From Paenibacillus sp. Soil787 (GTDB taxonomy: Bacteria > Bacillota > Bacilli > Paenibacillales > NBRC-103111), in assembly GCF_001429545.1 (NCBI RefSeq), contig NZ_LMSP01000047.1:1829-65828 (forward strand): 64,000 nucleotides of DNA, given 5' to 3'. Positions 1 through 64,000 of this stretch are shown piece after piece. A program made the position numbers and the translations under genes. Numbering within the stretch: position 1 is the stretch's first letter; each line of letters starts with the position of its first letter. The notes beneath the pieces are model-generated. The model had not been told where the DNA came from and made no database searches. It saw only the letters and a list, made by a program, of their open reading frames with translations.

Positions 1-136
1 AATATACCACATCAGCCTATTCGATTGCAAGAACTTTTTTTTAATTTCTTTCGTTCTTTCGTTCGACCGCCGAAGCGACAAGGAGTAATATAACAAATCT
101 AAAAGTAGAATGCAAGCTTTTATTTTCATTTAATAA

Positions 137-163
137 TAAAAAACCCCCTGGAATAGGGGGTCA
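137..163 (-). terminator. Rho-independent terminator of the HD-GYP gene
   Basis: A hairpin with a CCCCCT/AGGGGG stem and a short GGAAT loop is followed, reading leftward, by a run of T. It sits 14 bases past the stop codon of the HD-GYP gene. Nothing else is recognisable in the first 136 bases. Confidence 0.85.
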
Positions 164-176
164 ACATTTCACTCTT

Positions 177-1250
177 TTAGATATAACCAATAACATCTTG
201 AATGAATAGGCTTCTTTCTAATGTTAAATTAACGATCGTGCCATTAACGTTAATCCAAGGTCTAGTAGGATGAGAGCGATCGGAGAATATAATTTCACCC
301 ACACGGTTATCGCTTAGTTTTACAATCGTTCCATTGCTGATTTGTGTGGACTTGTTCATAAATACTTGAACCAGGGTTGGATCTACTTTGCCGAATGACT
401 CAGTGAAGAGCTGCTCAAGTACAACATACGGTGACGACGCCGTTTTATAGGAACGTTCATTGGTCATAGCGTTATAAATGTCAGCAATCGCTACTATTTT
501 GGCATAAATGTGAATCTTATCGCCTTTAACTCCTAAAGGATAACCAGATCCATCCTCACGTTCATGATGCTGAATGGCCGTTAATTTGACACCTTCGTTA
601 ATACCGGAAATATTTTTGAGAATCTGATACCCGATTAGCGTGTGCTGTTTAATCTCATCCATTTCGGATGCTGTTAAAGCACTCTTCTTCTCAAGAATAG
701 CAGGATCAACTTTGGCAATACCAATGTCATGTAAAAGACCGGCTAAGGCAATTTGCATCAAATCTTTCTGAGGAAGACCATGCCATCTAGCTAATGAATA
801 AGCAGTTAAGCTGACCTGAATACTTTTGTGATAGATATAATCTTGCAAAGTGCGATTCTTCGGTGTGAAGGTAAGTACTTTATAGGCATCAATATGTTGA
901 ATGAGAGCTTCAAGACCGTTTCGAAGATCTAAGATGGGAAGCGGTTGTCCACCATTAGCGAGATAAAAGACGCGTTTAAGCAGTTTCAACATATTCTGAT
1001 ATTCCAAATAAAAGGGATGAACGGTTGCAACTTCATTCTTTTTGGTTTCTTCACTCGTGGCTTCGGGTTCAATACCATTCTTAGATTCAATAAAGACAGA
1101 TGAAATGAGAAATGCTTTTAAAATCTCAATGTCTCTTTCATTAATGACTTTTCCTTTATTGAAAAGTACATTTCCCAATTTCGTTATTACGTTATCGCCT
1201 AATCTTTCACCATATTTTAATTGAGAAACGGCTACTGTCGGCACAATCAT
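177..1250 (-). CDS. HD-GYP domain protein, probable cyclic-di-GMP phosphodiesterase
   Basis: The 357-residue protein carries a complete HD-GYP signature. The metal-binding HD pair is at residues 174-175 (LLHDIGIAK), and HHEREDGSGYP at about 228-238 contains the GYP triplet. HD-GYP enzymes hydrolyse cyclic di-GMP to pGpG or GMP. The N-terminal 130 residues and the last 70 residues are poorly conserved and resemble the flanks seen in many Bacillales HD-GYP proteins; no membrane segment or receiver domain is visible, so it should be cytosolic. It lies downstream of gyrA on the same strand, but the gyrA terminator separates them, so it probably has its own promoter. Activity is inferred from motifs only. 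Confidence 0.85.
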   Translation of the reverse strand: MIVPTVAVSQLKYGERLGDNVITKLGNVLFNKGKVINERDIEILKAFLISSVFIESKNGIEPEATSEETKKNEVATVHPFYLEYQNMLKLLKRVFYLANGGQPLPILDLRNGLEALIQHIDAYKVLTFTPKNRTLQDYIYHKSIQVSLTAYSLARWHGLPQKDLMQIALAGLLHDIGIAKVDPAILEKKSALTASEMDEIKQHTLIGYQILKNISGINEGVKLTAIQHHEREDGSGYPLGVKGDKIHIYAKIVAIADIYNAMTNERSYKTASSPYVVLEQLFTESFGKVDPTLVQVFMNKSTQISNGTIVKLSDNRVGEIIFSDRSHPTRPWINVNGTIVNLTLERSLFIQDVIGYI

Positions 1251-1285
1251 TCACTCACCTTAACTTATCGTATACTTCTTATTGT

Positions 1286-1318
1286 AAAGTAAAAGGGATG
1301 GGTTTGTAAGCCCATCCC
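1286..1318 (-). terminator. Rho-independent terminator of gyrA
   Basis: A perfect 8-bp stem, GGGATGGG/CCCATCCC at 1295-1318, is followed on the minus strand by a T-rich tail. It lies immediately after the gyrA stop codon. Confidence 0.85.
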
Positions 1319-1324
1319 GACATT

Positions 1325-3814
1325 TTATTCTTCTGTATCTGTTACTTCGGTTTCTTCCCAATCTCCGTCTTCCTCATTCTCGCTTTGCTCTTCATTTTTC
1401 TGCACGCGAGCTAAGGTTCCAACTTCATCGTCTTCACGAATATTGATTAAGCGTACACCCTGCGTGTTACGACCCATCATAGAAATCCCGTCCATACTTG
1501 TACGAATAACAGTACCCGATGCTGTAATTATCATAAGATCCTCATCATTTTGCACCACTTTAAGACCGACAATAGGGCCGTTCTTATCTGTGACGTTCAA
1601 GGTCTTAATCCCTTTACCGCCGCGTGTCTGGATCCGATATTCAGAAACAGGCGTTCTCTTACCAAAACCTTTGGTCGTTACAATGAGTACACTATTATCT
1701 TCATGGACAACGTCCATATCAATAACCGTATCATCTGGATCCAGGTGTATACCTTTAACCCCAGTAGCAGACCTACCCATGGAACGAACATCTTGTTCTG
1801 GGAAATGAATGGACATGCCAAGCTTGGTTCCCATAATAATGCCTTGGTTACCGTCAGTCAGCTTAACGCCAATGAGATCATCATCTTCCCGTAAATTAAT
1901 AGCGATTAAGCCGCCTTTACGAATGTTTGAATAATCGTCGATTGGGGTTTTCTTCACAACACCTTGCTTCGTTGCAAAGAATAAGTACTGCTCTGTTTCA
2001 AAGCTTTCTACCGGAATCACCGCATTAATCGTCTCACCTTGCTCGATCTGGATTAAGTTAATGATTGGTGTTCCACGAGCCGTCCGGCTCAAATCCGGAA
2101 TCTCATAAGCTTTCAGACGGTACACTTTCCCTTTATTCGTAAAGAACATCAAATAATGATGCGTATTCGTTACGAATAAATGTTCGACGAAGTCATTGTC
2201 CTTGGTATCCATTCCGACAATGCCACGTCCTCCACGCTTCTGGTTCCGATACGTCGTAACCGGAAGACGCTTAATGTAACCCGTATGCGTAATCGTGATA
2301 ACGACATCTTCACGCGGGATGAGGTCTTCATCTTCGATGCTTTCCTCACCAACCGTAATTTCGGAACGTCGCTCATCGCCAAATTTCTCTTTAATTTCAT
2401 TCAATTCTTCGCTAATGATAGCTAGAATCAGCTTCTCATCTGCAAGAATCGCTTTAAGCTCAGCGATTTTCTTCATAAGCTCAGCATACTCAGCTTCGAT
2501 CTTCTCACGTTCTAAGCCTGTTAAACGCTGTAGACGCATATCGAGAATAGCTTGGGCTTGATCGAGGCTCAAATTAAACGTAGTCATGAGCCCTTCTCTA
2601 GCTTCATCCGTTGTACGGGAAGCACGAATCAAGGCAATAACTTGATCCAAGTGATCAAGTGCGATGCGCAAGCCTTCCAAAATGTGAGCGCGCGCTTCGG
2701 CTTTGCGCAAATCAAACTCCGTTCTGCGGCGAATGACTTCTTGCTGATGCTTGAGGTAATAATGCAGCATCTCACGAAGATTTAGAACTCTTGGTTCGCC
2801 GTTGACGAGTGCAAGCATAATAATACCGAAGTTTGATTGCATTGCCGTGTGTTTAAATAAGTTATTCAGAACGACATGCGGATTAACGTCGCGACGAAGC
2901 TCGATGACAACTCGCATACCGTTGCGGTCGGATTCATCTCGAAGATCCGTGATACCATCAATCTTTTTCTCACGAACAAGTTCCGCAATTTTCTCAACTA
3001 ATCTAGCTTTATTTACTTGATAAGGCAGCTCATTAACAATGATTCTAGCTTTATTATTGTTTTCTTCAATAACTGTTCTAGCACGCATCGTAACAGAGCC
3101 TCTGCCTGTTTGATAGGCTTGTTTAATCCCCTCACGGCCTAAAATAAAGCCAGCCGTTGGGAAATCCGGTCCTTTGATAGCTGCCATCAATTCAAGAGGT
3201 GTAATATCCGGATTTTCAATCAACATTTGGATACCTTCGATAACCTCACGAAGGTTATGAGGAGGAATGTTCGTAGCCATCCCTACCGCAATCCCGGAGC
3301 TTCCGTTCACAAGCAAGTTCGGAAAACGAGAAGGGAGAACAACCGGTTCATTTTCTTCGCCATCATAGTTTGGCTTATAGTCAATTGTCTCTCTGTTAAT
3401 ATCACGAAGAAGCTCCATCGCGATCTTCGACAAGCGAGCTTCGGTATAACGCATGGCCGCTGCCATGTCACCGTCGATCGATCCAAAGTTACCATGACCA
3501 TCGACCAGCATATAACGAAGTGAGAAATCTTGCGCCATACGAACCATCGTCTCATATACCGCAGTGTCTCCATGCGGATGATACTTACCGATGACTTCAC
3601 CAACGATTCTCGCCGATTTCTTATGTGGTTTATCTGGAGACATGCCTAGCTCAGACATCGCAAACAAGATACGACGATGAACAGGCTTCAGACCGTCTCT
3701 TACATCTGGCAGTGCACGACTCACAATGATACTCATCGCATAGTCTAAGAAGGATGTACGCATTTCGGTAGAAATGTCAATTTCTTTGACTTGCGAATGT
3801 AATTCTTCGCTCAT
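1325..3814 (-). CDS. gyrA: DNA gyrase subunit A
   Basis: GyrA breaks and rejoins DNA in the A2B2 gyrase that introduces negative supercoils. The 829-residue length fits the Bacillales family. The catalytic tyrosine is Tyr123 in AAAMRYTE. The quinolone-resistance-determining region reads [10 protein letters not shown] at residues 79-88, so the position equivalent to E. coli Ser83 is a threonine (Thr84). The GyrA box QKRGGRG, needed for DNA wrapping, is at about residue 525, followed by the beta-pinwheel repeats. The C-terminus is a strongly acidic tail ([13 protein letters not shown]-like), common in the family. It has an AGGAGG ribosome site and lies 46 bases downstream of gyrB on the same strand, so the two are probably co-transcribed. 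Confidence 0.98.
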
Positions 3815-3860
3815 GAATGTTCCTCCTGAAAGCTTACATCGTTAGCAACGTCTAGGACGT

Positions 3861-5846
<1,986 letters not shown>

Positions 5847-5926
5847 CTAGAGGACGTATATTCGCCATTAAGAAAGCTGCTTTCGGAATGCCGAAATCTT
5901 ATACTTTCTTAAGTGGGGAGAAAAGG

Positions 5927-6175
5927 TTAATTCGTTAACAATTGATGCGCTCTTTTCTTGAGCGTGGTAGAGGAAATTGGAGAATAATACACTTTACTCT
6001 TCGTAACAACGAGTGATTTGCAATCTTCTTCACCGATTTGCTCTGTTTTTTTATCGTTTAAAGCTTGCTGTATGAATTGTTTCGATATTTTGGAAGATTT
6101 CTCGATCGAGATATCGAAAATAGCAATCAGTTCGGATGCTCTAATAATTTTCTCTCCACCCAAATGAATAAACAT
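5927..6175 (-). CDS. remB: RemB-like extracellular matrix regulator (DUF370)
   Basis: The 82-residue protein begins MFIHLGGEKIIRASELIAI, the typical opening of the RemA/RemB (DUF370) family. In B. subtilis the homologue yaaB/remB sits in the same place, between recF and gyrB. RemA and RemB activate biofilm matrix genes there; RemA is the DNA-binding paralogue and the role of RemB is less clear. It follows recF with only five bases between them, so it is translated from the dnaN-recF transcript. Family and position agree; regulatory activity in this organism is inferred. Confidence 0.9.
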   Translation of the reverse strand: MFIHLGGEKIIRASELIAIFDISIEKSSKISKQFIQQALNDKKTEQIGEEDCKSLVVTKSKVYYSPISSTTLKKRAHQLLTN

Positions 6176-6180
6176 GCTCC

Positions 6181-7299
6181 TCAGCTCCTGCCGCTTACAT
6201 TTCCTTTCAAAACATGAAACACGGAAGCATGATCCAGTTGATCCAAATGGACACTCTCTAGACCTGTTGTTGTAATAAAGGTTTGGACTTTCTGCTGAAA
6301 CGTGCGGATCAGTTGTGTCTGTCTATACTCATCAAGCTCGGATAACACATCATCCAGCAATAATAGGGGATACTCGCCAACTTCCTCATGAATGAGCTCT
6401 ATTTCCGCAAGCTTAAGTGATAACGCTGTTGTTCGCTGCTGACCCTGTGATCCATACGTTTGGACTTCCTTGTCGTTGATGAAAAAAAGAAGATCGTCAC
6501 GATGAGGGCCCACTAGCGTAACACCTCTTCGGAATTCCTGATCTCTAACCAATGATAACTTTATCATAAATTGGTCTAATAAAACAGATTCATCTTCAAA
6601 CGGTGTCATGTCAAAGGAGGGGGAATAGCGAATAAGAAGCTCCTCACTATCGTTCGTAATCCCTCTATGGATCGTTTCCGCCCATTGTTGCAGCTTCTTA
6701 ATAAAGCTTTGACGTTTTTTCATAATTTTAACACCATACTGTGCTAATTGTTCATTCCAAATGTCTAGCATCGCGTCTGGCGTGGTTTTCCCTGGGAAAG
6801 ATTGCTTTAAATAATTGTTCCGCTGCACCAATATTTTCTGATATTGCGATAAATCATGCAGATAGGAGGGCTGTACTTGGCCAATCTCCATATCGAGGAA
6901 ACGCCTTCTAATACCAGGAGTTCCTTTGACGATCTCTAAGTCTTCCGGAGCAAACATGACCACGTTCAAAGCACCGATAAAGTTACTAAGCTTCTTTTGT
7001 TCGAGGCCGTTGATTTTCGCTTTTTTACCTTTGGTCGAAATGGAGAGATCCAGCTTACAGCTGCCATAGCGCTTCTGAATATCCGCATGCAGCTGTGTCT
7101 GCTCACCGTTCCAGCCAATTAATTCTTTATCCTGATGGGTGCGGTGTGATTTCGTCATGGCCATTACATAGATTGATTCCAACAAATTAGTTTTGCCTTG
7201 GGCGTTAGGTCCAACGAATATGTTCACATTGCTATCCGTTGTTAGCTCAATCTGGTCGTAATTTCTGTAATGACTGAGTACAAGTCTGTTCAAAAACAT
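6181..7299 (-). CDS. recF: DNA replication and repair protein RecF
   Basis: RecF is an SMC-like ATPase that, with RecO and RecR, loads RecA on gapped DNA. The 372-residue protein has Walker A GPNAQGKT at residues 30-37, an ABC-type signature in GSQGQQRTTALSLKLAE, and Walker B with the D-loop in LLLLDDVLSELD near residue 312. It ends six bases before remB and begins close to the S4-domain gene, consistent with the usual dnaA-dnaN-yaaA-recF-remB-gyrB order of Bacillales. Confidence 0.97.
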   Translation of the reverse strand: MFLNRLVLSHYRNYDQIELTTDSNVNIFVGPNAQGKTNLLESIYVMAMTKSHRTHQDKELIGWNGEQTQLHADIQKRYGSCKLDLSISTKGKKAKINGLEQKKLSNFIGALNVVMFAPEDLEIVKGTPGIRRRFLDMEIGQVQPSYLHDLSQYQKILVQRNNYLKQSFPGKTTPDAMLDIWNEQLAQYGVKIMKKRQSFIKKLQQWAETIHRGITNDSEELLIRYSPSFDMTPFEDESVLLDQFMIKLSLVRDQEFRRGVTLVGPHRDDLLFFINDKEVQTYGSQGQQRTTALSLKLAEIELIHEEVGEYPLLLLDDVLSELDEYRQTQLIRTFQQKVQTFITTTGLESVHLDQLDHASVFHVLKGNVSGRS

Positions 7300-7327
7300 G
7301 GGTGGCCATCCTCCTGGGTTAATCCGA

Positions 7328-7543
7328 TCAGGAGCTAACGACTTCGAATTGTCCGAAACCCTCCACGGTTACCACATCTTGCGGCACGAGTTTCCGGCCT
7401 CTACGATTTTCAGCTTGTCCGTTCACTTCAATTTTTGTATCCACAACAAAAAATTTGGCTTGTCCACCTGTGGATATACAGTCCGATAATTTCAGAAACT
7501 GTCCAAGTGTAATATAGGCCGTATTTATGGGGATCTGTTTCAT
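7328..7543 (-). CDS. yaaA: S4-domain RNA-binding protein YaaA
   Basis: This small S4-like protein contains the RNA-binding core FLKLSDCISTGGQAKFFV and GRKLVPQDVV. In Bacillus the gene lies between dnaN and recF and its product is linked to ribosome assembly. I place the start at the ATG at 7543, not the GTG three codons upstream. An AAGGAG ribosome site abuts that GTG but sits correctly for the ATG, and the resulting length of 71 residues equals the B. subtilis protein. The gene is 12 bases from dnaN. Confidence 0.92.
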   Translation of the reverse strand: MKQIPINTAYITLGQFLKLSDCISTGGQAKFFVVDTKIEVNGQAENRRGRKLVPQDVVTVEGFGQFEVVSS

Positions 7544-7555
7544 ATCACGCACTCC

Positions 7556-8698
7556 TTAATTCGTTGTTCGATACGGCAAAATAAGCTGCAGAATGTTGGT
7601 GGAATCTTGTGGCTTCATGATGATTGGCTGCATAGCTCCTGTAAATCCGATGTGAATGAACTCGGAATCAAGAACTTTAAGCGCATCGAGCATATATTTG
7701 GAGTTAAATGAGATTTTGAGTAACTCACCGGCAATATGCTGTAGGTTAATTTGCTCTGTTACTTTCCCAAGTTCGGAAGAACTTGAAGAAATCTCAATCG
7801 TCTGGTCTTCAAGCATCATCATTTTAACAATGTTCGTCTTATCTTCTCTAGAAAGCAAGTAAGCACGGTCAATGGCTTCTGCCAATTCTTTGGTTGGAAC
7901 GACCATTTCGGTTTGAAAAGATTGCGGAATCAGCTTGGAAGTATCCGGGTAAGTTCCGTCTAGAATACGAGAATAGAACAAAATTGAATGAATCTTGAAT
8001 AAAACTTGATTGTCGGAAATAACTATATCAATAAGGGAATTTTGATCAGGCAGAATTTTGCTTAATTCGTTTAGAGTTCGGCCTGAAATAACAATATTAG
8101 GAAGTTGATGGGCATTATCATTATCAACCGTTACTTCTCGGCTAGCAAGTCGATGCCGATCACAAGCAATAAATTTAAGTTTATCACCTGCAATGTTCCA
8201 TAGAACACCCGTAAGAATAGGCGTTGACTCATTTGTTGATACGGCATAAGAAGTTTGTTTAATCATCGTTTTCAGTAAATCGCTCGGCAAACGAAGCATT
8301 TTACTTTCTTCGATTTCGGGCAGCAGCGGATATTCATCGGGATCGAGCCCCATGATTTGAATCTCTGAAGAACCAGAACGAATAATCGTTTGAAAATTAT
8401 TTCTAACTTCGATTTCGATTAATTGCGCAGGTAGTTTACGAATAATTTCGATGAAGAATTTCGCTGGAAGAACGACACTCCCGGCTTGAAATAGTTCAAT
8501 AATTTTAATCGTGCCATTTTCACTAGGGGTAAAGCTTTGAATGGAAATATCCGTATCGCTTGCTGTAAGGGTTACACCGCTTAAGGTTGCATCTATTTTG
8601 ATCCCTGTGAGGATAGGTATTGTTGTTCGTGAGGATATGGCTTTGGAAACGTGACCAATGGATTCTATTAAATGGTCTTTTAGGATCGTTAATTTCAT
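7556..8698 (-). CDS. dnaN: DNA polymerase III beta subunit (sliding clamp)
   Basis: The 380-residue protein opens MKLTILKDHLIESIGHVSKA and ends with the family C-terminus IMKPQDSTNILQLILPYR. It therefore covers all three clamp domains. The clamp encircles DNA and tethers the replicative polymerase, and also binds mismatch-repair proteins. The AGGAG ribosome site upstream is normal. The 179-base gap to dnaA contains the origin unwinding region, as in B. subtilis. Confidence 0.98.
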   Translation of the reverse strand: MKLTILKDHLIESIGHVSKAISSRTTIPILTGIKIDATLSGVTLTASDTDISIQSFTPSENGTIKIIELFQAGSVVLPAKFFIEIIRKLPAQLIEIEVRNNFQTIIRSGSSEIQIMGLDPDEYPLLPEIEESKMLRLPSDLLKTMIKQTSYAVSTNESTPILTGVLWNIAGDKLKFIACDRHRLASREVTVDNDNAHQLPNIVISGRTLNELSKILPDQNSLIDIVISDNQVLFKIHSILFYSRILDGTYPDTSKLIPQSFQTEMVVPTKELAEAIDRAYLLSREDKTNIVKMMMLEDQTIEISSSSSELGKVTEQINLQHIAGELLKISFNSKYMLDALKVLDSEFIHIGFTGAMQPIIMKPQDSTNILQLILPYRTTN

Positions 8699-8730
8699 GA
8701 TTTCACTCCTGTGGTTCTTTTTTTCGTTGC

Positions 8731-8835
8731 GTTAGCATAATCATTATATAATAACATTTTTTATTAGTAATAGCAGTAGGGGCTCTGGATATGTGGATAT
8801 GTGGATGATTCTTATATAAATCAAGCCTATCCACA
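8731..8835. other. oriC: oriC unwinding region: AT-rich tract, DnaA-trios and DnaA boxes
   Basis: This lies in the dnaA-dnaN gap. An AT-rich tract covers about 8741-8764. It abuts five consecutive triplets TAG-TAA-TAG-CAG-TAG at 8765-8779, which match the DnaA-trio repeat (3'-GAT-5'). A short GC-rich stretch follows, then two overlapping near-consensus DnaA boxes on the minus strand (8792-8800 and 8800-8808) and another box at 8827-8835. The order AT tract, trios, GC cluster, boxes is the basal unwinding arrangement described for B. subtilis, where the opposite strand reads CTACTATTACTTCTA. The match is seen directly; function is inferred from that parallel. Confidence 0.85.
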
Positions 8836-8859
8836 TGTGAATAGATTGTGCATAGGCTT
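8823..8859 (-). other. Inverted repeat just downstream of dnaA
   Basis: AAGCCTAT at 8823-8830 pairs with ATAGGCTT at 8852-8859, leaving a 21-base loop that contains a DnaA box. It starts 18 bases after the dnaA stop. It could act as a weak transcript-end or attenuator hairpin, or be part of the origin architecture. No T-run follows. Confidence 0.45.
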
Positions 8860-8877
8860 AGCCAAAATTAAATGTTA

Positions 8878-10242
8878 TCAAGAGGGGTTCTTAATGCGCT
8901 CTGTCAGATTATGAACGATCTTGTAAAGATCCTGATCTACTTTTAATTGTTCTGATATTTTATCATGGGCATGGATAACCGTTGTATGGTCACGGCCACC
9001 AAAATTATCTCCGATTTTCGGCAAAGAGAAGTCCGTCAGCTCACGTGCCAGGTACATCGCGACCTGTCTAGGGAATGCGACGGCTTTTGTTCGTTTACGG
9101 GCCTTGAAATCCTCCAGCTTTAAACCATAGAATTCTCCAACCCGCTGCTGAATATCCTGTATCGTGATGACCCGTGGTCGATTCGATGGGATTATATCTT
9201 TCAAGGCTTCGGCTGTTAGATGCACGCTAATATCCTGATTAATAAGGGATGAATAGGCAACAACTCGAATCAAAGCACCTTCAAGCTCACGAATATTCGT
9301 ATCGATTTGGTTCGCGATATAGATCATCGCTTCATTTGGAATCTCCAGATTCTCTGCTTTCGCTTTCTTGCGGAGAATGGCTATACGTGTTTCTAAGTCA
9401 GGGGGTTGAATGTCTGTAATTAATCCCCACTCAAATCTAGAACGTAACCGATCTTCCAGGGTTGGAATTTCTTTGGGCGGCCGGTCACTAGAGATAATAA
9501 TTTGTTTGCCTTCTTCATGAAGTGCATTAAATGTATGGAAAAACTCCTCTTGCGTACCTTCTTTACCAGCGAGGAATTGAATATCATCAATCAATAACAC
9601 ATCGATCGTTCTATATTTATTACGAAATCCTTCACCGCGGTTATCACGGACCGCATTAATAAATTCATTCGTGAATTTTTCTGATGAAATATATAAAACA
9701 CGTGCCCCTGGGTTATGTTCTAACACATAGTGACCGATAGCATGCATCAAATGGGTCTTACCTAAACCAACTCCTCCATAAAGAAACAGAGGATTATAAG
9801 CCTTAGCTGGTGCCTCGGCAACAGCTAAGGATGCAGCATGAGCGAATCGATTGCCGGATCCGATAACGAATGTATCAAAGGTATACCTAGCATTCATCAT
9901 ATTGGTGAAATTTTCTTCGCCTGTAACGATCGCAGGACCTTTAGGTGGAAAAACAGCTGGTTGAATCGCTGTAGCTTGAGATTTCTGCTCTTCCGTTTCA
10001 ATGATGAATTTCACAGAAACTTGTTTACCCGTAAAGTCATAAATGGTTGTTTCAATTAGCTTGGTATAACGGCTTTCCAGCCATTCCTGAGCAAAATTGT
10101 TGGGCGCACAAATAACGACAGTTGAATCATTGAATACTGTCGCTTTGGTTGATTTAAGCCAAGTGTCGAAGCTTGGTTTACTGAGCTTAGTTTGAATAAT
10201 CGTTAAAATTTGCTGCCATAAGTCCGTAGAATGGCCTTCCAC
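8878..10242 (-). CDS. dnaA: Chromosomal replication initiator protein DnaA
   Basis: DnaA binds DnaA boxes and opens the origin as an ATP-dependent filament. The 454 residues hold all four domains: an N-terminal DnaB/regulator-binding domain, a short linker, the AAA+ module with Walker [10 protein letters not shown] at 156-164 and Walker [10 protein letters not shown] at about 216-224, and the C-terminal box-binding domain with the signature [11 protein letters not shown]. The start is GTG at 10242 with an AAAGGAG ribosome site. DnaA boxes lie on both sides of the gene, which suggests autoregulation. Confidence 0.98.
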
Positions 10243-10442
10243 AGTAATTCACTCCTTTGAAATCAAACATGTGGCATAAGGCCAGTAAAGATATGTTCGG
10301 TTTATAAAGCTATATTGTTAAATCTCGATAATAAGCAATTCACATTAAACGTTCAGCTTAATCGAAATCTGTCTTTTACGCGGTTAAGAACGAAAAGAAC
10401 CTTTTGTCTGATGCGGTCAAGAAAGGACGATTTTTGTCGATT

Positions 10443-10726
10443 TTATCCACATTATTAAGGATCGGCTGAAATGACTTATTCTTGTAGAGGGTAAATTGTG
10501 CACATTGTTATCCACAGGTTGTTGATAAGTCGGAGAGTTGGTGGTGTCTATCCACAACAGAAACATTATCATCTTATCAAAAGATTACTTGTTAATCAAC
10601 GGATTGTTTGATATTATCCACATTTACAACAAGTTGTGCATAGATTTTGTTCACAACACAAGATATTGTTGATATTATGTTAATTTTCGACAAGCTTCTC
10701 TGTGGAGAGGTGAAATTTTATACACA
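10443..10726. other. oriC: oriC DnaA-box cluster between dnaA and rpmH
   Basis: Three exact TTATCCACA boxes lie on the plus strand at 10443-10451, 10508-10516 and 10614-10622. One-mismatch boxes are at 10520-10528 (minus strand), 10548-10556 and 10718-10726. They sit in the divergent gap between dnaA and rpmH, the equivalent of the B. subtilis incA/incB half of oriC. Gene direction flips here, as expected at a bidirectional origin. The whole 10243-10867 gap holds only these boxes and the promoters. Confidence 0.93.
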
Positions 10727-10786
10727 GGTTATTCTTTTTTTATATTTTTGGAGAAAATGTCTTCTTCACCTGTACGCTCGGGTAGG

Positions 10787-10815
10787 TTGACTTTCTGCTG
10801 TAGAAATGATTTAAT
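10787..10815 (+). promoter_or_regulatory. Probable sigma-A promoter of rpmH
   Basis: TTGACT at 10787-10792 and TTTAAT at 10810-10815 are separated by 17 bases and lie about 50 bases upstream of the rpmH start. The hexamers are near consensus; transcription from here is inferred. Confidence 0.65.
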
Positions 10816-10867
10816 GAGTAGTAGAAATTTTGTAGGATGGATATCCTCAGGTAGGGAGGTGCTATAG

Positions 10868-11002
10868 ATGGGTCCGACGTTTAACCCGAATACGAGAAAG
10901 CGTAAGAAGAATCATGGTTTCCGTAAAAGAATGAGCACGAAGAACGGTCGTAAAGTTCTGCAAGCTCGTCGTCTTAAAGGAAGAAAAATTCTTAGCGCGT
11001 AA
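10868..11002 (+). CDS. rpmH: 50S ribosomal protein L34
   Basis: The gene encodes a 44-residue, highly basic protein with the canonical L34 sequence: it opens [20 protein letters not shown] and ends [12 protein letters not shown]34 is a component of the large ribosomal subunit. A GGGAGGTG ribosome site precedes the ATG. It is the first plus-strand gene of the right arm, in its conserved place between dnaA and rnpA, and is followed by a terminator-like hairpin. Confidence 0.97.
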
Positions 11003-11004
11003 AA

Positions 11005-11034
11005 ATGAGGCTCCGGAAGGGGCTTTTTTTTTTG
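11005..11034 (+). terminator. Terminator or attenuator between rpmH and rnpA
   Basis: A seven-pair stem including two G-U pairs (AGGCTCC/GGGGCTT, GGAA loop) runs into ten T residues directly after the rpmH stop. It probably limits read-through into rnpA. Confidence 0.75.
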
Positions 11035-11149
11035 CATTTTGATGGATTGGTTTATATGGAGATAATTCTGTTAAAACTATATAGGCTAACTAAATATGGT
11101 ATAGAACTTAAATTAATCTTGGAGTCATCTGTCTGGAGCGAACATAATC

Positions 11150-11509
11150 GTGGAAAAAATATATAGATTAGCTAAAAGAGAAGACTTCAATAAGGTATAT
11201 CGGTATGGGAAGTCGATGGCGAATCATCAATTCGTTCTATATTATTTGCCCCAACCTAAATTGGAACAGTTTCGTCTTGGTGTGTCTGTGAGTAAAAAGG
11301 TAGGCAATGCTGTCGTTCGAAATCGGCTCAGACGAATGATGAAGGAAATTATTCGTTTGAAAAAAGAGAATATGACACCACACTATGACTACATCTTATT
11401 GGCTAGAAAACCAGTAGTTGAAATGGAATATGCTGAGATGGAGAAAAGTATCTGGCATGTGATTCGCAAAGCTTCTTTATTAAAAAGAAATGATGCAATT
11501 AAAAAGTAA
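11150..11509 (+). CDS. rnpA: Ribonuclease P protein component
   Basis: The 119-residue basic protein carries the RNR signature in KVGNAVVRNRLRRMMKE at about residues 44-60. It is the protein cofactor that helps RNase P RNA cut 5' leaders from pre-tRNA. The start is GTG at 11150 with a GGAG ribosome site at slightly long spacing. Its place between rpmH and yidC is conserved across Bacillales. Confidence 0.95.
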   Translation: MEKIYRLAKREDFNKVYRYGKSMANHQFVLYYLPQPKLEQFRLGVSVSKKVGNAVVRNRLRRMMKEIIRLKKENMTPHYDYILLARKPVVEMEYAEMEKSIWHVIRKASLLKRNDAIKK

Positions 11510-11580
11510 CGTAATATTTCCTTGCGAGCTGAAGATGTGTTATAGTTTATGATGGAAAAGATATTTAGGAGGATCTCATT

Positions 11581-12348
11581 TTGACTCGTCGAATTTATAT
11601 GCTAGCTTCACTCTCAGCGTTGATCTTATTACTGTCCGGATGTAGTCCGTCAAGTTCAACTATGGCACCTATTGATCCGAATACCGCAAGCTTTTTCGTT
11701 AAATATTTTGTGTACCCGCTTTCTAGGACACTGGACTGGTTCGCTGATCATTTATGGGGTCAATACGGATTATCCATCTTGGTCGTTACCGTGATCATTC
11801 GTTTAATTATTTTGCCGCTTACGCTTAAGCAGTACAAAAGTTCCAAACGGATGCAGGATCTACAGCCAGAGATGAAGAAGCTCAAAGAAAAGTATAAAGA
11901 TGATGCGAAGAAACAGCAGGAAGAAACAATGAAGCTGTTTCAGCAAAATGGTGTGAATCCATTAGCAGGGTGTTTCCCAATCATTGTTCAGATGCCAATT
12001 CTTATTGCTCTTTATCAAGCGATTATGCGTAATGACCACATCCGTGAACATACTTTCTTATGGATGAACCTTGGTAAACCGGATCACTTGTATATTCTTC
12101 CGTTGATTGCTGCGGCAACGACATTCGTTCAACAAATGTTTATGTCTTCCCAAATGAATCAACAAATGAAAAGCTTATTATATATTTTCCCAGTAATGAT
12201 TTTCGTAATGTCTATGAATTTTGCCGCGGCACTTCCACTTTACTGGATCTTCGGTAATATCTTTACGATCGTTCAGTCTTACTTTATTTATGGTTCTCCT
12301 GCATCGCAAAAGTCGGGGCAAAAAAATAAGGGTGGCCTGTCTAAATGA
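11581..12348 (+). CDS. yidC: Membrane protein insertase YidC/OxaA, SpoIIIJ type
   Basis: This insertase folds membrane proteins alone or with SecYEG; the Bacillus SpoIIIJ version is also needed for forespore sigma-G activity. Seen in the 255 residues: a lipoprotein signal with lipobox LLSGC (Cys21), then five membrane segments and the charged loop QYKSSKRMQDLQPEMKKLKEKY. Arg74 in the first core helix (VIIRLIILP) matches the groove arginine. The start is TTG with a strong AGGAGG site. It overlaps jag by four bases (ATGA), indicating translational coupling. Confidence 0.95.
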   Translation: MTRRIYMLASLSALILLLSGCSPSSSTMAPIDPNTASFFVKYFVYPLSRTLDWFADHLWGQYGLSILVVTVIIRLIILPLTLKQYKSSKRMQDLQPEMKKLKEKYKDDAKKQQEETMKLFQQNGVNPLAGCFPIIVQMPILIALYQAIMRNDHIREHTFLWMNLGKPDHLYILPLIAAATTFVQQMFMSSQMNQQMKSLLYIFPVMIFVMSMNFAAALPLYWIFGNIFTIVQSYFIYGSPASQKSGQKNKGGLSK

Positions 12349-12962
12349 AAAAAATCGTGGTGACTGGAAAGACTATTGAGCTAGCGGTTAAATCCGGTTT
12401 ATCTCAATGGCAAGTTTCCGAGGATCGTGTAAACATTCATATTTTGGAGAAACCCTCTCGAGGGTTTCTCGGATTTATTGGTTCCAAAGAAGCTAAAGTA
12501 GAGCTTGAATTGATTCCAGATCCACTTGAGGAAGCCATTGCTTTCTTACAAGATATGTTCGCAGCGATGCAGATTTCCATCACCATAGATACTCGCAAAG
12601 ATCGTGAAGGCTTCATCTTGAATATGAGTGGCTCTGAATTAGGTATTCTGATCGGTAAAAGAGGACAAACACTGGATGCTTTGCAGTATTTAGTGAATAT
12701 CGTAGCAAACCGGTACGCGAATTCTCATTTTCGTATTATCTTAGATGCGGAAAATTTCAGGGATAGACGTAAGAAGACATTGGAGGAGCTCGCACTTAGA
12801 CTCGCCAATCGTGTGATTAAGTCCAAAAAAGAAGTGATTCTTGAACCCATGAATTCTCAGGAACGAAAGATTATTCATGCTGAATTACAGGGACATCCCG
12901 TTGTAAAAACATACAGTAAAGGCGAAGAACCGAACCGTCGGGTGGTTATCGCAGTCAAATAA
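12345..12962 (+). CDS. jag: RNA-binding protein KhpB/Jag (SpoIIIJ-associated)
   Basis: The 205-residue protein has the Jag N-terminal domain (MKKIVVTGKTIELAVKSGL), a KH domain with the GxxG loop in LIGKRGQTLDALQYLV near residue 103, and a C-terminal R3H domain ending HPVVKTYSKGEEPNRRVVI. KhpB works with KhpA as an RNA chaperone that affects cell size and division in Gram-positives. It is coupled to yidC by a four-base overlap and followed by a strong terminator. Confidence 0.94.
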   Translation: MKKIVVTGKTIELAVKSGLSQWQVSEDRVNIHILEKPSRGFLGFIGSKEAKVELELIPDPLEEAIAFLQDMFAAMQISITIDTRKDREGFILNMSGSELGILIGKRGQTLDALQYLVNIVANRYANSHFRIILDAENFRDRRKKTLEELALRLANRVIKSKKEVILEPMNSQERKIIHAELQGHPVVKTYSKGEEPNRRVVIAVK

Positions 12963-12969
12963 CGTTGCC

Positions 12970-12999
12970 GCAATGACTTTGATCATGTCATTGCTTTTT
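12970..12999 (+). terminator. Rho-independent terminator after jag
   Basis: A perfect 8-bp stem GCAATGAC/GTCATTGC with a nine-base loop is followed by TTTTTCTTT. Confidence 0.88.
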
Positions 13000-13033
13000 C
13001 TTTAAGATGAGGTAAATTCGAGGTGCAAATACT

Positions 13034-14410
13034 ATGTTAAATGATACGATTGCTGCTATTTCTACACCGCTTGGAGAAGGTGGGATAGCGGTTATTCGTG
13101 TGAGCGGAGACGAAGCTGTTCCACTCGTGGAACGGGTTTTTCGCTCAAAAACGAAATTATCTGTTGCTGAGACGCATACGGTACATTATGGATTCATAAT
13201 AGAACCTGCTTCTGCCCAAAAGGTAGAGGAGGTTCTAGTTACGTTAATGAAAGCTCCACGTTCATTTACGATGGAAGATGTTGTGGAAGTCAGCTGTCAC
13301 GGGGGCATAGTTTCCGTTAAGAAAGTGCTCGATTTGCTGCTGCAGCAAGGAGTTCGGTTAGCTGAACCCGGCGAGTTCACGAAGCGAGCTTTCTTGAATG
13401 GTCGGATTGATCTGACCCAGGCAGAAGCGGTGATTGATTTAATCCGGGCCAAATCGGATAGAGCTTTCAAGGTAGCTTTGAAGCAAGTTGAAGGAAATTT
13501 GTCGAAACAAATTAAATCTCTACGTTATACATTAGTGGAATTGATGGCTCACGTGGAAGTGAATATTGATTATCCTGAGCATGATGTGGAAGAAATGACG
13601 AACAGTTTCATAAAGAGCAAGTGTGATACGGTTATGTTTGAAATTGACCGTCTTTTGGTAACCGCGGAGCAGGGGAAGATATTGCGAGAAGGTATTGAAA
13701 CAGCCATTGTTGGTAAGCCGAATGTCGGCAAATCCTCTCTTCTCAATGAATTAGCGCAGGAGAATCGTGCTATTGTTACGGATATTCCAGGTACAACAAG
13801 GGATGTCATTGAGGAATTCGTGAATATTGGTGGTATCCCTTTGAAGCTGCTGGATACTGCGGGCATTAGGGAAACATCAGATCTTGTTGAACAAATCGGA
13901 GTTGAGCGTTCAAAGACTGCGTTAGCTGAAGCAGATCTTATTTTACTAGTCCTGAATAGTAATGAAGAGCTTGAGTTGAATGAAATTGTGCTGATGAAGC
14001 AATTGGCGGATAAACAAACGATTGTCATTTTGAATAAAACGGATTTAACAAGGAAGCTGAATGTCGAGCAAGTTCTGAGTTATTTTCCACAAGAACGTAT
14101 TGTTGAGCTATCTCTGATTGAGAATAAAGGTATTGAAGATTTGGAAAAAGCGATTGCGGCAATTTTCTTTGAGGGTAAACTAGAATCAAGTGATTTGACG
14201 TATGTTAGTAATGTTCGTCATATTTCGCTATTGAAGCAAGCTAAACGTTCGTTACAAGATGCACTTGATGCTAATGAACAATATGTACCTATTGATATGA
14301 TACAAATTGATATTCGAGCAGCTTGGGAACAGCTTGGAGAGATTATCGGCGACTCAGTAGGAGAATCATTGATTGATCAGATATTTACACAATTTTGCTT
14401 AGGAAAATGA
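13034..14410 (+). CDS. mnmE: tRNA uridine-5-carboxymethylaminomethyl(34) synthesis GTPase MnmE
   Basis: MnmE works with MnmG to modify the wobble uridine (cmnm5U34) of certain tRNAs. The 458 residues show an N-terminal folate-binding domain, a helical domain interrupted by a G domain with Walker A GKPNVGKS at 227-234, DIPGTTRD switch I, DTAG at 274-277 and NKTD, and the invariant C-terminal FCLGK with catalytic Cys455. It is followed by mnmG, its functional partner, after a small hairpin. Confidence 0.97.
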
Positions 14411-14433
14411 AAACGACAGCATTTGCGTTTTCA
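14408..14433 (+). other. Hairpin between mnmE and mnmG
   Basis: GAAAACG pairs with CGTTTTC around a ten-base loop, overlapping the mnmE stop. No T-run of terminator quality follows, so it may be a weak attenuator or an mRNA-stability element. Confidence 0.5.
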
Positions 14434-14456
14434 TAAAAGAGGGAGGGACGTTTATT

Positions 14457-16352
14457 ATGGGATATCATGCAGGTGATTATGATGTAATTGTCATCGGTGC
14501 TGGACACGCAGGTTGTGAATCGGCATTAGCCTCTGCGCGCATGGGTTGTAATACACTATTATTAACGATTAATTTAGACATGGTCGCATTCATGCCTTGT
14601 AATCCGTCTATTGGTGGTCCTGCGAAGGGCCACGTTGTTCGTGAGATTGACGCGCTTGGTGGCGAAATGGGTCGTAACATCGATAAAACGTATATTCAGA
14701 TGCGAATGTTGAATACAGGGAAGGGTCCCGCGGTACATGCACTGCGCGCACAAGCGGACAAATTTGCGTATCAACATAAAATGAAAGAAACAATTGAAGC
14801 GACTCCAAACTTGACGTTACGTCAAGGTATGGCCGAAGAGCTCATTGTTGAAGGCGGCGTGTGTAAGGGCGTTATCACGAAAACAGGCGCTGAATATTAC
14901 TCTAAAGCAATCGTTTTAACGACGGGGACTTATTTAAGAGGGAAAGTTATTATGGGCGAGCTGATGTATGAGAGTGGACCCAATAATCAACAACCTTCTG
15001 TTAAATTATCAGAATCCTTGCGTAAACTCGGCTTTGAACTTGTTCGGTTCAAAACAGGGACACCGCCGCGTGTTCACAAGGATACAATTGATTTTAGTAA
15101 AACGGAAATTCAACCAGGTGATGATGAGCCTAAATTTTTCTCTTTTGAGACTAAAGAAGAAATAAGTGGCAATGAACAGCTTCCATGTTGGTTAACATAC
15201 ACATCTGAGGAGACACACAACATTATTAATTCTAATTTACACCGTGCTCCGATGTTCTCGGGAGCTATTGAAGGTACAGGTCCAAGATATTGTCCATCCA
15301 TTGAGGATAAAATTGTCCGATTTGCTGATAAACCTAAGCATCAAATTTTTCTAGAGCCAGAGGGACGTAATACTTCGGAATATTATGTTCAAGGATTATC
15401 AACGAGCATGCCGGAAGATGTTCAATTGGGAATCCTGCGTTCTATCCCTGGACTTGAGAAAGTGGAAATGATGCGTACCGGTTATGCCATTGAATATGAT
15501 GCGGTAGTTCCTACTCAGCTAAAGCCTTCTTTGGAAACGAAAATGGTAAGTGGTTTATTCACTGCCGGGCAAATAAATGGAACATCTGGATATGAGGAAG
15601 CTGCTGGGCAAGGGGTTATGGCTGGGATTAATGCGGCTCGTAAAGTGCAAGAGAAAGAAGCTATCGTTCTGGATAGATCGGAAGGCTATATCGGCGTTTT
15701 AATTGATGATCTTGTTACGAAGGGTACGAATGAACCCTATCGTCTGCTAACATCACGCGCTGAATATCGGTTGCTTCTTCGCCATGATAATGCTGATTTA
15801 AGACTTACGCCAATTGGTCATGAAATCGGGCTTATTTCAGACGAACGATATGCTGCATTTTTAAATAAGAAGGCTTTGATTGATCAAGAAGTTGAACGTC
15901 TATCTAACGTTAAGGTTAAGCCAGAACCTCTTGTACAGGAGTTACTAGAAAGCTTGGATAGTGTACAGCTGAACAATTCTGTACCAGCCATCTCGTTGCT
16001 TCGTCGTCCTGAGATTGAATATAAGCATATTGAGCAAATGACTCCTTCTCCACTTGAACTTGACGATGAAATGAAAGAGCAAGTAGGAATTCAAGTGAAA
16101 TATGCTGGATACATCGAAAAACAAAGCAATCAAGTTGAACGTTTGCGTAAGATGGAGAAGAAGAAAATTCCGGATGACATCGAGTATAGCGAAATACACG
16201 GGATTGCGACGGAAGCTAAGCAGAAGTTAGCTAAAATTCGCCCAATATCTATTGGTCAGGCATCTCGTATCGGTGGAGTTACACCTTCGGATATTTCTAT
16301 TCTTCTTGTTTATTTGGAACATTACAACAGAGTCATTGCGGCTAGAGGTTAA
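14457..16352 (+). CDS. mnmG: tRNA uridine-5-carboxymethylaminomethyl(34) synthesis enzyme MnmG (GidA)
   Basis: This 631-residue FAD protein forms the MnmEG complex. The FAD-binding Rossmann motif [10 protein letters not shown] is at residues 12-21. Family motifs [22 protein letters not shown] and [18 protein letters not shown] are intact, and the C-terminal MnmE-binding helical domain ends [19 protein letters not shown]. The GGGAGGG ribosome site upstream is strong. It is separated from rsmG by three bases, so the three genes mnmE-mnmG-rsmG probably form one operon. Confidence 0.98.
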
Positions 16353-16355
16353 TTC

Positions 16356-17084
16356 ATGGATGTTATTCAACAACAATTTGTTCAATTATTAGAAAAACAA
16401 CAAATTTCTCTTTCTACGCGACAACTTGATCAATTTGAGTTGTATTACAAGACTCTTGTAGAGTGGAATGAGAAAATGAATCTAACGGGTATTACAGAGA
16501 GAGATCAAGTTTATTTAAAACATTTCTATGACTCTCTCTCTGTTTCTTTTAATTATAATATGCGAGAAGTATCAACTATTGCTGATATCGGCTCTGGAGC
16601 GGGGTTTCCGAGTATCCCTTTGAAAATCGCTTTTCCACATCTTAAAATTACGATCGTGGATTCTTTGAATAAACGCATCTTGTTTCTAAGAGAGTTAGTT
16701 TTGCAACTCGGGCTTACAGATACCGAATGTGTTCATGGTAGAGCAGAGGATATTGCTAGATTGCCTAAATATCGGGATCAATTTGATTTGGTCACCGCTA
16801 GAGCTGTTGCACGAATGCAAGTTTTAAATGAGTTTTGTCTTCCTTTTGTTAAGAAGGATGGAACGTTTATTGCGATGAAAGGTTCAGACATTGATGAGGA
16901 ACTTAGCGAGGCTTCCTTCAGTTTAGCAGAGTTGAGAGGGAAGGTAGTCAAGGTGAATCGTATGCAGCTACCAATCGAAGAATCGATCCGACATTTTGTA
17001 GAGATTCATAAACTTTCATCGACTCCTGCTAAGTATCCTAGAAAAGCAGGCATCCCACTTAAAGAGCCTTTAAACAAAATGTGA
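16356..17084 (+). CDS. rsmG: 16S rRNA (guanine(527)-N(7))-methyltransferase RsmG (GidB)
   Basis: RsmG methylates G527 in the 530 loop of 16S rRNA, and its loss gives low-level streptomycin resistance. The 242-residue protein shows the SAM-binding motif IADIGSGAGFPSIPLK at about 75-90 and the family motif VTARAVARMQVLNEFCLP. It lies three bases after mnmG. The C-terminal tail YPRKAGIPLKEPLNK is typical of the family. Confidence 0.96.
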   Translation: MDVIQQQFVQLLEKQQISLSTRQLDQFELYYKTLVEWNEKMNLTGITERDQVYLKHFYDSLSVSFNYNMREVSTIADIGSGAGFPSIPLKIAFPHLKITIVDSLNKRILFLRELVLQLGLTDTECVHGRAEDIARLPKYRDQFDLVTARAVARMQVLNEFCLPFVKKDGTFIAMKGSDIDEELSEASFSLAELRGKVVKVNRMQLPIEESIRHFVEIHKLSSTPAKYPRKAGIPLKEPLNKM

Positions 17085-17087
17085 ATT

Positions 17088-17103
17088 TGTTCCACGTGAA
17101 ACA
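17088..17103. other. parS: parS centromere-like site
   Basis: The 16 bases TGTTCCACGTGAAACA are a perfect match to the bacterial parS consensus and form a palindrome. The site sits just after rsmG and upstream of noc-soj-spo0J. ParB/Spo0J binds and spreads from such sites to organise origin segregation. Confidence 0.96.
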
Positions 17104-17250
17104 TTTACATGGTTTTGAGGTTCAAATAGAAGGATTTATCGACTCTATGTTGAATTTATAATAGAGTGAATTTATTCTATTAAGTGATTATTTTTTACAG
17201 ATTACTTGTCATATATCTACGTAATATTGGCAAGATGTTTTCGTTCGTTG

Positions 17251-17335
17251 AATAGAAAGTATAGATTAATACTTTTGCTTCGCATCAACCTTGACAAACG
17301 CACTCGTTCCTAACGGACGAAGGAACCGTTTATCC
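17251..17335 (+). repeat. Dispersed intergenic palindromic repeat, long form (copy A)
   Basis: The core at 17293-17335 reads GACAAACGCACTCGTTCC then TAACGGACGAAGGAACCGTTTATCC. A 40-base left extension contains GAAAGTATAGATTAATAC and TTTTGCTTCGCATC. The same core plus extension recurs inverted at 26129-26213, and shorter versions occur at 20104, 39456 and 55574. The element lies in the 313-base gap between rsmG and noc, which otherwise holds only parS. Confidence 0.7.
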
Positions 17336-17415
17336 TTGTGTAGGACGAAGAGGTCGTCTATTTTGGATCATTTTGGTCGCTTAAACTACGGGAAGAGTTG
17401 GTGGTAAGTGTTCCT

Positions 17416-18231
17416 ATGAAAGAACAAATTTCAAAGCTATTTGGCCTAACAGATCGAGCAACAACTGACGAGGTCAAGAACATATCGGTCAATAGTATTA
17501 TTCCAAGTCCGTATCAGCCAAGATTGTTATTTGATGATGATCGAATTGATGAACTCATGCAAACAATTCGAACTCATGGCATCATTCAGCCCATTGTTGT
17601 AAGAGTTAAAAACAACACATTCGAGCTGATTGCCGGTGAGCGACGTCTAAGAGCTGTTAAAAAGCTCGGTCTCGATACAATCCCTGCGATTGTACGTGAT
17701 TTCAACGATTCTCAAGCAGCATCAATCGCACTTATAGAAAATTTACAGCGTGAAGGACTTACAGCAATAGAAGAGGCAGCTGCTTACCAACAGTTAATAG
17801 AGATGCATGATTTAACGCAAGAAAGCTTAGCGCAGCGTCTTGGTAAAAGTCAATCGACGATTGCAAATAAAATCCGATTATTACATCTAAGCGAACCCGT
17901 TAAAATGGCATTAATGGAACGTAAAATTACTGAACGTCATGCCAGAGCATTATTGGCGCTTGATCAAGAGGATCTGCAAGTTAAAGTACTAGAAGAGATT
18001 ATCGCCAAAGAGTTAAATGTAAAGCAAACAGAAATTAAAATTAATTTCTTAAAGGAAGCTACTAAGCTTAAGAAATCTCGTCGCGTCTCTTTTACGAAAG
18101 ATGTTCGGTTAGCTTTAAATACAATTCGACAATCCGTTGAAATGGTTTCGAGTTCTGGTTTAAATATTAATACGTCTGAGCAGGATCATGATGATCATTA
18201 TGAAATTATAATTAAGATTCCTAAACGATAA
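17416..18231 (+). CDS. noc: Nucleoid occlusion protein Noc
   Basis: Noc is a ParB-family CTPase that binds NBS sites, attaches to the membrane and blocks Z-ring assembly over the nucleoid. The protein opens MKEQISKLFGL, the amphipathic N-terminal membrane-binding helix seen in Bacillus Noc (MKHSFSRFFGL). A ParB-type N-domain follows (IIPSPYQPR, GERRLRAVKKLG), then a helix-turn-helix (LTQESLAQRLGKSQSTIANKIRLL). Earlier in-frame TTG/GTG codons at 17398-17404 could be starts, but family alignment favours the ATG at 17416. It lies upstream of soj, with a terminator between. Confidence 0.93.
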   Translation: MKEQISKLFGLTDRATTDEVKNISVNSIIPSPYQPRLLFDDDRIDELMQTIRTHGIIQPIVVRVKNNTFELIAGERRLRAVKKLGLDTIPAIVRDFNDSQAASIALIENLQREGLTAIEEAAAYQQLIEMHDLTQESLAQRLGKSQSTIANKIRLLHLSEPVKMALMERKITERHARALLALDQEDLQVKVLEEIIAKELNVKQTEIKINFLKEATKLKKSRRVSFTKDVRLALNTIRQSVEMVSSSGLNINTSEQDHDDHYEIIIKIPKR

Positions 18232-18252
18232 TAAAGCATTTATTGCTACCTT

Positions 18253-18276
18253 AAACGGCGCAAGCCGTTTTTTTGC
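18253..18276 (+). terminator. Rho-independent terminator after noc
   Basis: A perfect AAACGGC/GCCGTTT stem with a GCAA tetraloop runs into seven T residues. Confidence 0.9.
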
Positions 18277-18392
18277 ATCTTATGGACATAATCTATTAAA
18301 TATTGATAAGGTAACTCAGCCATAGATATGATAAGATAGTACTACTGCTTTAGTATGGCATATGGAACATAAGCGATTGAGGTGAAATGGTT

Positions 18393-19151
18393 TTGTCTAA
18401 AATAATAGCAATAACAAATCAGAAGGGTGGCGTCGGCAAGACGACAACTTCTGTGAATTTAGGTGCTTCACTAGCCTCCTTAGGGAAAAGGGTGCTTCTG
18501 GTTGATATCGACCCACAAGGTAATACAACAAGTGGCATTGGTGTAAACAAAGCGGATGTTGTTAATTGCATCTATGATGTACTTATTAATGATGTTCACC
18601 CCAAAGATGCAACGGTTGATACCAACGTTCCAAATCTTAAAATAGTACCTGCAACGATTCAGTTAGCAGGAGCTGAAATAGAACTTGTTCCGACGATTTC
18701 AAGGGAAGTACGATTAAAGAAATCCCTCCAGTTAGTGAAACATTTATATGATTACATTCTTATTGATTGTCCTCCGTCACTAGGCCTTCTAACCATTAAC
18801 TCATTAACTGCTGCCGATTCTGTCATTATCCCAATTCAATGTGAATACTATGCGCTTGAAGGATTAAGCCAATTGCTCAATACCGTTCGCTTAGTTCAAA
18901 AGCATCTTAATACAGGGCTTCAAATTGAAGGTGTTTTGTTGACTATGTTCGATGCTAGAACTAACCTGGGTATACAGGTTATTGAAGAAGTTAAGAAATA
19001 CTTCCAAACTAAAGTATACCAAACGATTATTCCAAGAAATGTTCGCTTAAGTGAAGCGCCCAGTCATGGACAATCCATTATTACGTATGATCCTAGATCA
19101 AAAGGCGCGGAAGTGTATTTAGAGCTTGCGAAGGAAGTGATCTCTGTATGA
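18393..19151 (+). CDS. soj: Chromosome-partitioning ATPase ParA/Soj
   Basis: Soj is a deviant Walker ATPase that cooperates with Spo0J in origin segregation and regulates DnaA. The protein starts MSKIIAITNQ, with the Walker A KGGVGKTTT at residues 11-19, VDIDPQGN and DCPPSLGLLT; the whole length aligns closely with B. subtilis Soj. I chose the TTG at 18393 over the ATG at 18387 because GAGGTG is eight bases from the TTG but only two from the ATG, and the family begins at MxKIIAITNQ. It overlaps spo0J by four bases. Confidence 0.96.
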   Translation: MSKIIAITNQKGGVGKTTTSVNLGASLASLGKRVLLVDIDPQGNTTSGIGVNKADVVNCIYDVLINDVHPKDATVDTNVPNLKIVPATIQLAGAEIELVPTISREVRLKKSLQLVKHLYDYILIDCPPSLGLLTINSLTAADSVIIPIQCEYYALEGLSQLLNTVRLVQKHLNTGLQIEGVLLTMFDARTNLGIQVIEEVKKYFQTKVYQTIIPRNVRLSEAPSHGQSIITYDPRSKGAEVYLELAKEVISV

Positions 19152-20020
19152 CCAAAGGCCTTTCTAAAGGTTTAGGTAAGGGATTGGATGCTTTAATTAC
19201 TTCTTTACATATTGATGAAAGTGATAAAGTTATCCAAATTCCTTTATCCCAATTGAGAGCAAACCCTTATCAACCTAGAAAAAATTTCAATGAAGATAGT
19301 ATTAGAGAATTAGCCGATTCAATTAAAGAACATGGTGTTATTCAACCGATTATCGTTCGTAAAGTTCTCAAAGGATTCGAGATCATTGCGGGTGAGCGAA
19401 GATTCCGTGCTTCGCAAGTATCAGGGATAGCGACGATTCCTGCTGTTGAAAGAAACTTCTCCGATCAGCAAGTCATGGAAATCGCTTTGATTGAAAACGT
19501 ACAACGTGAAGATCTTAATGCGATGGAAATTGCCTTTGCTTATCAAGGTATTATTGATCAGTTTTCTCTTACACAAGAAGAGCTTTCTGCTAAGGTTGGA
19601 AAGAGTAGATCACATATTGCTAATTTTCTGAGATTGCTGCAGCTGCCCGAATCCATTAAACAATATGTTTCACGTGGAACATTATCAATGGGACATGCGA
19701 GAGCCATTGTAGGTGTGAAGGATGATAAGCTGAAGAAAGAACTTGCGGAAACAACCATCAGTAAACAATGGAGTGTACGTGAGCTTGAAGAAGCTGTGAA
19801 AACGTTGGAAGAGACACCAGGGCAAGAAAAAGAAAGAAGTAAACAAAAAGAAAAGAATAGAGATCCATACATTAATCAAGCCGAAGATCAGTTGAGAGAT
19901 ATTTACCGCACGACGGTAAAAATCAAACATCAACAGGATAAAGGTAAGATTGAGCTGCTCTACTATTCCAAAGACGATTTAAACCGTCTACTAGAATTAC
20001 TTCAAGGTAAAATCTCTTAA
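19148..20020 (+). CDS. spo0J: Chromosome-partitioning protein ParB/Spo0J
   Basis: Spo0J is a parS-binding CTPase clamp that loads SMC at the origin. The 290-residue protein has an N-terminal tail KGLGKGLDALI (Soj-activating lysine/arginine-rich peptide), the CTP-binding motif GERRFRASQ, and a helix-turn-helix around LTQEELSAKVGKSRSHIANFLRLL. The C-terminal part contains a charged linker and dimerisation domain. A perfect parS site lies inside the gene at 19666. It is coupled to soj by an ATGA overlap. Confidence 0.97.
   Translation: MTKGLSKGLGKGLDALITSLHIDESDKVIQIPLSQLRANPYQPRKNFNEDSIRELADSIKEHGVIQPIIVRKVLKGFEIIAGERRFRASQVSGIATIPAVERNFSDQQVMEIALIENVQREDLNAMEIAFAYQGIIDQFSLTQEELSAKVGKSRSHIANFLRLLQLPESIKQYVSRGTLSMGHARAIVGVKDDKLKKELAETTISKQWSVRELEEAVKTLEETPGQEKERSKQKEKNRDPYINQAEDQLRDIYRTTVKIKHQQDKGKIELLYYSKDDLNRLLELLQGKIS
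19666..19681. other. parS: parS site inside spo0J
   Basis: TGTTTCACGTGGAACA is the exact reverse complement of the parS site at 17088. It is embedded in the spo0J coding sequence, as is one of the B. subtilis parS sites. Confidence 0.96.
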
Positions 20021-20026
20021 AATTAG

Positions 20027-20085
20027 ATAGCATACCGATGGTTTTCTTTCGAACTGAAAGATCAAACTAAGGTATGCTATATTTA
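20027..20085 (+). terminator. Long nested hairpin after spo0J
   Basis: ATAGCATACC pairs with GGTATGCTAT across a loop that contains a second small stem CTTTC/GAAAG. The tail is ATTTAT rather than a clean T-run, so it may terminate inefficiently. Confidence 0.55.
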
Positions 20086-20103
20086 TGAGGTAATGAGATC
20101 ATT

Positions 20104-20145
20104 CAAGCGTGCTCGTCTTTAAAGACAGTGTAAGCCGTTTTATCC
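20104..20145 (+). repeat. Dispersed intergenic palindromic repeat (copy E, degenerate)
   Basis: AAGCGTGCTCGTCTTTAAAG followed by ACAGTGTAAGCCGTTTTATCC matches the core of the repeats at 17293 and 55574 in spacing and ends, with several substitutions. It lies directly upstream of the next gene's ribosome site. Confidence 0.5.
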
Positions 20146-20163
20146 AAGAGAGAGGGTGACAAA

Positions 20164-21324
20164 ATGAAGGGTGTTATGTATTTTGATCAAGCGGCATCTT
20201 CATGGCCGAAACCGCCTGCCGTTATGGATGCCATGATGCAATGTATGCATGAGTTCGCAGCCAATCCAGGCAGAGGCAGTCATCAGATGGCAGTGAAAGC
20301 CAGCAGAGTATTATTTGAGACGCGAAAGAATACGGCACGTTTATTTGGTGTTAGAAACCCTAATGATATATCGTTTGCATTAAATACAACCCATGCGCTG
20401 AATCAAGCGATCAAAGGCTTCGTCAAAGCTGGGGATCATGTGATATGCACCAATATCGAGCATAATTCCGTTCGTAGACCGCTTGAATATTTGAAGGCTT
20501 CAGCTCAGGTTGAGCTTACATATATTCCTAGTGATGAACAAGGTAATATTCGATTAGAAGAGTTGAAGAAGGCATTTCAACCCAATACAACCCTAGTAGT
20601 TGTCAATCACAGTTCGAACCTATTGGGAACCATTATGCCAGTAGGCGAGATAGGAGACATTTGTCGTACTCAAGGCGTCAGACTGCTCGTTGACGCGGCT
20701 CAGAGTGCCGGTATACTGCCTATTGATGTGGTGAATATGAACATCGACATGCTGGCATTTCCAGGCCATAAGGGGCTCCTGGGGCCTCAGGGGACAGGTG
20801 GTTTATATATTCATCCGGATATTGATTTAGAGCCGCTATTACATGGAGGTACGGGGAGTCAATCGGAGGCCATACACCAACCCACGGTGCGACCAGATCG
20901 CTATGAAGCTGGGACGCAAAATACAGTTGGCATTGCGGGACTGAATGAAGGTGTGAAATTTGTTTTGGCTGAAACCGTAGAAAAGATTCATGAGAAAGAG
21001 TGGCGTCAAACACAGCTAATGATGGAAGGTTTACTGGGAATTGAAGGAGTCACGGTTCTTGGGCCGACGCTTGGACAAAATAAAACAGGAATTGTTTCTT
21101 TTAATATCAACGATGCGGATTCATCTGAAGTGGCTTTTATCCTAGACCAATCTTTTCAAATTGCCGTTCGTTCAGGCTATCATTGTACGCCGCTTGCGCA
21201 TGAAGCTGCTGGTACTTTAGCTAAAGGTGCGGTTAGAACGAGTATTGGTTATTTCACAACGGATCATGAAGTGGAAGCCTTGATTGATGCTGTAAAAGAG
21301 ATTCAAACGCAGTATGCGAAGTAG
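20164..21324 (+). CDS. Class V aminotransferase, cysteine desulfurase-like protein
   Basis: The 386-residue PLP enzyme resembles SufS/CsdA-type cysteine desulfurases. The Schiff-base lysine is Lys203 in FPGHKGLLGPQGTGGLY. Asp in LVDAAQSAG contacts the pyridine ring, and Cys341 in SGYHCTPLAHE is the persulfide-carrying cysteine. Such enzymes take sulfur from L-cysteine, releasing alanine, for Fe-S cluster or tRNA thiolation. No IscU/SufU partner is next to it, so its sulfur acceptor is unknown. The ribosome site is GAGAGGGTG. The Bacillales equivalent is usually annotated only to family. Confidence 0.88.
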   Translation: MKGVMYFDQAASSWPKPPAVMDAMMQCMHEFAANPGRGSHQMAVKASRVLFETRKNTARLFGVRNPNDISFALNTTHALNQAIKGFVKAGDHVICTNIEHNSVRRPLEYLKASAQVELTYIPSDEQGNIRLEELKKAFQPNTTLVVVNHSSNLLGTIMPVGEIGDICRTQGVRLLVDAAQSAGILPIDVVNMNIDMLAFPGHKGLLGPQGTGGLYIHPDIDLEPLLHGGTGSQSEAIHQPTVRPDRYEAGTQNTVGIAGLNEGVKFVLAETVEKIHEKEWRQTQLMMEGLLGIEGVTVLGPTLGQNKTGIVSFNINDADSSEVAFILDQSFQIAVRSGYHCTPLAHEAAGTLAKGAVRTSIGYFTTDHEVEALIDAVKEIQTQYAK

Positions 21325-21339
21325 AAAGAGGGATAGATC

Positions 21340-21831
21340 ATGGGGGAACTGTTTGGCCTTGATGTTGGGGTCATCGTATTAACTTGTCTCGCATTAATTG
21401 TTGTGCTATTTATTTTCATATTAATTGTATCAATAAAATTAGCATCCTTGCGTAAACAATATACACAAATGATGAACGGCTCAAAAGCAGAAAATATGGA
21501 ACAGCTCATAATTAATATGCAAAATGGCTTGAACGCGCAAAAGGCCGAATCAGCAGTGACTTCAGCCAAGGTTGAAACAATTCGTCAAGCATTGATGAAG
21601 ACGAAGTCTAAAGTCGCCATCCATCGTTATAACGCCTTCAATGAAGGTGGAAGTGATTTAAGCTTTACAATTGCGATATTGGATGATTATCAAGACGGGG
21701 TTATTTTAACGGGAATTCATAGCCGCGAGCAGATGTATATGTACGCCAAACCAATTCAGAATGCACAATCAACTTATACGCTAAGCCCTGAAGAAAAAGA
21801 AGCGATTAATCAAACTTTAAAGCAGCCGTAG
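21340..21831 (+). CDS. DUF4446 family membrane-anchored protein
   Basis: The 163-residue protein has one N-terminal membrane segment (about residues 8-32), a coiled-coil-like stretch (ASLRKQYTQMMNGSKAENMEQL), and a compact C-terminal domain with RYNAFNEGGSDLSFTIAILDDYQDGVILTGIHSRE split across the DUF4446 signature. The family is common next to spo0J in Firmicutes and has no established function. Its 3' end overlaps the convergent yyaC-like gene by 26 bases. Confidence 0.85.
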   Translation: MGELFGLDVGVIVLTCLALIVVLFIFILIVSIKLASLRKQYTQMMNGSKAENMEQLIINMQNGLNAQKAESAVTSAKVETIRQALMKTKSKVAIHRYNAFNEGGSDLSFTIAILDDYQDGVILTGIHSREQMYMYAKPIQNAQSTYTLSPEEKEAINQTLKQP

Positions 21832-22429
21832 CATTAGGTGTATAAGATTGTGTGCGACGCAAAGCAGAATGAAGTGCATCACCAATAATATTGGCCATAT
21901 TCATGACTAAGCTAAGCCGCGTGTTCTGCAGGACGAAATACTCCATAAATCCACCGACATTTACAATTCCGGTAACATGGATGTCACCAACTGGAGGTAA
22001 ATCTTTATTAACACCGGCGCCTGGTTTAAGAGGTCCATCTGCAACCTGAATGCAACCGACGCTGGAAACTTGACCAAGGCAAGCATCGATGGCAACGATG
22101 AAGGGATTTTGAAATTGGTTATGAATTTTATCAACGGTTTCAGCTAAATTCATAGCATGGACAGGCTCATCTAAAGTACCGAAAAGATGGAGGTTGCGGA
22201 GGTTGGTTGTTCGGTTCAAATGAGAGCCAACTAATGGTCCTAAGGAATCGCCAGTAGAACGATCGGTTCCAACACATATGATGACGATAGGTTGATAGGT
22301 TGGTAGTTTGCTAAAGATGGTCTGTAAATGCTTTGAGAGAAGAAAAGGGGTATCGGCATCTGTATGTTGAATCTTTAGTGGTTCTAGAACCGCTTGTTTC
22401 ACTCCATCGAAACCAAATTGGAATTTCAT
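21806..22429 (-). CDS. yyaC: Spore protease YyaC family (DUF1256)
   Basis: The 207-residue protein contains the family motif VIICVGTDRSTGDSLGPLVGSHL at about 60-82, and FVAIDACLGQVSSVG, both typical of GPR-like YyaC. YyaC is a sporulation protein related to the germination protease; in B. subtilis it sits in the same segment near spo0J. It is transcribed against its neighbours, as expected of a sporulation-controlled monocistronic gene. Catalytic activity is inferred from the family. Confidence 0.9.
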   Translation of the reverse strand: MKFQFGFDGVKQAVLEPLKIQHTDADTPFLLSKHLQTIFSKLPTYQPIVIICVGTDRSTGDSLGPLVGSHLNRTTNLRNLHLFGTLDEPVHAMNLAETVDKIHNQFQNPFIVAIDACLGQVSSVGCIQVADGPLKPGAGVNKDLPPVGDIHVTGIVNVGGFMEYFVLQNTRLSLVMNMANIIGDALHSALRRTQSYTPNATAALKFD

Positions 22430-22525
22430 CGTATCCCTCCAAATGTTGCTACTTTTTTTACTAGTATATGGAGAGATAGGGACATTTATACGTAGAAGAG
22501 GGGGATTTCCCTGAAACTTTCAATC

Positions 22526-22762
22526 ATGTTGCTAGCATTCGATTCTACTCAACAAGCACTAAGGGCAGAAATGCTGCTAGAGTATGCAGATATCGAAATC
22601 GACATAAGGCCAACTCCGAAAGAAATCACAGCGGGTTGTGCACTATCTATCGAATTCCCTGGAGAGAATTTAGAGCAAGTAAGAGACATTATTCATTCTG
22701 AGAATGTGGAAATCAGAGGCATCTATTTTAAAAATGAGGATAAATATGTTACGATGGAATGA
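22526..22762 (+). CDS. DUF3343 family small protein
   Basis: The 78-residue protein (LLAFDSTQQALRAEMLL, then PTPKEITAGCALSIEF) matches DUF3343, a small family found in Firmicutes and often encoded near sulfur or redox genes, function unknown. The ATG at 22526 has no ribosome site at proper distance. AGAGGGGG is 21 bases upstream and correctly spaced for an in-frame CTG at 22511, which would give MKLSIMLLAFDST, closer to family N-termini. The true start may therefore be the non-standard CTG. Confidence 0.8.
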   Translation: MLLAFDSTQQALRAEMLLEYADIEIDIRPTPKEITAGCALSIEFPGENLEQVRDIIHSENVEIRGIYFKNEDKYVTME

Positions 22763-22780
22763 AATTAAGGGGGGCTGCAC

Positions 22781-23620
22781 ATGGCCTTTGTAACCAAATT
22801 TTTTATGGATTTAACTCAATGGATAAACGAACATATAACTAAGCCGGAAATGATAGCTTCGATATTTTGGATTATCGTTAAAATTATATTAATCTATGTT
22901 GTGGCAAAAATTTGCATAAAAATAGCTGATAAAACAATTGCTCATATGATGTCGGCAAGAGACAAGTCTCCGTTGAAATTTGATAGAAGAAGAACGAACA
23001 CAATAGGAAGTCTCATACATAATCTAATAGCTTACACGATCAATCTCATATGTATTATGCTGATACTAGGGCAGGTGGGATTAAACATAGGCCCGTTACT
23101 TGCTGGAGCAGGTGTACTTGGACTAGCAATAGGTTTCGGGGCACAGAGTTTGGTGAAAGATGTAATAACAGGGTTCTTCATCATCTTTGAGGATCAATTC
23201 GGAGTAGGGGATGTCATTCAAATTGATTCATTCAAAGGTACAGTAGAAGAAATCGGGATTAGAGTGACACGAATCAAGAGTTGGACTGGTGAAGTGCATA
23301 TTATTCCGAATGGGAATATCAAACAAGTCACTAATTTTTCTACCTACAACTCACTTGCAGTAGTTGATGTAACGATTCCTCTTTATTTGGATATAGATAA
23401 AGCGACAGAAATTCTCAAGGAAACGGTGAAGGAAGTTCAACTTCTAACCGATGATATTGTGAAAGAACCTGAGGTGCTTGGTGTTCAGATGGTGGGTACG
23501 ACGGATTTGAAAATTCGCATTATCGCGGAGTGCAAGCCGACAAGACAATTTAATGTTACTAGACTTTTGAATATCGAGATTAAAAAGCGGCTCAATATCA
23601 CGCAAATAGAAGTGATATAA
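22781..23620 (+). CDS. MscS family mechanosensitive ion channel
   Basis: The 279-residue protein has three membrane segments in the first 130 residues. The pore-lining third helix is LGLAIGFGAQSLVKDVITG, followed by the beta domain signature FEDQFGVGDVIQIDSFKGTVEEIGIR and a C-terminal vestibule domain. Channels of this kind release solutes on hypo-osmotic shock. The ribosome site GGGGGG is clear. It probably forms a unit with the DUF3343 and DUF951 genes. Confidence 0.9.
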   Translation: MAFVTKFFMDLTQWINEHITKPEMIASIFWIIVKIILIYVVAKICIKIADKTIAHMMSARDKSPLKFDRRRTNTIGSLIHNLIAYTINLICIMLILGQVGLNIGPLLAGAGVLGLAIGFGAQSLVKDVITGFFIIFEDQFGVGDVIQIDSFKGTVEEIGIRVTRIKSWTGEVHIIPNGNIKQVTNFSTYNSLAVVDVTIPLYLDIDKATEILKETVKEVQLLTDDIVKEPEVLGVQMVGTTDLKIRIIAECKPTRQFNVTRLLNIEIKKRLNITQIEVI

Positions 23621-23667
23621 CCCAAGAAGATTATGTCCATAAATTCGGAAAAGGCGGTGGCAGACGA

Positions 23668-23883
23668 ATGGAGAAGAAGCAGTATCAGCTTGGCGATATT
23701 GTGCAAATGAAAAAGCCCCATCCGTGTGGCACCAATGAAATGGAAGTCATTCGGATGGGCATGGATATTCGGATTAAATGTGTAGGCTGTAAACACAGTG
23801 TGCTAGTGCCGAGAACGAAGTTCGAAAGTAAGCTGAAAAAAGTAATCCGATCGAATACAGAGGTACAAGAAGAGTCCTCCTAA
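23668..23883 (+). CDS. DUF951 family protein
   Basis: The 71-residue protein begins with YQLGDIVQMKKPHPCGTNEMEV and contains IRIKCVGCKHSVLVPRTKFE, the DUF951 signature with conserved cysteines (PCG and CVGC). The family occurs almost exclusively in Firmicutes near the origin; its function is not established, but the fold is OB/zinc-ribbon-like. An overlapping GGCGGTGG ribosome site precedes the start. Confidence 0.9.
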   Translation: MEKKQYQLGDIVQMKKPHPCGTNEMEVIRMGMDIRIKCVGCKHSVLVPRTKFESKLKKVIRSNTEVQEESS

Positions 23884-23886
23884 AGG

Positions 23887-23923
23887 GTTCAGGAAAAACA
23901 CTTGCGAGAGCCTGACTTTTTTG
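23887..23923 (+). terminator. Terminator after the DUF951 gene
   Basis: GTTCAGG pairs with CCTGAC, with one bulged base, followed by TTTTTT. Confidence 0.7.
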
Positions 23924-23952
23924 ATACAATAAGTCCTGTTCTCGCTTTTCGT

Positions 23953-24040
23953 GGAAAGGTACCCAAGTGGTCCAAGGGGGCTGACTCGAAATCAGTTAGG
24001 CGTCGCGAGGCGTGCGTGGGTTCGACTCCCACTCTTTCCG
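23953..24040 (+). tRNA. tRNA-Ser (anticodon CGA)
   Basis: An 88-base class II tRNA. The acceptor stem GGAAAGG pairs with TCTTTCC, with discriminator G. The anticodon stem-loop CTGA-CTCGAAA-TCAG gives anticodon CGA at 23987-23989, reading UCG. A long variable arm (GGCGTCGCGAGGCGTGC) marks it as serine, and the T arm is GTGGG-TTCGACT-CCCAC. The CCA end is not encoded. It appears to be a single gene with its own terminator downstream. Confidence 0.95.
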
Positions 24041-24072
24041 TACTCTAGTGGAATCAAAGCGTGAAACAAATT

Positions 24073-24114
24073 AAGAGCCTTTTACGTCTATAAGACGTAG
24101 AGGGCTCTTTTGCT
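24073..24114 (+). terminator. Terminator after tRNA-Ser
   Basis: GAGCC....ACGTC pairs with GACGT....GGCTC around a TATAA loop, followed by TTTTGCTTTT. Confidence 0.85.
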
Positions 24115-24198
24115 TTTGCAGGTAGGGAATAAAAGGTAAGGAAAGGAAGCAAAATAACCCCATATTTAGGCGTAGGTAAAATGAGGAGGTAGAATGAT

Positions 24199-24630
24199 AT
24201 GAGAATTTGGGTGATGATGCTTCTGGTGCTGGCTATGGTCGTCACAGGGTGCTCCAAGAAGAATGTGGGAAGCACAGCAAGTCCAACTCCTGGAGTGACT
24301 GTACAGCCTTCTGCAGGGGCTTCAGCGACGCCTGGCGGGACAAGCAGTCCAGCGGGAGGAGCAGCTGCTACTGCGACACCAAAAGCCAGCGACAATACGG
24401 CGAAAGATGAGCCGCTTCCTAAGATAACGAAGGAACAGGCCGATAAAATAAGCATGACAGGCAACTACGATGATGTGGTGAAGTTGACAGGATCCAAAGG
24501 TAAGCTGGTTAAAGATGAGAATGGAAAGAAGACGTATGATTTCGAGATATCCAATCAACCTGGTTATTATGTGCAGCTCGTTTTCTTTGCGGATGGTAAG
24601 ATATCGGAGAAGCGCGTTTATCAGAAATAA
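24199..24630 (+). CDS. Small lipoprotein with Pro/Ser/Thr/Ala linker
   Basis: The 143-residue protein has a lipoprotein signal with lipobox VVTGC (Cys18), a low-complexity linker rich in Ala, Gly, Pro, Ser and Thr to about residue 70, and a small C-terminal domain (EQADKISMTGNYDDVVKL, then YYVQLVFFADGKISEKRVYQK) of the kind seen in BamE/SmpA-like folds. It should be anchored on the outer face of the membrane. No function is recognised. The ribosome site is GAGGAGG, and a strong bidirectional hairpin follows. Confidence 0.8.
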   Translation: MRIWVMMLLVLAMVVTGCSKKNVGSTASPTPGVTVQPSAGASATPGGTSSPAGGAAATATPKASDNTAKDEPLPKITKEQADKISMTGNYDDVVKLTGSKGKLVKDENGKKTYDFEISNQPGYYVQLVFFADGKISEKRVYQK

Positions 24631-24640
24631 TGAGAACAAA

Positions 24641-24676
24641 AAAGGCCGCACACCCAACTGGGTTGTGTGGCCCTTC
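24641..24676. terminator. Bidirectional terminator between convergent genes
   Basis: GGCCGCACACCCA pairs with TGGGTTGTGTGGCC; A-rich sequence on the left and T-rich on the right allow it to serve both the lipoprotein gene and the beta-helix gene. Confidence 0.8.
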
Positions 24677-24680
24677 TTCC

Positions 24681-26060
24681 TCATAGGGTAGAAGTGTTTG
24701 TATTTGTGCCTTTATCGAAAATGTTCTCGCCATTGCCTGAACCCATATTGCCAAAGAGGATGGTTTCTCGGCAATTAGCATTCGCGATGCGGATGGGTGC
24801 TTTGGTACAATTGTTTAGGCTATTACCCGTAATCTGATTGCTATCCGAGTACGAACCGCTATCTTTGCCATCGGAAGCGATCACGATACCGTCTGCTTTG
24901 CAATTACGAATAGAATTTTGACGAATCTGATTATCATAAGCATTAATGAGGGCAATACCATTATTACCTATAGCTTGGAGCTGGTTATTGGAAATGATAT
25001 TGTCATGAGGGCGTTTTTGTTCGGTGTCTGCTTGTCCCACTAATTGAATACCAATATCATCGATATCATTTAGCATATTAGCAGTAATCATATTGGAGAT
25101 ACAGTGCCCTTTGAGGCGGATGCCATAAGTATAACCATTATTACCGCTTGAATTTATAAAATTCTCAATAATGTTATCGCAAAGAGTATTAAATTGACAT
25201 GGTTCTTCTTTGGGACCGGATATAAGATCAATGCCAGACTGATAGCATTTCTGCATGCGATTCCTTGCGATGACAGAACGACTGCTGCCATTGGTCAAAG
25301 TGATACACGTTTGAAACAGCATGTTGAATTGATTTTGCACAAAATGATGATTCTTACCATTACTGCACCAGATGCCATAACCTTGGGTATCGTAATCCAG
25401 CGTTCCGATGATGTTATCGAAGGTACAGTTTTCGACAACAACTCGATTAGAATCAACAGATTTTACGCCATTATCGATCATTGAAAAAGTACAGTCTGTA
25501 ATGGTAATGTCGGCAGCTTGGTCAAGCGTAATTCCGCATTCAATTCGTGGAACCGAGGCGTTTCCGAAGGAACCAATCCCTTGAAAGGACAACCCTTGGA
25601 TATGCACATGCTGAACCGCAGATAAGTTAAGAAGACCGAATTTATGGGTGGATGACCGAAGGATGCTGCTGCTGCCGGCCCCCATTAAGGTAATATTCGC
25701 GCTCACGCGTAAGGGTATCTTAAGGAAGTACATGCCAGGCGGGATGTAAACGATGCCACCTGATAGAGCTGCAGTATCGATTGCGCTTTGGATGTAAGGA
25801 GCATCGTCCTCATCATAGCGACGGTTGCCGCGGGCTCCGAAATCTTTGACATTATAGAAGAGAGTGGAAGAGGTTGCCGCATGCGCTTTATTGCTAGGCA
25901 AGAACAAGTCCCCGGCTGCTAAGGCAATGCCCGCTGCACCTAGTGTAGATAATAGCTTTCTACGACTAAGAGAGGATGTGGATGAAGAGGGTAGATCACT
26001 AGCTAGATTAATAGAATGAGACTCAAGCTGCTTTTGTCTATTTTCGTCCAAAAAGTTCAC
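24681..26060 (-). CDS. Tat-exported right-handed beta-helix (pectate-lyase-3-like) protein
   Basis: The 459-residue protein has a long N-region and a twin-arginine motif SRRKLL (Arg33-Arg34), a hydrophobic stretch and an AHA cleavage site near residue 61. The mature part opens with VKDFGARGNRRYDEDDAPYIQSAID and GGIVYIPPGMYFL, the usual start of pectate_lyase_3 beta-helices, followed by about ten parallel-beta-helix rungs (N-x-I/V patterns such as NQITGNSLNNC). Such proteins usually act on polysaccharide, either as lyases or as binding modules; substrate and activity cannot be read here. It ends ten bases after the shared terminator. Confidence 0.85.
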   Translation of the reverse strand: MNFLDENRQKQLESHSINLASDLPSSSTSSLSRRKLLSTLGAAGIALAAGDLFLPSNKAHAATSSTLFYNVKDFGARGNRRYDEDDAPYIQSAIDTAALSGGIVYIPPGMYFLKIPLRVSANITLMGAGSSSILRSSTHKFGLLNLSAVQHVHIQGLSFQGIGSFGNASVPRIECGITLDQAADITITDCTFSMIDNGVKSVDSNRVVVENCTFDNIIGTLDYDTQGYGIWCSNGKNHHFVQNQFNMLFQTCITLTNGSSRSVIARNRMQKCYQSGIDLISGPKEEPCQFNTLCDNIIENFINSSGNNGYTYGIRLKGHCISNMITANMLNDIDDIGIQLVGQADTEQKRPHDNIISNNQLQAIGNNGIALINAYDNQIRQNSIRNCKADGIVIASDGKDSGSYSDSNQITGNSLNNCTKAPIRIANANCRETILFGNMGSGNGENIFDKGTNTNTSTL

Positions 26061-26128
26061 CTCATATAAAGATTGGTAGATATAGTAAATTATAAAACAA
26101 AGTAAGCAAGCCGGAAAGAGTAGCCAAT

Positions 26129-26213
26129 GATAAACGACTCCGTCGTCCTTCAGGGACGAGCGCGTTTGTCAAGGTAGATGCGAAGCAAAAGTATAAAAAT
26201 TATACTTTCTTAT
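26129..26213 (-). repeat. Dispersed intergenic palindromic repeat, long form (copy B)
   Basis: On the minus strand this reads GACAAACGCGCTCGTCCC, TGAAGGACGACGGAGTCG, TTTATC, with the same left extension as copy A (AGAAAGTATA, TATACTTTTGCTTCGCATC). It lies in the gap between the beta-helix gene and the next minus-strand gene. Confidence 0.7.
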
Positions 26214-26227
26214 CTACGTACAAAAAC

Positions 26228-26264
26228 ATAAAAACCCCTGAACATTTCGTTCAGAGGTTTTTCC
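26228..26264 (-). terminator. Terminator of the small membrane-protein gene
   Basis: CCTCTGAAC and GTTCAGGGG pair around a GAAAT loop on the minus strand and are followed by TTTTTATG. Confidence 0.8.
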
Positions 26265-26284
26265 AAGCTACAAGTGTCATACGA

Positions 26285-26557
26285 CTAATGACTTCTATCC
26301 CGCCGTCTGTAGCTGACAGAGAAACGGTCAATGATATACCCAACCAGGGCCCATGAGGCGATCGTTAACGCATAAATGATGAGCATTTTAAACATAGAAA
26401 TCTCATAGATGTTCGTAAATGTTGAAGCAAACCATGCTGGTACACTGAGCGCGTAGAACAGCATATAAAAAGCATCATGATCATGAAATAAATAATGAAC
26501 CAAGCACAAGGCAGCACCTAGGAAGGTAAACAGCCAGGTAAACGTGTTAGTTCTCAT
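26285..26557 (-). CDS. Small three-helix membrane protein, unknown function
   Basis: The 90-residue protein is mostly hydrophobic, with three predicted membrane spans (about residues 6-24, 29-47 and 55-77), a His/Asp-rich turn HYLFHDHDAFYM between the first two, and a basic tail SYRRRDRSH. I do not recognise a family. It has a reasonable ribosome site (AGGAGAATGAG) and its own terminator, so it is likely a real gene. Confidence 0.65.
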   Translation of the reverse strand: MRTNTFTWLFTFLGAALCLVHYLFHDHDAFYMLFYALSVPAWFASTFTNIYEISMFKMLIIYALTIASWALVGYIIDRFSVSYRRRDRSH

Positions 26558-26582
26558 AGCTCATTCTCCTAGTCATGGGAAC

Positions 26583-26774
26583 TTATTTTAGCGTTATCTT
26601 TTTTCGATGCCATTTTCGATTGTGATTACTATTTTCCGGGAAAGTGTCACCTTTTTTCAATGTAACGGTTTTGGGATTGTTGATGCCCATGTGAAAAGAA
26701 TTTTCGCCAATTTCCATATACTCGCCGTCGTTAGGAACATGATCGCCAGCATTGAATTCTGTCCATTCACCCAC
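26583..26774 (-). CDS. YjzC family protein
   Basis: The protein (GEWTEFNAGDHVPNDGEYME, GDTFPENSNHNRKWHRKK) matches the small YjzC family of Bacillales, whose B. subtilis member has the same PNNG-Y-EIGE and FPETSNHNRLW motifs. Function is unknown. I use GTG at 26774, preceded by AAGAGGTG at normal spacing; the GTG nine bases upstream overlaps that ribosome site. Confidence 0.8.
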   Translation of the reverse strand: MGEWTEFNAGDHVPNDGEYMEIGENSFHMGINNPKTVTLKKGDTFPENSNHNRKWHRKKITLK

Positions 26775-26953
26775 GATGATCACCTCTTCTTAAGAATAAC
26801 AATCGTGATTAGATTACCCCTTTGGATGGGAAGCATGTATGAATCCCATTACCAGCTTCCTCCTTCGCAATTTATTAGAGAAAAACTTGTAATCTGTCGC
26901 TCGATTTGCTATAGTATTCAGGTGCGAGTTTTGAATAAGAATCCTCGCTCCTT

Positions 26954-26990
26954 GCTCCTTCGCTTGTCTGACAAGCTTGAATAGGAGCCG
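26954..26990 (+). promoter_or_regulatory. Candidate S6:S18 autoregulatory leader of rpsF
   Basis: A two-tier hairpin (GCTCCT/AGGAGC outside, GCTTGT/ACAAGC inside) is followed at once by CCG, 26 bases before the rpsF start. Known S6:S18-binding leaders in Firmicutes have a hairpin with a conserved CCG element. The assignment rests on position and this partial resemblance. Confidence 0.4.
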
Positions 26991-27015
26991 CTTAGTCCAA
27001 AAGGAGGTGAAATAC

Positions 27016-27303
27016 ATGCGCAAATATGAACTGATGTACATCATTCGTACAGACGTTGAACAAGAAGTCGTTCAATCTACGGTAGAAAAGTTCCAAGGCA
27101 TCATCACGAACGGTGGGGGAGAAGTCTCCAAACATGACCTGATGGGCAAACGCCGTCTTGCGTATGAGATCAATAAGTTCCGTGACGGGCACTATGTGCT
27201 GGTACACTTCAACGCAGAACCTGCTGTTGTAACTGAACTTGATCGCGTACTTAAGATTTCGGACGAAGTTATTCGTCACTTAATCGTAAACGACGTAGCT
27301 TAA
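27016..27303 (+). CDS. rpsF: 30S ribosomal protein S6
   Basis: The 95-residue protein opens [19 protein letters not shown] and contains [23 protein letters not shown], the S6 core. S6 binds the central domain of 16S rRNA together with S18, which is encoded two genes downstream. The ORF is open further upstream, but an AAAGGAGGTG ribosome site fixes the start at 27016. It forms the conserved rpsF-ssb-rpsR operon. Confidence 0.97.
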
Positions 27304-27337
27304 TTCATGCCAGTATTTTCGTCAGGAGGGTTATTCC

Positions 27338-27823
27338 ATGTTGAACCGTGTTATTCTTATCGGTCGATTGACCAAAGATCCAGAACTTCGTTATACACCA
27401 GCTGGCGTAGCTGTTACACAATTTACACTTGCAGTAGACCGCCCTTTCACGAACTCACAGTCGAAAGAACGGGAAGCGGACTTTATTAATATCGTCACGT
27501 GGAGGCAGCTTGCTGAAACATGCGCGAACTATTTACGTAAAGGTCGTTTAACAGCAGTGGAAGGACGTATTCAGGTACGGAATTACGACAACAATGAGGG
27601 CAAGCGCGTTTATGTGACCGAAGTTATTGCCGATAATGTACGTTTCCTTGAATCCAGCAACAGCGGCGGTAATCGCGAAGAAGGCGGATCATCTAACGCA
27701 AACGCAAGCTACGGCGGCGGAAGCGGCAGTGGCAATCGCGGCGGTGGATCACGCGAGCAGCAGGATCCTTTCATAGATGACGGAAAACCGATCGATATTT
27801 CCGATGATGATTTGCCATTCTAA
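27338..27823 (+). CDS. ssb: Single-stranded DNA-binding protein
   Basis: The 161-residue protein has an N-terminal OB-fold ([20 protein letters not shown]), a Gly/Ser/Asn-rich linker from about residue 108, and the acidic tip DISDDDLPF that recruits replication and repair partners. It sits between rpsF and rpsR, which links its expression to ribosomal protein synthesis. Confidence 0.98.
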
Positions 27824-27846
27824 AGTAGAAAGGACTGAACAAACTA

Positions 27847-28134
27847 ATGGCTTTCCAAAAAAGAGATAACAACAGTGAAGATCGCGGCGACCGCAAATTT
27901 GCTCCTCGTGGTAAAGGCGGTAAAGGTAAACGTCGTAAGGTTTGTTACTTCACAGTAAACAAAATCAAGCACATTGACTATAAAGATATTGAAACTCTTA
28001 AAAAGTTCATCAGTGAGCGCGGGAAGATTCTTCCTAGACGTGTAACTGGAACTTCCGCTAAGTACCAACGTGCATTGACGATCGCTATCAAGCGTTCCCG
28101 TACAATCGCATTGTTGCCTTACACAACGGAATAG
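27847..28134 (+). CDS. rpsR: 30S ribosomal protein S18
   Basis: The 95-residue basic protein contains [19 protein letters not shown] and [24 protein letters not shown], the S18 signature. The N-terminal extension rich in Arg, Asp, Gly and Lys is longer than in E. coli. It ends the rpsF operon and is followed by a terminator. Confidence 0.97.
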
Positions 28135-28144
28135 GTTTAAACCA

Positions 28145-28178
28145 AGAAGGCAGCTGTATCTTACGGCTGTCTTTTTTG
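28145..28178 (+). terminator. Terminator of the rpsF-ssb-rpsR operon
   Basis: GGCAGC.GTA and TAC.GCTGTC pair around a short loop, followed by TTTTTTGT. Confidence 0.8.
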
Positions 28179-28215
28179 TATGCCAAGAAGCAAACGACGA
28201 GGGGAGAAAGCAATC

Positions 28216-28554
28216 GTGAAAATCCACAAAGAGCAGGCGGAACATTACATATGGGGCGATGCTTGCGACGGCTGGTACCTTGAGCGGGATGCGGATAGGA
28301 CCATTATTCAAGAGCGTATGCCGGCGGGAGCGAGTGAAGTTAAGCATGTGCATCAAAAAGCGAAGCAGTTCTTCTTCATATTAAGTGGAGAAGCTAAGAT
28401 GTGGATAGAGGGTACGGACATCACCCTGAAGCCGCAGGAAGGTTGCACCATCTTACCCGGTATTCCGCATCAAATTCGTAACGAAACCTTGGATGATGTC
28501 GAATTTCTAGTGATTTCAACACCGTGGGCGCAAGGGGATCGAACAGCTCTGTAG
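28216..28554 (+). CDS. Cupin domain protein
   Basis: The 112-residue protein is a single small cupin. Motif 1 is HVHQKAKQFFFILSGEAKMW, with His residues in HxH and the later Gln-Phe-Phe, and motif 2 is LPGIPHQIRNE. The metal-binding histidines are partly conserved, so an enzymatic or sugar/metabolite-binding role are both possible. I chose GTG at 28216 with a GGGGAG ribosome site; the ATG at 28180 lies in the tail of the rpsR terminator. Substrate unknown. Confidence 0.82.
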   Translation: MKIHKEQAEHYIWGDACDGWYLERDADRTIIQERMPAGASEVKHVHQKAKQFFFILSGEAKMWIEGTDITLKPQEGCTILPGIPHQIRNETLDDVEFLVISTPWAQGDRTAL

Positions 28555-28582
28555 AGGCTTTCTTTTCTTGTGCCTATTTGTG

Positions 28583-28591
28583 GTATAATTG
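28583..28591 (+). promoter_or_regulatory. Extended -10 promoter element upstream of the MazG-like gene
   Basis: TGGTATAAT is an extended -10 (TGnTATAAT) about 40 bases before the TTG start at 28628. No good -35 is seen, which is compatible with an extended -10 promoter. Confidence 0.5.
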
Positions 28592-28627
28592 ATACAATAG
28601 TCATTGCTGAATGAGGAGAGATGACGG

Positions 28628-28939
28628 TTGCTGAATAGGGAAAAGGATGTTGACCTAGCCAGACGGGCCAAAGTCATTGAATGGCTCAAGACAGAAGTCG
28701 TAGATCATGTAGCTCACCTGCTCAAAGCCATATGGGAAGGCAGCAATGTGAAGATTGTAGATGGATTAGCCAGCTTAATTTCGAGCGGTTACATCCTAGG
28801 CAGAAGACTAGGCATTTCCTTTCACAGTTTAGACGAAGCTATTGTAGAGAAAATGAAAAAACACCGCCAAGAGGGCCATCAACTTGAGGACTGGTACGGC
28901 GACATTTCATCGCTAGAAGAACATTTACGTAAGAGGTGA
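28628..28939 (+). CDS. MazG-like family protein
   Basis: The 103-residue, all-alpha protein (RRAKVIEWLKTEVVDHVAHL, LISSGYILGRRLGISFHSLD) matches the MazG-like family of Bacillales, distantly related to MazG nucleotide pyrophosphohydrolases. The acidic metal-binding residues of true MazG are not obvious, so enzymatic activity is doubtful. TTG start with a GGAGAG site. It begins the group MazG-like, yybS, gdpP, rplI, closely spaced and probably co-transcribed. Confidence 0.8.
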   Translation: MLNREKDVDLARRAKVIEWLKTEVVDHVAHLLKAIWEGSNVKIVDGLASLISSGYILGRRLGISFHSLDEAIVEKMKKHRQEGHQLEDWYGDISSLEEHLRKR

Positions 28940-28945
28940 GCCCGG

Positions 28946-29860
28946 TTGGGGAAACAAGGTTGGCAAAGCATCATATGGAGCGCAGTGACGATCGTCTCAT
29001 TGCTATCTTTAATGACGCCTTTTATTATTTTCACATTTAGTTTTCTCATGATTCCAGTTCTGATGTTATATGTAAAATCAAGCACAAGGCGTTTCGTCAT
29101 TAGCTATGTGCTCAGCTTGCTCGTTGTTTATATCCTTACCCAATGGCAGGGAATATTCCTTATGTCGGTTTCTCTGTTCTTCTTACCGCCTGTTCTGGTC
29201 ATGGGTAACTTATATAAACGTAAAGCAGCGGCAAGATCTGTGTTAACGGCAGGCATTATCACGATTCTGGCAGAGTCTCTGGTGAGTCTTGTTATCGGGT
29301 ATGCGCTCGGATTTGATCCGATTGCCAGGTTCAAACAATTCATGATGGAAAGTATAGCGAGCATGCCTCTAGGGATCCGCGATATTTTGCCAAAAGATCA
29401 AGATTGGTATGTCAATTTCATTGTGCAAGTGATTCCTTTATATTTAATTTTCGTTGCCCTATTCTACACGTTCGTCTCCCACGGCATCAGCCGCTGGCTG
29501 CTCAACAAAACAGGAGAAGGGATTCCAGGATTGCGCCCGATGAGGGAGTGGATGCTGCAGAAATCGCTTGTCTGGATCTATTTAATTGTATTTGTATTAG
29601 ATTTATTTGTTAATCCGGCTTCAATTTCGATGATCTCTACGTTACTAATGAATGCGATGCCGCTGCTTATGCTAGTCTTTGCTATTCAGGCGATTTGCTT
29701 TCTATTCTTTGTTGCCCATGCGAACAAGTGGAAGCCTATACTGCCAATCGTAGCAATTGTATTCGTTTGTTTCATGCCTCCTTTATTTATCGTATACAGC
29801 TTATTAGGGGTATTTGATGTTGCGTTTCCAATCCGAGAACGGTTCAAGAAAAATATATAG
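28946..29860 (+). CDS. yybS: YybS family integral membrane protein (DUF2232)
   Basis: The 304-residue protein has about eight membrane segments and no large soluble domain; it matches DUF2232/YybS, always found upstream of gdpP in Bacillales. The fold is related to ECF-type S components, but no substrate is established. TTG start six bases after the MazG-like gene. Its invariable neighbourhood suggests a link to c-di-AMP turnover or envelope homeostasis, which is inference. Confidence 0.85.
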   Translation: MGKQGWQSIIWSAVTIVSLLSLMTPFIIFTFSFLMIPVLMLYVKSSTRRFVISYVLSLLVVYILTQWQGIFLMSVSLFFLPPVLVMGNLYKRKAAARSVLTAGIITILAESLVSLVIGYALGFDPIARFKQFMMESIASMPLGIRDILPKDQDWYVNFIVQVIPLYLIFVALFYTFVSHGISRWLLNKTGEGIPGLRPMREWMLQKSLVWIYLIVFVLDLFVNPASISMISTLLMNAMPLLMLVFAIQAICFLFFVAHANKWKPILPIVAIVFVCFMPPLFIVYSLLGVFDVAFPIRERFKKNI

Positions 29861-29878
29861 GATTAGGAGCTAGTTCGA

Positions 29879-31849
29879 ATGCCGAAGTTCCTTTTAAAGC
29901 GGTGGCACGGTCAACATATCGTGTGGATTTTCGTCCTACTTATCATTTTGACAGCCATTATTTATATGTTCAAATGGTGGTTGGGCCTTACAGCCTTCCT
30001 GTTCTGCGGTGTATTGGCCTACTTTACGCTGCAAGCGGAGACTGCTTTTCGCAGAGAGTTAAATACGTACATCGGAACGATTACACATCGGGTGAAAAAA
30101 GCGGGCAATGAAGTGATGAGCGGCCTTCCCATCGGAATTATTTTATATAATGAAGAGAAGCGCATCGAGTGGCACAACCCTTTTGTGGCAAAAATGCTTG
30201 AGAAGGATTCAGTCATTGGCGAGTCGCTATTTGAATTCTTCCCTGATTTGAAAAACAAAAAGGACAAAAGCGACAAAAGTGACAAGCTGGAGCTGTCCAT
30301 TGGAAAGTTTATATATCAAGTATGGATTCGGCCCGAGGAGCGGCTGCTTTATTTCCGCGAAATAACGGAGCAGGCGATTTTGGCGAAGAAGTATGAAGAT
30401 GAGAAAACGGCGATCGGTATCGTGATGATGGATAATCTAGATGAGTCGACGCAAGGTCTCGATGATCAGACGCGCAGTATTATGCTGGCTAAGGTGACTG
30501 GCGAGATTACGGAATGGGCTCAGAAGTACCAGCTATATTTGCGACGGACGTCGTCGGATCGTTTCCTCATTCTGATGGATCAGAAGGCTTTGCGCCAACT
30601 GGAACAAACGCGTTTTGAAATCCTGGACGAAGTGCGGGATTTGACGATTGAAAATAAGCTTCCTTTGACGCTTAGTATTGGGATCGCTTCAGGAGCTGAG
30701 CAGCTCATGGAGCTTGGTCAAATGGCACAGATGGGACTTGACATGTCACTCGGCCGCGGCGGCGACCAGGTAACGGTCAAAGTCGGGCAGCGACTTTCCT
30801 TCTATGGCGGAAGAACGAATGCGGTTGAGAAGCGTACGCGGGTTCGAGCTAGGGTCATTTCTCACGCTTTGCGGGATCTAATGAAGGATAGCGATAAAGT
30901 GATCATCATGGGCCATCGGTTCCCGGATATGGATTCCGTTGGTGCAGCGGTTGGTGTCTTGAAGGCTGTACAGGTTGTTGGCAAAGAAGGCTACATTGTA
31001 CTGGAGGGCGTCAATCCCTCGATTCAGAAGGTGATGGAGACGATTGCTGCCGATGAGCGGCTGCATCGTTGGTTTATTACGCCGGAGCAGGCAATGCAGA
31101 TTACGACACAGCGATCTCTGGCGGTTGTTGTGGACACACATAAGGCGTCCATGGTGGCTGAGCCTAAGCTGCTGCAGCAGACACATAGGGTCGTGGTGGT
31201 CGATCACCATCGCCGTAGTGAGGAGTTCATTCATGATGCGACGCTCGTCTATATGGAGCCGTATGCGTCCTCAACGTGTGAGCTTGTGACGGAGCTGCTG
31301 CAATATATCAATGAAAAGCTAACCATGGAAGTGTTGGAAGCAACGATGCTGCTAGCTGGGATCGTGGTGGATACGAAGAGTTTCAGCCTCCGTACAGGAG
31401 CAAGAACCTTCGAGGCGGCATCCTATTTGCGCCGAAATGGTGCAGATTCCGCCTTAATCCAGCGATTGCTGAAGGAAGATCTCGATTCGTATATCGAGAG
31501 AGCAGAAGTTATTAAACTTACAGAAACGATTTACGAGCATATCGCATTGGCAGTTGCTGAGCCAAATCGCAAATATTCTCAGTTGATGATTGCGCAAGTA
31601 GCTGATACATTGTTGAATATGACGAATATTATGGCATCCTTTGTCATCGCCGAACGACCGGACGGATTAATCGGGATTAGCGCAAGATCGCTGGGACAGA
31701 TGAATGTTCAGATCGTTATGGAACGTCTGGGCGGAGGCGGGCATTTAACGAATGCAGCCACGCAGATCGATGGCACCTTAGAGGAAGCAACGAAGCGATT
31801 GAAGAAAGTATTAGAGGAAATGCAGGAAGAGGAGGGACTTTTCGAATGA
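29879..31849 (+). CDS. gdpP: Cyclic-di-AMP phosphodiesterase GdpP (YybT)
   Basis: GdpP hydrolyses c-di-AMP to 5'-pApA and so affects potassium homeostasis and beta-lactam tolerance. The 656 residues contain two N-terminal membrane helices, a degenerate PAS domain, a degenerate GGDEF domain (about 170-300), and DHH/DHHA1 domains with [13 protein letters not shown] around His346, VVVDHHRR at about 440-446 and [10 protein letters not shown] ending near 626. All metal-binding motifs look intact. It overlaps rplI by four bases. Confidence 0.96.
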
Positions 31850-32295
31850 AAGTAATTTTACTAAAAGACGTAAAAGGCCAAGGTAAAAAGGGTGAAGTGA
31901 AAGAAGTATCTGAGGGCTACGCACAGAATTTCCTAATCGCGCAGGGGCTTGCTGCTCCAGCTACACAAGGAACTGTTAAGGTGCTTGATAACCAGAAAAA
32001 AGCAGAGCAGCGCCGCAAGGATCAAGAGAAAGCCGATGCGCAGGCACTCGGTGAGAAGCTTGGTGAAATGACCGTTCAAATCAAGGCGAAAGCCGGTGAA
32101 GGCGGACGTCTATTCGGAGCCATCCCTAGCAAGCAAATCGCAGAGATTCTAGAGAAGCAGTACAAGATTGTAATCGATAAGCGCAAAATCGTGCTGGAAG
32201 ATCCAATTCGTACGCTTGGTGTAACGAAGGTTGCTGTGAAACTGCATAGTGAAGTAACGGCTAGCTTGAACGTTCACGTGACGGAAGAGAAATAA
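31846..32295 (+). CDS. rplI: 50S ribosomal protein L9
   Basis: The 149-residue protein opens [31 protein letters not shown], split here by motif: the N-terminal rRNA-binding domain, then a long connecting helix ([20 protein letters not shown]) and the C-terminal domain with [14 protein letters not shown]. It is translationally coupled to gdpP and normally followed by dnaB, which here is displaced by a 981-base repeat-rich gap. Confidence 0.97.
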
Positions 32296-32319
32296 AAGCT
32301 AAGCGGAGTTGCGGAACGT

Positions 32320-32452
32320 AGGAAGTGGTGTTCCGGAGCAAGGAAAGTAGTGTACCAGAGCAAGAGAAGTAGTGTTCTAGAGCAAGAGAAGTAGTGTTCT
32401 AGAGCAAGAGAAAATAGTGTAACGGATTAAGAGAAAAGCGGTACGGAGAAAG
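32320..32452 (+). repeat. 22-bp degenerate tandem repeat
   Basis: Five to six consecutive units of about 22 bases resemble GAAGTAGTGTTCTAGAGCAA then GA. Two central copies are identical; the outer copies diverge (GAAGTGGTGTTCCGGAGCAA, AAAGTAGTGTACCAGAGCAA). The array lies immediately downstream of rplI and has no coding potential in a frame that fits the unit length. Confidence 0.85.
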
Positions 32453-32458
32453 AACATG

Positions 32459-32495
32459 GATAAGGTAAGAGTCCCTTGGAGGGGCTCTTATCTAT
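32459..32495 (+). terminator. Hairpin downstream of rplI
   Basis: GATAAG.TAAGAG.CCC pairs with GGGG.CTCTTATC around TTGGA. The T-tail is poor (TATTGT), so termination efficiency is uncertain. Confidence 0.6.
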
Positions 32496-32611
32496 TGTGC
32501 GGGAATAACGATTCGGGGTAATTCTCGAGTTGATTCGAGGAGAGCTTTATTTGATGTTTGAAAGTTTATGAGTTTAGTGAGCGTAAAAGAGTTTAAGAGA
32601 TATTAGAGATT

Positions 32612-32688
32612 AGAGTAAAGAGTAAAGAGTAGAGAGTAGAGAGTAGAGAGTAGAGAGTAGAGAGTAGAGAGTAAAGAGTAAAGAGTAA
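32612..32688. repeat. 7-bp microsatellite, 11 copies
   Basis: Eleven uninterrupted copies of AGAGTAR: two AGAGTAA, six AGAGTAG, then three AGAGTAA. It is intergenic, between rplI and dnaB. The symmetric order of variants suggests expansion by slippage from the middle. Confidence 0.95.
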
Positions 32689-32820
32689 CGCAATGCGGGT
32701 AAGGTGAAATCTGTTGGCATGGCAAGCTGAACCTCTAGATCCTACTAATTGTTTGAAGTGCTTTGAAATGATAGATTTACTGGTTGCACCACTTGTAAGC
32801 ACGTACTAGGTGCCACTAAT

Positions 32821-33017
32821 GTAACTTTGATGTAAAAAGTGCAGCAAATTCGATCTATATCAGCCATTTTCAAGGGACTTCATGCAAAAAGTGCAGCTAA
32901 TTGTTCGAACATGAACAAATGAAGTCCGAAGTGAGAATAATTGATGTACGAAATGCATCAATTATCCTTAAAATGTGAAATAAACGGTAATTTGATGCAC
33001 TTTTTGCATGTAGTTAC
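32821..33017. repeat. 197-bp element with terminal inverted repeats
   Basis: The left end GTAACTTTGATGTAAAAAGT then GCAGCAAATT (32821-32850) matches the reverse complement of the right end (32989-33017), GTAACTACATGCAAAAAGTG then CATCAAATT. The shared motif ATGnAAAAAGTGCAnCnAATT appears twice more inside (near 32881-32902 and, degenerate, at 32943-32964). No ORF of note is inside. It looks like a MITE or similar non-autonomous element; no clear target-site duplication is seen. Confidence 0.7.
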
Positions 33018-33276
33018 TTTAGCTCATAAGTTGCTGAATGGATGGATATTAGCAAAAAAGATAGAGTACTTGGAGTAGCTAACTGTGCCTTGTTCCGAGA
33101 ACGGAGAATGGGTAACACTTCCTCAATATGCAAATGAGTAAAACAGTAAAAAAATTCCAATGGACCAGGGTATTTCCAGAAATTCACTTCACCTTCATAG
33201 GTCATGTTCTAACTTATGAAGTTACTGAATTAAGAAAAATAAACTAACTTACGAAAAGAAAGGCGGGTACAGCAGC

Positions 33277-34641
33277 ATGAGCGGAGATAATATGTTTATG
33301 GATCGTGTACCCCCACAAAATATAGAAGCCGAGCAAGCCGTACTCGGTGCTATTTTGATTCACGGCGAAGCCTTGATTACCGCCATGGAGCGGATATCAA
33401 GCGACGACTTCTATCGTGGTACACATCAACGCATCTTCGAGGCGATCGTAGAACTCGCAGAAGAGCAGGAGCCTGTCGACCTGATCACGCTTACGTCGCG
33501 GCTGCAAAACAAGCAGCAGCTTGAAGAGATCGGCGGCGTGACGTATCTTTCTGAGTTGGCTAACGCGGTGCCAACAGCGGCAAACATTGACTACTACGCA
33601 GCTATCGTCGAGGAGAAGTCGATGTTGCGCCGCCTTATCCGCACGGCGACCCAAATCGTCTCTAATGGCTATGCCAATGAGGACGATGTTGGGTCGATGC
33701 TCAGCGAAGCGGAGGCGAAGATCCTTGAGATCTCGCAGCGCCGCAGCTCAAGCGGCTTCGTGGTCATTCGCGATGTGCTCATGGAAGTATTCGAGAAAGT
33801 CGAGCAGCTTTACTCGAATAAGGGAGGGTCAACGGGGATTCCTTCGGGCTTCATTGACCTCGATAAGATGACGTCCGGCTTCCAGCGCTCGGACCTTGTC
33901 ATCTTGGCCGCCCGTCCTTCGGTCGGTAAGACCGCGTTCGCGCTGAACGTTGCGCAGAACGTAGGCGTGCGGGCCAAAGAGACCGTCGCCATCTTCTCCC
34001 TGGAGATGGGCGCGGCGCAGCTCGTACAGCGTATGATCTGTGCCGAAGCCAACGTCGACGCGAACCGCATGCGGACGGGTTATCTTGAGGGCGACGACTG
34101 GGAGAAGCTGACGATGGCAATTGGCGCATTGTCCGAAGCGAACATCTATATCGATGATTCACCATCGATTACGGTTGCGGACATCCGCGCGAAGTGCCGT
34201 CGTCTGCAGCAGGAGAAGGGGCTCGGCATGATCCTCATCGACTACCTGCAGCTGATTGCCGGCCGCGGCAAAGGCGATAACCGCCAGCAGGAGGTCTCTG
34301 AGATCTCCCGTACGCTGAAGCAAATTGCGCGTGAGCTCAACGTTCCGGTCATCGCGCTCTCACAGCTGAGCCGGGGTGTAGAGCAGCGGCAAGACAAGCG
34401 TCCGATGATGTCTGACCTTAGGGAATCGGGATCGATCGAGCAAGATGCCGACATCGTAGCGTTCCTCTACCGGGACGATTACTACGATAAGGAATCCGAG
34501 AAGAAGAACATTATCGAGATTATTATTGCTAAGCAGCGGAACGGTCCTGTAGGAACCGTAGAGCTAGCCTTTTTGAAGCAATTTAATAAGTTCGTGAATA
34601 TGGATCGAAGTCATCAGGAAGCAGCAGCCGCGCAGTATTGA
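33277..34641 (+). CDS. dnaB: Replicative DNA helicase
   Basis: The 454-residue hexameric helicase (called DnaC in B. subtilis) unwinds DNA at the fork. It has the N-terminal primase-interacting domain (VPPQNIEAEQAVLGAIL) and the RecA-like motor with Walker A ARPSVGKTAFALN at about 210-222, Walker B LGMILIDYLQLI and the arginine finger region. The ATG lies 12 bases after a GAAAGG site. Codon use in 33420-34450 is visibly more GC-rich than in flanking genes. Confidence 0.97.
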   Translation: MSGDNMFMDRVPPQNIEAEQAVLGAILIHGEALITAMERISSDDFYRGTHQRIFEAIVELAEEQEPVDLITLTSRLQNKQQLEEIGGVTYLSELANAVPTAANIDYYAAIVEEKSMLRRLIRTATQIVSNGYANEDDVGSMLSEAEAKILEISQRRSSSGFVVIRDVLMEVFEKVEQLYSNKGGSTGIPSGFIDLDKMTSGFQRSDLVILAARPSVGKTAFALNVAQNVGVRAKETVAIFSLEMGAAQLVQRMICAEANVDANRMRTGYLEGDDWEKLTMAIGALSEANIYIDDSPSITVADIRAKCRRLQQEKGLGMILIDYLQLIAGRGKGDNRQQEVSEISRTLKQIARELNVPVIALSQLSRGVEQRQDKRPMMSDLRESGSIEQDADIVAFLYRDDYYDKESEKKNIIEIIIAKQRNGPVGTVELAFLKQFNKFVNMDRSHQEAAAAQY

Positions 34642-34658
34642 CGGCTGCTTTTTTTTAT
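34621..34658 (+). terminator. Rho-independent terminator overlapping the dnaB stop
   Basis: A perfect 8-bp stem AGCAGCCG/CGGCTGCT (34623-34649) encloses the dnaB stop codon and runs into eight T residues. Confidence 0.9.
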
Positions 34659-34689
34659 TTTTACAGGGCTAACGGATTAGTATGCGCAA

Positions 34690-34731
34690 TATCCGAACGA
34701 TTATACAGGCACCTGTGTAATCGTTCGTTTT
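34690..34731. promoter_or_regulatory. Candidate PurR operator (paired PurBoxes) of purA
   Basis: TCCGAACGATTA and its near-exact inverse TAATCGTTCG frame a 34-base palindrome at 34694-34727. Each arm contains the CGAAC core of the Bacillus PurR PurBox in inverted orientation with about 24 bases between the cores, close to the known spacing. It ends four to eight bases before the -35 hexamer TTGACT of the purA promoter. The same DNA could also form a terminator hairpin followed by TTTTTC, but dnaB already has one. Confidence 0.6.
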
Positions 34732-34734
34732 TCA

Positions 34735-34763
34735 TTGACTTTGCTCAGGGGGACTGCTACACT
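34735..34763 (+). promoter_or_regulatory. Probable sigma-A promoter of purA
   Basis: TTGACT (34735-34740) and TACACT (34758-34763) are separated by 17 bases. A start near 34770 would give a leader of about 310 bases. A second weaker -10 (TATAAT near 34998-35003) lies closer to the gene. Confidence 0.6.
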
Positions 34764-34767
34764 AGAG

Positions 34768-34965
34768 ACGGTGAAAAAACCTTGGTCGAATGCCTGCTTA
34801 TCGCAAGGCAATTTCGAAATAAGGTCGTTTTTCATGCCGTAAGGTAGGTTCCCTTCCTGCAGATGACTGCCGAAGAAACCTGGATGTTCCTTTGCGGTGA
34901 GTAAGCCCTCTGAACCAGTTCGCCAAGTGTGTAGCGGTATAAGAGGTATTTGCATCGCCAGAGGG
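34768..34965 (+). ncRNA. Candidate structured leader RNA of purA
   Basis: Three successive hairpins can be drawn by eye. A long one at 34768-34840 has ACGG.TGAAAAA.CCTT and TCGAA.TGCCT pairing with AGGCA.TTCGA and AAGG.TTTTTCAT.CCGT. A second at 34846-34881 pairs AGGTT.CTTC..GCAG with CTGC.GAAG.AACCT, and a third pairs CCCTCTG at 34906 with CAGAGGG at 34959. I do not recognise a known riboswitch class. It could be a leader, an attenuator or an independent small RNA. Confidence 0.45.
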
Positions 34966-35082
34966 AAAGTATGATGGACGCTAGACGCTTTAGCGCTATA
35001 ATGAAGTCCAACTTCTCTCTGTGGTACTAAAGCCATAACGGCTCATTATGGGTGATTCGTCACCGTACGGAGGTAAGTGCAT

Positions 35083-36369
35083 ATGTCAACGGTTGTTGTT
35101 GTCGGTACGCAATGGGGAGATGAAGGGAAAGGGAAAATCACGGATTTCTTAGCGGAATCTGCTGAGGTCGTTGCTCGTTATCAAGGTGGTAACAATGCAG
35201 GCCATACGATCATTATTAGCGGGAAGAAATATAAGCTAACGATGATTCCTTCTGGTATTTTTTACAAAGATAAAGCTTGTGTAATCGGGAATGGCATGGT
35301 TATTAACCCGGCTGCGCTCATTGAAGAAATTAACTACATTCATGATAATGGGTTTACGACGACGAACCTCAACATCAGTGACCGCGCGCATGTGATTATG
35401 CCGTATCATTTGTTGCTCGATGGTCTGGAAGAAGATCGTAAAGGTGATAGCAAAATTGGTACGACCCGCAAAGGGATCGGACCTTGTTATATGGATAAAG
35501 CAGCTCGTAACGGTATTCGGATCGCTGATTTGATGGATGCGGAAGAGTTTGAATTGAAGCTTAGACGCATCGTTGCTGAGAAAAATGTTGTGATTGAGCA
35601 AGTATACGGTTCGAAAGGTCTTGATGTAGAGCCAATTCTTAAAGAATACCTCGAATACGCGGAAGTGATTCGTCCATATGTTACCGATACGTCGGTTGTA
35701 TTAAACGAATACATTGATCAAGGCCGCAGAGTGCTGTTCGAAGGCGCGCAAGGTGTTATGTTGGATATCGACCAAGGCACATACCCGTATGTTACTTCCT
35801 CGAATCCAACCGCAGGCGGCGTGTGTATTGGTTCAGGCGTAGGCCCAACGAAAATCCACAACATCATTGGTGTGGCCAAAGCGTACACGACTAGAGTCGG
35901 CGATGGCCCGTTCCCAACGGAGCTGGACAATGAAGTCGGTGCTTGGATTCGTGAAAAAGGCTTTGAATACGGTACTGTTACTGGTCGTCCACGTCGTGTA
36001 GGCTGGTTCGACAGCGTTGTTGTTCGTCATGCAAGACGCGTTAGCGGAATCACGGGATTGTCTCTTAACTCCATTGACGTTCTACAAGGTCTTGAGACTG
36101 TAAAAATTTGCACAGGCTACATGTACCGCGGCGAGTTAATTGAGCACTACCCAGCTAGCCTGAAAGCTATCTCCGAGTGCGTAGCTGTATATGAAGAGCT
36201 TCCAGGTTGGACAGAAGACGTATCCGGCGCACGTTCGCTGAGCGATCTGCCTGAGAATGCCAGACATTATGTAGAGCGTGTTTCCCAGTTGACTGGTATT
36301 CCAATCGCGATCTTCTCCGTAGGTCGTAATCGTGAGCAAACGAACTTGGTTCGTCCAATCTACGCATAA
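35083..36369 (+). CDS. purA: Adenylosuccinate synthetase
   Basis: PurA makes adenylosuccinate from IMP, aspartate and GTP, the first step from IMP to AMP. The 428-residue protein shows the P-loop [11 protein letters not shown] near the N-terminus, [24 protein letters not shown] and [13 protein letters not shown]. The start is ATG at 35083 with GGAGG nine bases upstream; an in-frame GTG six bases earlier is too close to that site. Regulation by PurR and possibly by the long leader is inferred from the upstream sequence. Confidence 0.97.
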
Positions 36370-36415
36370 TCATAATCAAATGAAGCGTAATGTTCGCTTT
36401 TTCATGAATAATTTA

Positions 36416-36459
36416 AGAAATCCTCTAGGCTGATTGCAGCTTAGAGGATTTCTTTTTTA
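36416..36459 (+). terminator. Rho-independent terminator after purA
   Basis: AAATCCTCTA and TAGAGGATTT pair as an outer stem with an inner CTG.TTGCAG stem, followed by CTTTTTTA. A smaller AAGCG/CGCTT hairpin with five T residues lies between it and the stop. Confidence 0.85.
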
Positions 36460-36510
36460 TCAAAAAGGGATTTAATGGAGATGATTTCGTCAATACTGGG
36501 AAGGAGGAAT

Positions 36511-36531
36511 ATGATTATGCGCCAGGAGTGA
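36511..36531 (+). CDS. Six-codon leader ORF coupled to the next gene
   Basis: ATGATTATGCGCCAGGAG then TGA encodes MIMRQE. A perfect AAGGAGG ribosome site precedes it, better than the site for the following gene. Its stop TGA overlaps a GTG codon (GTGA) that opens the next reading frame. This could be a translational-coupling leader, or the relic of a frameshifted start. Confidence 0.35.
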   Translation: MIMRQE

Positions 36532-36539
36532 TAGCGAGA

Positions 36540-37202
36540 ATGAAATTAATAGCATGGTTAAGCAAGATCGTCATTGGAACAGTCCTAATTACATCGATAA
36601 CGATGTTTACGACATGGTATGTTGTAAACATGTACGTAGAGGATATATTTCGACAATATCAGATCCCAGCCTTGGGTAAAAAGGTTCAATTTAACGAATT
36701 TGCTGCAAGATTGGCGGGGGAGCTGAATATAGTTATGCGTAGAGACGGGGGGAAGCAAGCTGCCCCAACTGAAAGCCCTGCACCTACGAAGCCTGTTCCT
36801 AGTCTCAACCCGTCTGGAAGCCTATCTAACCCTAGTTCAAACGATCAACTTCCCACAAGTGGAGTTAGTTCGATTGACGGCGGAGATGCTTCCCAAGGAG
36901 CCAAGGATGATGCCATAGCCGTTATGGGAAGAGCGAGAAGTGAAGCGAACGATCAGAAAAAGGAACTCGTCATGTCGACGGAGGATTTTGCCAAAAAGAA
37001 AGAAGCACTGTCCAGCGACGATAAGATGAAAATATTTTCTCTAGTTGTTGCCAAGCTGCCGCAAAGTGACGTGCAGAATCTATCCGTTTTGCTCGAAGAT
37101 GGGATTACGACAGAGGAGTTAAAGCAAGTTAATGACACGCTTAAAAAGTACTTAAGTGAGAAGGAATTGAAGCAGCTTACAGATATCCTAAGCAAATATT
37201 AG
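36540..37202 (+). CDS. Membrane-anchored protein with Pro/Ser linker, unknown function
   Basis: From the ATG at 36540 (the GTG at 36528 is an alternative) the 220-residue protein has one N-terminal membrane helix (IAWLSKIVIGTVLITSITMF), a short outer domain, a low-complexity linker rich in Pro, Ser, Thr and Ala (about residues 70-110) and a charged helical C-terminal domain ending LSEKELKQLTDILSKY. I recognise no family. It resembles unnamed Paenibacillus proteins found after purA. Most of it should be outside the cytoplasm. Confidence 0.72.
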   Translation: MKLIAWLSKIVIGTVLITSITMFTTWYVVNMYVEDIFRQYQIPALGKKVQFNEFAARLAGELNIVMRRDGGKQAAPTESPAPTKPVPSLNPSGSLSNPSSNDQLPTSGVSSIDGGDASQGAKDDAIAVMGRARSEANDQKKELVMSTEDFAKKKEALSSDDKMKIFSLVVAKLPQSDVQNLSVLLEDGITTEELKQVNDTLKKYLSEKELKQLTDILSKY

Positions 37203-37223
37203 TCTTTTTCTTATTTGGATGTA

Positions 37224-37484
37224 TTAGTGGAGTTGTCCGCCGTATTTGATAATCGTATCCTCAGCTTGGCGATAGCGTGACTTCTCAACACTTACTGTGA
37301 GTGCAAAGGAGGGCTCAGCAGCATAGCTGTCTACGGATTGAATGAAGTTATCAGCATGTTGATCGGAATTAGGCACAAAGCCATTATCGAATTTGATATC
37401 CAGCACACCTTGCAGTTTAAGTACTTCAGCCGCTTGCTCTAAATTATCCCTATTTTGGAATGTAGCCGCCAAATTAATTTCCAT
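37224..37484 (-). CDS. Small conserved-looking protein, unknown function
   Basis: The 86-residue acidic protein (MEINLAATFQNRDNLEQAAE, then VLKLQGVLDIKF) has alternating beta and helical segments ending VSVEKSRYRQAEDTIIKYGG, compatible with a small ferredoxin-like or ACT-like fold. A GGGG-type ribosome site precedes the ATG. I do not recognise the family. It is transcribed against both neighbours. Confidence 0.65.
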   Translation of the reverse strand: MEINLAATFQNRDNLEQAAEVLKLQGVLDIKFDNGFVPNSDQHADNFIQSVDSYAAEPSFALTVSVEKSRYRQAEDTIIKYGGQLH

Positions 37485-37756
37485 CGAGGATGTCCCCTTT
37501 CAATTTTTCATGCAAATTCGTCAATCCTTGTAGCCGCGCGCAAAATCTCTTGGATTTTCATACAAAAAAATGAATTTTTAGCGCCTTCTTTTGGTGATGG
37601 ACACGAATCTATCACATGGATTTCGAGTATTTTGTTGAAATAGGCAGAGAAAGTGTGTTAAATTTAACAAAAGGAAGACATCCTTTATGGATATTATGTC
37701 TAATCAAGGTTTATTTATGTATCTACGGATGCAAAACCGTTCAAAGGGAGAAGATC

Positions 37757-39301
37757 ATGACAGGTTTCAGGGGAATGCGCTTTGTCATGGATCTCATCAA
37801 GAGATTCACGCCTAAGCGAGAAAGCTTGACCGGAAATGAATCAATATCAGACAAGCAGCTGGAAGAATCAACGACAACAACGACGCTAAAGGTAATGAAA
37901 CGACATAAATGGTCCCTTGCTCTGGGAGTTAGTGCAATTGCGCTAACAGGGATAATTACGTTTACTGGACATCAATATGTAGAAGCAGGCATGGTGAATG
38001 TGTATCATGTGAAGCTGGATGGCCAAGAAATAGGTATCGTAAGCGACAATAAGATTATTGATGAATATAAGCAAAGAAAACCGCAAGAAGTGCAACAAAA
38101 TTTCCCAGATGTACATGTCGTGCTGAAAACAAACGGAGTCACCTACGAGCCTGAAAGGGCTTACAATGTGAAATCAGATGATTCAGCTGTTTTGGCAACA
38201 TTGGATAAGCTGCTTGTGCCGCAACCGGTCGGCACCGAATTGAAGGTAGATGGGAAAACCATCGCAATTGTGAAGGATCAGCAGACAGCTGATCAGATTC
38301 TTGACCAGGTAAGTGCGCCTTTCGCACCTAAAGCCAAGGAAACCGCTAAGGTATCTGCCCTATCGACAAGTCAGGGTGAGGATATCACAACAGCACCATC
38401 GGAACTCGAGAAAGTAGAATTTATTCAGCAGGTAGATACTAAGGAAGTTCCTATTAAGCCAGATGATTTGGCTATACCGGAAGATGTCGTTAAAAAGCTC
38501 AAGACCGGTGATGTACAGCCTGCCAAGTATACGGTTGTCGAAGGAGATTGCGTCTCCTGTATCGCGAAGAAATTAGGGATTACGAAGCAATTCATTTATG
38601 ATAATAACCCCGGCCTTCAAGATGATAAGCTGAAAATCGGCAACCAACTTGATGTGACGGTGCTCAAGCCAACGCTCTCTGTTAAGACAACAGAACGGGT
38701 TGTACAGAATCAGGAGATTCAATACGACACCGAGTATGTGAAAGATGATTCACTTCGTGTAGGAGTAGTTGAACCGATATCAGCTGGGAAGAATGGACTG
38801 AAGAAGGTTACGATTCAAGTGACGAAGGTCGACGGTTTAATGACCGAAGAGAAGCTTGTGAATGAAGAGATCATTGATAAGCCTGTTATGGCTAAGGTGA
38901 AAAAAGGAACCAAAGTGATTCAAGGCGAAGGCTCAGGGAAATTCGCGTGGCCTGTCGTTTCCCCAAGTATTTCAAGTACGTTCGGCATGCGTTGGGGCAA
39001 GCTCCACAAAGGAATTGATATTACAGGCAACAAGAATATTATGACGGCCGATAACGGCAGAGTCACGGAAACCGGTTATAAATCCGATTACGGCAATTAT
39101 ATTATTATTAATCATTTGAACGGTTACGAGACGTTATATGGTCATTTGAGCAAAATCACCATCACCGAAGGCACAATCGTCGAAAAGGGCGATAAAATCG
39201 GGATTATGGGAAGTACAGGCGACTCCACGGGTGTTCACTTACATTTTGAGATTCACAAAAGTGGAAGTTTAGAAAATCCTTTAAAGTATTTAAACCGCTA
39301 A
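37757..39301 (+). CDS. M23 peptidoglycan metallopeptidase with LysM and G5 domains
   Basis: The 514-residue protein has a cytosolic tail, one membrane helix (about 51-72), a region with two short repeats, a LysM-like domain (about 257-303), a G5 domain (about 310-390) and a C-terminal M23 domain. The zinc ligands are visible: His417 and Asp421 in HKGID and the HLHFE motif at 494-498. It should cut peptide cross-links in the wall while anchored to the membrane. The LysM reads EGDCVSCIAKKLG, with cysteines where Thr and Gly are usual. An ATG at 37757 with GGGAGAA is preferred to the open frame 47 codons longer. It lies just before walRK. Confidence 0.9.
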   Translation: MTGFRGMRFVMDLIKRFTPKRESLTGNESISDKQLEESTTTTTLKVMKRHKWSLALGVSAIALTGIITFTGHQYVEAGMVNVYHVKLDGQEIGIVSDNKIIDEYKQRKPQEVQQNFPDVHVVLKTNGVTYEPERAYNVKSDDSAVLATLDKLLVPQPVGTELKVDGKTIAIVKDQQTADQILDQVSAPFAPKAKETAKVSALSTSQGEDITTAPSELEKVEFIQQVDTKEVPIKPDDLAIPEDVVKKLKTGDVQPAKYTVVEGDCVSCIAKKLGITKQFIYDNNPGLQDDKLKIGNQLDVTVLKPTLSVKTTERVVQNQEIQYDTEYVKDDSLRVGVVEPISAGKNGLKKVTIQVTKVDGLMTEEKLVNEEIIDKPVMAKVKKGTKVIQGEGSGKFAWPVVSPSISSTFGMRWGKLHKGIDITGNKNIMTADNGRVTETGYKSDYGNYIIINHLNGYETLYGHLSKITITEGTIVEKGDKIGIMGSTGDSTGVHLHFEIHKSGSLENPLKYLNR

Positions 39302-39308
39302 TTATAGA

Positions 39309-39357
39309 TAGAGGCAAGGTCAAACGGGACAACTCGGGGGCCTTGTCTCTTTTTTCC
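39309..39357 (+). terminator. Rho-independent terminator after the M23 peptidase
   Basis: GAGGCAAGG and CCTTGTCTC pair around a 21-base loop and are followed by TTTTTT. Confidence 0.8.
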
Positions 39358-39455
39358 ACAATATAAAGAATAAGTTTCGATTTGCCTAGGGTAGAGGGCT
39401 TCTTACTTAAATGTATGATAAAATAGAGGGTAGTATGCTGGAAATAGACTAACAT

Positions 39456-39491
39456 TACATGCTCGTCCCAGTGGGACGAAGTCATTTATCC
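39456..39491 (+). repeat. Dispersed intergenic palindromic repeat (copy D, short)
   Basis: TACATGCTCGTCCCAGTGGG then ACGAAGTCATTTATCC matches the central hairpin (CGTCCC/GGGACG) and right end of the family. It lies directly upstream of walR. Confidence 0.55.
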
Positions 39492-39511
39492 TTGAGTAGG
39501 CGGTGGTAGGT

Positions 39512-40231
39512 TTGTTTGGTAAAATTCTCGTGGTGGATGACGAACAACCGATTGCAGATATTTTGAAATTTAATTTGGAAAAAGAGGGCTATCAGGTCAT
39601 CTGTGCGTATGACGGTGGAAGCGCTGTAGAGCTTGCTTTCTCTGAGCAGCCGGATCTAATATTGCTGGATCTCATGCTGCCTGTGAAGGATGGGATGGAT
39701 GTGTGCCGAGAGGTTCGCTCGAAGCTGAATACTCCTATCATTATGCTTACAGCGAAAGATACAGAACTGGATAAAGTGCTTGGCCTAGAAATGGGCGCAG
39801 ACGATTATGTGACCAAGCCGTTCGGCACGAGGGAGCTGCTTGCCAGGGTGAAGGCGCATCTGCGCAGACAGACGAAAGCGCAGTCGGCTCCAAGCGAGTC
39901 TGACACGCAGCGGAATGGAATGCGTATTCATGCTCTGTTTATCGATAACGACATGTACATGGTGTATAAAGATGGCACACCGCTCGATTTGACGCATCGG
40001 GAGTTCGAGCTTATTCAGTACTTGGCCAAAAATTCAGGCAAAGTGATGACACGCGAGCACTTGCTGCAGGCTGTGTGGGGCTTTGAATATTTCGGCGACG
40101 TACGCACAGTCGATGTAACGATTCGGCGCTTACGCGAGAAGCTGGAGACGGACCCGAGCCGTCCGGAGTATATTATGACGCGCAGGGGCCTCGGCTACTT
40201 GATGCGCAGTCCTAAGGCCGGAGGCTTCTGA
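39512..40231 (+). CDS. walR: Essential response regulator WalR (YycF)
   Basis: WalR is the OmpR-family regulator of wall hydrolase genes in low-GC Gram-positives. The receiver domain carries Asp53 in LILLDLMLP and the conserved Lys in DYVTKPF, and the C-terminal winged helix ends [21 protein letters not shown] choose the TTG at 39512 ([16 protein letters not shown]), which matches WalR N-termini; a GTG three codons upstream is possible. It is followed two bases later by walK. Confidence 0.96.
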
Positions 40232-40233
40232 GC

Positions 40234-42066
40234 ATGAAGGGCATCCGCTTCTTTCAATCGATTCAAGCGAAGCTGATTATTATTTATGTCTTACTCATTC
40301 TGATTGCGATGCAGCTCATCGGCGTGTATTTCTATAAGACGGTGGAGACGTATTTCAAGAATGACTTTTTGGCTTCACGCAACAGTCAAGTGACTCTGCT
40401 GGCCGGCTTTGTGGGGCCCTACCTCACTGGGGATCAGGACAGCAAAAATGCTGCTGAAGGCAAGAAAACGTATGCAGATTTGAACGAATTCGTCAGCAAT
40501 TTATTTTCTATTAATAATGCGGAAATTCAAATTATAGATGTGAATGGGAACATCATTAGCACATCGGTTCCTACTCCTTTGAAACAGAAAAACATACAGC
40601 CGGAAGTCATCCGGGCCCTGCAGGGGATAAAGGATAACCAACGGATCTTCACGGATGAGGATGGTCATCGGAAGGTGATTATAGCCAAGCCGGTAGCTAA
40701 CGGTGTTCGTGTTCAGGGCGCGGTTTATATTAAGGCTTCGATGGAAGAAGTCTATAAGACGATTCGCTCGATTAATCGCATTCTGATCTCGGGAACATTG
40801 ATTGCTCTAGGACTAACAGCAATTCTGGGTGTGCTTCTTACCAGTACGATAACGAATCCGATCAAAGAGATAACAAAGCAGGCCACGGCTGTCGCAGAAG
40901 GCAACTTTGATCAACAGGTTATTATTCAAGGGACCGATGAGATTGGGCAGCTCGGTCAAACGTTTAATTTTATGATGAATAGGCTCAAAGATGCGCTCTC
41001 GCTAAATGAAGAAGAGAAGGAGAAGCTCGCTTCGATCTTAACGAATATGAATGACGGAATCATAGCCACGGACGATAGAGGCCATGTCATCGTGCTTAAC
41101 CGCAGGGCGAAGCAAATCCTACAGACGGAAGAGGAGACGACGCTGGGTCTGGATATATCCGAGGTACTCGGTATTCCGATGGAGACGATTCGCGGTTTCC
41201 TTCAAGGTCATGTTAGTACGACGCTGCTGGATATTAATCATCCCGATGACGATGAGCAGTTATCTGTACGTATCACGTTCACGCCGATTCATCGCCGAGG
41301 TGAAGGGCAGAACGGGATTATTGCGGTGCTTCAGGACGTAACGGATCAGGAGAAGCTGGAGCAGGCGAGGCGCGAGTTCGTAGCGAACGTGTCGCATGAG
41401 CTGCGTACGCCGCTGACGACGATAAAGAGCTATCTGGAAGCGCTTGATGATGGCGCAATCGAGGAGCCGCAGCTGGCTTCACGCTTCATCAGCGTAACGC
41501 GCAGCGAGACGGAGCGGATGATTCGCTTAGTGACGGATCTCTTGCATTTATCGAGGCTTGATTCCAAGCAATCGATGATGAGTAAATCCTCGACGCTTGT
41601 GAGCGAAATGCTGGAGGAGGTGGCCGACCGCTTCTCTTTCCAGCTGCAACAGCGGAAGATTCAAATTCTAATTCATGTGGAGCAGGGCGTGACCAGCTTA
41701 CTGCTCGATCGGGATAAAATTGATCAAGTACTCGACAATCTCGTGTCGAATGCGATTAAGTATACGGGTGATGAAGGGGCCATTAGGCTGGAAGCGAGAA
41801 AGGTCGAGAAAGATATATTGGAAATATCGGTTCAGGATAACGGAATCGGCATCCCGAAGAAAGATTTGTCCCGCATTTTTGACCGATTCTACCGTGTGGA
41901 TAAAGCGCGTTCCCGTAATATGGGCGGCACTGGGTTAGGTCTATCTATTGCCCGGGAAATAGTAAAAGCACATGGCGGCTCGATCAGTTTGGAGTCGGAA
42001 TTGGGACAAGGAACTCGTGTTGTATTCCTACTACCGATTCAGCAAGAGGAGGAAGATGAGCTATGA
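40234..42066 (+). CDS. walK: Sensor histidine kinase WalK (YycG)
   Basis: The 610-residue kinase has two membrane helices (about 10-32 and 180-205) flanking an extracellular PAS-like domain, then HAMP, a cytoplasmic PAS (about 255-370), the dimerisation domain with His388 in VSHELRTPL, and an ATPase domain with NLVSNAIKYT, DNGIGIP and GGTGLGLSI. WalK phosphorylates WalR and senses wall status and septal lipid II context. It overlaps yycH by four bases. Confidence 0.97.
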   Translation: MKGIRFFQSIQAKLIIIYVLLILIAMQLIGVYFYKTVETYFKNDFLASRNSQVTLLAGFVGPYLTGDQDSKNAAEGKKTYADLNEFVSNLFSINNAEIQIIDVNGNIISTSVPTPLKQKNIQPEVIRALQGIKDNQRIFTDEDGHRKVIIAKPVANGVRVQGAVYIKASMEEVYKTIRSINRILISGTLIALGLTAILGVLLTSTITNPIKEITKQATAVAEGNFDQQVIIQGTDEIGQLGQTFNFMMNRLKDALSLNEEEKEKLASILTNMNDGIIATDDRGHVIVLNRRAKQILQTEEETTLGLDISEVLGIPMETIRGFLQGHVSTTLLDINHPDDDEQLSVRITFTPIHRRGEGQNGIIAVLQDVTDQEKLEQARREFVANVSHELRTPLTTIKSYLEALDDGAIEEPQLASRFISVTRSETERMIRLVTDLLHLSRLDSKQSMMSKSSTLVSEMLEEVADRFSFQLQQRKIQILIHVEQGVTSLLLDRDKIDQVLDNLVSNAIKYTGDEGAIRLEARKVEKDILEISVQDNGIGIPKKDLSRIFDRFYRVDKARSRNMGGTGLGLSIAREIVKAHGGSISLESELGQGTRVVFLLPIQQEEEDEL

Positions 42067-43352
42067 TCGAGAGTCTGAAATCCATCCTTCTTGTTGTTCT
42101 GATTGGAACAAGCTTGTACCAAAGCTTCTATCTGGCTTCGTACACCCCGCCTAAGATCGAGCCTATTCAACAAAGTAATTATGTTCAGACAGAGACCTTA
42201 GGGAAGCAATCGGAGCTGCATGACATGCTGTTCCCTGATCAAATCGTCGTGCACTTAGGCAATCAGCAGCACTCTGTTCTCTATCCTAACAATTATTACT
42301 ACACACGATTGCTCGATAATATTAAGCAGCGAAGCTTTAAGGGCTTTCGTAAAACGTCGATGTATTTGGTCAATGTGAACTGGGAAGAAGTTCGTACGAA
42401 ACAGCAAGGTGTTGAGATTCGTTTCCGAGACGGAATTCCTTTCACGATTCTTCAGCAGCTGCTGCGGATTGAAGGTGAAATTCCGGTTGATAATGATAAG
42501 ATCACGCGGATTTGGATTTATTCGAAGGGCAATAATGAGGATGTGCGTGCCTTCTTCTTTACGGATTCCCCGGGCGTTGGATACGAAGTTATCTCGGCCG
42601 ATTTTACAAGTAAAGATGTGGAAAATTTCGCGGCATTTGGTGACCTGACGAATCTATACAAAGCAACAAATAGCGGGGATTACTATCTCCCAATAAAGCC
42701 GCTGCGACTGCCGAACTATATATTTAATTACAGCTTGTTGACGGCAGATCAATTGAAACAAAGCCTGTTCGTTGATCCGGGTATTACACGATATCTCAAA
42801 GAGCGCGACGGTTCTGAGATTTATACGGACAGCAAGCGCGGGTTTCAGTTAAATCGCGATTTGCGGTGGGTCACGTATTCGGATCCAGTTGCACCCGTAG
42901 AAAGTAAAACTGAGGTATTGGATGACTTGCAGGCGGGTATCAAATTTATTAATCAGCATATCGGCTGGGATGGGAAATATATCGTTTCCCGTACACCGCA
43001 AAAGCAGTTAATTGATAATCACACGTTCACGTTCCGACAATACTATGAATCCTTGCCGATTATTACTTCTCAAGCTGAGGGGTATGGTTCCATGAAAATG
43101 CAAGTGCAGAAGGGGATTATTTCTGGATTTGAGCGGTCCATGATAATTCCTGATCTGAAGACGGTACAGCGGCGTGATTTCGAAATCATGTCTGGTGACT
43201 CTTTGGAAGGAAGGCTGCAGTATTATCAGAAGCGTTCTAGTATCGTGTCCATTTTCCCAGCGTATCGTCCGGTAGTAACGGATAAGACGCTTGTATTGAC
43301 AGCAACATGGGCTATTGAGCTGCGAGATGGCACCTATGATTTTATCGAGTAA
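42063..43352 (+). CDS. walH: WalK regulatory protein YycH (WalH)
   Basis: The 429-residue protein has one N-terminal membrane helix (LLVVLIGTSLYQSFYLASY) and a large outer domain. In Bacillus, YycH and YycI bind WalK in the membrane and restrain it. It overlaps walK by four bases and precedes yycI, which is its usual place. Confidence 0.93.
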   Translation: MIESLKSILLVVLIGTSLYQSFYLASYTPPKIEPIQQSNYVQTETLGKQSELHDMLFPDQIVVHLGNQQHSVLYPNNYYYTRLLDNIKQRSFKGFRKTSMYLVNVNWEEVRTKQQGVEIRFRDGIPFTILQQLLRIEGEIPVDNDKITRIWIYSKGNNEDVRAFFFTDSPGVGYEVISADFTSKDVENFAAFGDLTNLYKATNSGDYYLPIKPLRLPNYIFNYSLLTADQLKQSLFVDPGITRYLKERDGSEIYTDSKRGFQLNRDLRWVTYSDPVAPVESKTEVLDDLQAGIKFINQHIGWDGKYIVSRTPQKQLIDNHTFTFRQYYESLPIITSQAEGYGSMKMQVQKGIISGFERSMIIPDLKTVQRRDFEIMSGDSLEGRLQYYQKRSSIVSIFPAYRPVVTDKTLVLTATWAIELRDGTYDFIE

Positions 43353-43387
43353 AAAAGTTTTAATTCTGAGGAAAGGTTGGTAAGATC

Positions 43388-44215
43388 ATGAATTGGAGTC
43401 GGGCTAAAACGATATTGATTTGCTCTTTTTTGATGTTGAATTTGATTCTTGGTTTCCAAATTTGGTCCACCAACCGTTCCAATCAGACAGATATTGCTTT
43501 GGACACATCAAGTACCGTAGAAGAGCTAAACAACGCGCTCAGAAACAAAAATATACGACTAACAGATGAGTTGCCGACGGATCAACCGAAGATGAAAGTC
43601 ATAACGGTGAAGTACGACGATAATATGAAGCCCGGTGAGCTGAGGACGCTGAAAACGCCAATAAGCATGAGCAATCTGCTTGGTAAAGGGGCTAGCAAAG
43701 AAGTTCAAGCGCATTCGGAGATTCCGAATTTTGGCTTATACCAATTGGATTCAGCGATTAGCCGAAAAGACGTTTATGTGTTTACGCAGCTATATGGCAA
43801 GATTCCTCTCTTCGATGTAAGAGTGGAGTTGAGTGAGAATAATGGAGAAATTACCAGTTACCGTCAAGTTTACGTTGAAGTAGAATCAGGAGTAGAGCAG
43901 GCGGAGCAAAAGCTCATCCCCGCTCAGTTAGCTGTTCGCAGCTTAGTGGACAATTATTTGAGTGATGGCGCCATTATTACGGAAGTCAGACTGGGGTATC
44001 ACGGACAGCCGTATAATTCAGAAACGCAACCGATGTTTCCGCATTGGCGGATTAGAATCGATAACGGAGATATTTATTATGTGCAAGCTTTCAATGGAGC
44101 AGTTGAGTCTCCGCAGAAAGAGTCTGAATTGGCTCCATTTGGAATGCAGGTGGATGGTGCGAAAACAACGGAAAATGCTGATAAAAACGGGGATAAAAGC
44201 ACCGATAAGAAGTAG
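43388..44215 (+). CDS. walI: WalK regulatory protein YycI (WalI)
   Basis: The 275-residue protein opens MNWSRAKTILICSFLMLNLILGFQIW, split by motif: the MNW-RAK start plus one membrane helix is typical of YycI. The outer domain has the YycI fold (LYGKIPLFDVRVELSENNGEITSYRQ region), and the tail is a charged low-complexity stretch (TTENADKNGDKSTDKK). It acts with YycH on WalK. Confidence 0.92.
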   Translation: MNWSRAKTILICSFLMLNLILGFQIWSTNRSNQTDIALDTSSTVEELNNALRNKNIRLTDELPTDQPKMKVITVKYDDNMKPGELRTLKTPISMSNLLGKGASKEVQAHSEIPNFGLYQLDSAISRKDVYVFTQLYGKIPLFDVRVELSENNGEITSYRQVYVEVESGVEQAEQKLIPAQLAVRSLVDNYLSDGAIITEVRLGYHGQPYNSETQPMFPHWRIRIDNGDIYYVQAFNGAVESPQKESELAPFGMQVDGAKTTENADKNGDKSTDKK

Positions 44216-44280
44216 GCAATCGGGATAGTCAACAATGGACGGCTAGATAGATGACATGTAAGCATAGAGGAGTAGGGAAG

Positions 44281-45081
44281 ATGGGTATGAGGTTTACGGT
44301 ACTGTCGAGCGGTTCGACGGGTAATGCGACGGTGGTTGATAATGGTGAAATCAAGCTGCTGATTGATGTTGGATTTAGCGCCAAGAAGATGGAGTTGTTA
44401 ATGAAGGAACGTGAGCTCGAGGCGAGCAGTATTGATGCCATTCTGGTCACGCACGAGCATTCGGATCATATTAAAGGGCTGGGTGCGCTGGCTCGCAAAT
44501 ATGATTTGCCTATCTACGCGAATGAGAAGACTTGGGAAGAGTTGGACCGACAAATCGGTGTGATCGCGGAAGGGAACAAGAGGGTCATGGAGACCGGAGG
44601 TATCGAGGAATTCGGTACGCTGCGTGTGGAGTCATTCGGAATATCACATGATGCAGCGGAGCCGGTGGGGTACTGCTTTTATGAAGGGGAACAGAAGTTA
44701 AGTGTTGTAACCGACTTGGGATATATGAGTGAGAAGGTCAAAGAAAAGATTACGGATTCAGACAGCTTGGTACTGGAGACGAATCACGATGTGGACATGC
44801 TGCGCGTTGGGCATTATCCATGGAGTATTAAGCGTCGTATTCTTGGGGATAAGGGTCATTTATCCAATGAAGCCGCAGGGGAAGCGCTCTGTGATGTGTT
44901 GACGCACAAGACGAAGTCGGTCTATATGGCGCATTTAAGCCGTGACCATAATTTAATGGATTTGGCCAGGCTCACGTTGAATAACATAGTACAAGAGCGT
45001 GCCCCTGAAGCTAAACAGCTGCGGCTGATGGATACATATTTTGACCGCTCTACGAAATGGGATGTATTGGATTCGGAGTAA
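44281..45081 (+). CDS. walJ: Metallo-beta-lactamase fold exonuclease YycJ (WalJ)
   Basis: The 266-residue hydrolase has the metal-binding motif THEHSDH at about residues 57-63 and further His and Asp residues in YMAHLSRDHN. YycJ-type proteins are 5'-3' exonucleases linked to DNA mismatch repair and to the wal operon. I place the start at ATG 44281 (MGMRFTVLSSGSTGNA) after a GAGGAG site; the frame is open ten codons earlier. Its 3' end overlaps a small convergent gene. Confidence 0.93.
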   Translation: MGMRFTVLSSGSTGNATVVDNGEIKLLIDVGFSAKKMELLMKERELEASSIDAILVTHEHSDHIKGLGALARKYDLPIYANEKTWEELDRQIGVIAEGNKRVMETGGIEEFGTLRVESFGISHDAAEPVGYCFYEGEQKLSVVTDLGYMSEKVKEKITDSDSLVLETNHDVDMLRVGHYPWSIKRRILGDKGHLSNEAAGEALCDVLTHKTKSVYMAHLSRDHNLMDLARLTLNNIVQERAPEAKQLRLMDTYFDRSTKWDVLDSE

Positions 45082-45259
45082 GCGCGACGTCGAGCTCTTT
45101 GGATTTGAGCTGGATTTCCTGCGCGGTGATGACACCCTTATCGATCAGAACTTGAATGAGAGATGAGAGGACGAGGGACTGGTGGTAGTGGCTATCTTTG
45201 AGGTCAGCGAGCTTACCAATCATGTTAATTTCGTCAAAATGGGAAGGAATACGGTTCAT
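45050..45259 (-). CDS. Small protein convergent to walJ, unknown function
   Basis: The 69-residue protein (MNRIPSHFDEINMIGKLADL, then SLIQVLIDKGVITAQEIQLK) has the helix-turn pattern LIxLLIxKGVITxxEI common in small bacterial proteins. AAAGGAG lies nine to ten bases before the ATG at 45259. It overlaps the last 32 bases of walJ on the opposite strand. The codon pattern and ribosome site suggest it is real; the family is not recognised. Confidence 0.55.
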   Translation of the reverse strand: MNRIPSHFDEINMIGKLADLKDSHYHQSLVLSSLIQVLIDKGVITAQEIQLKSKELDVALTPNPIHPIS

Positions 45260-45377
45260 TCTGAGCATTCTCCTTTATTTGTCTAATTTAAAATTTCAGT
45301 TAACTCTAGTATTTCGTTGAGAGATTTGGTTTACTATTATTGTAGGCAAGAAGTGAATGAAACATTCCTATTATTTG

Positions 45378-45482
45378 AAAATAAACAATTCAAGATTAGA
45401 TCGAAAAACAATTTAAAGATTAAAATAAACAATTCAAGATTAGATTAAAAAACAAACCAAAGATAAAAATAAATAATCCAAG
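45378..45482 (+). repeat. 44-bp direct tandem repeat upstream of htrA
   Basis: Two full 44-base units (45378-45421 and 45422-45465), each starting AAAATAAACAATTCAAGATT, and a third partial unit (AAAATAAATAATCCAAGG) lie in the A-rich gap before htrA. They end 48 bases before the htrA start. Confidence 0.85.
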
Positions 45483-45529
45483 GCGAGAGCGGCACAGCTT
45501 AACCCCCATCAGCGAGGAGGGACTCGGGT

Positions 45530-46753
45530 ATGAGTTTGTTTGATGATGATTTTTATTCCACCAAAAGGTCCAGGCAGCGCCAGGATAATTGGCGTCCCAA
45601 AGGGACAGGGGCATTCACAAGCTTCGCGGGTCGCAGACGGAATGTGGCCCTCATTGCTGGAGTTGGCGGAGCGTTAGCCATGCTTTTGCTAGTCGGAATA
45701 GTAGGCGGCTTCGGGAAAAGTAATACATCTGGGGCTGCGCTTGCGATACCAGCTTCTGCGGTAAAAGCCGAGGCGCATCCGATGAACGGCAACGATTCCG
45801 TTGTGGCGGCAACGGAGAAAATAAAGCCTGCTGTGGTCAGCGTTATATCCTCGAAGAAAGATGATAAAGGGCAAGAGACCGGACTCGGGATCGGGTCGGG
45901 TGTTATTTTTGCAAGGAATGGTGAGAAAGTTCGAATTGTGACGAATAGTCACGTTGTTGAGAACGGGAACCAGTTCGAAATCGTTAATTTCCAAGGGGAG
46001 CATCGTAAAGCTACCCTGATCGGTCGCGATCGGATTACAGATCTGGCTGTGCTGGAAGCGGATGGAAAAGACATCAAAGTGCTTGCTGAATTCGGTGACT
46101 CCGAAACACTGCGAGCAGGAGAGATGGCTATAGCAGTAGGCAACCCGCTGGGACTTGGATTCTCGCCAACCGTTACACAAGGCATCATTTCTTCGCCAAA
46201 ACGTACGATACCGGTTTCGCTATCACGTGAAGGCACGGATTATGACTGGGAGATGGACGTTATCCAAACGGATGCGGCTATCAACCAAGGGAACAGCGGC
46301 GGACCTCTGGTGAATATCGAGGGCAAGGTTGTTGGAATTAATTCCATGAAGATATCGGATACGGGCGTGGAAGGGTTAGGTTTTGCCATTCCTATTAATA
46401 GTGTGAAGCCGATTATTGAGAGTTTGATCAAGGATCATAAGGTGAAAAGACCTTTGATGGGTGTTTCGACGCAGGAACTGCAAGCTTTTAAAGGGACAGA
46501 TGTATTAAAGCTCCCTGCAGATGTTAAGACTGGAGTTATCGTCTTCGATGTGTCGGGACCTGCCAAAGATGCGGGTCTTAAAGCGCAGGATGTCATTGTC
46601 CAATTGGATGACCGCAAGATTGACAGTACGATCTCGCTGCGGAAATATTTGTACAATGAGAAGAAGATTGGCGATAAGATCAGCGTAGTGTATTACCGTG
46701 GCGGTAAGAAGCTGAATGCGGTGGTTACGTTGGTTGAGTCGATGGATAAGTGA
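45530..46753 (+). CDS. htrA: HtrA-like serine protease
   Basis: The 407-residue protein has a cytoplasmic tail, one membrane helix (about 43-63), a trypsin-like protease domain with triad His in TNSHVVE, Asp in ITDLAVLE and Ser in GNSGGPL, and one C-terminal PDZ domain. It is the Bacillales YycK/HtrC type, a membrane-bound quality-control protease for secreted proteins, in its standard place after walJ. Confidence 0.95.
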   Translation: MSLFDDDFYSTKRSRQRQDNWRPKGTGAFTSFAGRRRNVALIAGVGGALAMLLLVGIVGGFGKSNTSGAALAIPASAVKAEAHPMNGNDSVVAATEKIKPAVVSVISSKKDDKGQETGLGIGSGVIFARNGEKVRIVTNSHVVENGNQFEIVNFQGEHRKATLIGRDRITDLAVLEADGKDIKVLAEFGDSETLRAGEMAIAVGNPLGLGFSPTVTQGIISSPKRTIPVSLSREGTDYDWEMDVIQTDAAINQGNSGGPLVNIEGKVVGINSMKISDTGVEGLGFAIPINSVKPIIESLIKDHKVKRPLMGVSTQELQAFKGTDVLKLPADVKTGVIVFDVSGPAKDAGLKAQDVIVQLDDRKIDSTISLRKYLYNEKKIGDKISVVYYRGGKKLNAVVTLVESMDK

Positions 46754-46820
46754 TAAAAGATGAGTGATAAGCTTGCTAAGATATGTGTGGATAGAAACAT
46801 TGCGGATGAGAGGTACTTGC

Positions 46821-46988
46821 ATGCATGTAGTTTGTAAAGATCATGTGGAAATCGCGATTGATGAGTTTGTTGATGAGTATGAGGAGGCTCCGGACATTGT
46901 GGATCTGCAGAAGACCCACTTCGCTAGTTGGGAGCCACCGACGCACTGCGAGCATTGCAAGGAGTTAGCGCGATTTCTAGTTGTATGA
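46821..46988 (+). CDS. CxxH/CxxC small protein
   Basis: The 55-residue protein begins MHVVCKDHVEIAIDEFVDEY and ends with HCEHCKELARFLVV. It therefore has the paired CKDH and CEHC motifs of the small CxxH/CxxC family found between htrA and rlmH in Bacillales. Zinc binding is likely; function is unknown. The start at 46821 has a GAGAGG ribosome site. Confidence 0.85.
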   Translation: MHVVCKDHVEIAIDEFVDEYEEAPDIVDLQKTHFASWEPPTHCEHCKELARFLVV

Positions 46989-47060
46989 GGGAGGCGGAGG
47001 CCTTCCTTTTTTGTTTGGGTTGGGAATGAAAGTAGAAATACCTTTACTGGATGAGTTTGA

Positions 47061-47242
47061 TTGGATTATATCCAATGATGTCTCATGACATCGGCGGTTG
47101 GAGTTAGTTCCATTGTATATAATACAGTGGAATATGTGGAAAATGGCTTAAAAGAGCTGATTTTGGAGCATTCTGTTGGATTATTTCCAATGAAAGCGGG
47201 CAAATAAGATGAATGAGCTCGATTTGATTGTATTTTATCCAA
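47061..47242. repeat. Four copies of a TTGGA...TCCAA palindromic motif
   Basis: TTGGATTATATCCAA (47061), TTGGAGTTAGTTCCA (47099), TTGGATTATTTCCAA (47176) and TTGTATTTTATCCAA (47228) lie in the 282-base gap before rlmH. Each is a 15-base near-palindrome. A larger inverted repeat, TTCCATTGTA/TACAGTGGAA, lies at 47108-47132. Confidence 0.75.
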
Positions 47243-47270
47243 TGGATCAAATGAGGGGAGATTGTCGGTT

Positions 47271-47750
47271 ATGCATATACAGATTTTAACCGTTGGGAAA
47301 TTGAAGGAGCGCTATCTCGTGGACGGGATCGCGGAGTATGTGAAGCGCCTTGGGCCGTATGCCAAGGTGCAGATGATAGAGGTGCCGGATGAGAAGGCAC
47401 CGGAGAACATGAGCCCTGCTGAGGAGCAGCAGGTGCGTGTGAAGGAGGGCGAGCGGCTGTTGGCCAAGCTCGCTGCAGACGTGTACGTCGTGGCACTGGC
47501 CATCGACGGCGAGATGTGGACGAGCGAGCAGCTGGCAGGCTCGCTCGACAAGCTGGCCACCTACGGGCGGAGCCAGGTGGCCTTCGTGATCGGCGGCTCG
47601 CTGGGGCTATCTAGCGAGGTGCTGCGCCGTGCGGATATGCGGCTGTCTTTTGGCCGCATGACGCTGCCGCACCAGCTGATGCGGCTGGTGCTGGTGGAGC
47701 AGATTTATCGCGCGATGCGGATAAATCGGGGGGAACCTTATCATAAGTAG
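47271..47750 (+). CDS. rlmH: 23S rRNA (pseudouridine(1915)-N(3))-methyltransferase RlmH
   Basis: RlmH methylates pseudouridine 1915 in helix 69 of 23S rRNA. The 159-residue SPOUT protein shows [20 protein letters not shown] and [20 protein letters not shown], with the C-terminal RGEPYHK. ATG at 47271 gives exactly the B. subtilis length. The gene is much richer in G and C at third positions than its neighbours. Confidence 0.96.
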
Positions 47751-47877
47751 GGCGAATTTTCCAAACAAAGGCAGAAGAAAGAGAGGAACAGTTTAGCCTT
47801 GATTCTGATTTATGTGTATGGATGACAAGCACCTTTTTTTACGTGGTAACATTGAAATTCCTATAACAGGCTATCGA

Positions 47878-48753
47878 TTAAGCAGACTGTTTCTGTTTTA
47901 ACTCCACTATTAATGCATGGAGTTGTTCTGTGGCGAGCCCATGAAGCACTAATCGAAATCCGGCGCGAAGCGTAGAGAGCGGGACCATCGGGTGCTTATT
48001 GTTGATCAATGCCAGCCTGTCATTGCTGCCGATCACTTTGGAGGCAAGAATCCCAATCGTTTCATCAAGTTGCAAGGAATTCGTGGCCCGCCAAAAATCG
48101 TTATCTGTCAGAAAAAACTGGTAGACTGGGGTAAAACACTCGATAGCTGTCATGAGATCAAGAAAATTGGACCATCGATCAGGCATCTGTTCAATAGGGA
48201 TGGGGCTTGAAGTAATGGCATCAAAATTAAGCCGCTCCTGCTTGGTCACTTCGATGTTTTTCTCACGGATTTGTTTATTCAAATTTATTACAAAATTGTA
48301 TAAATTGAGGTCATGAATGAGAAACAAATCGTCTTTAACCGGTTCGAGATTCATCGGCTTCAGAGGATTCATCTCTACATGGACACCCGGAATGTTATCA
48401 CGGATGAATTGCAGTACTTCAGAACCAAGATAAAAATGCCGAAGAATCATATAATTGGCATCTGGACTAACAAACGTTTTCATGCCCCAATACAAGAAAC
48501 GATGCAGCATTTTAGATGAAGTGAATGCTTTCGGGAAAATGATTTTGTATAGCTGGAAGAGTATAATCAGCAGCCGAGAAAGCGGCCTCAAAACCGGAAG
48601 CAGAAATTGTCTGGATTTACTCGAGCAGTCCTTTAAATAGGAGGCCTTCGCTTCTTCGTTAAATGGAATGCTTTGATCAAGGTAGATGGCAAGGAACGGA
48701 TTAGGATCTTGCTTATCATGCGGCATGTTCTTAAAATAGTCGGCCTGGCTCAT
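47878..48753 (-). CDS. Uncharacterised protein paired with the KAS III-diiron fusion
   Basis: The 291-residue protein has no domain I can name. It contains one hydrophobic stretch (PLSRLLIILFQLYKIIF, about 57-73) that could be a membrane-associated helix, several Tyr/Phe-rich motifs (ILRHFYLGSEVLQFIRDN) and a soluble C-terminal half. It overlaps the upstream gene by four bases (ATGA) and is therefore co-translated with it. Its conserved pairing with such fusions in other genomes is something I believe but cannot check here. A role in the same lipid-related pathway is inference. Confidence 0.75.
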   Translation of the reverse strand: MSQADYFKNMPHDKQDPNPFLAIYLDQSIPFNEEAKASYLKDCSSKSRQFLLPVLRPLSRLLIILFQLYKIIFPKAFTSSKMLHRFLYWGMKTFVSPDANYMILRHFYLGSEVLQFIRDNIPGVHVEMNPLKPMNLEPVKDDLFLIHDLNLYNFVINLNKQIREKNIEVTKQERLNFDAITSSPIPIEQMPDRWSNFLDLMTAIECFTPVYQFFLTDNDFWRATNSLQLDETIGILASKVIGSNDRLALINNKHPMVPLSTLRAGFRLVLHGLATEQLHALIVELKQKQSA

Positions 48754-50618
48754 ATGTTCCCCAACTCCTCTAATTGTAATAAATACAATCGTGCTGTGGT
48801 TTTCGCGGTCTTCACAATCCGTTCGGCAATTTCCATTGTAAGCATCGGATGTTGAATGCCAGCTTCAAGACGCTCAAAATGTTTTTCATCCGAGTCGCTA
48901 TGATATAGTAAAAATGATACTTGATCGTCGTTTAAGCTGAGTTGATCACGGATTGATTCCCCCCAGTACCTCGCCATACGACACCCAAGACCTTCAATAA
49001 TCCACATCGCACCCATAAGATCAACAGGATTTTCGCGGCTTGCCCGCTGAAACAGATAGGCGGACAGTGCTTCGCTGCCGATATTTTTCTCACCGGATTG
49101 AATATCTGCAAGATTGCCTCCAACAGCCACGTAATTGCGTTCCAATATTTGAAAGTCACGGTGTTCGTCGCGGGCATGGGCGATAAACATGGAGCGCAGC
49201 TCGATATGCTCAATCGCAATGTAAGAGGCTGCGCGTGCAATCCACTGGGAACCGTCAATCACCTGTTGCCGAATGTTTTCCATGAGCAGCATATAATCTT
49301 CAAGTGTAAATTTGCCCCTGTACAGCTTATGAATGATTGGAACGTGAGCAAGCTTTTGTTCAAAATCAATCCATATGTTGACTAACTGCCTTACTAAATG
49401 AGACTGAACCAAATTGGAATTATCAAATTCCAAATGTGGCGCTTCTGGCTGCCGTTCCATGTATTCGGTGACCGTCCTGTTACTTGTGCCAACTACAGTT
49501 AATAACATATACGAGGTCTGAAATCTTCCGCTCTCTGGAACCATGCAAAGCACTTTTTCGCCCGGTTTCAGATGCCCTTCGTTAAACAATTCCTCCAGCA
49601 TAATATAAATAGAGGCAGCGCCTGTATTGCCTTTCGTATATAGGTTTGTAAACCATTTGTGTGCAGGAATGGTCATCCCGCCAAGCTGCATGAGACGGAA
49701 AATTTCGTCACGAAAATAATGGGAGGAGTAGTGACACACCATCCAATCGATAGTAGTAGGATTCACTTTTCCTTCTTCCACGAGTTCAAAAAAACGTTTC
49801 ACACCGACTTTCGGCATTTCGCCCACAAGGCGAATGTCCTGTTTCAAATTGATTGCCCCATCATCTGCCGCTTCATGGATGGAAGAATAATCAAGCCAAC
49901 CGGTTTGATTTTCTTTAGAACCCTCTTTATTAATGCCTGCGTACATACAAGTGTCGTATAGATTGGCGTAAGATTTATTGTCTATCCATTCAATTTTGAG
50001 GGACAAACCATGATCGCTTGGCTTATTCTGAAGCACGGCGGCACCCGCGCCATCCGATAACATAAACCGAAGGAAATCAGTATCAAAAGGAATCGGATGA
50101 TCCATGAATTTGGCCTGCGCTTCAAAGCGAGTATGTTTGAATACGCGGCTTGGAAACTCGCTGGCACAGGAGACGGCAGCTTTCTTCTCACCAGATTGTA
50201 CCTGCAGGAAAGCATTTTTGATCGCTTGCATACCGCTGCCGCAGACGCCATGATGTGTCGCAATTTCCATGACGGGCAGGCCGGTTTCGGCATGAACCAT
50301 ACTGGCAAAACCGGGCACCAACAGGTCGCCCTGGGTCGTACCAACAGCCAGAAAGTCTACTTGGTTAAATAAATCGTCGTGATTCCGCTCAAGCGCATCG
50401 CGAATCGCGTTGGTTGCCATTTCTGCATTAGAGTATAGGCTTTTTTGATCTTTATCTATGGCGTAATGACGATATCGAATTTTGTTTTGATCAAGAATGC
50501 GCCGCATAGATTTCGAGCTTTTTCCGCCTATTCTTCCGAGGTATTCCTCCATTTCCTCGTTATCGATGGGCGTACCCGGCAAGAACTTCCCGATACTTGT
50601 TATATAAACGGAATTCAT
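48750..50618 (-). CDS. Ketoacyl-ACP synthase III fused to a heme-oxygenase-like diiron oxidase
   Basis: The 622-residue protein has two parts. Residues 1-380 are a FabH-type thiolase fold: Cys126 in HHGVCGSGMQ, His297 or His300 in MVCHYSSHY, and Asn331 in KGNTGAAS form the triad. Residues 400-622 match the iron-containing redox enzyme (HDO) family, with HARDEHRDF at 481-489 and DSDEKHFE at 575-582 supplying likely iron ligands. KAS III condenses acyl-CoA with malonyl-ACP or acts as an acyltransferase. HDO enzymes oxidise or cleave fatty acids and amino acids, UndA and SznF being known examples. AAAGGAG ribosome site. The product is unknown; the next gene is translationally coupled. Confidence 0.85.
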   Translation of the reverse strand: MNSVYITSIGKFLPGTPIDNEEMEEYLGRIGGKSSKSMRRILDQNKIRYRHYAIDKDQKSLYSNAEMATNAIRDALERNHDDLFNQVDFLAVGTTQGDLLVPGFASMVHAETGLPVMEIATHHGVCGSGMQAIKNAFLQVQSGEKKAAVSCASEFPSRVFKHTRFEAQAKFMDHPIPFDTDFLRFMLSDGAGAAVLQNKPSDHGLSLKIEWIDNKSYANLYDTCMYAGINKEGSKENQTGWLDYSSIHEAADDGAINLKQDIRLVGEMPKVGVKRFFELVEEGKVNPTTIDWMVCHYSSHYFRDEIFRLMQLGGMTIPAHKWFTNLYTKGNTGAASIYIMLEELFNEGHLKPGEKVLCMVPESGRFQTSYMLLTVVGTSNRTVTEYMERQPEAPHLEFDNSNLVQSHLVRQLVNIWIDFEQKLAHVPIIHKLYRGKFTLEDYMLLMENIRQQVIDGSQWIARAASYIAIEHIELRSMFIAHARDEHRDFQILERNYVAVGGNLADIQSGEKNIGSEALSAYLFQRASRENPVDLMGAMWIIEGLGCRMARYWGESIRDQLSLNDDQVSFLLYHSDSDEKHFERLEAGIQHPMLTMEIAERIVKTAKTTARLYLLQLEELGNI

Positions 50619-50647
50619 GGGAACTCTCCTTTGTGGGAAATTTTTTT

Positions 50648-50692
50648 GTACTATAAACTATCATCGTCTATACCAGGTTAATTTTATAGTAC
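50648..50692. promoter_or_regulatory. 10-bp inverted repeat in the promoter region of the KAS III operon
   Basis: GTACTATAAA (50648-50657) and TTTATAGTAC (50683-50692) are perfect inverted copies 25 bases apart, 30 bases upstream of the KAS III start. Further TAGTAC motifs lie at 50688 and 50703. It could be an operator; no matching regulator is known to me. Confidence 0.5.
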
Positions 50693-50723
50693 TAAGTTAT
50701 TCTAGTACCCTACATAATTACAA

Positions 50724-50762
50724 AAAGGAGTTAAACCAGGTTCAACTGGCTTAGCTCCTTCT
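50724..50762 (-). terminator. Minus-strand terminator-like hairpin upstream of the KAS III operon
   Basis: AAGGAG.TAA.CCAG pairs with CTGG.TTA.CTCCTT. On the minus strand it is followed by TTTTTGT. It would stop leftward transcription entering the KAS III operon from the RiPP side. The rest of the 50619-51037 gap shows only the motifs listed here and a short ORF. Confidence 0.65.
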
Positions 50763-50905
50763 TCTCATTCAGGGTTATGCGATTAATCGTGCCGTAAGTA
50801 ACCGTTTCAGCTGGTGAAGAGAAGCAGATTGCCAATAAAAAGTTTTTAGGATGAGCAATACAATATAGGCATTTAGATCAGTAACAAGAGCGGAGCTGAG
50901 TTCAT

Positions 50906-51022
50906 ATGTTGTCATGGGGTACTCGAATAAATTGGCGGATCTCGCAGGGGAATTTCCTAATTATCTTGTTTCTGTTCTTCTTACCAGTGACAGAGTATGC
51001 TGCCAGCACAACAATTTATTAA
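50906..51022 (+). CDS. Possible 38-residue hydrophobic peptide upstream of the RiPP precursor
   Basis: An ATG at 50906 opens 38 codons encoding MLSWGTRINWRISQ followed by a strongly hydrophobic stretch (FLIILFLFFLPVTEYAAS). A GGAG lies about ten bases upstream. It ends 15 bases before the precursor start. It looks like a single-span or signal-like peptide; it could be a leader ORF, a small membrane component or chance. Confidence 0.35.
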   Translation: MLSWGTRINWRISQGNFLIILFLFFLPVTEYAASTTIY

Positions 51023-51037
51023 TCGGAGGTTTGAAAA

Positions 51038-51319
51038 ATGAATGATTTCAAAAATGATTTACAGAAGTTGAATGTTTCCGAGTTCAAGGCGAGCGAGGCG
51101 ACACCTTGGAACGCTCAAAGCCAGCAAGATGCTCGATTGTGCGTCTTCAGTTGCGTCAACTTGAATTGTTTCAATTGCATTAATTGCTTCAGTTGCATCA
51201 ACTTGAATTGTTTCAATTGTCACCAATGCCACAACTGTCATAACTGTCATAACTGTCACAATTGCCACAACTGCCACAACTGCCATAATTGTCACAACTG
51301 CCACCGTGGAGGACAATGA
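51038..51319 (+). CDS. TOMM/RiPP precursor peptide, heterocycloanthracin/sonorensin type
   Basis: The 93-residue peptide has a leader of about 34 residues (MNDFKNDLQKLNVSEFKASE, ATPWNAQ) and a Cys-rich core with 17 cysteines from Cys35 to Cys88. The first half of the core is a duplicated block resembling CFSCxNLNCFNC; the second is a tandem of CHQ, eight CHN and a final CHR, ending HRGGQ. In this family cysteines are cyclised and oxidised to thiazoles by the YcaO/ThiF/SagB enzymes, which are encoded directly downstream. The repeat is 9 bp at DNA level with silent variation (TGT/TGC, CAC/CAT, AAC/AAT). GGAGG ribosome site at ideal spacing. Antibacterial activity is inferred from relatives. Confidence 0.93.
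   Translation: MNDFKNDLQKLNVSEFKASEATPWNAQSQQDARLCVFSCVNLNCFNCINCFSCINLNCFNCHQCHNCHNCHNCHNCHNCHNCHNCHNCHRGGQ
51218..51306 (+). repeat. 9-bp coding tandem repeat (Cys-His-Asn)
   Basis: About ten consecutive TGY-CAY-AAY-type units encode the Cys-His-Asn tandem of the precursor. Synonymous differences between units show the array is maintained at protein level rather than being a very recent expansion. Confidence 0.9.
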
Positions 51320-51399
51320 GGTGGTTTTTGTTGATAATGCAACGTTTATGCCCGTTGTTTCTAGCTTCCATACGGAAACAGTGACTACTTAATGAGAAG

Positions 51400-51440
51400 A
51401 GGAAAGCCCCTGCAGCAACATTGCCCAGGGGCTTTTTCAT
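51400..51440 (+). terminator. Strong terminator between the precursor and the maturation genes
   Basis: AAAGCCCCTG pairs perfectly with CAGGGGCTTT around a 14-base loop and is followed by TTTTT. It probably gives much more precursor mRNA than maturation-gene mRNA. Confidence 0.9.
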
Positions 51441-51569
51441 GCCTATTTTAGAAGGGGACTTCACTACATTAGCTGTAGGGGCTTTCCTTAAAGAATAAGA
51501 CATGAGGGACAAATAGCTGTACATAAGATTATTTGTGAAGAGTTGGGGTAGATCGGGAGGAGGAATAGC

Positions 51570-53531
51570 ATGACAAATTTGAACCCTTCGATGCGACTAA
51601 AGGTGAAAAGGGATACGTTTTTTCTCCCTAATCCAAACGGTAGTGTGTATTTTCGAAATAATATAAGCTCGTTCCGTATGGAAGGAGAAATGATCGATCA
51701 ATGGATTGAAAAACTGATACCGATATTCAACGGGGAGCATAGTTTGGAGGATTTGACAGACGGATTGCCGGACCAACATCGGAACCAGGTAAATAGAATC
51801 GCAGAAATGTTGTATCACAATGGATTTGTAAGGGATGTGAGCCAAGATACTCCACATGAATTGCCGCAAAAGGCTCTCAAAAAGTATGCTTCTCAAATTG
51901 AATTTTTGGATAATTTCGGTAATTCCGGTGCGTATCGGTTTCAGTCTTATCGTCAGGCCAAAGTATTAGCGGTCGGCTCTGGTCCATTATTGATCTCGGC
52001 AGTTTCTGCGCTGCTTGCATCCGGATTGCCCAAGTTTCATGTGCTGGTGTCGGGCTCAGAGCCGACAGATCGGCAACGGATGTTAGAACTGGCGGCACAT
52101 GCCCGTAAAACGGATCCCGAGGTTGCAATAGAGGAGGTTACCCTGCAGAAGGAGGGGGGTAGCAGATGGCGGGAGGCTGTAAGGCCGTTTGATTCGATTT
52201 TATTTGTGTCACGAGAGGGTGATATCGAGGAACTGCGGGTTCTTCATGCGGTTTGCAGGGAGGAGGAAAAGGTGTTTCTTCCCGCGGTAATTCTGCAACA
52301 GGTGGGTCTGGCGGGTCCGTTGGTGCATCCGGACATTGAAGGATGCTGGGAGTCAGCATGGCGCAGCATACATGAATCCGCGATTTGTAAAGACCCTCAG
52401 CTGCACACCTTTTCTTCTACAGCCGGAGCGATGTTAGCGAATGTGATTGTATTTGAATTATTTAAGAAGATTACGGGAGCGAACGATTCGAGGCAAAGTA
52501 ATCAATTCTTCCTGCTTAATCTGGAAACTTTGGAAGGAAGATGGCATTGGTTCATGCCCCATCCGCTTGTGACCGGACGTACCGGGGCGGAATGGATTCA
52601 CGATTTCGATCAGCAGCTCGAACGAAGATCAAGCAAAAGTGAAAACGGATTGCTTCCTTATTTCAGCCGGTTGACATCGGTGGAATCAGGGATTTTTCAT
52701 ATTTGGGAGGAGGGGGACTTAAAGCAGCTGCCTCTCTCTCAGTGTCGCGTTCAGGCAGTCGATCCGCTGTCTGATGGGCCGGCTAGGCTGCTGGAGGGCA
52801 TTGTTTGTAACGAATTGACGCATGAGGGAGCTAGACGTGAAGCAGGGCTGTCCGGGATTGAAGCGTATGTGTCGCGAATGGCCGGACTGCTCGTTTCGAC
52901 GTTTCCTTCTCATCAGGAATCAGAGGGCAGCAGGATAGAGCCGCAGGAATTTATCGGCGTCGGAGCGGGAGAAACGGTTGCGGAAGGTATTGGCCGAGCG
53001 CTGCAAAAGTGTTTGGCCGAGGTGCTGGGTAAGCAACTGGCGTATCAGTTACCCTCTGTCATTCGAGTACAGTTGTCTGCGTTAGAAGATAAACACTGCC
53101 AGTTTTATTTACAGGCTTTGACGACGATGGAGGGAGCACCAATGATTGGCATGGGGAAGGAAGTCTCCGGATTCCCCGTGATATGGGTCGGTACGAGTGA
53201 TCGCTGGTATGGCGGTGTAGGCTTGAATGTAACCCTGGCGTTGCGGGATGCTTTGCAACAGGCTCTGTTAGAGGCACAAAACCAAACGGCTTGCTTCACA
53301 TCACAAGTGTTGAAGGTTTCGTCCGTGCGTCTGTCAGAACAATTGCCGCTAAGTCTTAAGATCCCCTCATGTGAAGTGACGGCAAAATCGGAGGTTCTTC
53401 AGTCCGCCTTACAGGTCTTAGAACGGAACCGTAAGCGGCTCTTGGTGTTCGATCTGGCAGTAGAACCGTTTTTGAAAGAGGAAATGGCAGGGGTATTTGG
53501 CGTGTTGCTGCGAGAGGAGGGATCCCGGTGA
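51570..53531 (+). CDS. TOMM maturation protein, ocin-ThiF-like leader-binding F protein
   Basis: The 653-residue protein matches the putative thiazole-containing bacteriocin maturation (ocin_ThiF_like) family. A ThiF/E1-like Rossmann core begins VLAVGSGPLLISAVSALLAS near residue 132; the N-terminal 110 residues and the Cys-poor C-terminal half are family-specific. In heterocycloanthracin the equivalent F protein binds the precursor leader and delivers it to the cyclodehydratase. The GGGAGGAGG ribosome site is strong. It overlaps the YcaO gene by four bases (GTGA). Confidence 0.9.
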   Translation: MTNLNPSMRLKVKRDTFFLPNPNGSVYFRNNISSFRMEGEMIDQWIEKLIPIFNGEHSLEDLTDGLPDQHRNQVNRIAEMLYHNGFVRDVSQDTPHELPQKALKKYASQIEFLDNFGNSGAYRFQSYRQAKVLAVGSGPLLISAVSALLASGLPKFHVLVSGSEPTDRQRMLELAAHARKTDPEVAIEEVTLQKEGGSRWREAVRPFDSILFVSREGDIEELRVLHAVCREEEKVFLPAVILQQVGLAGPLVHPDIEGCWESAWRSIHESAICKDPQLHTFSSTAGAMLANVIVFELFKKITGANDSRQSNQFFLLNLETLEGRWHWFMPHPLVTGRTGAEWIHDFDQQLERRSSKSENGLLPYFSRLTSVESGIFHIWEEGDLKQLPLSQCRVQAVDPLSDGPARLLEGIVCNELTHEGARREAGLSGIEAYVSRMAGLLVSTFPSHQESEGSRIEPQEFIGVGAGETVAEGIGRALQKCLAEVLGKQLAYQLPSVIRVQLSALEDKHCQFYLQALTTMEGAPMIGMGKEVSGFPVIWVGTSDRWYGGVGLNVTLALRDALQQALLEAQNQTACFTSQVLKVSSVRLSEQLPLSLKIPSCEVTAKSEVLQSALQVLERNRKRLLVFDLAVEPFLKEEMAGVFGVLLREEGSR

Positions 53532-55471
53532 GCGCTACCGTAATGATTGTGGGAGATGGGGTGTTGGCGGACTTCGTGTACGAAGAACTTTCAGCCCAGT
53601 TCGAGGTTGTACGTCAGATCGATTTCGAGGCAGGAGTATCGGAAGCGGTGACTTTAGCGCTGGTGCTGCACGATGCTTGGCATCCTGCTGTTCATCAAAA
53701 GGCGGAAAAGCTGCTGCAGCCAGCCGGCATCCCGTGGCTTCGTGGCTTCGTTTCATTCGGCGAGGGCGTGATCGGGCCTCTAGTTCGTCCGGGTAAACGA
53801 GGATGCTCTCAGTGTGCAGACACCCGGCGTCTTATGGCGGGACGCGAGCGCAGGGAGATGCGGGAGCTGCAGATGAGGCTGGCGGCGTACGCGAGAATGC
53901 CGAGTGATGCTTGGGCGTCGCGTACAGGGCTTTTACAGGTTGCTCACCTTCTGGTGGTTGAGGCACTGGGGATGTTACAAGGCAAACGGGTTCATTCGGA
54001 AGGGAATATGTTTCTGATCAACCTGAAATCGCTGGAGAGTACACTTCACTTCTTTCTCCCTGACCCGCTGTGTCCGGTTTGCAGCCGATTGCCTGACGAT
54101 TCATCGACAGCAGCCCGCATTTCGCTGCAACCAAGTCCGAAGATCAGCTCAGACAGTTACCGCTCCCGCACGATGGATGATCTGAATAAAGTCCTGACCA
54201 AGGACTACCTGGATTACCGGACCGGCTTTTTGAATGGAAAAATGGTTGACCTCGATTCGCCATTTGCCGATGTGAGTGTAAATCTGCCGTTATTCAGTGA
54301 GGACGTCGGAACGGCAGGTCGGACTAATTCCTATGCGGTGAGCGAGTCCACCGCCATCTTGGAGGGATTGGAGCGGTACTGCGGTCTGGCCCCTCGAGGT
54401 AAACGGACGGTAGTCCATGGCAGCCTCCGCAATCTGGAAGATCAAGCGCTCGACCCAGTCAAATTAGGGATGCACACGAAAGAACAGTATGCTCAGCCGG
54501 GGTTTCCCTTCACAACGTTCGATCCCGACCTCCCAATCGATTGGGTATGGGGATATTCGTTTTTGCAGGAGCGTCCGATTCTGGTTCCAGAGCAGCTCGC
54601 CTATTACAGCATGGGCTGCGGGCAAGGATTCGTGTTCGAGTCTTCTAATGGATGCGCGTTAGGAGGGAGTTTGGAGGAGGCTATTTTTTACGGCATTTTG
54701 GAAGTGGTAGAGAGAGATTCGTTTCTGATTACTTGGTATGCGCAGCTGTCTCTTCCACGCCTTGACCCTTATTCCGCTAACGACAGAGAATTGCAATTGA
54801 TGATCGATCGTTTGCGAGCCGTGGCGGGGTTTGATGTGCATTTCTTTAATTCGACGATGGAGCACGGGATTCCAAGTGTTTGGGGGATAGCGAAGAACAG
54901 GAAACAAACAGGAGTGAATCTCATCTGTGCGGCCGGAGCTCATCCTGATCCGGTACGGGCGATGAAAGGTGCGGTTCACGAGTTGGCCGGCATGGTACTG
55001 AATCTTGATAAGAAATTTGAAGCAAATCAGGAGGAATATGTTCGGATGTTTCACGATTCCTCCCTGGTGCAGCAGATGGAGGATCATTCACTGCTGTACG
55101 GTTTGCCGCAAGCGCAGGAGCGCCTGCAGTTTTTGCTGGATGAAAATCGACCATTGCGAAAGCTTGAAGAGGAATTCAAGCGGAAGGCAAGGCATGCTGA
55201 TTTAACGGACGAACTGAAGGATATTCTTAAGGCATTCCGTCGATTGAATCTCGATGTGATCGTAGTGGATGTGACAGCGCCAGAAATTAGTCGAAATGGA
55301 CTTCATTGCGTGAAAGTGCTGATCCCAGGAATGCTGCCGATGACATTCGGACATCACTTTACTCGCGTGGCCGGGTTGGAGCGGGTATTGAAGGTACCGA
55401 TGGAACTCGGATATGCGAAGCAGCTGCTCCGGCTAGAGGATCTCAATCCATACCCGCATCCGTTTCCATAG
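53528..55471 (+). CDS. Fused TOMM cyclodehydratase (C-like and YcaO domains)
   Basis: This 647-residue enzyme forms azolines from cysteines using ATP. The N-terminal 190 residues are a short E1-like/cyclodehydratase segment with a probable zinc site made of Cys93, Cys96, Cys182 and Cys185 (CSQC and CPVC). The YcaO domain follows, with ATP-binding acidic residues in SESTAILEGLER (Glu273, Glu279, Glu282) and EEAIFYGILEVVERD (about 383-396). It ends NPYPHPFP, the proline-rich C-terminus expected of azoline-forming YcaO proteins. Start GTG, coupled to the F protein. Confidence 0.93.
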   Translation: MSATVMIVGDGVLADFVYEELSAQFEVVRQIDFEAGVSEAVTLALVLHDAWHPAVHQKAEKLLQPAGIPWLRGFVSFGEGVIGPLVRPGKRGCSQCADTRRLMAGRERREMRELQMRLAAYARMPSDAWASRTGLLQVAHLLVVEALGMLQGKRVHSEGNMFLINLKSLESTLHFFLPDPLCPVCSRLPDDSSTAARISLQPSPKISSDSYRSRTMDDLNKVLTKDYLDYRTGFLNGKMVDLDSPFADVSVNLPLFSEDVGTAGRTNSYAVSESTAILEGLERYCGLAPRGKRTVVHGSLRNLEDQALDPVKLGMHTKEQYAQPGFPFTTFDPDLPIDWVWGYSFLQERPILVPEQLAYYSMGCGQGFVFESSNGCALGGSLEEAIFYGILEVVERDSFLITWYAQLSLPRLDPYSANDRELQLMIDRLRAVAGFDVHFFNSTMEHGIPSVWGIAKNRKQTGVNLICAAGAHPDPVRAMKGAVHELAGMVLNLDKKFEANQEEYVRMFHDSSLVQQMEDHSLLYGLPQAQERLQFLLDENRPLRKLEEEFKRKARHADLTDELKDILKAFRRLNLDVIVVDVTAPEISRNGLHCVKVLIPGMLPMTFGHHFTRVAGLERVLKVPMELGYAKQLLRLEDLNPYPHPFP

Positions 55472-55573
55472 GTTTTAACGATGGTATCAATTATTGAAAC
55501 GTAGAGTAGTTCACACTCTTGTTCAAAATATAAGAATTTAGATGTTTCACATAATAAGTCGGCTATATTTCTA

Positions 55574-55614
55574 GATAAACGCTCCCGTCCTGTGAGGACG
55601 GCGTAGCCGTTTAT
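55574..55614 (+). repeat. Dispersed intergenic palindromic repeat (copy C)
   Basis: GATAAACGCTCCCGTCCTGT then GAGGACGGCGTAGCCGTTTAT is the clearest palindromic copy: AAACG....CGTCC pairs with GGACG....CGTTT. It lies in the gap between the YcaO and SagB-like genes, just before the SagB ribosome site. Confidence 0.7.
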
Positions 55615-55635
55615 TTTGTATCAGGAGGGAGAAGC

Positions 55636-57216
55636 ATGAGTCTGGAGGCATTTCTGCACAATCTGCATTATGACATTGACAAGACCAAACCACCGGACTC
55701 GGTGGTGGATTGGGAAGACGGACCGCTTGCGTATAAGCTCTACCGCGGTTTGCCGGTGGTTCCGTTATCTCCGGAAGTGCCGCTGACGCTCGTAGGCGGT
55801 GAAGCGCCGGTGAAACCCGACCTTCGTCGAATGGGTCATTTTCTCTGGTACATCTTCGGTCTCACTCAATTGTCACAGTCCGTTCCTGCTCCGAATTCCA
55901 TGGTACAAAACATCGGTCTGATGCAGTTGTACCGGCGGTTTGTTCCCTCTGGGGGAGCGTTATATCCGAATGAATTATACGTGTATCTGAAGCTAGAGGA
56001 TTTGCCAGCTGGGGTCTATCATTATGATGTGGCGCACCACCGTTTGGTGTTGCTGCGCGAAGGCAACTTCGATTCCTATTTAGCTCGGGTTCTTGGCAAT
56101 CGCTGTGACGTGTCGACTTGCTTTGGTGCTGTCTTTGTATCGACTATGTTTTGGAAAAACTTCTTTAAATACAATAACTTTTCCTACCGCCTGCAAGGAC
56201 TGGATGCGGGTGCGTTGATCGGGCAGCTCTTGGAAGTGGCGAAACGGTTCGGCTTTGCGTCGGGCGTATATTTCCAGTTCCTTGATCGGGCGGTGAATCA
56301 TCTTCTCGGATTATCGGAACAAGAGGAGAGTGTATATGCGGTGATTCCGCTGTCGGTGGAGCCTGCGCCCCCTTGCTTTGCCAATAGAAATGAGGGAGAG
56401 GGGGGAAGCACCGCCACCGAATTATGCCGGGAGTTGAGGGCGGTTCAGCATGATCACTACGTCCGGTCTCGGAGGGTCAAGGAGTATCCGATGCTAATCA
56501 AGATGAATGAAGCATCCCTATTGGAATCGTATCGGCCGCTGCGGCGAATTGGGGAAGAGAAGATCGTTTACTGCGAGGATCAAGTGGTGGTTCTGCCCCG
56601 CGTGAAGCGGTTATTGTATGATTTAGCGTCAGTAAGCCGAGAGCGCTTTTCGCCGGACGGTGATTTTGTTATGGGCAAGGTAAGCCAAGAGCAGCTGGCC
56701 TTGCTGCTGCAGGAGGCAACGGCCTCCTTCAGGTATCGTAATGATTTGGATGGAGTACAGGAGAACCCCGTTTCACGTGTCTCACTATATGGCTGCTTCT
56801 ATAACGTTGATGGCATTCCGGACGGCGCATATCAGTATGACAGCGCTGCTCATACGCTACGGCGGGTACGTCATGGAAATCATCGGCTCAGGCTGCAGCA
56901 GGGAATGCCTTCCGACAACGTGAACCTCTTCCAAGTTCCGCTATGCTTTCATGTGGCAGGGGACAAGGATCATCTCACGGCCGCCCTGGGGCTTAGGGGA
57001 TACCGCATTCAGCAGATGGAAGCGGGGATGCTGGTGCAGCGTTTACTGTTGGCGGCATCTGCACTCGGGATAGGGGGGCATCCGCTCCTCGGATTTGATG
57101 CCAAATTGTGTAATGAGATCTACAAGATGACTTCGCAAGGAGTAACCAGCCTGATCCAAATCCCGGTTGGACCTTATCGTCCTTGTCCCCGATTGGGAGG
57201 AGGATTGCACGGCTAG
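55636..57216 (+). CDS. SagB-type azoline dehydrogenase with two nitroreductase-like domains
   Basis: The 526-residue FMN protein oxidises azolines to azoles. Two SagB/nitroreductase-like halves are visible: the first has VPSGGALYPNELYVYLKLE and LPAGVYHYDVAHHRLVLL (about 95-245), the second VSRVSLYGCFYNVDGIPDGA then YQYDSAAHTLRRV (about 370-515). Catalytic residues cannot be assigned by eye. It has a GGAGGG ribosome site and is followed by a terminator, closing the TOMM cluster. Confidence 0.9.
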   Translation: MSLEAFLHNLHYDIDKTKPPDSVVDWEDGPLAYKLYRGLPVVPLSPEVPLTLVGGEAPVKPDLRRMGHFLWYIFGLTQLSQSVPAPNSMVQNIGLMQLYRRFVPSGGALYPNELYVYLKLEDLPAGVYHYDVAHHRLVLLREGNFDSYLARVLGNRCDVSTCFGAVFVSTMFWKNFFKYNNFSYRLQGLDAGALIGQLLEVAKRFGFASGVYFQFLDRAVNHLLGLSEQEESVYAVIPLSVEPAPPCFANRNEGEGGSTATELCRELRAVQHDHYVRSRRVKEYPMLIKMNEASLLESYRPLRRIGEEKIVYCEDQVVVLPRVKRLLYDLASVSRERFSPDGDFVMGKVSQEQLALLLQEATASFRYRNDLDGVQENPVSRVSLYGCFYNVDGIPDGAYQYDSAAHTLRRVRHGNHRLRLQQGMPSDNVNLFQVPLCFHVAGDKDHLTAALGLRGYRIQQMEAGMLVQRLLLAASALGIGGHPLLGFDAKLCNEIYKMTSQGVTSLIQIPVGPYRPCPRLGGGLHG

Positions 57217-57251
57217 AACAGGCATGAGTGAAAGCTCTTATAAACCAAAAA

Positions 57252-57285
57252 AGGACCGTCAGGATGAACTTTCCTGACGGTTTTG
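57252..57285 (+). terminator. Terminator of the TOMM cluster
   Basis: CCGTCAGGA and TCCTGACGG pair perfectly around a seven-base loop, followed by TTTTG, and A-rich sequence precedes it. Confidence 0.9.
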
Positions 57286-57381
57286 CGCTTCTTTGGGTAC
57301 GAAAACTTGGAGGATATATTGTACACTTTTCTTTGTGATATAATTATTCTAGTTGTTGAGCATATAAATAGGAGAGACTAT

Positions 57382-58023
57382 ATGGAACTGTACACATCAT
57401 TTTTATTGCTGAGCCTAACTTCATTCTTCACACTCATTAATCCGCTTGCCATTATGCCAATCTTTATGTCGATGACGGCCGACCTTGAATCCCAGAAGAA
57501 AGTCCGTACTGCTCGTAAAGCAGTAGTTGTTTCATTTTTTACATTGCTCATTTTTTCAACAACTGGCGAATGGGTATTTCACTTCTTCAACATTTCAATT
57601 AACAGTTTAAAGATTGTCGGTGGGGTTATTTTCATTTTAATGGGACAGGACATGCTTCAGGCACGACTTGTTCGTACAAAGGTTGATAAAGCGGATGTCG
57701 ATGCCTATGTAAATGATATTTCCATTACACCACTGGCTATTCCCATGATTTGTGGTCCTGGTGCAATTACGAATGGAATTGTTCTTATGGAATCTACGAC
57801 AAATTTTATGGAAAAGATTGTATTAATCGTTGTAATTGCGTTTGTACTTATGCTTACATACATTGTCCTTGTTAACTCAGCTAAAATTTATCGATGGATT
57901 GGCCCAACAGGTAATAATGTGCTAATGCGTTTAATGGGTCTAATTGTTATGGTGATTGCCATTGAGTTTATGGTAAGTGGAATTACCCCGATTATCCGGC
58001 AAATTCTGAAAATTTCGCCCTAA
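57382..58023 (+). CDS. MarC/YhgN family membrane protein
   Basis: The 213-residue protein has six membrane segments and the MarC signature FFTLINPLAIMPIF near the start and PLAIPMICGPGAI in the middle. The family is widespread; an early claim of multidrug resistance was not upheld and its transport substrate is unknown. An ATG at 57382 with a TAGGAGA site is preferred over the longer open frame. It follows the TOMM cluster but has its own upstream -10-like TATAAT, so a link to export is only a possibility. Confidence 0.88.
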   Translation: MELYTSFLLLSLTSFFTLINPLAIMPIFMSMTADLESQKKVRTARKAVVVSFFTLLIFSTTGEWVFHFFNISINSLKIVGGVIFILMGQDMLQARLVRTKVDKADVDAYVNDISITPLAIPMICGPGAITNGIVLMESTTNFMEKIVLIVVIAFVLMLTYIVLVNSAKIYRWIGPTGNNVLMRLMGLIVMVIAIEFMVSGITPIIRQILKISP

Positions 58024-58111
58024 AGTCACTGAAAAAATCATTCTCTTTTAAGTCATTGAAACGTAGAAAAGCCCTTTTGAAGAATAGGTCATTCCAAAGG
58101 CAGGGATCAGC

Positions 58112-58381
58112 ATGTATTGGTTATTTTTAATAATAATATTGATAATCGTTCTAATTTTTTTGTTCCTGTTTGCACGCAAGACTAGAGATAAACTGGAGAC
58201 AAGAAAAGTAATTCAATTATCACTTAAACAAAAAAAGAATTCGGTGAATAAACAAACGTGTAGTTTTTGTCGCAAAAAAGCAAAACGGCTTTATTTTTAT
58301 TCATCAGAAAGCGGTCAGGTACTAGGCGTATGTGATCAATGTAAGCCACAAGCGGAGCGACGAGCTTTAATGAGAATATAA
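58112..58381 (+). CDS. Small membrane protein with a CxxC-CxxC zinc ribbon
   Basis: The 89-residue protein has one N-terminal membrane helix (YWLFLIIILIIVLIFLFLF), a basic stretch and a C-terminal zinc-ribbon-like segment with CSFC and CDQC. Topology with the ribbon in the cytoplasm is likely from the positive residues. No family name is recognised. Confidence 0.7.
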   Translation: MYWLFLIIILIIVLIFLFLFARKTRDKLETRKVIQLSLKQKKNSVNKQTCSFCRKKAKRLYFYSSESGQVLGVCDQCKPQAERRALMRI

Positions 58382-58397
58382 TCAATTAAATTTAAAG

Positions 58398-58437
58398 AAC
58401 GGGTCGGGAGAGCTTTTTCCTGGCCTGTTCGTTTTGT
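58398..58437 (+). terminator. Hairpin after the zinc-ribbon gene
   Basis: GAACGGGTC and GGCCTGTTC pair with G-U pairs, followed by GTTTTGT. Confidence 0.6.
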
Positions 58438-58447
58438 GTTGAATAAA

Positions 58448-58488
58448 GAAAATGACTGGACAAGTATAAACTTATCCAGCCATTTGTT
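58448..58488 (-). terminator. Terminator of the DUF3231 gene
   Basis: CTGGA.AAGT and ACTT.TCCAG pair, with T-rich sequence on the minus-strand side. Confidence 0.7.
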
Positions 58489-58509
58489 GTATACCGACAC
58501 CATTAAATT

Positions 58510-59064
58510 TTAAGTTGATGTTTTTGGGGAGCCAGGTGGAATGAAGAACGGCGGTAATTTAATCCACCCGCGTTTCATCATTAATTGTTTTAATTTCCCC
58601 CCCAACATCACTTTTTCAGCTTGGAATTGAAGAAATATTAAACCGAAATCGGTCCGGATCGATTCTGCATTGGCACCTGCGGCACGGAGAATCAAACTAA
58701 CGATTTTAAAGGATAATTCGTTGGCAAGCACTTCATCCGTCATTTTAACACCAAGCGGAATACTGTTAGGATCTGATTGCGGCATATCTTCATGAGCAGG
58801 CGGTAAAGTTATTCCTTCCTCGAGCATGAAATCATAGAGACGTTCCCGTTGACTAAGGTTGAGTTCCAAATCTTCCTTGAGCACTGCTCTTAGATCTTCA
58901 TCATTGGTGGTGTTTATACCCGCTTGAACAGTTACTTTGGCTACTTCAAGACCTGCTAAGTAAATCCAACAAGCCATCACCTCACCTACATGAAGAGGGT
59001 GGTGTTTTTCTTCATCTGTCAAAGACTTAATTGTAGTAATTGCTGCTTCCAAAATACCAACCAT
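58510..59064 (-). CDS. DUF3231 family protein
   Basis: The 184-residue all-helical protein (HPLHVGEVMACWIYLAGLEV, ERLYDFMLEEGITLP) matches DUF3231, a ferritin-like family abundant in spore-forming Bacillales. Its function is not established; several members are expressed in sporulation. A GGGAGGG-type ribosome site precedes the ATG. It is transcribed against its neighbours. Confidence 0.85.
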   Translation of the reverse strand: MVGILEAAITTIKSLTDEEKHHPLHVGEVMACWIYLAGLEVAKVTVQAGINTTNDEDLRAVLKEDLELNLSQRERLYDFMLEEGITLPPAHEDMPQSDPNSIPLGVKMTDEVLANELSFKIVSLILRAAGANAESIRTDFGLIFLQFQAEKVMLGGKLKQLMMKRGWIKLPPFFIPPGSPKTST

Positions 59065-59351
59065 TTGGAGCCCTCCCGAAATTGTTATTTATTTGCATAT
59101 TGTTTACTTGGTAGTCTTTTTTATTCATACTAAAAGTGCGCCGCTAATCGGAAGGAGAGACAGATGTGCAAACCATTATGATCGTTCGTTATGTCCTGTG
59201 ATATGGAGTTCGCGTGCAAATAAACCGAAGCACAAATGACGGATAATTTTTTTTCCAAATGATGGGCCATGTATGTTACTATAAAGCATTAGAATTTAAG
59301 TTCATGGGTAGCGGATAAAATTTGACCCTTTAAGTAGGTGCGAATCGAAAG

Positions 59352-60665
59352 ATGCAGAATTTAGTCAAAAACGAAAGCTTGCAAATGATCGTAATCGCTA
59401 TAGCTACGGCCACCGGCGCACAATTCAAGATCAATCCCTTTAGCAACGACTATTTTCGCATTGGTCTTGGGGTTAGCATCTTTTTGTTTTTTTTATTGCT
59501 CATGCCGCATCTGCCCTATGTGAAAACAGGTATCCTAACGGGGATTCTTAGCATGATTGTTCAGGCTGGAGATTGGATCACTCACGTTCATTCCTATACG
59601 ATCCTGGAGAGCTTGCAGAATAATGTGGCTGCCGGTTGTTATTATGTCGTATTTGCGTTCGGCATGAGTAGGCTTCGACAAAGATTGAAAGAACTTCACC
59701 CCCTCATCTTAGGTGGATATATCGCGTTAATTGACTTCGCTTCTAATGAAACGGAGTTATTGTTGCGTGGGGTATTCCTCGGTACGAATACCTTTTATTT
59801 TGGAGAATGGTTCCTTATAATGGTCATAGCTGTAGTACGCAGTTATTTTGTAATCGGCCTATACAACAGCATTGTGATTAGTCAGATGCGGTTTCTACAC
59901 GCGGAGCAGGAAAAACGGATGGAGCAGATGCTGAACATCAATTCTGGTTTGTATGGGGAAGCCTTTTATTTGAAAAAAGCCATGGATACCATCGAGGGGA
60001 TTACCGCGGATAGCTATGATCTCTACCGGAAATTAAATGAGGATAATCTCAAAGGCTATAGTCAGCGTACGTTAGGAATTGCCCAACAAATCCATGAAGT
60101 GAAAAAGGATTCCCAACGTATTTTGGCAGGTTTATTGAAATTATTCGATAGTGAAGTTGTTGTTCAAATGAGTCTTTCGGAGATCATGCACTTTGTCGTA
60201 AAGGGAAATCAAGAATATAGTGAAATGCTAAAGAAAAAGATTATCATTGAAAAAGAACTGACATTTAATCAGAACACGACGCACTATGTGCCGTTGTTGA
60301 CGATCATAAATAATTTAGTTGCCAATGCGGTAGAAGCTATAGCGAAGAATGGAACGATACATATTCGGGTCTTTGAAAAAGAAAATGACGTTTATTTTAT
60401 TATTATAGATTCTGGGAAAGGAATTCCTGATCATAAGAAGGAACTTATTTTCGAACCTGGTTATACAACCAAATACAATGAAGATGGGATTGCAGCAACC
60501 GGGATCGGTCTTTCTCATGTGCGCGATATTGTTCTTTCCTTCGGGGGAAGTATCACAGTAGAATCATTAGAGAATGCAAGCGGTACGGAGTTTGTTGTAC
60601 GTCTCCCGTTAACAAGTCTAATTAAAGAGGGTAGAGTCGATGGCACTTTCCATTATGATCGTTGA
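59352..60665 (+). CDS. GlnK-like sensor histidine kinase
   Basis: The 437-residue protein has about five N-terminal membrane segments (residues 1-180) and a cytosolic kinase with HEVKKDSQRI (probable phospho-acceptor His248), NNLVANAVEAIAK, DSGKGIP and GIGLSHVRDIV. It resembles B. subtilis GlnK (YcbA), which with GlnL controls glutamine use. It overlaps the response-regulator gene by 26 bases. Confidence 0.88.
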   Translation: MQNLVKNESLQMIVIAIATATGAQFKINPFSNDYFRIGLGVSIFLFFLLLMPHLPYVKTGILTGILSMIVQAGDWITHVHSYTILESLQNNVAAGCYYVVFAFGMSRLRQRLKELHPLILGGYIALIDFASNETELLLRGVFLGTNTFYFGEWFLIMVIAVVRSYFVIGLYNSIVISQMRFLHAEQEKRMEQMLNINSGLYGEAFYLKKAMDTIEGITADSYDLYRKLNEDNLKGYSQRTLGIAQQIHEVKKDSQRILAGLLKLFDSEVVVQMSLSEIMHFVVKGNQEYSEMLKKKIIIEKELTFNQNTTHYVPLLTIINNLVANAVEAIAKNGTIHIRVFEKENDVYFIIIDSGKGIPDHKKELIFEPGYTTKYNEDGIAATGIGLSHVRDIVLSFGGSITVESLENASGTEFVVRLPLTSLIKEGRVDGTFHYDR

Positions 60666-61533
60666 TGATGATGTCGTTTGTAGAAGTATGCTGCAAGATA
60701 TTATTGATGAATGCGGCATTGGCGAGGTTATGGGGACGGCGGAAGGTGGTGTGGAGGGGGCTCGAATGATCCTGAAATCGAAACCGGATGTCGTGTTGAT
60801 TGATTTATTGATGCCTGATCAGGACGGTATTGAGACAATCACGCAATTAAAAAACAGCGGATATGACGGAAAATTTATTATGATTTCACAAATTGAAAAT
60901 AAGGACATGGTAGGGGAAGCTTATCAAAAAGGAATCGAGTTCTTTATTCATAAGCCGATTAATCGTGTGGAAGTAGAACACGTCTTGAGCAAAGTCAATG
61001 AGCAGTGGAAATATGAGCGGTATGTTTCGGAGATCAAGCAATCGTTAGCTAAATTAGATATCGCTGAACCAACCTCTCCCCGTAAAGAACGAAAAGTTCG
61101 TGATGTGGTGAAGACTATTCTAATGGATTTGGGAATCATCGGTGAGATTGGCAGTAAAGACATTATAGCTTTAATGGAGAATGCCATCGAACATAGAGAG
61201 GCAACGAGTTTCCCTCCTTTAAAAGAATTGTATGAGTCTGTCGCCCACACCTATAAACAAGGCCAGAAAGATATCGAGAAAGAAAGCAAGGCGATTGAAC
61301 AACGTATTCGACGGACGATTATGGCTGCTTTAAATAATATGGCTTCCATTGGTTTAACCGATTATAGTAATCCTAAGTTCGAATATTATGCGCCGCTGTA
61401 CTTTGATTTCCAGGATATTCGGATGAGGATGAAAGTCATGGACGAAGATCTGCAACCCGATAAAGGAAAAGTGAACATCAAGAAGTTTTTACAAGTATTT
61501 TATATGGAAACGCTAGAAAAATTAAATAATTGA
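60640..61533 (+). CDS. GlnL-like response regulator (YcbB family)
   Basis: The 297-residue protein has a receiver domain with Asp55 in VVLIDLLMPD and Lys in FFIHKPIN, and a C-terminal YcbB-type DNA-binding domain (KVRDVVKTILMDLGIIGEIG). In B. subtilis GlnL activates glutaminase and glutamine transport genes. The ABC transporter that follows is its likely target. A strong terminator follows. Confidence 0.9.
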   Translation: MALSIMIVDDDVVCRSMLQDIIDECGIGEVMGTAEGGVEGARMILKSKPDVVLIDLLMPDQDGIETITQLKNSGYDGKFIMISQIENKDMVGEAYQKGIEFFIHKPINRVEVEHVLSKVNEQWKYERYVSEIKQSLAKLDIAEPTSPRKERKVRDVVKTILMDLGIIGEIGSKDIIALMENAIEHREATSFPPLKELYESVAHTYKQGQKDIEKESKAIEQRIRRTIMAALNNMASIGLTDYSNPKFEYYAPLYFDFQDIRMRMKVMDEDLQPDKGKVNIKKFLQVFYMETLEKLNN

Positions 61534-61598
61534 GCAAGGAATTCATCCTCTCAAGTCTGGAGATAGTAAGGACTAGAGGTTTGGATTCCTTTTTTTTA
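61534..61598 (+). terminator. Rho-independent terminator after the GlnL-like gene
   Basis: AAGGAATTCATCC pairs with GGATTCCTT in a long imperfect stem, followed by eight T residues. The remaining 225 bases up to the binding-protein gene show no feature I can name. Confidence 0.75.
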
Positions 61599-61823
61599 TT
61601 TTTGCTGTGATATATCATCACATGAAAAAGAGACCAATACAAAATGTAATCGGATACAAATTTTTCTAGTGGAATTATATATCAATCATGTAAACTTTAT
61701 TTTCATGCCGTGTAATTATTTTTGTAGGATTCTGTATGTTGCTGTAGAGCAGGAAGTAATATGTAAATATAAAGTGATCCAATCAATCGATCTCAAATTT
61801 AATAGAAGAAAAGGGGTTCTTAC

Positions 61824-62624
61824 ATGAAAAAAGGTTTATCAGTAGTACTTGGAACGGTTATAGCTTTAACACTTAGTGCTTGTGGAAATGGTGCAACTAC
61901 GGATAATAAGTCTACGCAGACTACACAACCAGCACAAACAGCTGCAGCAGTTAAGAAATACACGTTCGGTACAGATGCGACGTATCCCCCTTTCGAGTTT
62001 CAAAAAGATGGCAAGTACATTGGAATAGATATTGATTTAATCAACGCAATTGCCAAAGAAGAGGGATTTGAAGTTGAATTAAAACCAATGAATTTTAAAG
62101 GAATTATACCTGCTATTACAGCAAAACAATTGGATGGCGCTATAGCTGGTATCAGTATTACGGACGAACGTAAACAGGTTGTTAGCCTTTCGGATCCGTA
62201 TTACAAAGCGGGACTTTCGCTTATCGTTCGGGAAGATAATACAACGATTAAAACACCTGAAGACTTAAAGGGAAAAGTTATTGCCATCAAAAAAGGAACA
62301 TCAGGAGCTAAGCTTGCGGATGAATATGGCAAAAAATATGACGCGACAGTTAAGTATTTCGATGATAGTCCTGCCATGTATCAGGAAGTTGCAAACAAAA
62401 ACGCTGATGTAACTTTGGAAGACTTTTCATACAAGATTGCAGTTGATCCTAATTCCAAGCTGAAAATCGTTGGGGATCGTTTGAACGGCGATAACTATGG
62501 CATCGCGGTCAGTAAAGATAATGAAGAATTGATGAAAAAAATCAATGATGGAATCAAGAAGCTGAAAGATAATGGAAAATATGATGAAATTATCAGCACT
62601 TATATGGGGAAATCCACTAAATAG
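61824..62624 (+). CDS. Amino-acid ABC transporter substrate-binding lipoprotein, glutamine type
   Basis: The 266-residue protein has a lipobox LSAC (Cys20), a linker rich in Thr/Gln/Ala, and a type II periplasmic-binding fold with TYPPFEFQKDGKYIGIDIDL and IAGISITDERKQVVSLSDPY. Ligands of this subfamily are glutamine, glutamate or other polar amino acids. It is followed by permease and ATPase genes after an intercistronic hairpin. Confidence 0.9.
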   Translation: MKKGLSVVLGTVIALTLSACGNGATTDNKSTQTTQPAQTAAAVKKYTFGTDATYPPFEFQKDGKYIGIDIDLINAIAKEEGFEVELKPMNFKGIIPAITAKQLDGAIAGISITDERKQVVSLSDPYYKAGLSLIVREDNTTIKTPEDLKGKVIAIKKGTSGAKLADEYGKKYDATVKYFDDSPAMYQEVANKNADVTLEDFSYKIAVDPNSKLKIVGDRLNGDNYGIAVSKDNEELMKKINDGIKKLKDNGKYDEIISTYMGKSTK

Positions 62625-62633
62625 ATAATACAA

Positions 62634-62684
62634 GCGCTAACCTTTTGTCACCCAATGTTCGATGGGCCTCAGAAGGTTAGCGTC
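62634..62684 (+). other. Intercistronic hairpin between binding protein and permease genes
   Basis: GCTAACCTT and AAGGTTAGC pair, with an inner CCA/TGG stem. No T-run follows. It probably stabilises the upstream message so that the binding protein is made in excess. Confidence 0.7.
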
Positions 62685-62721
62685 ATTATGAATTCCATTA
62701 AAAAGGAAGGGTTGGGATCCG

Positions 62722-63378
62722 GTGACTTCCTCGTTGCAGGTTATTTTAGATGCATTACCCATGTTAATGAAAGGCGCTCTAATCACCTTTAAAATTGTTA
62801 TCATCTCTTTGCCGATCGCTTTTCTTGTAGGTTTAATTACGGGTTTGATGAATGTTTCTTCCAGTAAACTTCTTCGGGTTATTGCATCTTCTTATGTTGA
62901 TATCATTCGCGGAACACCGCTGTTAGTTCAGGTCTTCTTTGAGTATTTTGGTATACCCGCTTTCTTAGATATTCGGATACCGGCAGAAACCGCAGGTATT
63001 ATTGCCATCAGTTTGAATGCTGGTGCGTATATAGCGGAGATTTTCCGTGGGGGTATTAACTCTATTAACAGAGGACAAATGGAAGCCGCGCGCTCATTGG
63101 GATTAAGTAAATGGTTGACAATGCGATTGGTCATTTTACCACAAGCCATTCGCCGGATGATACCTGCTTTCGTCAATCAATTCATTGTAAGTATTAAGGA
63201 TACTTCCCTTTTGTCCGTCATCGGAATTAATGAGTTGACACAAAGCGGGGAGATTATTATCTCTGCCAACTATCGTGCTTTTGAGATATGGGGAGTCGTG
63301 GGTGTCATTTACTTTATTATCATCTATGCTTTATCCCGCTTAGCTCGCGTATTTGAGAGGAGGTATGCTTCCAAATGA
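62722..63378 (+). CDS. Amino-acid ABC transporter permease
   Basis: The 218-residue protein has five membrane segments and the EAA motif [31 protein letters not shown] region typical of polar-amino-acid permeases (HisM/GlnP family). GTG start at 62722 with a GGAAGG site; no better start is seen. It overlaps the ATPase gene by four bases (ATGA). Confidence 0.92.
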
Positions 63379-64000
63379 TCGTCGTACAAAACTTGAAAAA
63401 GAAATTCGGTACGAACGAAGTGCTGAAAGATATTTCGACTACGATCCAAGAGAAAGAAGTGGTTTGCGTGATTGGACCCTCTGGATCAGGAAAGAGTACA
63501 TTCCTGCGTTGTCTGAATCTTCTTGAGGATGTGACGTCCGGAAAAGTTGTGATTGGCGATGTCGAAGTGACGTCACCTAACACGAATATCGATCATTTAC
63601 GCCAAAACGTAGGCATGGTTTTTCAGCTCTTTAATTTATTTCCTCATCTGACCGTATTGGAAAATATCATGCTGGCCCCGAAGCACATTAAAAAGGCCGA
63701 TAAACAGCAAAATGAACAAAAAGCAATGGAACTGCTGAAAAAAGTCGGCTTGGCTGGGAAGCGGGATGCGTACCCTGATCAGTTGTCTGGTGGACAACAG
63801 CAGCGCGTAGCTATTGCCCGTGCGCTGGCTATGAATCCGCGTGTGATGTTATTCGATGAACCAACTTCAGCTTTAGACCCCGAGATGGTCGGTGAGGTGT
63901 TGCAAGTCATGAAGGATTTGGCCCATGAAGGGATCACCATGATTGTCGTCACGCATGAAATGGGCTTCGCTCGCGAGGTGGCCGATCGTGTCATCTTCAT
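63375..64000 (+). CDS. Amino-acid ABC transporter ATP-binding protein (partial, cut by the window)
   Basis: At least 208 codons are present; the 3' end lies beyond the window. Walker A is GPSGSGKST with Lys40, the Q-loop [17 protein letters not shown], the ABC signature [15 protein letters not shown], Walker [21 protein letters not shown] and the H-loop Thr-His-Glu-Met. It matches GlnQ-type importers and completes the uptake system with the two preceding genes. Confidence 0.95.

Follow-up and report, generated by a model that had tools for sequence, protein, structure and literature searches.

A Cys-His-Asn heterocycloanthracin precursor of Paenibacillus with a conserved sigma-K-type promoter: a putative azole peptide of late sporulation

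On sequence grounds, a Cys-rich open reading frame of Paenibacillus sp. Soil787 is a heterocycloanthracin/sonorensin (HCA) precursor, encoded together with a complete HCA enzyme set. The class itself is known, and the most interesting result of our analysis is instead the sigma-K-type promoter that precedes the precursor and is conserved across much of the HCA family. Precursor, enzymes and promoter architecture can all be read from the DNA; that the product is an azole peptide of the late-sporulation mother cell, subsequently carried on the spore or freed at lysis, is the explanation that we consider reasonably probable. To our knowledge neither a structure nor a role has been settled for the heterocycloanthracins. 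They were proposed from genomes in 2009 (Haft, PMC2674419), and we found no late-sporulation role proposed for them in that paper, nor in the available portions of PMC6962202 and PMC9586298. Throughout, the window denotes the whole stretch of DNA that was analysed, 64,000 nt in length (GCF_001429545.1, contig NZ_LMSP01000047.1, positions 1,829 to 65,828 of the forward strand). The precursor gene is located as follows:

51038..51319, + strand: HCA/sonorensin-family precursor of 93 residues (TIGR03601, 43.4 bits; alignment with 17 relatives)

The ATG at 51038 is preceded by a GGAGG ribosome site, the score lies above the curated TIGR03601 cut-off of 35 bits, and the gene is the only precursor gene in its genome. 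The presumed leader, residues 1-34 (MNDFKNDLQKLNVSEFKASEATPWNAQSQQDARL), ends in ARL, and the core starts at Cys35. The initial annotation had described 17 Cys among 54 core residues and a Cys-His-Asn tandem in the second half of the core. Coordinates, frame and composition all proved correct, with the 17 Cys lying between Cys35 and residue 88 and the second half reading CHQ, then eight CHN, then CHR. Val, Phe or Ile follows Cys in the first block of the core and His follows it in the second; successive Cys stand three residues apart in 13 of 16 instances, giving the Cys-Xaa-Xaa repeat core of the TIGR03601 family, and Asn precedes Cys in 13 of 16 cases, the second half always having Asn or Gln at this position. 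Over its full 59 residues the core holds 10 His, 15 Asn and a single Arg, with neither Lys nor acidic residues. His is mostly uncharged near neutral pH, and because the core has only one Arg and no Lys, the polycationic product that had been envisaged is unsupported at such pH. The eight exact in-frame CHN units are written in five DNA spellings, and all of their pairwise differences (43 of 43) fall at third codon positions, which indicates that the protein repeat has been kept and not a DNA repeat alone. A period-9 DNA repeat is indeed present, but in light of these third-position-only differences, the family model score and homologous loci that share the leader and enzymes, we rejected a chance ORF or a DNA tandem repeat devoid of protein function, the probability of which we regard as negligible.

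Downstream of the precursor lie a putative terminator, a conserved intergenic block and three maturation genes:

51401..51437, + strand: intrinsic-terminator-like hairpin with a T-run, separating the precursor gene from the enzyme operon (folding energy of the 48 nt at 51394-51441, -21.5 kcal/mol)
51501..51531, + strand: conserved block CATGAGGGACAAATAGCTGTACATAAGATTA upstream of the enzyme operon (alignment of 19 loci)
51570..53531, + strand: TOMM F protein (ocin_ThiF_like) with an N-terminal RRE (TIGR03693, 769 bits, cut-off 561.9)
53528..55471, + strand: fused, N-terminally truncated C-D cyclodehydratase (YcaO) with a C-terminal PYPHPFP (TIGR03604, 415.1 bits; TIGR03882, 148.8 bits; PF02624)
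55636..57216, + strand: SagB-type azoline dehydrogenase with two nitroreductase-like halves (TIGR03605, 214.3 bits, cut-off 78.4)

The hairpin was not listed by a simple scan permitting loops of up to 8. Residues 12-90 of the F protein, corresponding to the RRE region, match PbtF (PDB 8t19, E 9.1e-7). The C-D protein exceeds the curated cut-offs of both TIGR03882 and TIGR03604, and compared with TruD/LynD (best E 2e-30) its alignment extends from the SNG...LEEAI...VERD stretch as far as the proline motif at the C-terminus. It is short of approximately 100 N-terminal residues (647 versus 775 residues in all), its residue 34 aligning with LynD 146 in a weak segment of 4.8 bits. The SagB-type protein matches 3eo7 (E 1.9e-22) and McbC (E 1.9e-5). 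According to the accessible part of Cox 2015 (PMC4603692), F, C-D and B are the only proteins present in all HCA clusters, and because F-dependent HCA chemistry has been reconstituted in vitro, as cited in the same part of that paper, we infer that the core is azole-modified here. With a TIGR03601 match above the cut-off and three matching maturation genes adjoining it, the original designation as a TOMM precursor is supported.

The system shares with the HCA/sonorensin class (TIGR03601) the precursor model, the leader, the Cys-Xaa-Xaa repeat, an RRE-bearing F, a truncated fused C-D and SagB, and its minimal F+CD+B set is that given in the available text of Cox 2015 (PMC4603692). It differs in its CHN/CFN core, the cores described being of the Cys-Gly-Gly, Cys-Ser and Cys-Trp-Ser types (PMC2674419; PMC4603692, available text), in the hydrophobic-to-His bipartition of that core, and in the location of the precursor, which adjoins the enzymes here, whereas most precursors of the B. 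cereus group are encoded away from them (PMC4603692, available text). Thiopeptide F systems of the PbtF type likewise have an RRE-bearing ThiF-like F that serves a truncated cyclodehydratase (PMC4603692, same portion), but in our case the core is linear and repetitive and no further gene cluster occurs among the widely shared neighbours. In the mechanism that we propose, the RRE of the F protein would bind the leader and present the core to the truncated cyclodehydratase, which would convert core Cys residues to thiazolines for oxidation by SagB to thiazoles, up to 17 in number. This would yield a linear poly-azole, hydrophobic in its N-terminal block and of His/Asn type in the C-terminal one. 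For the 59-residue core a monoisotopic mass of 6789.5 is calculated before modification, which full oxidation would lower by 340.4 Da.

The block upstream of the enzyme operon contains both AGGGACAAAT and CATAAGATTA in the alignment of 19 loci. We take AGGGACAAAT to be close to the SpoIIID consensus and CATAAGATTA to resemble a mother-cell -10 element, an assignment of regulators that is tentative. It is with moderate confidence that we suggest a mother-cell-type promoter belonging to the enzyme operon itself, by which the enzymes would be made first and their substrate later.

Searching genome contigs for relatives returned 19 loci, 18 of them from Paenibacillus and one spurious. The Caldilineaceae match (L020) was rejected as a low-complexity sequence whose 16 kb contain no match to the enzymes. 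Precursor, F, D and B occur in the same order in all 18 Paenibacillus loci. Neighbours were compared as ORFs of at least 70 residues up to roughly 8 kb away (roughly 7 kb on one side of L002) in these 18 loci and the window, and besides precursor and F/D/B no gene cluster was common to more than three of the 19, an ABC-type ATPase being among those found in three; nor did any exporter, protease or immunity gene prove to be widely shared in this comparison. KSIII/DUF6999 and MarC were rejected as cluster members, not being common to most relatives. Within the window, positions 47878-50618 (- strand) encode a StlD/DarB-like ketosynthase (PRK06816, 430.1 bits, cut-off 450) fused to a haem-oxygenase-like domain; the fusion adjoins a DUF6999 protein, and in L002 and L029 the match beside the precursor is confined to the first 153 codons of the fusion gene.

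Across 104 genomes of the family, the precursor alignment matched 68, F matched 80, and both matched 66. F is present in 66 of the 68 precursor-positive versus 14 of the 36 precursor-negative genomes (Fisher p 4e-11, ignoring descent; the 66/2/14/22 table, like the list of 131 sigK-weak genomes, was compiled by eye), and the two precursor-only genomes are weak partial matches. A Cys/His-rich, low-complexity sequence with a mother-cell-type promoter might also be an unmodified spore-coat protein, the azole enzymes acting on something else. However, the leader is conserved, the F-CD-B genes adjoin the precursor in 18 of 18 loci, F accompanies it in nearly all precursor-positive family genomes, and a single precursor gene is present in the genome of Soil787, leaving this explanation very unlikely.

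All but one of the 14 F-positive, precursor-negative family genomes (13/14) have only a second, RRE-poor F paralog or a fragmentary F. This paralog (L251:8202-9911, + strand; also in L252 and L253) lacks the greater part of the N-terminal RRE region, some 85-130 residues, and is arranged head-to-head with a divergent D protein (L251:6056-7726, - strand; about 61% identical), and no HCA-type precursor was seen near it in these three loci. A further locus, L050 (G023:C20:10719-12617), has a full-length F, no precursor match and a match to only the first 50 D residues; it is probably a decaying cluster.

HCA precursors are found in numerous spore-forming Bacilli, TIGR03601 matching 71 of 398 genomes in a class-wide sample. 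Two matches were treated as spurious: one from a separate search, in G011, which is under the cut-off and has an internal stop, no F and no hit by the precursor alignment, and one from the class sample, in G157, which is the weakest match there and has five internal stops. The locus L045 (G006) has a clear CHN precursor beside F that was missed by TIGR03601 and found by the precursor alignment, so the family model under-detects the CHN core type. Fetched loci only, at most 30 per search and not every positive genome, provided 101 precursor records that reduce to 68 distinct proteins, 39 from Paenibacillaceae and 29 from other Bacilli (29 of the 30 class-level loci gave a distinct precursor, L122 being the exception).

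The core had further been thought unlike the Cys-Gly-Gly and Cys-Trp-Ser types. Different it is, but it is not unique, as 23 of the 39 distinct fetched Paenibacillaceae precursors contain at least three CHN units and 29 contain at least one; L080, L085 and L088 have 12-13 units each, exceeding the eight of the window. None of the 29 distinct fetched precursors from other Bacilli has a CHN unit, so that CHN cores form a core type of the Paenibacillaceae. CFN/CSN spacers also occur outside Paenibacillaceae, and the CFN/CSN-type TIGR03601 precursors of other Bacilli (e.g. L098, L105, L110 and L112) share the Phe-Asn, Ser-Asn and Phe-Arg spacers of the first block here; in these four the promoter spacing is identical to that of the window, although they have no CHN unit. 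The CHN core was not found described in the searchable literature, including PMC2674419 and the accessible portions of PMC4603692, PMC7470986, PMC4544038, PMC7136475, PMC6962202, PMC9586298 and PMC12325987, with supplements and most subscription papers outside this scope, and the string 'CHNCHN' occurred only in papers whose titles and abstracts, the parts available, are unrelated. As judged from the letters of the DNA, then, the HCA system is real and complete, the class is known, and its core type is one that we did not find described in that literature.

DNA alignment revealed a conserved block upstream of 25 distinct precursors, and in the window it has the following elements:

50863..50874, + strand: GerE-like box ATATAGGCATTT, 12 of 12 positions agreeing with the consensus RWWTRGGYNNYY; conserved in relatives
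50884..50885, + strand: -35 dinucleotide AC, sigma-K-type, 21 nt downstream from where the box begins
50903..50911, + strand: -10 element CATATGTTG, 17 nt after AC

The composite at 50863-50911, which reads ATATAGGCATTT, 9 nt, AC, 17 nt and CATATGTTG, is the only exact match in the 64 kb. The GerE identity of the box rests on what we take to be the GerE consensus, RWWTRGGYNNYY, and the position of CATA inside the 10-nt sigma-K -10 element is likewise our assumption. The complete -10, CATANNNTA, is not found here, since CATATGTTG differs from it in the last base. In the B. subtilis sigma-K motif a -35 element of 5 nt is separated by 14-16 nt from a -10 element of 10 nt, and C at -35 position 4 tells sigma-K from sigma-E (PMC517825, accessible part); the discriminating C and the gap between the elements in our promoter agree with this published motif. 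A sigma-E promoter is not preferred because the -35 has AC rather than AT. We regard the precursor promoter as sigma-K-type, and do not claim membership in the sigma-K regulon as proven.

When at most one mismatch was permitted over box, AC and CATA at the fixed spacing (21, 17), which derives from Paenibacillus alone, the composite was found at 26 of the 39 Paenibacillaceae and 6 of the 29 other-Bacilli distinct precursors, the remaining 23 of the latter failing. Dinucleotide shuffles yielded 0 of 3900 and 1 of 2900, i.e. 1 of 6800 overall. The six (L094, L098, L105, L106, L110 and L112) belong to five family codes. Looser spacing (20-22 / 16-18) raised the counts to 27/39 and 19/29, the latter not strictly held-out since this spacing was set after inspecting the other-Bacilli sequences, with a passing member in seven of nine family codes; the corresponding rates among shuffles were 0.32% (1560 sequences) and 0.17% (1160 sequences), and not one of 193 further ORFs with 150 residues or more in 18 loci passed. 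Of the two spacing tests the fixed one is stricter but gives the clearer outcome. One family code accounts for 13 of the 29 other-Bacilli precursors and has a spacer of mostly 18, and all four precursors of another fail even the looser spacing. Two patterns were written before the other Bacilli were inspected: the exact GerE-like box, present at 23/39 Paenibacillaceae and 12/29 other-Bacilli precursors, and AC-15..18-CATANNNT alone, present at 39/39 and 9/29, the shuffles giving about 6% for each. The perfect AC-16..18-CATANNNTA occurs at only 5 of the 68 distinct HCA precursors, and with at most one mismatch at 51 of 68 versus 21% of shuffles.

Sporulation genes served as controls. The yabG gene, which is sigma-K dependent in B. 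subtilis, has AC-16/17-CATANNNTA in 27 of 30 fetched Paenibacillaceae loci (of 59 positive genomes), the Soil787 genome included, 26 of them with exactly 17 nt; by this strict sigma-K measure the HCA precursors fall far below yabG. The GerE-like composite was found at none of the 30 yabG loci with at most one mismatch. At CotX (30 loci of 43) the composite is likewise absent at up to one mismatch (0/30), a perfect box occurs at 3/30, and sigma-K elements with at most one mismatch occur at 16/30 versus 21% of shuffles; since the CotX promoters are without the composite, the GerE part of the argument is weaker than the sigma-K part. CotZ matched in none of the 30 genus genomes in which it was sought as a control. 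The precursor gene resembles sigma-K/GerE-controlled late coat genes in its GerE-like box and in the AC-17-CATA architecture of its promoter, as at yabG and gerE (the gerE of Soil787 itself has AC-17-CATAAACTA), and differs from them in encoding a RiPP precursor and in a -10 that ends in TG, not TA; its box geometry is unlike that of the CotX promoters tested. Forty stretches amounting to 800 kb of the 7.66 Mb genome contained 14 instances of the composite with one mismatch or none, one of them exact (L145), and none of these precedes an ORF of at least 50 residues with a ribosome site of at least four bases. A scan of these stretches plus the window for perfect sigma-K elements gave three ORFs of at least 50 residues with a ribosome site, one being murI-like by eye.

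The genome has an open sigK (C34:118258-118929), which is a strong match. In the 398-genome class sample strong sigK matches were found in 70 of 71 HCA-positive versus 197 of 327 HCA-negative genomes, an association confounded by descent, the sole HCA-positive exception being the match with five stops. Matches with best E-values up to about 2e-76 counted as strong and those from about 6e-37 as weak. The curated sigK cut-off is exceeded by only 177 of the 398 genomes; numerous matches of about 1e-78 lie below it and presumably represent split sigK genes, and the B. subtilis control lies below it as well. The gerE gene of Soil787 is itself split, with parts at C34 about 329302-329452 (L134:1471ff) and about 375153 (L246), some 45.7 kb apart. 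A serine-recombinase-like ORF (by eye; 329519-331088, - strand) lies beside the 5' part, which ends in ...NHISNVM, near the junction of the gin element of B. cereus ATCC10987 (PMC5595907, portion available), and a gerE-intervening element is probable in Paenibacillus. GerE would first need to be restored during sporulation, which counts against our preferred explanation.

The conserved sigma-K-type promoter, of which the initial annotation made no mention, suggests that the likely role of the peptide shifts toward a spore-associated product and away from an ordinary secreted antibiotic. Transcribed on its own from this promoter with its GerE-like activator box, the precursor would be a late-sporulation product of the mother cell, and the enzymes would come from their separate, mother-cell-like promoter. 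The leader would be removed by an unlinked protease. Since the neighbouring ORFs of at least 70 residues included no widely common exporter, protease or immunity gene, the product would most likely stay in the mother cell, to be deposited on the forming spore or released at mother-cell lysis; both the timing and this destination we infer from the promoter and the missing genes. A putative HCA-family gene and sporulation genes are both upregulated in B. cereus biofilm cells (PMC6962202, as far as its available text goes), which is compatible with a sporulation role and not specific to it.

The main rival is a conventional secreted TOMM bacteriocin, exported in stationary phase by an unlinked transporter and acting on the membranes of related Gram-positives, the promoter being merely a stationary-phase or sporulation-associated switch. 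It remains so in view of the bactericidal, membrane-permeabilising action reported for sonorensin (PMC4544038, accessible part); the naming of the family, the proposal of Haft 2009 (PMC2674419) and the hydrophobic first core block are all in keeping with it. We nevertheless think it unlikely, as no gene beyond precursor and enzymes recurs in more than three of the 19 loci, where even the ABC-type ATPase reaches only three, and the sigma-K-type promoter is conserved across families.

A second rival, which we rate lower still as rather improbable, is a metal-binding azole peptide whose His/Asn/thiazole block would chelate Zn, Cu or Ni, serving either for metal acquisition as a metallophore or as a metal store of the spore. 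Ten His alternate with predicted thiazoles, and each of the 25 distinct precursors tested has a core that runs from hydrophobic residues to His/Gln toward the C-terminus (rank statistic 0.94-1.00, reached by at most 6 of 2000 permutations), a trend that extends to sister cores with four-residue spacing. On the other hand, no metal gene cluster is widely common to the neighbourhoods, no Rfam RNA reached the gathering threshold in positions 46000-60000 of the window, and many other HCA core types have few or no His, so metal binding would hold only for the CHN core type.

Returning to the mother-cell peptide that we favour, the finding may apply well beyond this strain. At somewhat less than even odds, and hence tentatively, we propose that the whole HCA/sonorensin family, from Paenibacillus to other spore-forming Bacilli, comprises late-sporulation mother-cell poly-azoles without dedicated export or immunity, the product being laid on the spore or freed at lysis, with the CHN core as a His-rich, possibly metal- or pH-responsive form. 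This core would add a chemically distinct, His-rich poly-azole to the family. The sigma-K-type promoter would explain why HCA clusters lack export and immunity genes, it indicates when and where the product should be sought, namely in sporulating cultures, purified spores and mother-cell lysates, and its conservation makes the role of the HCAs testable with standard sporulation mutants.
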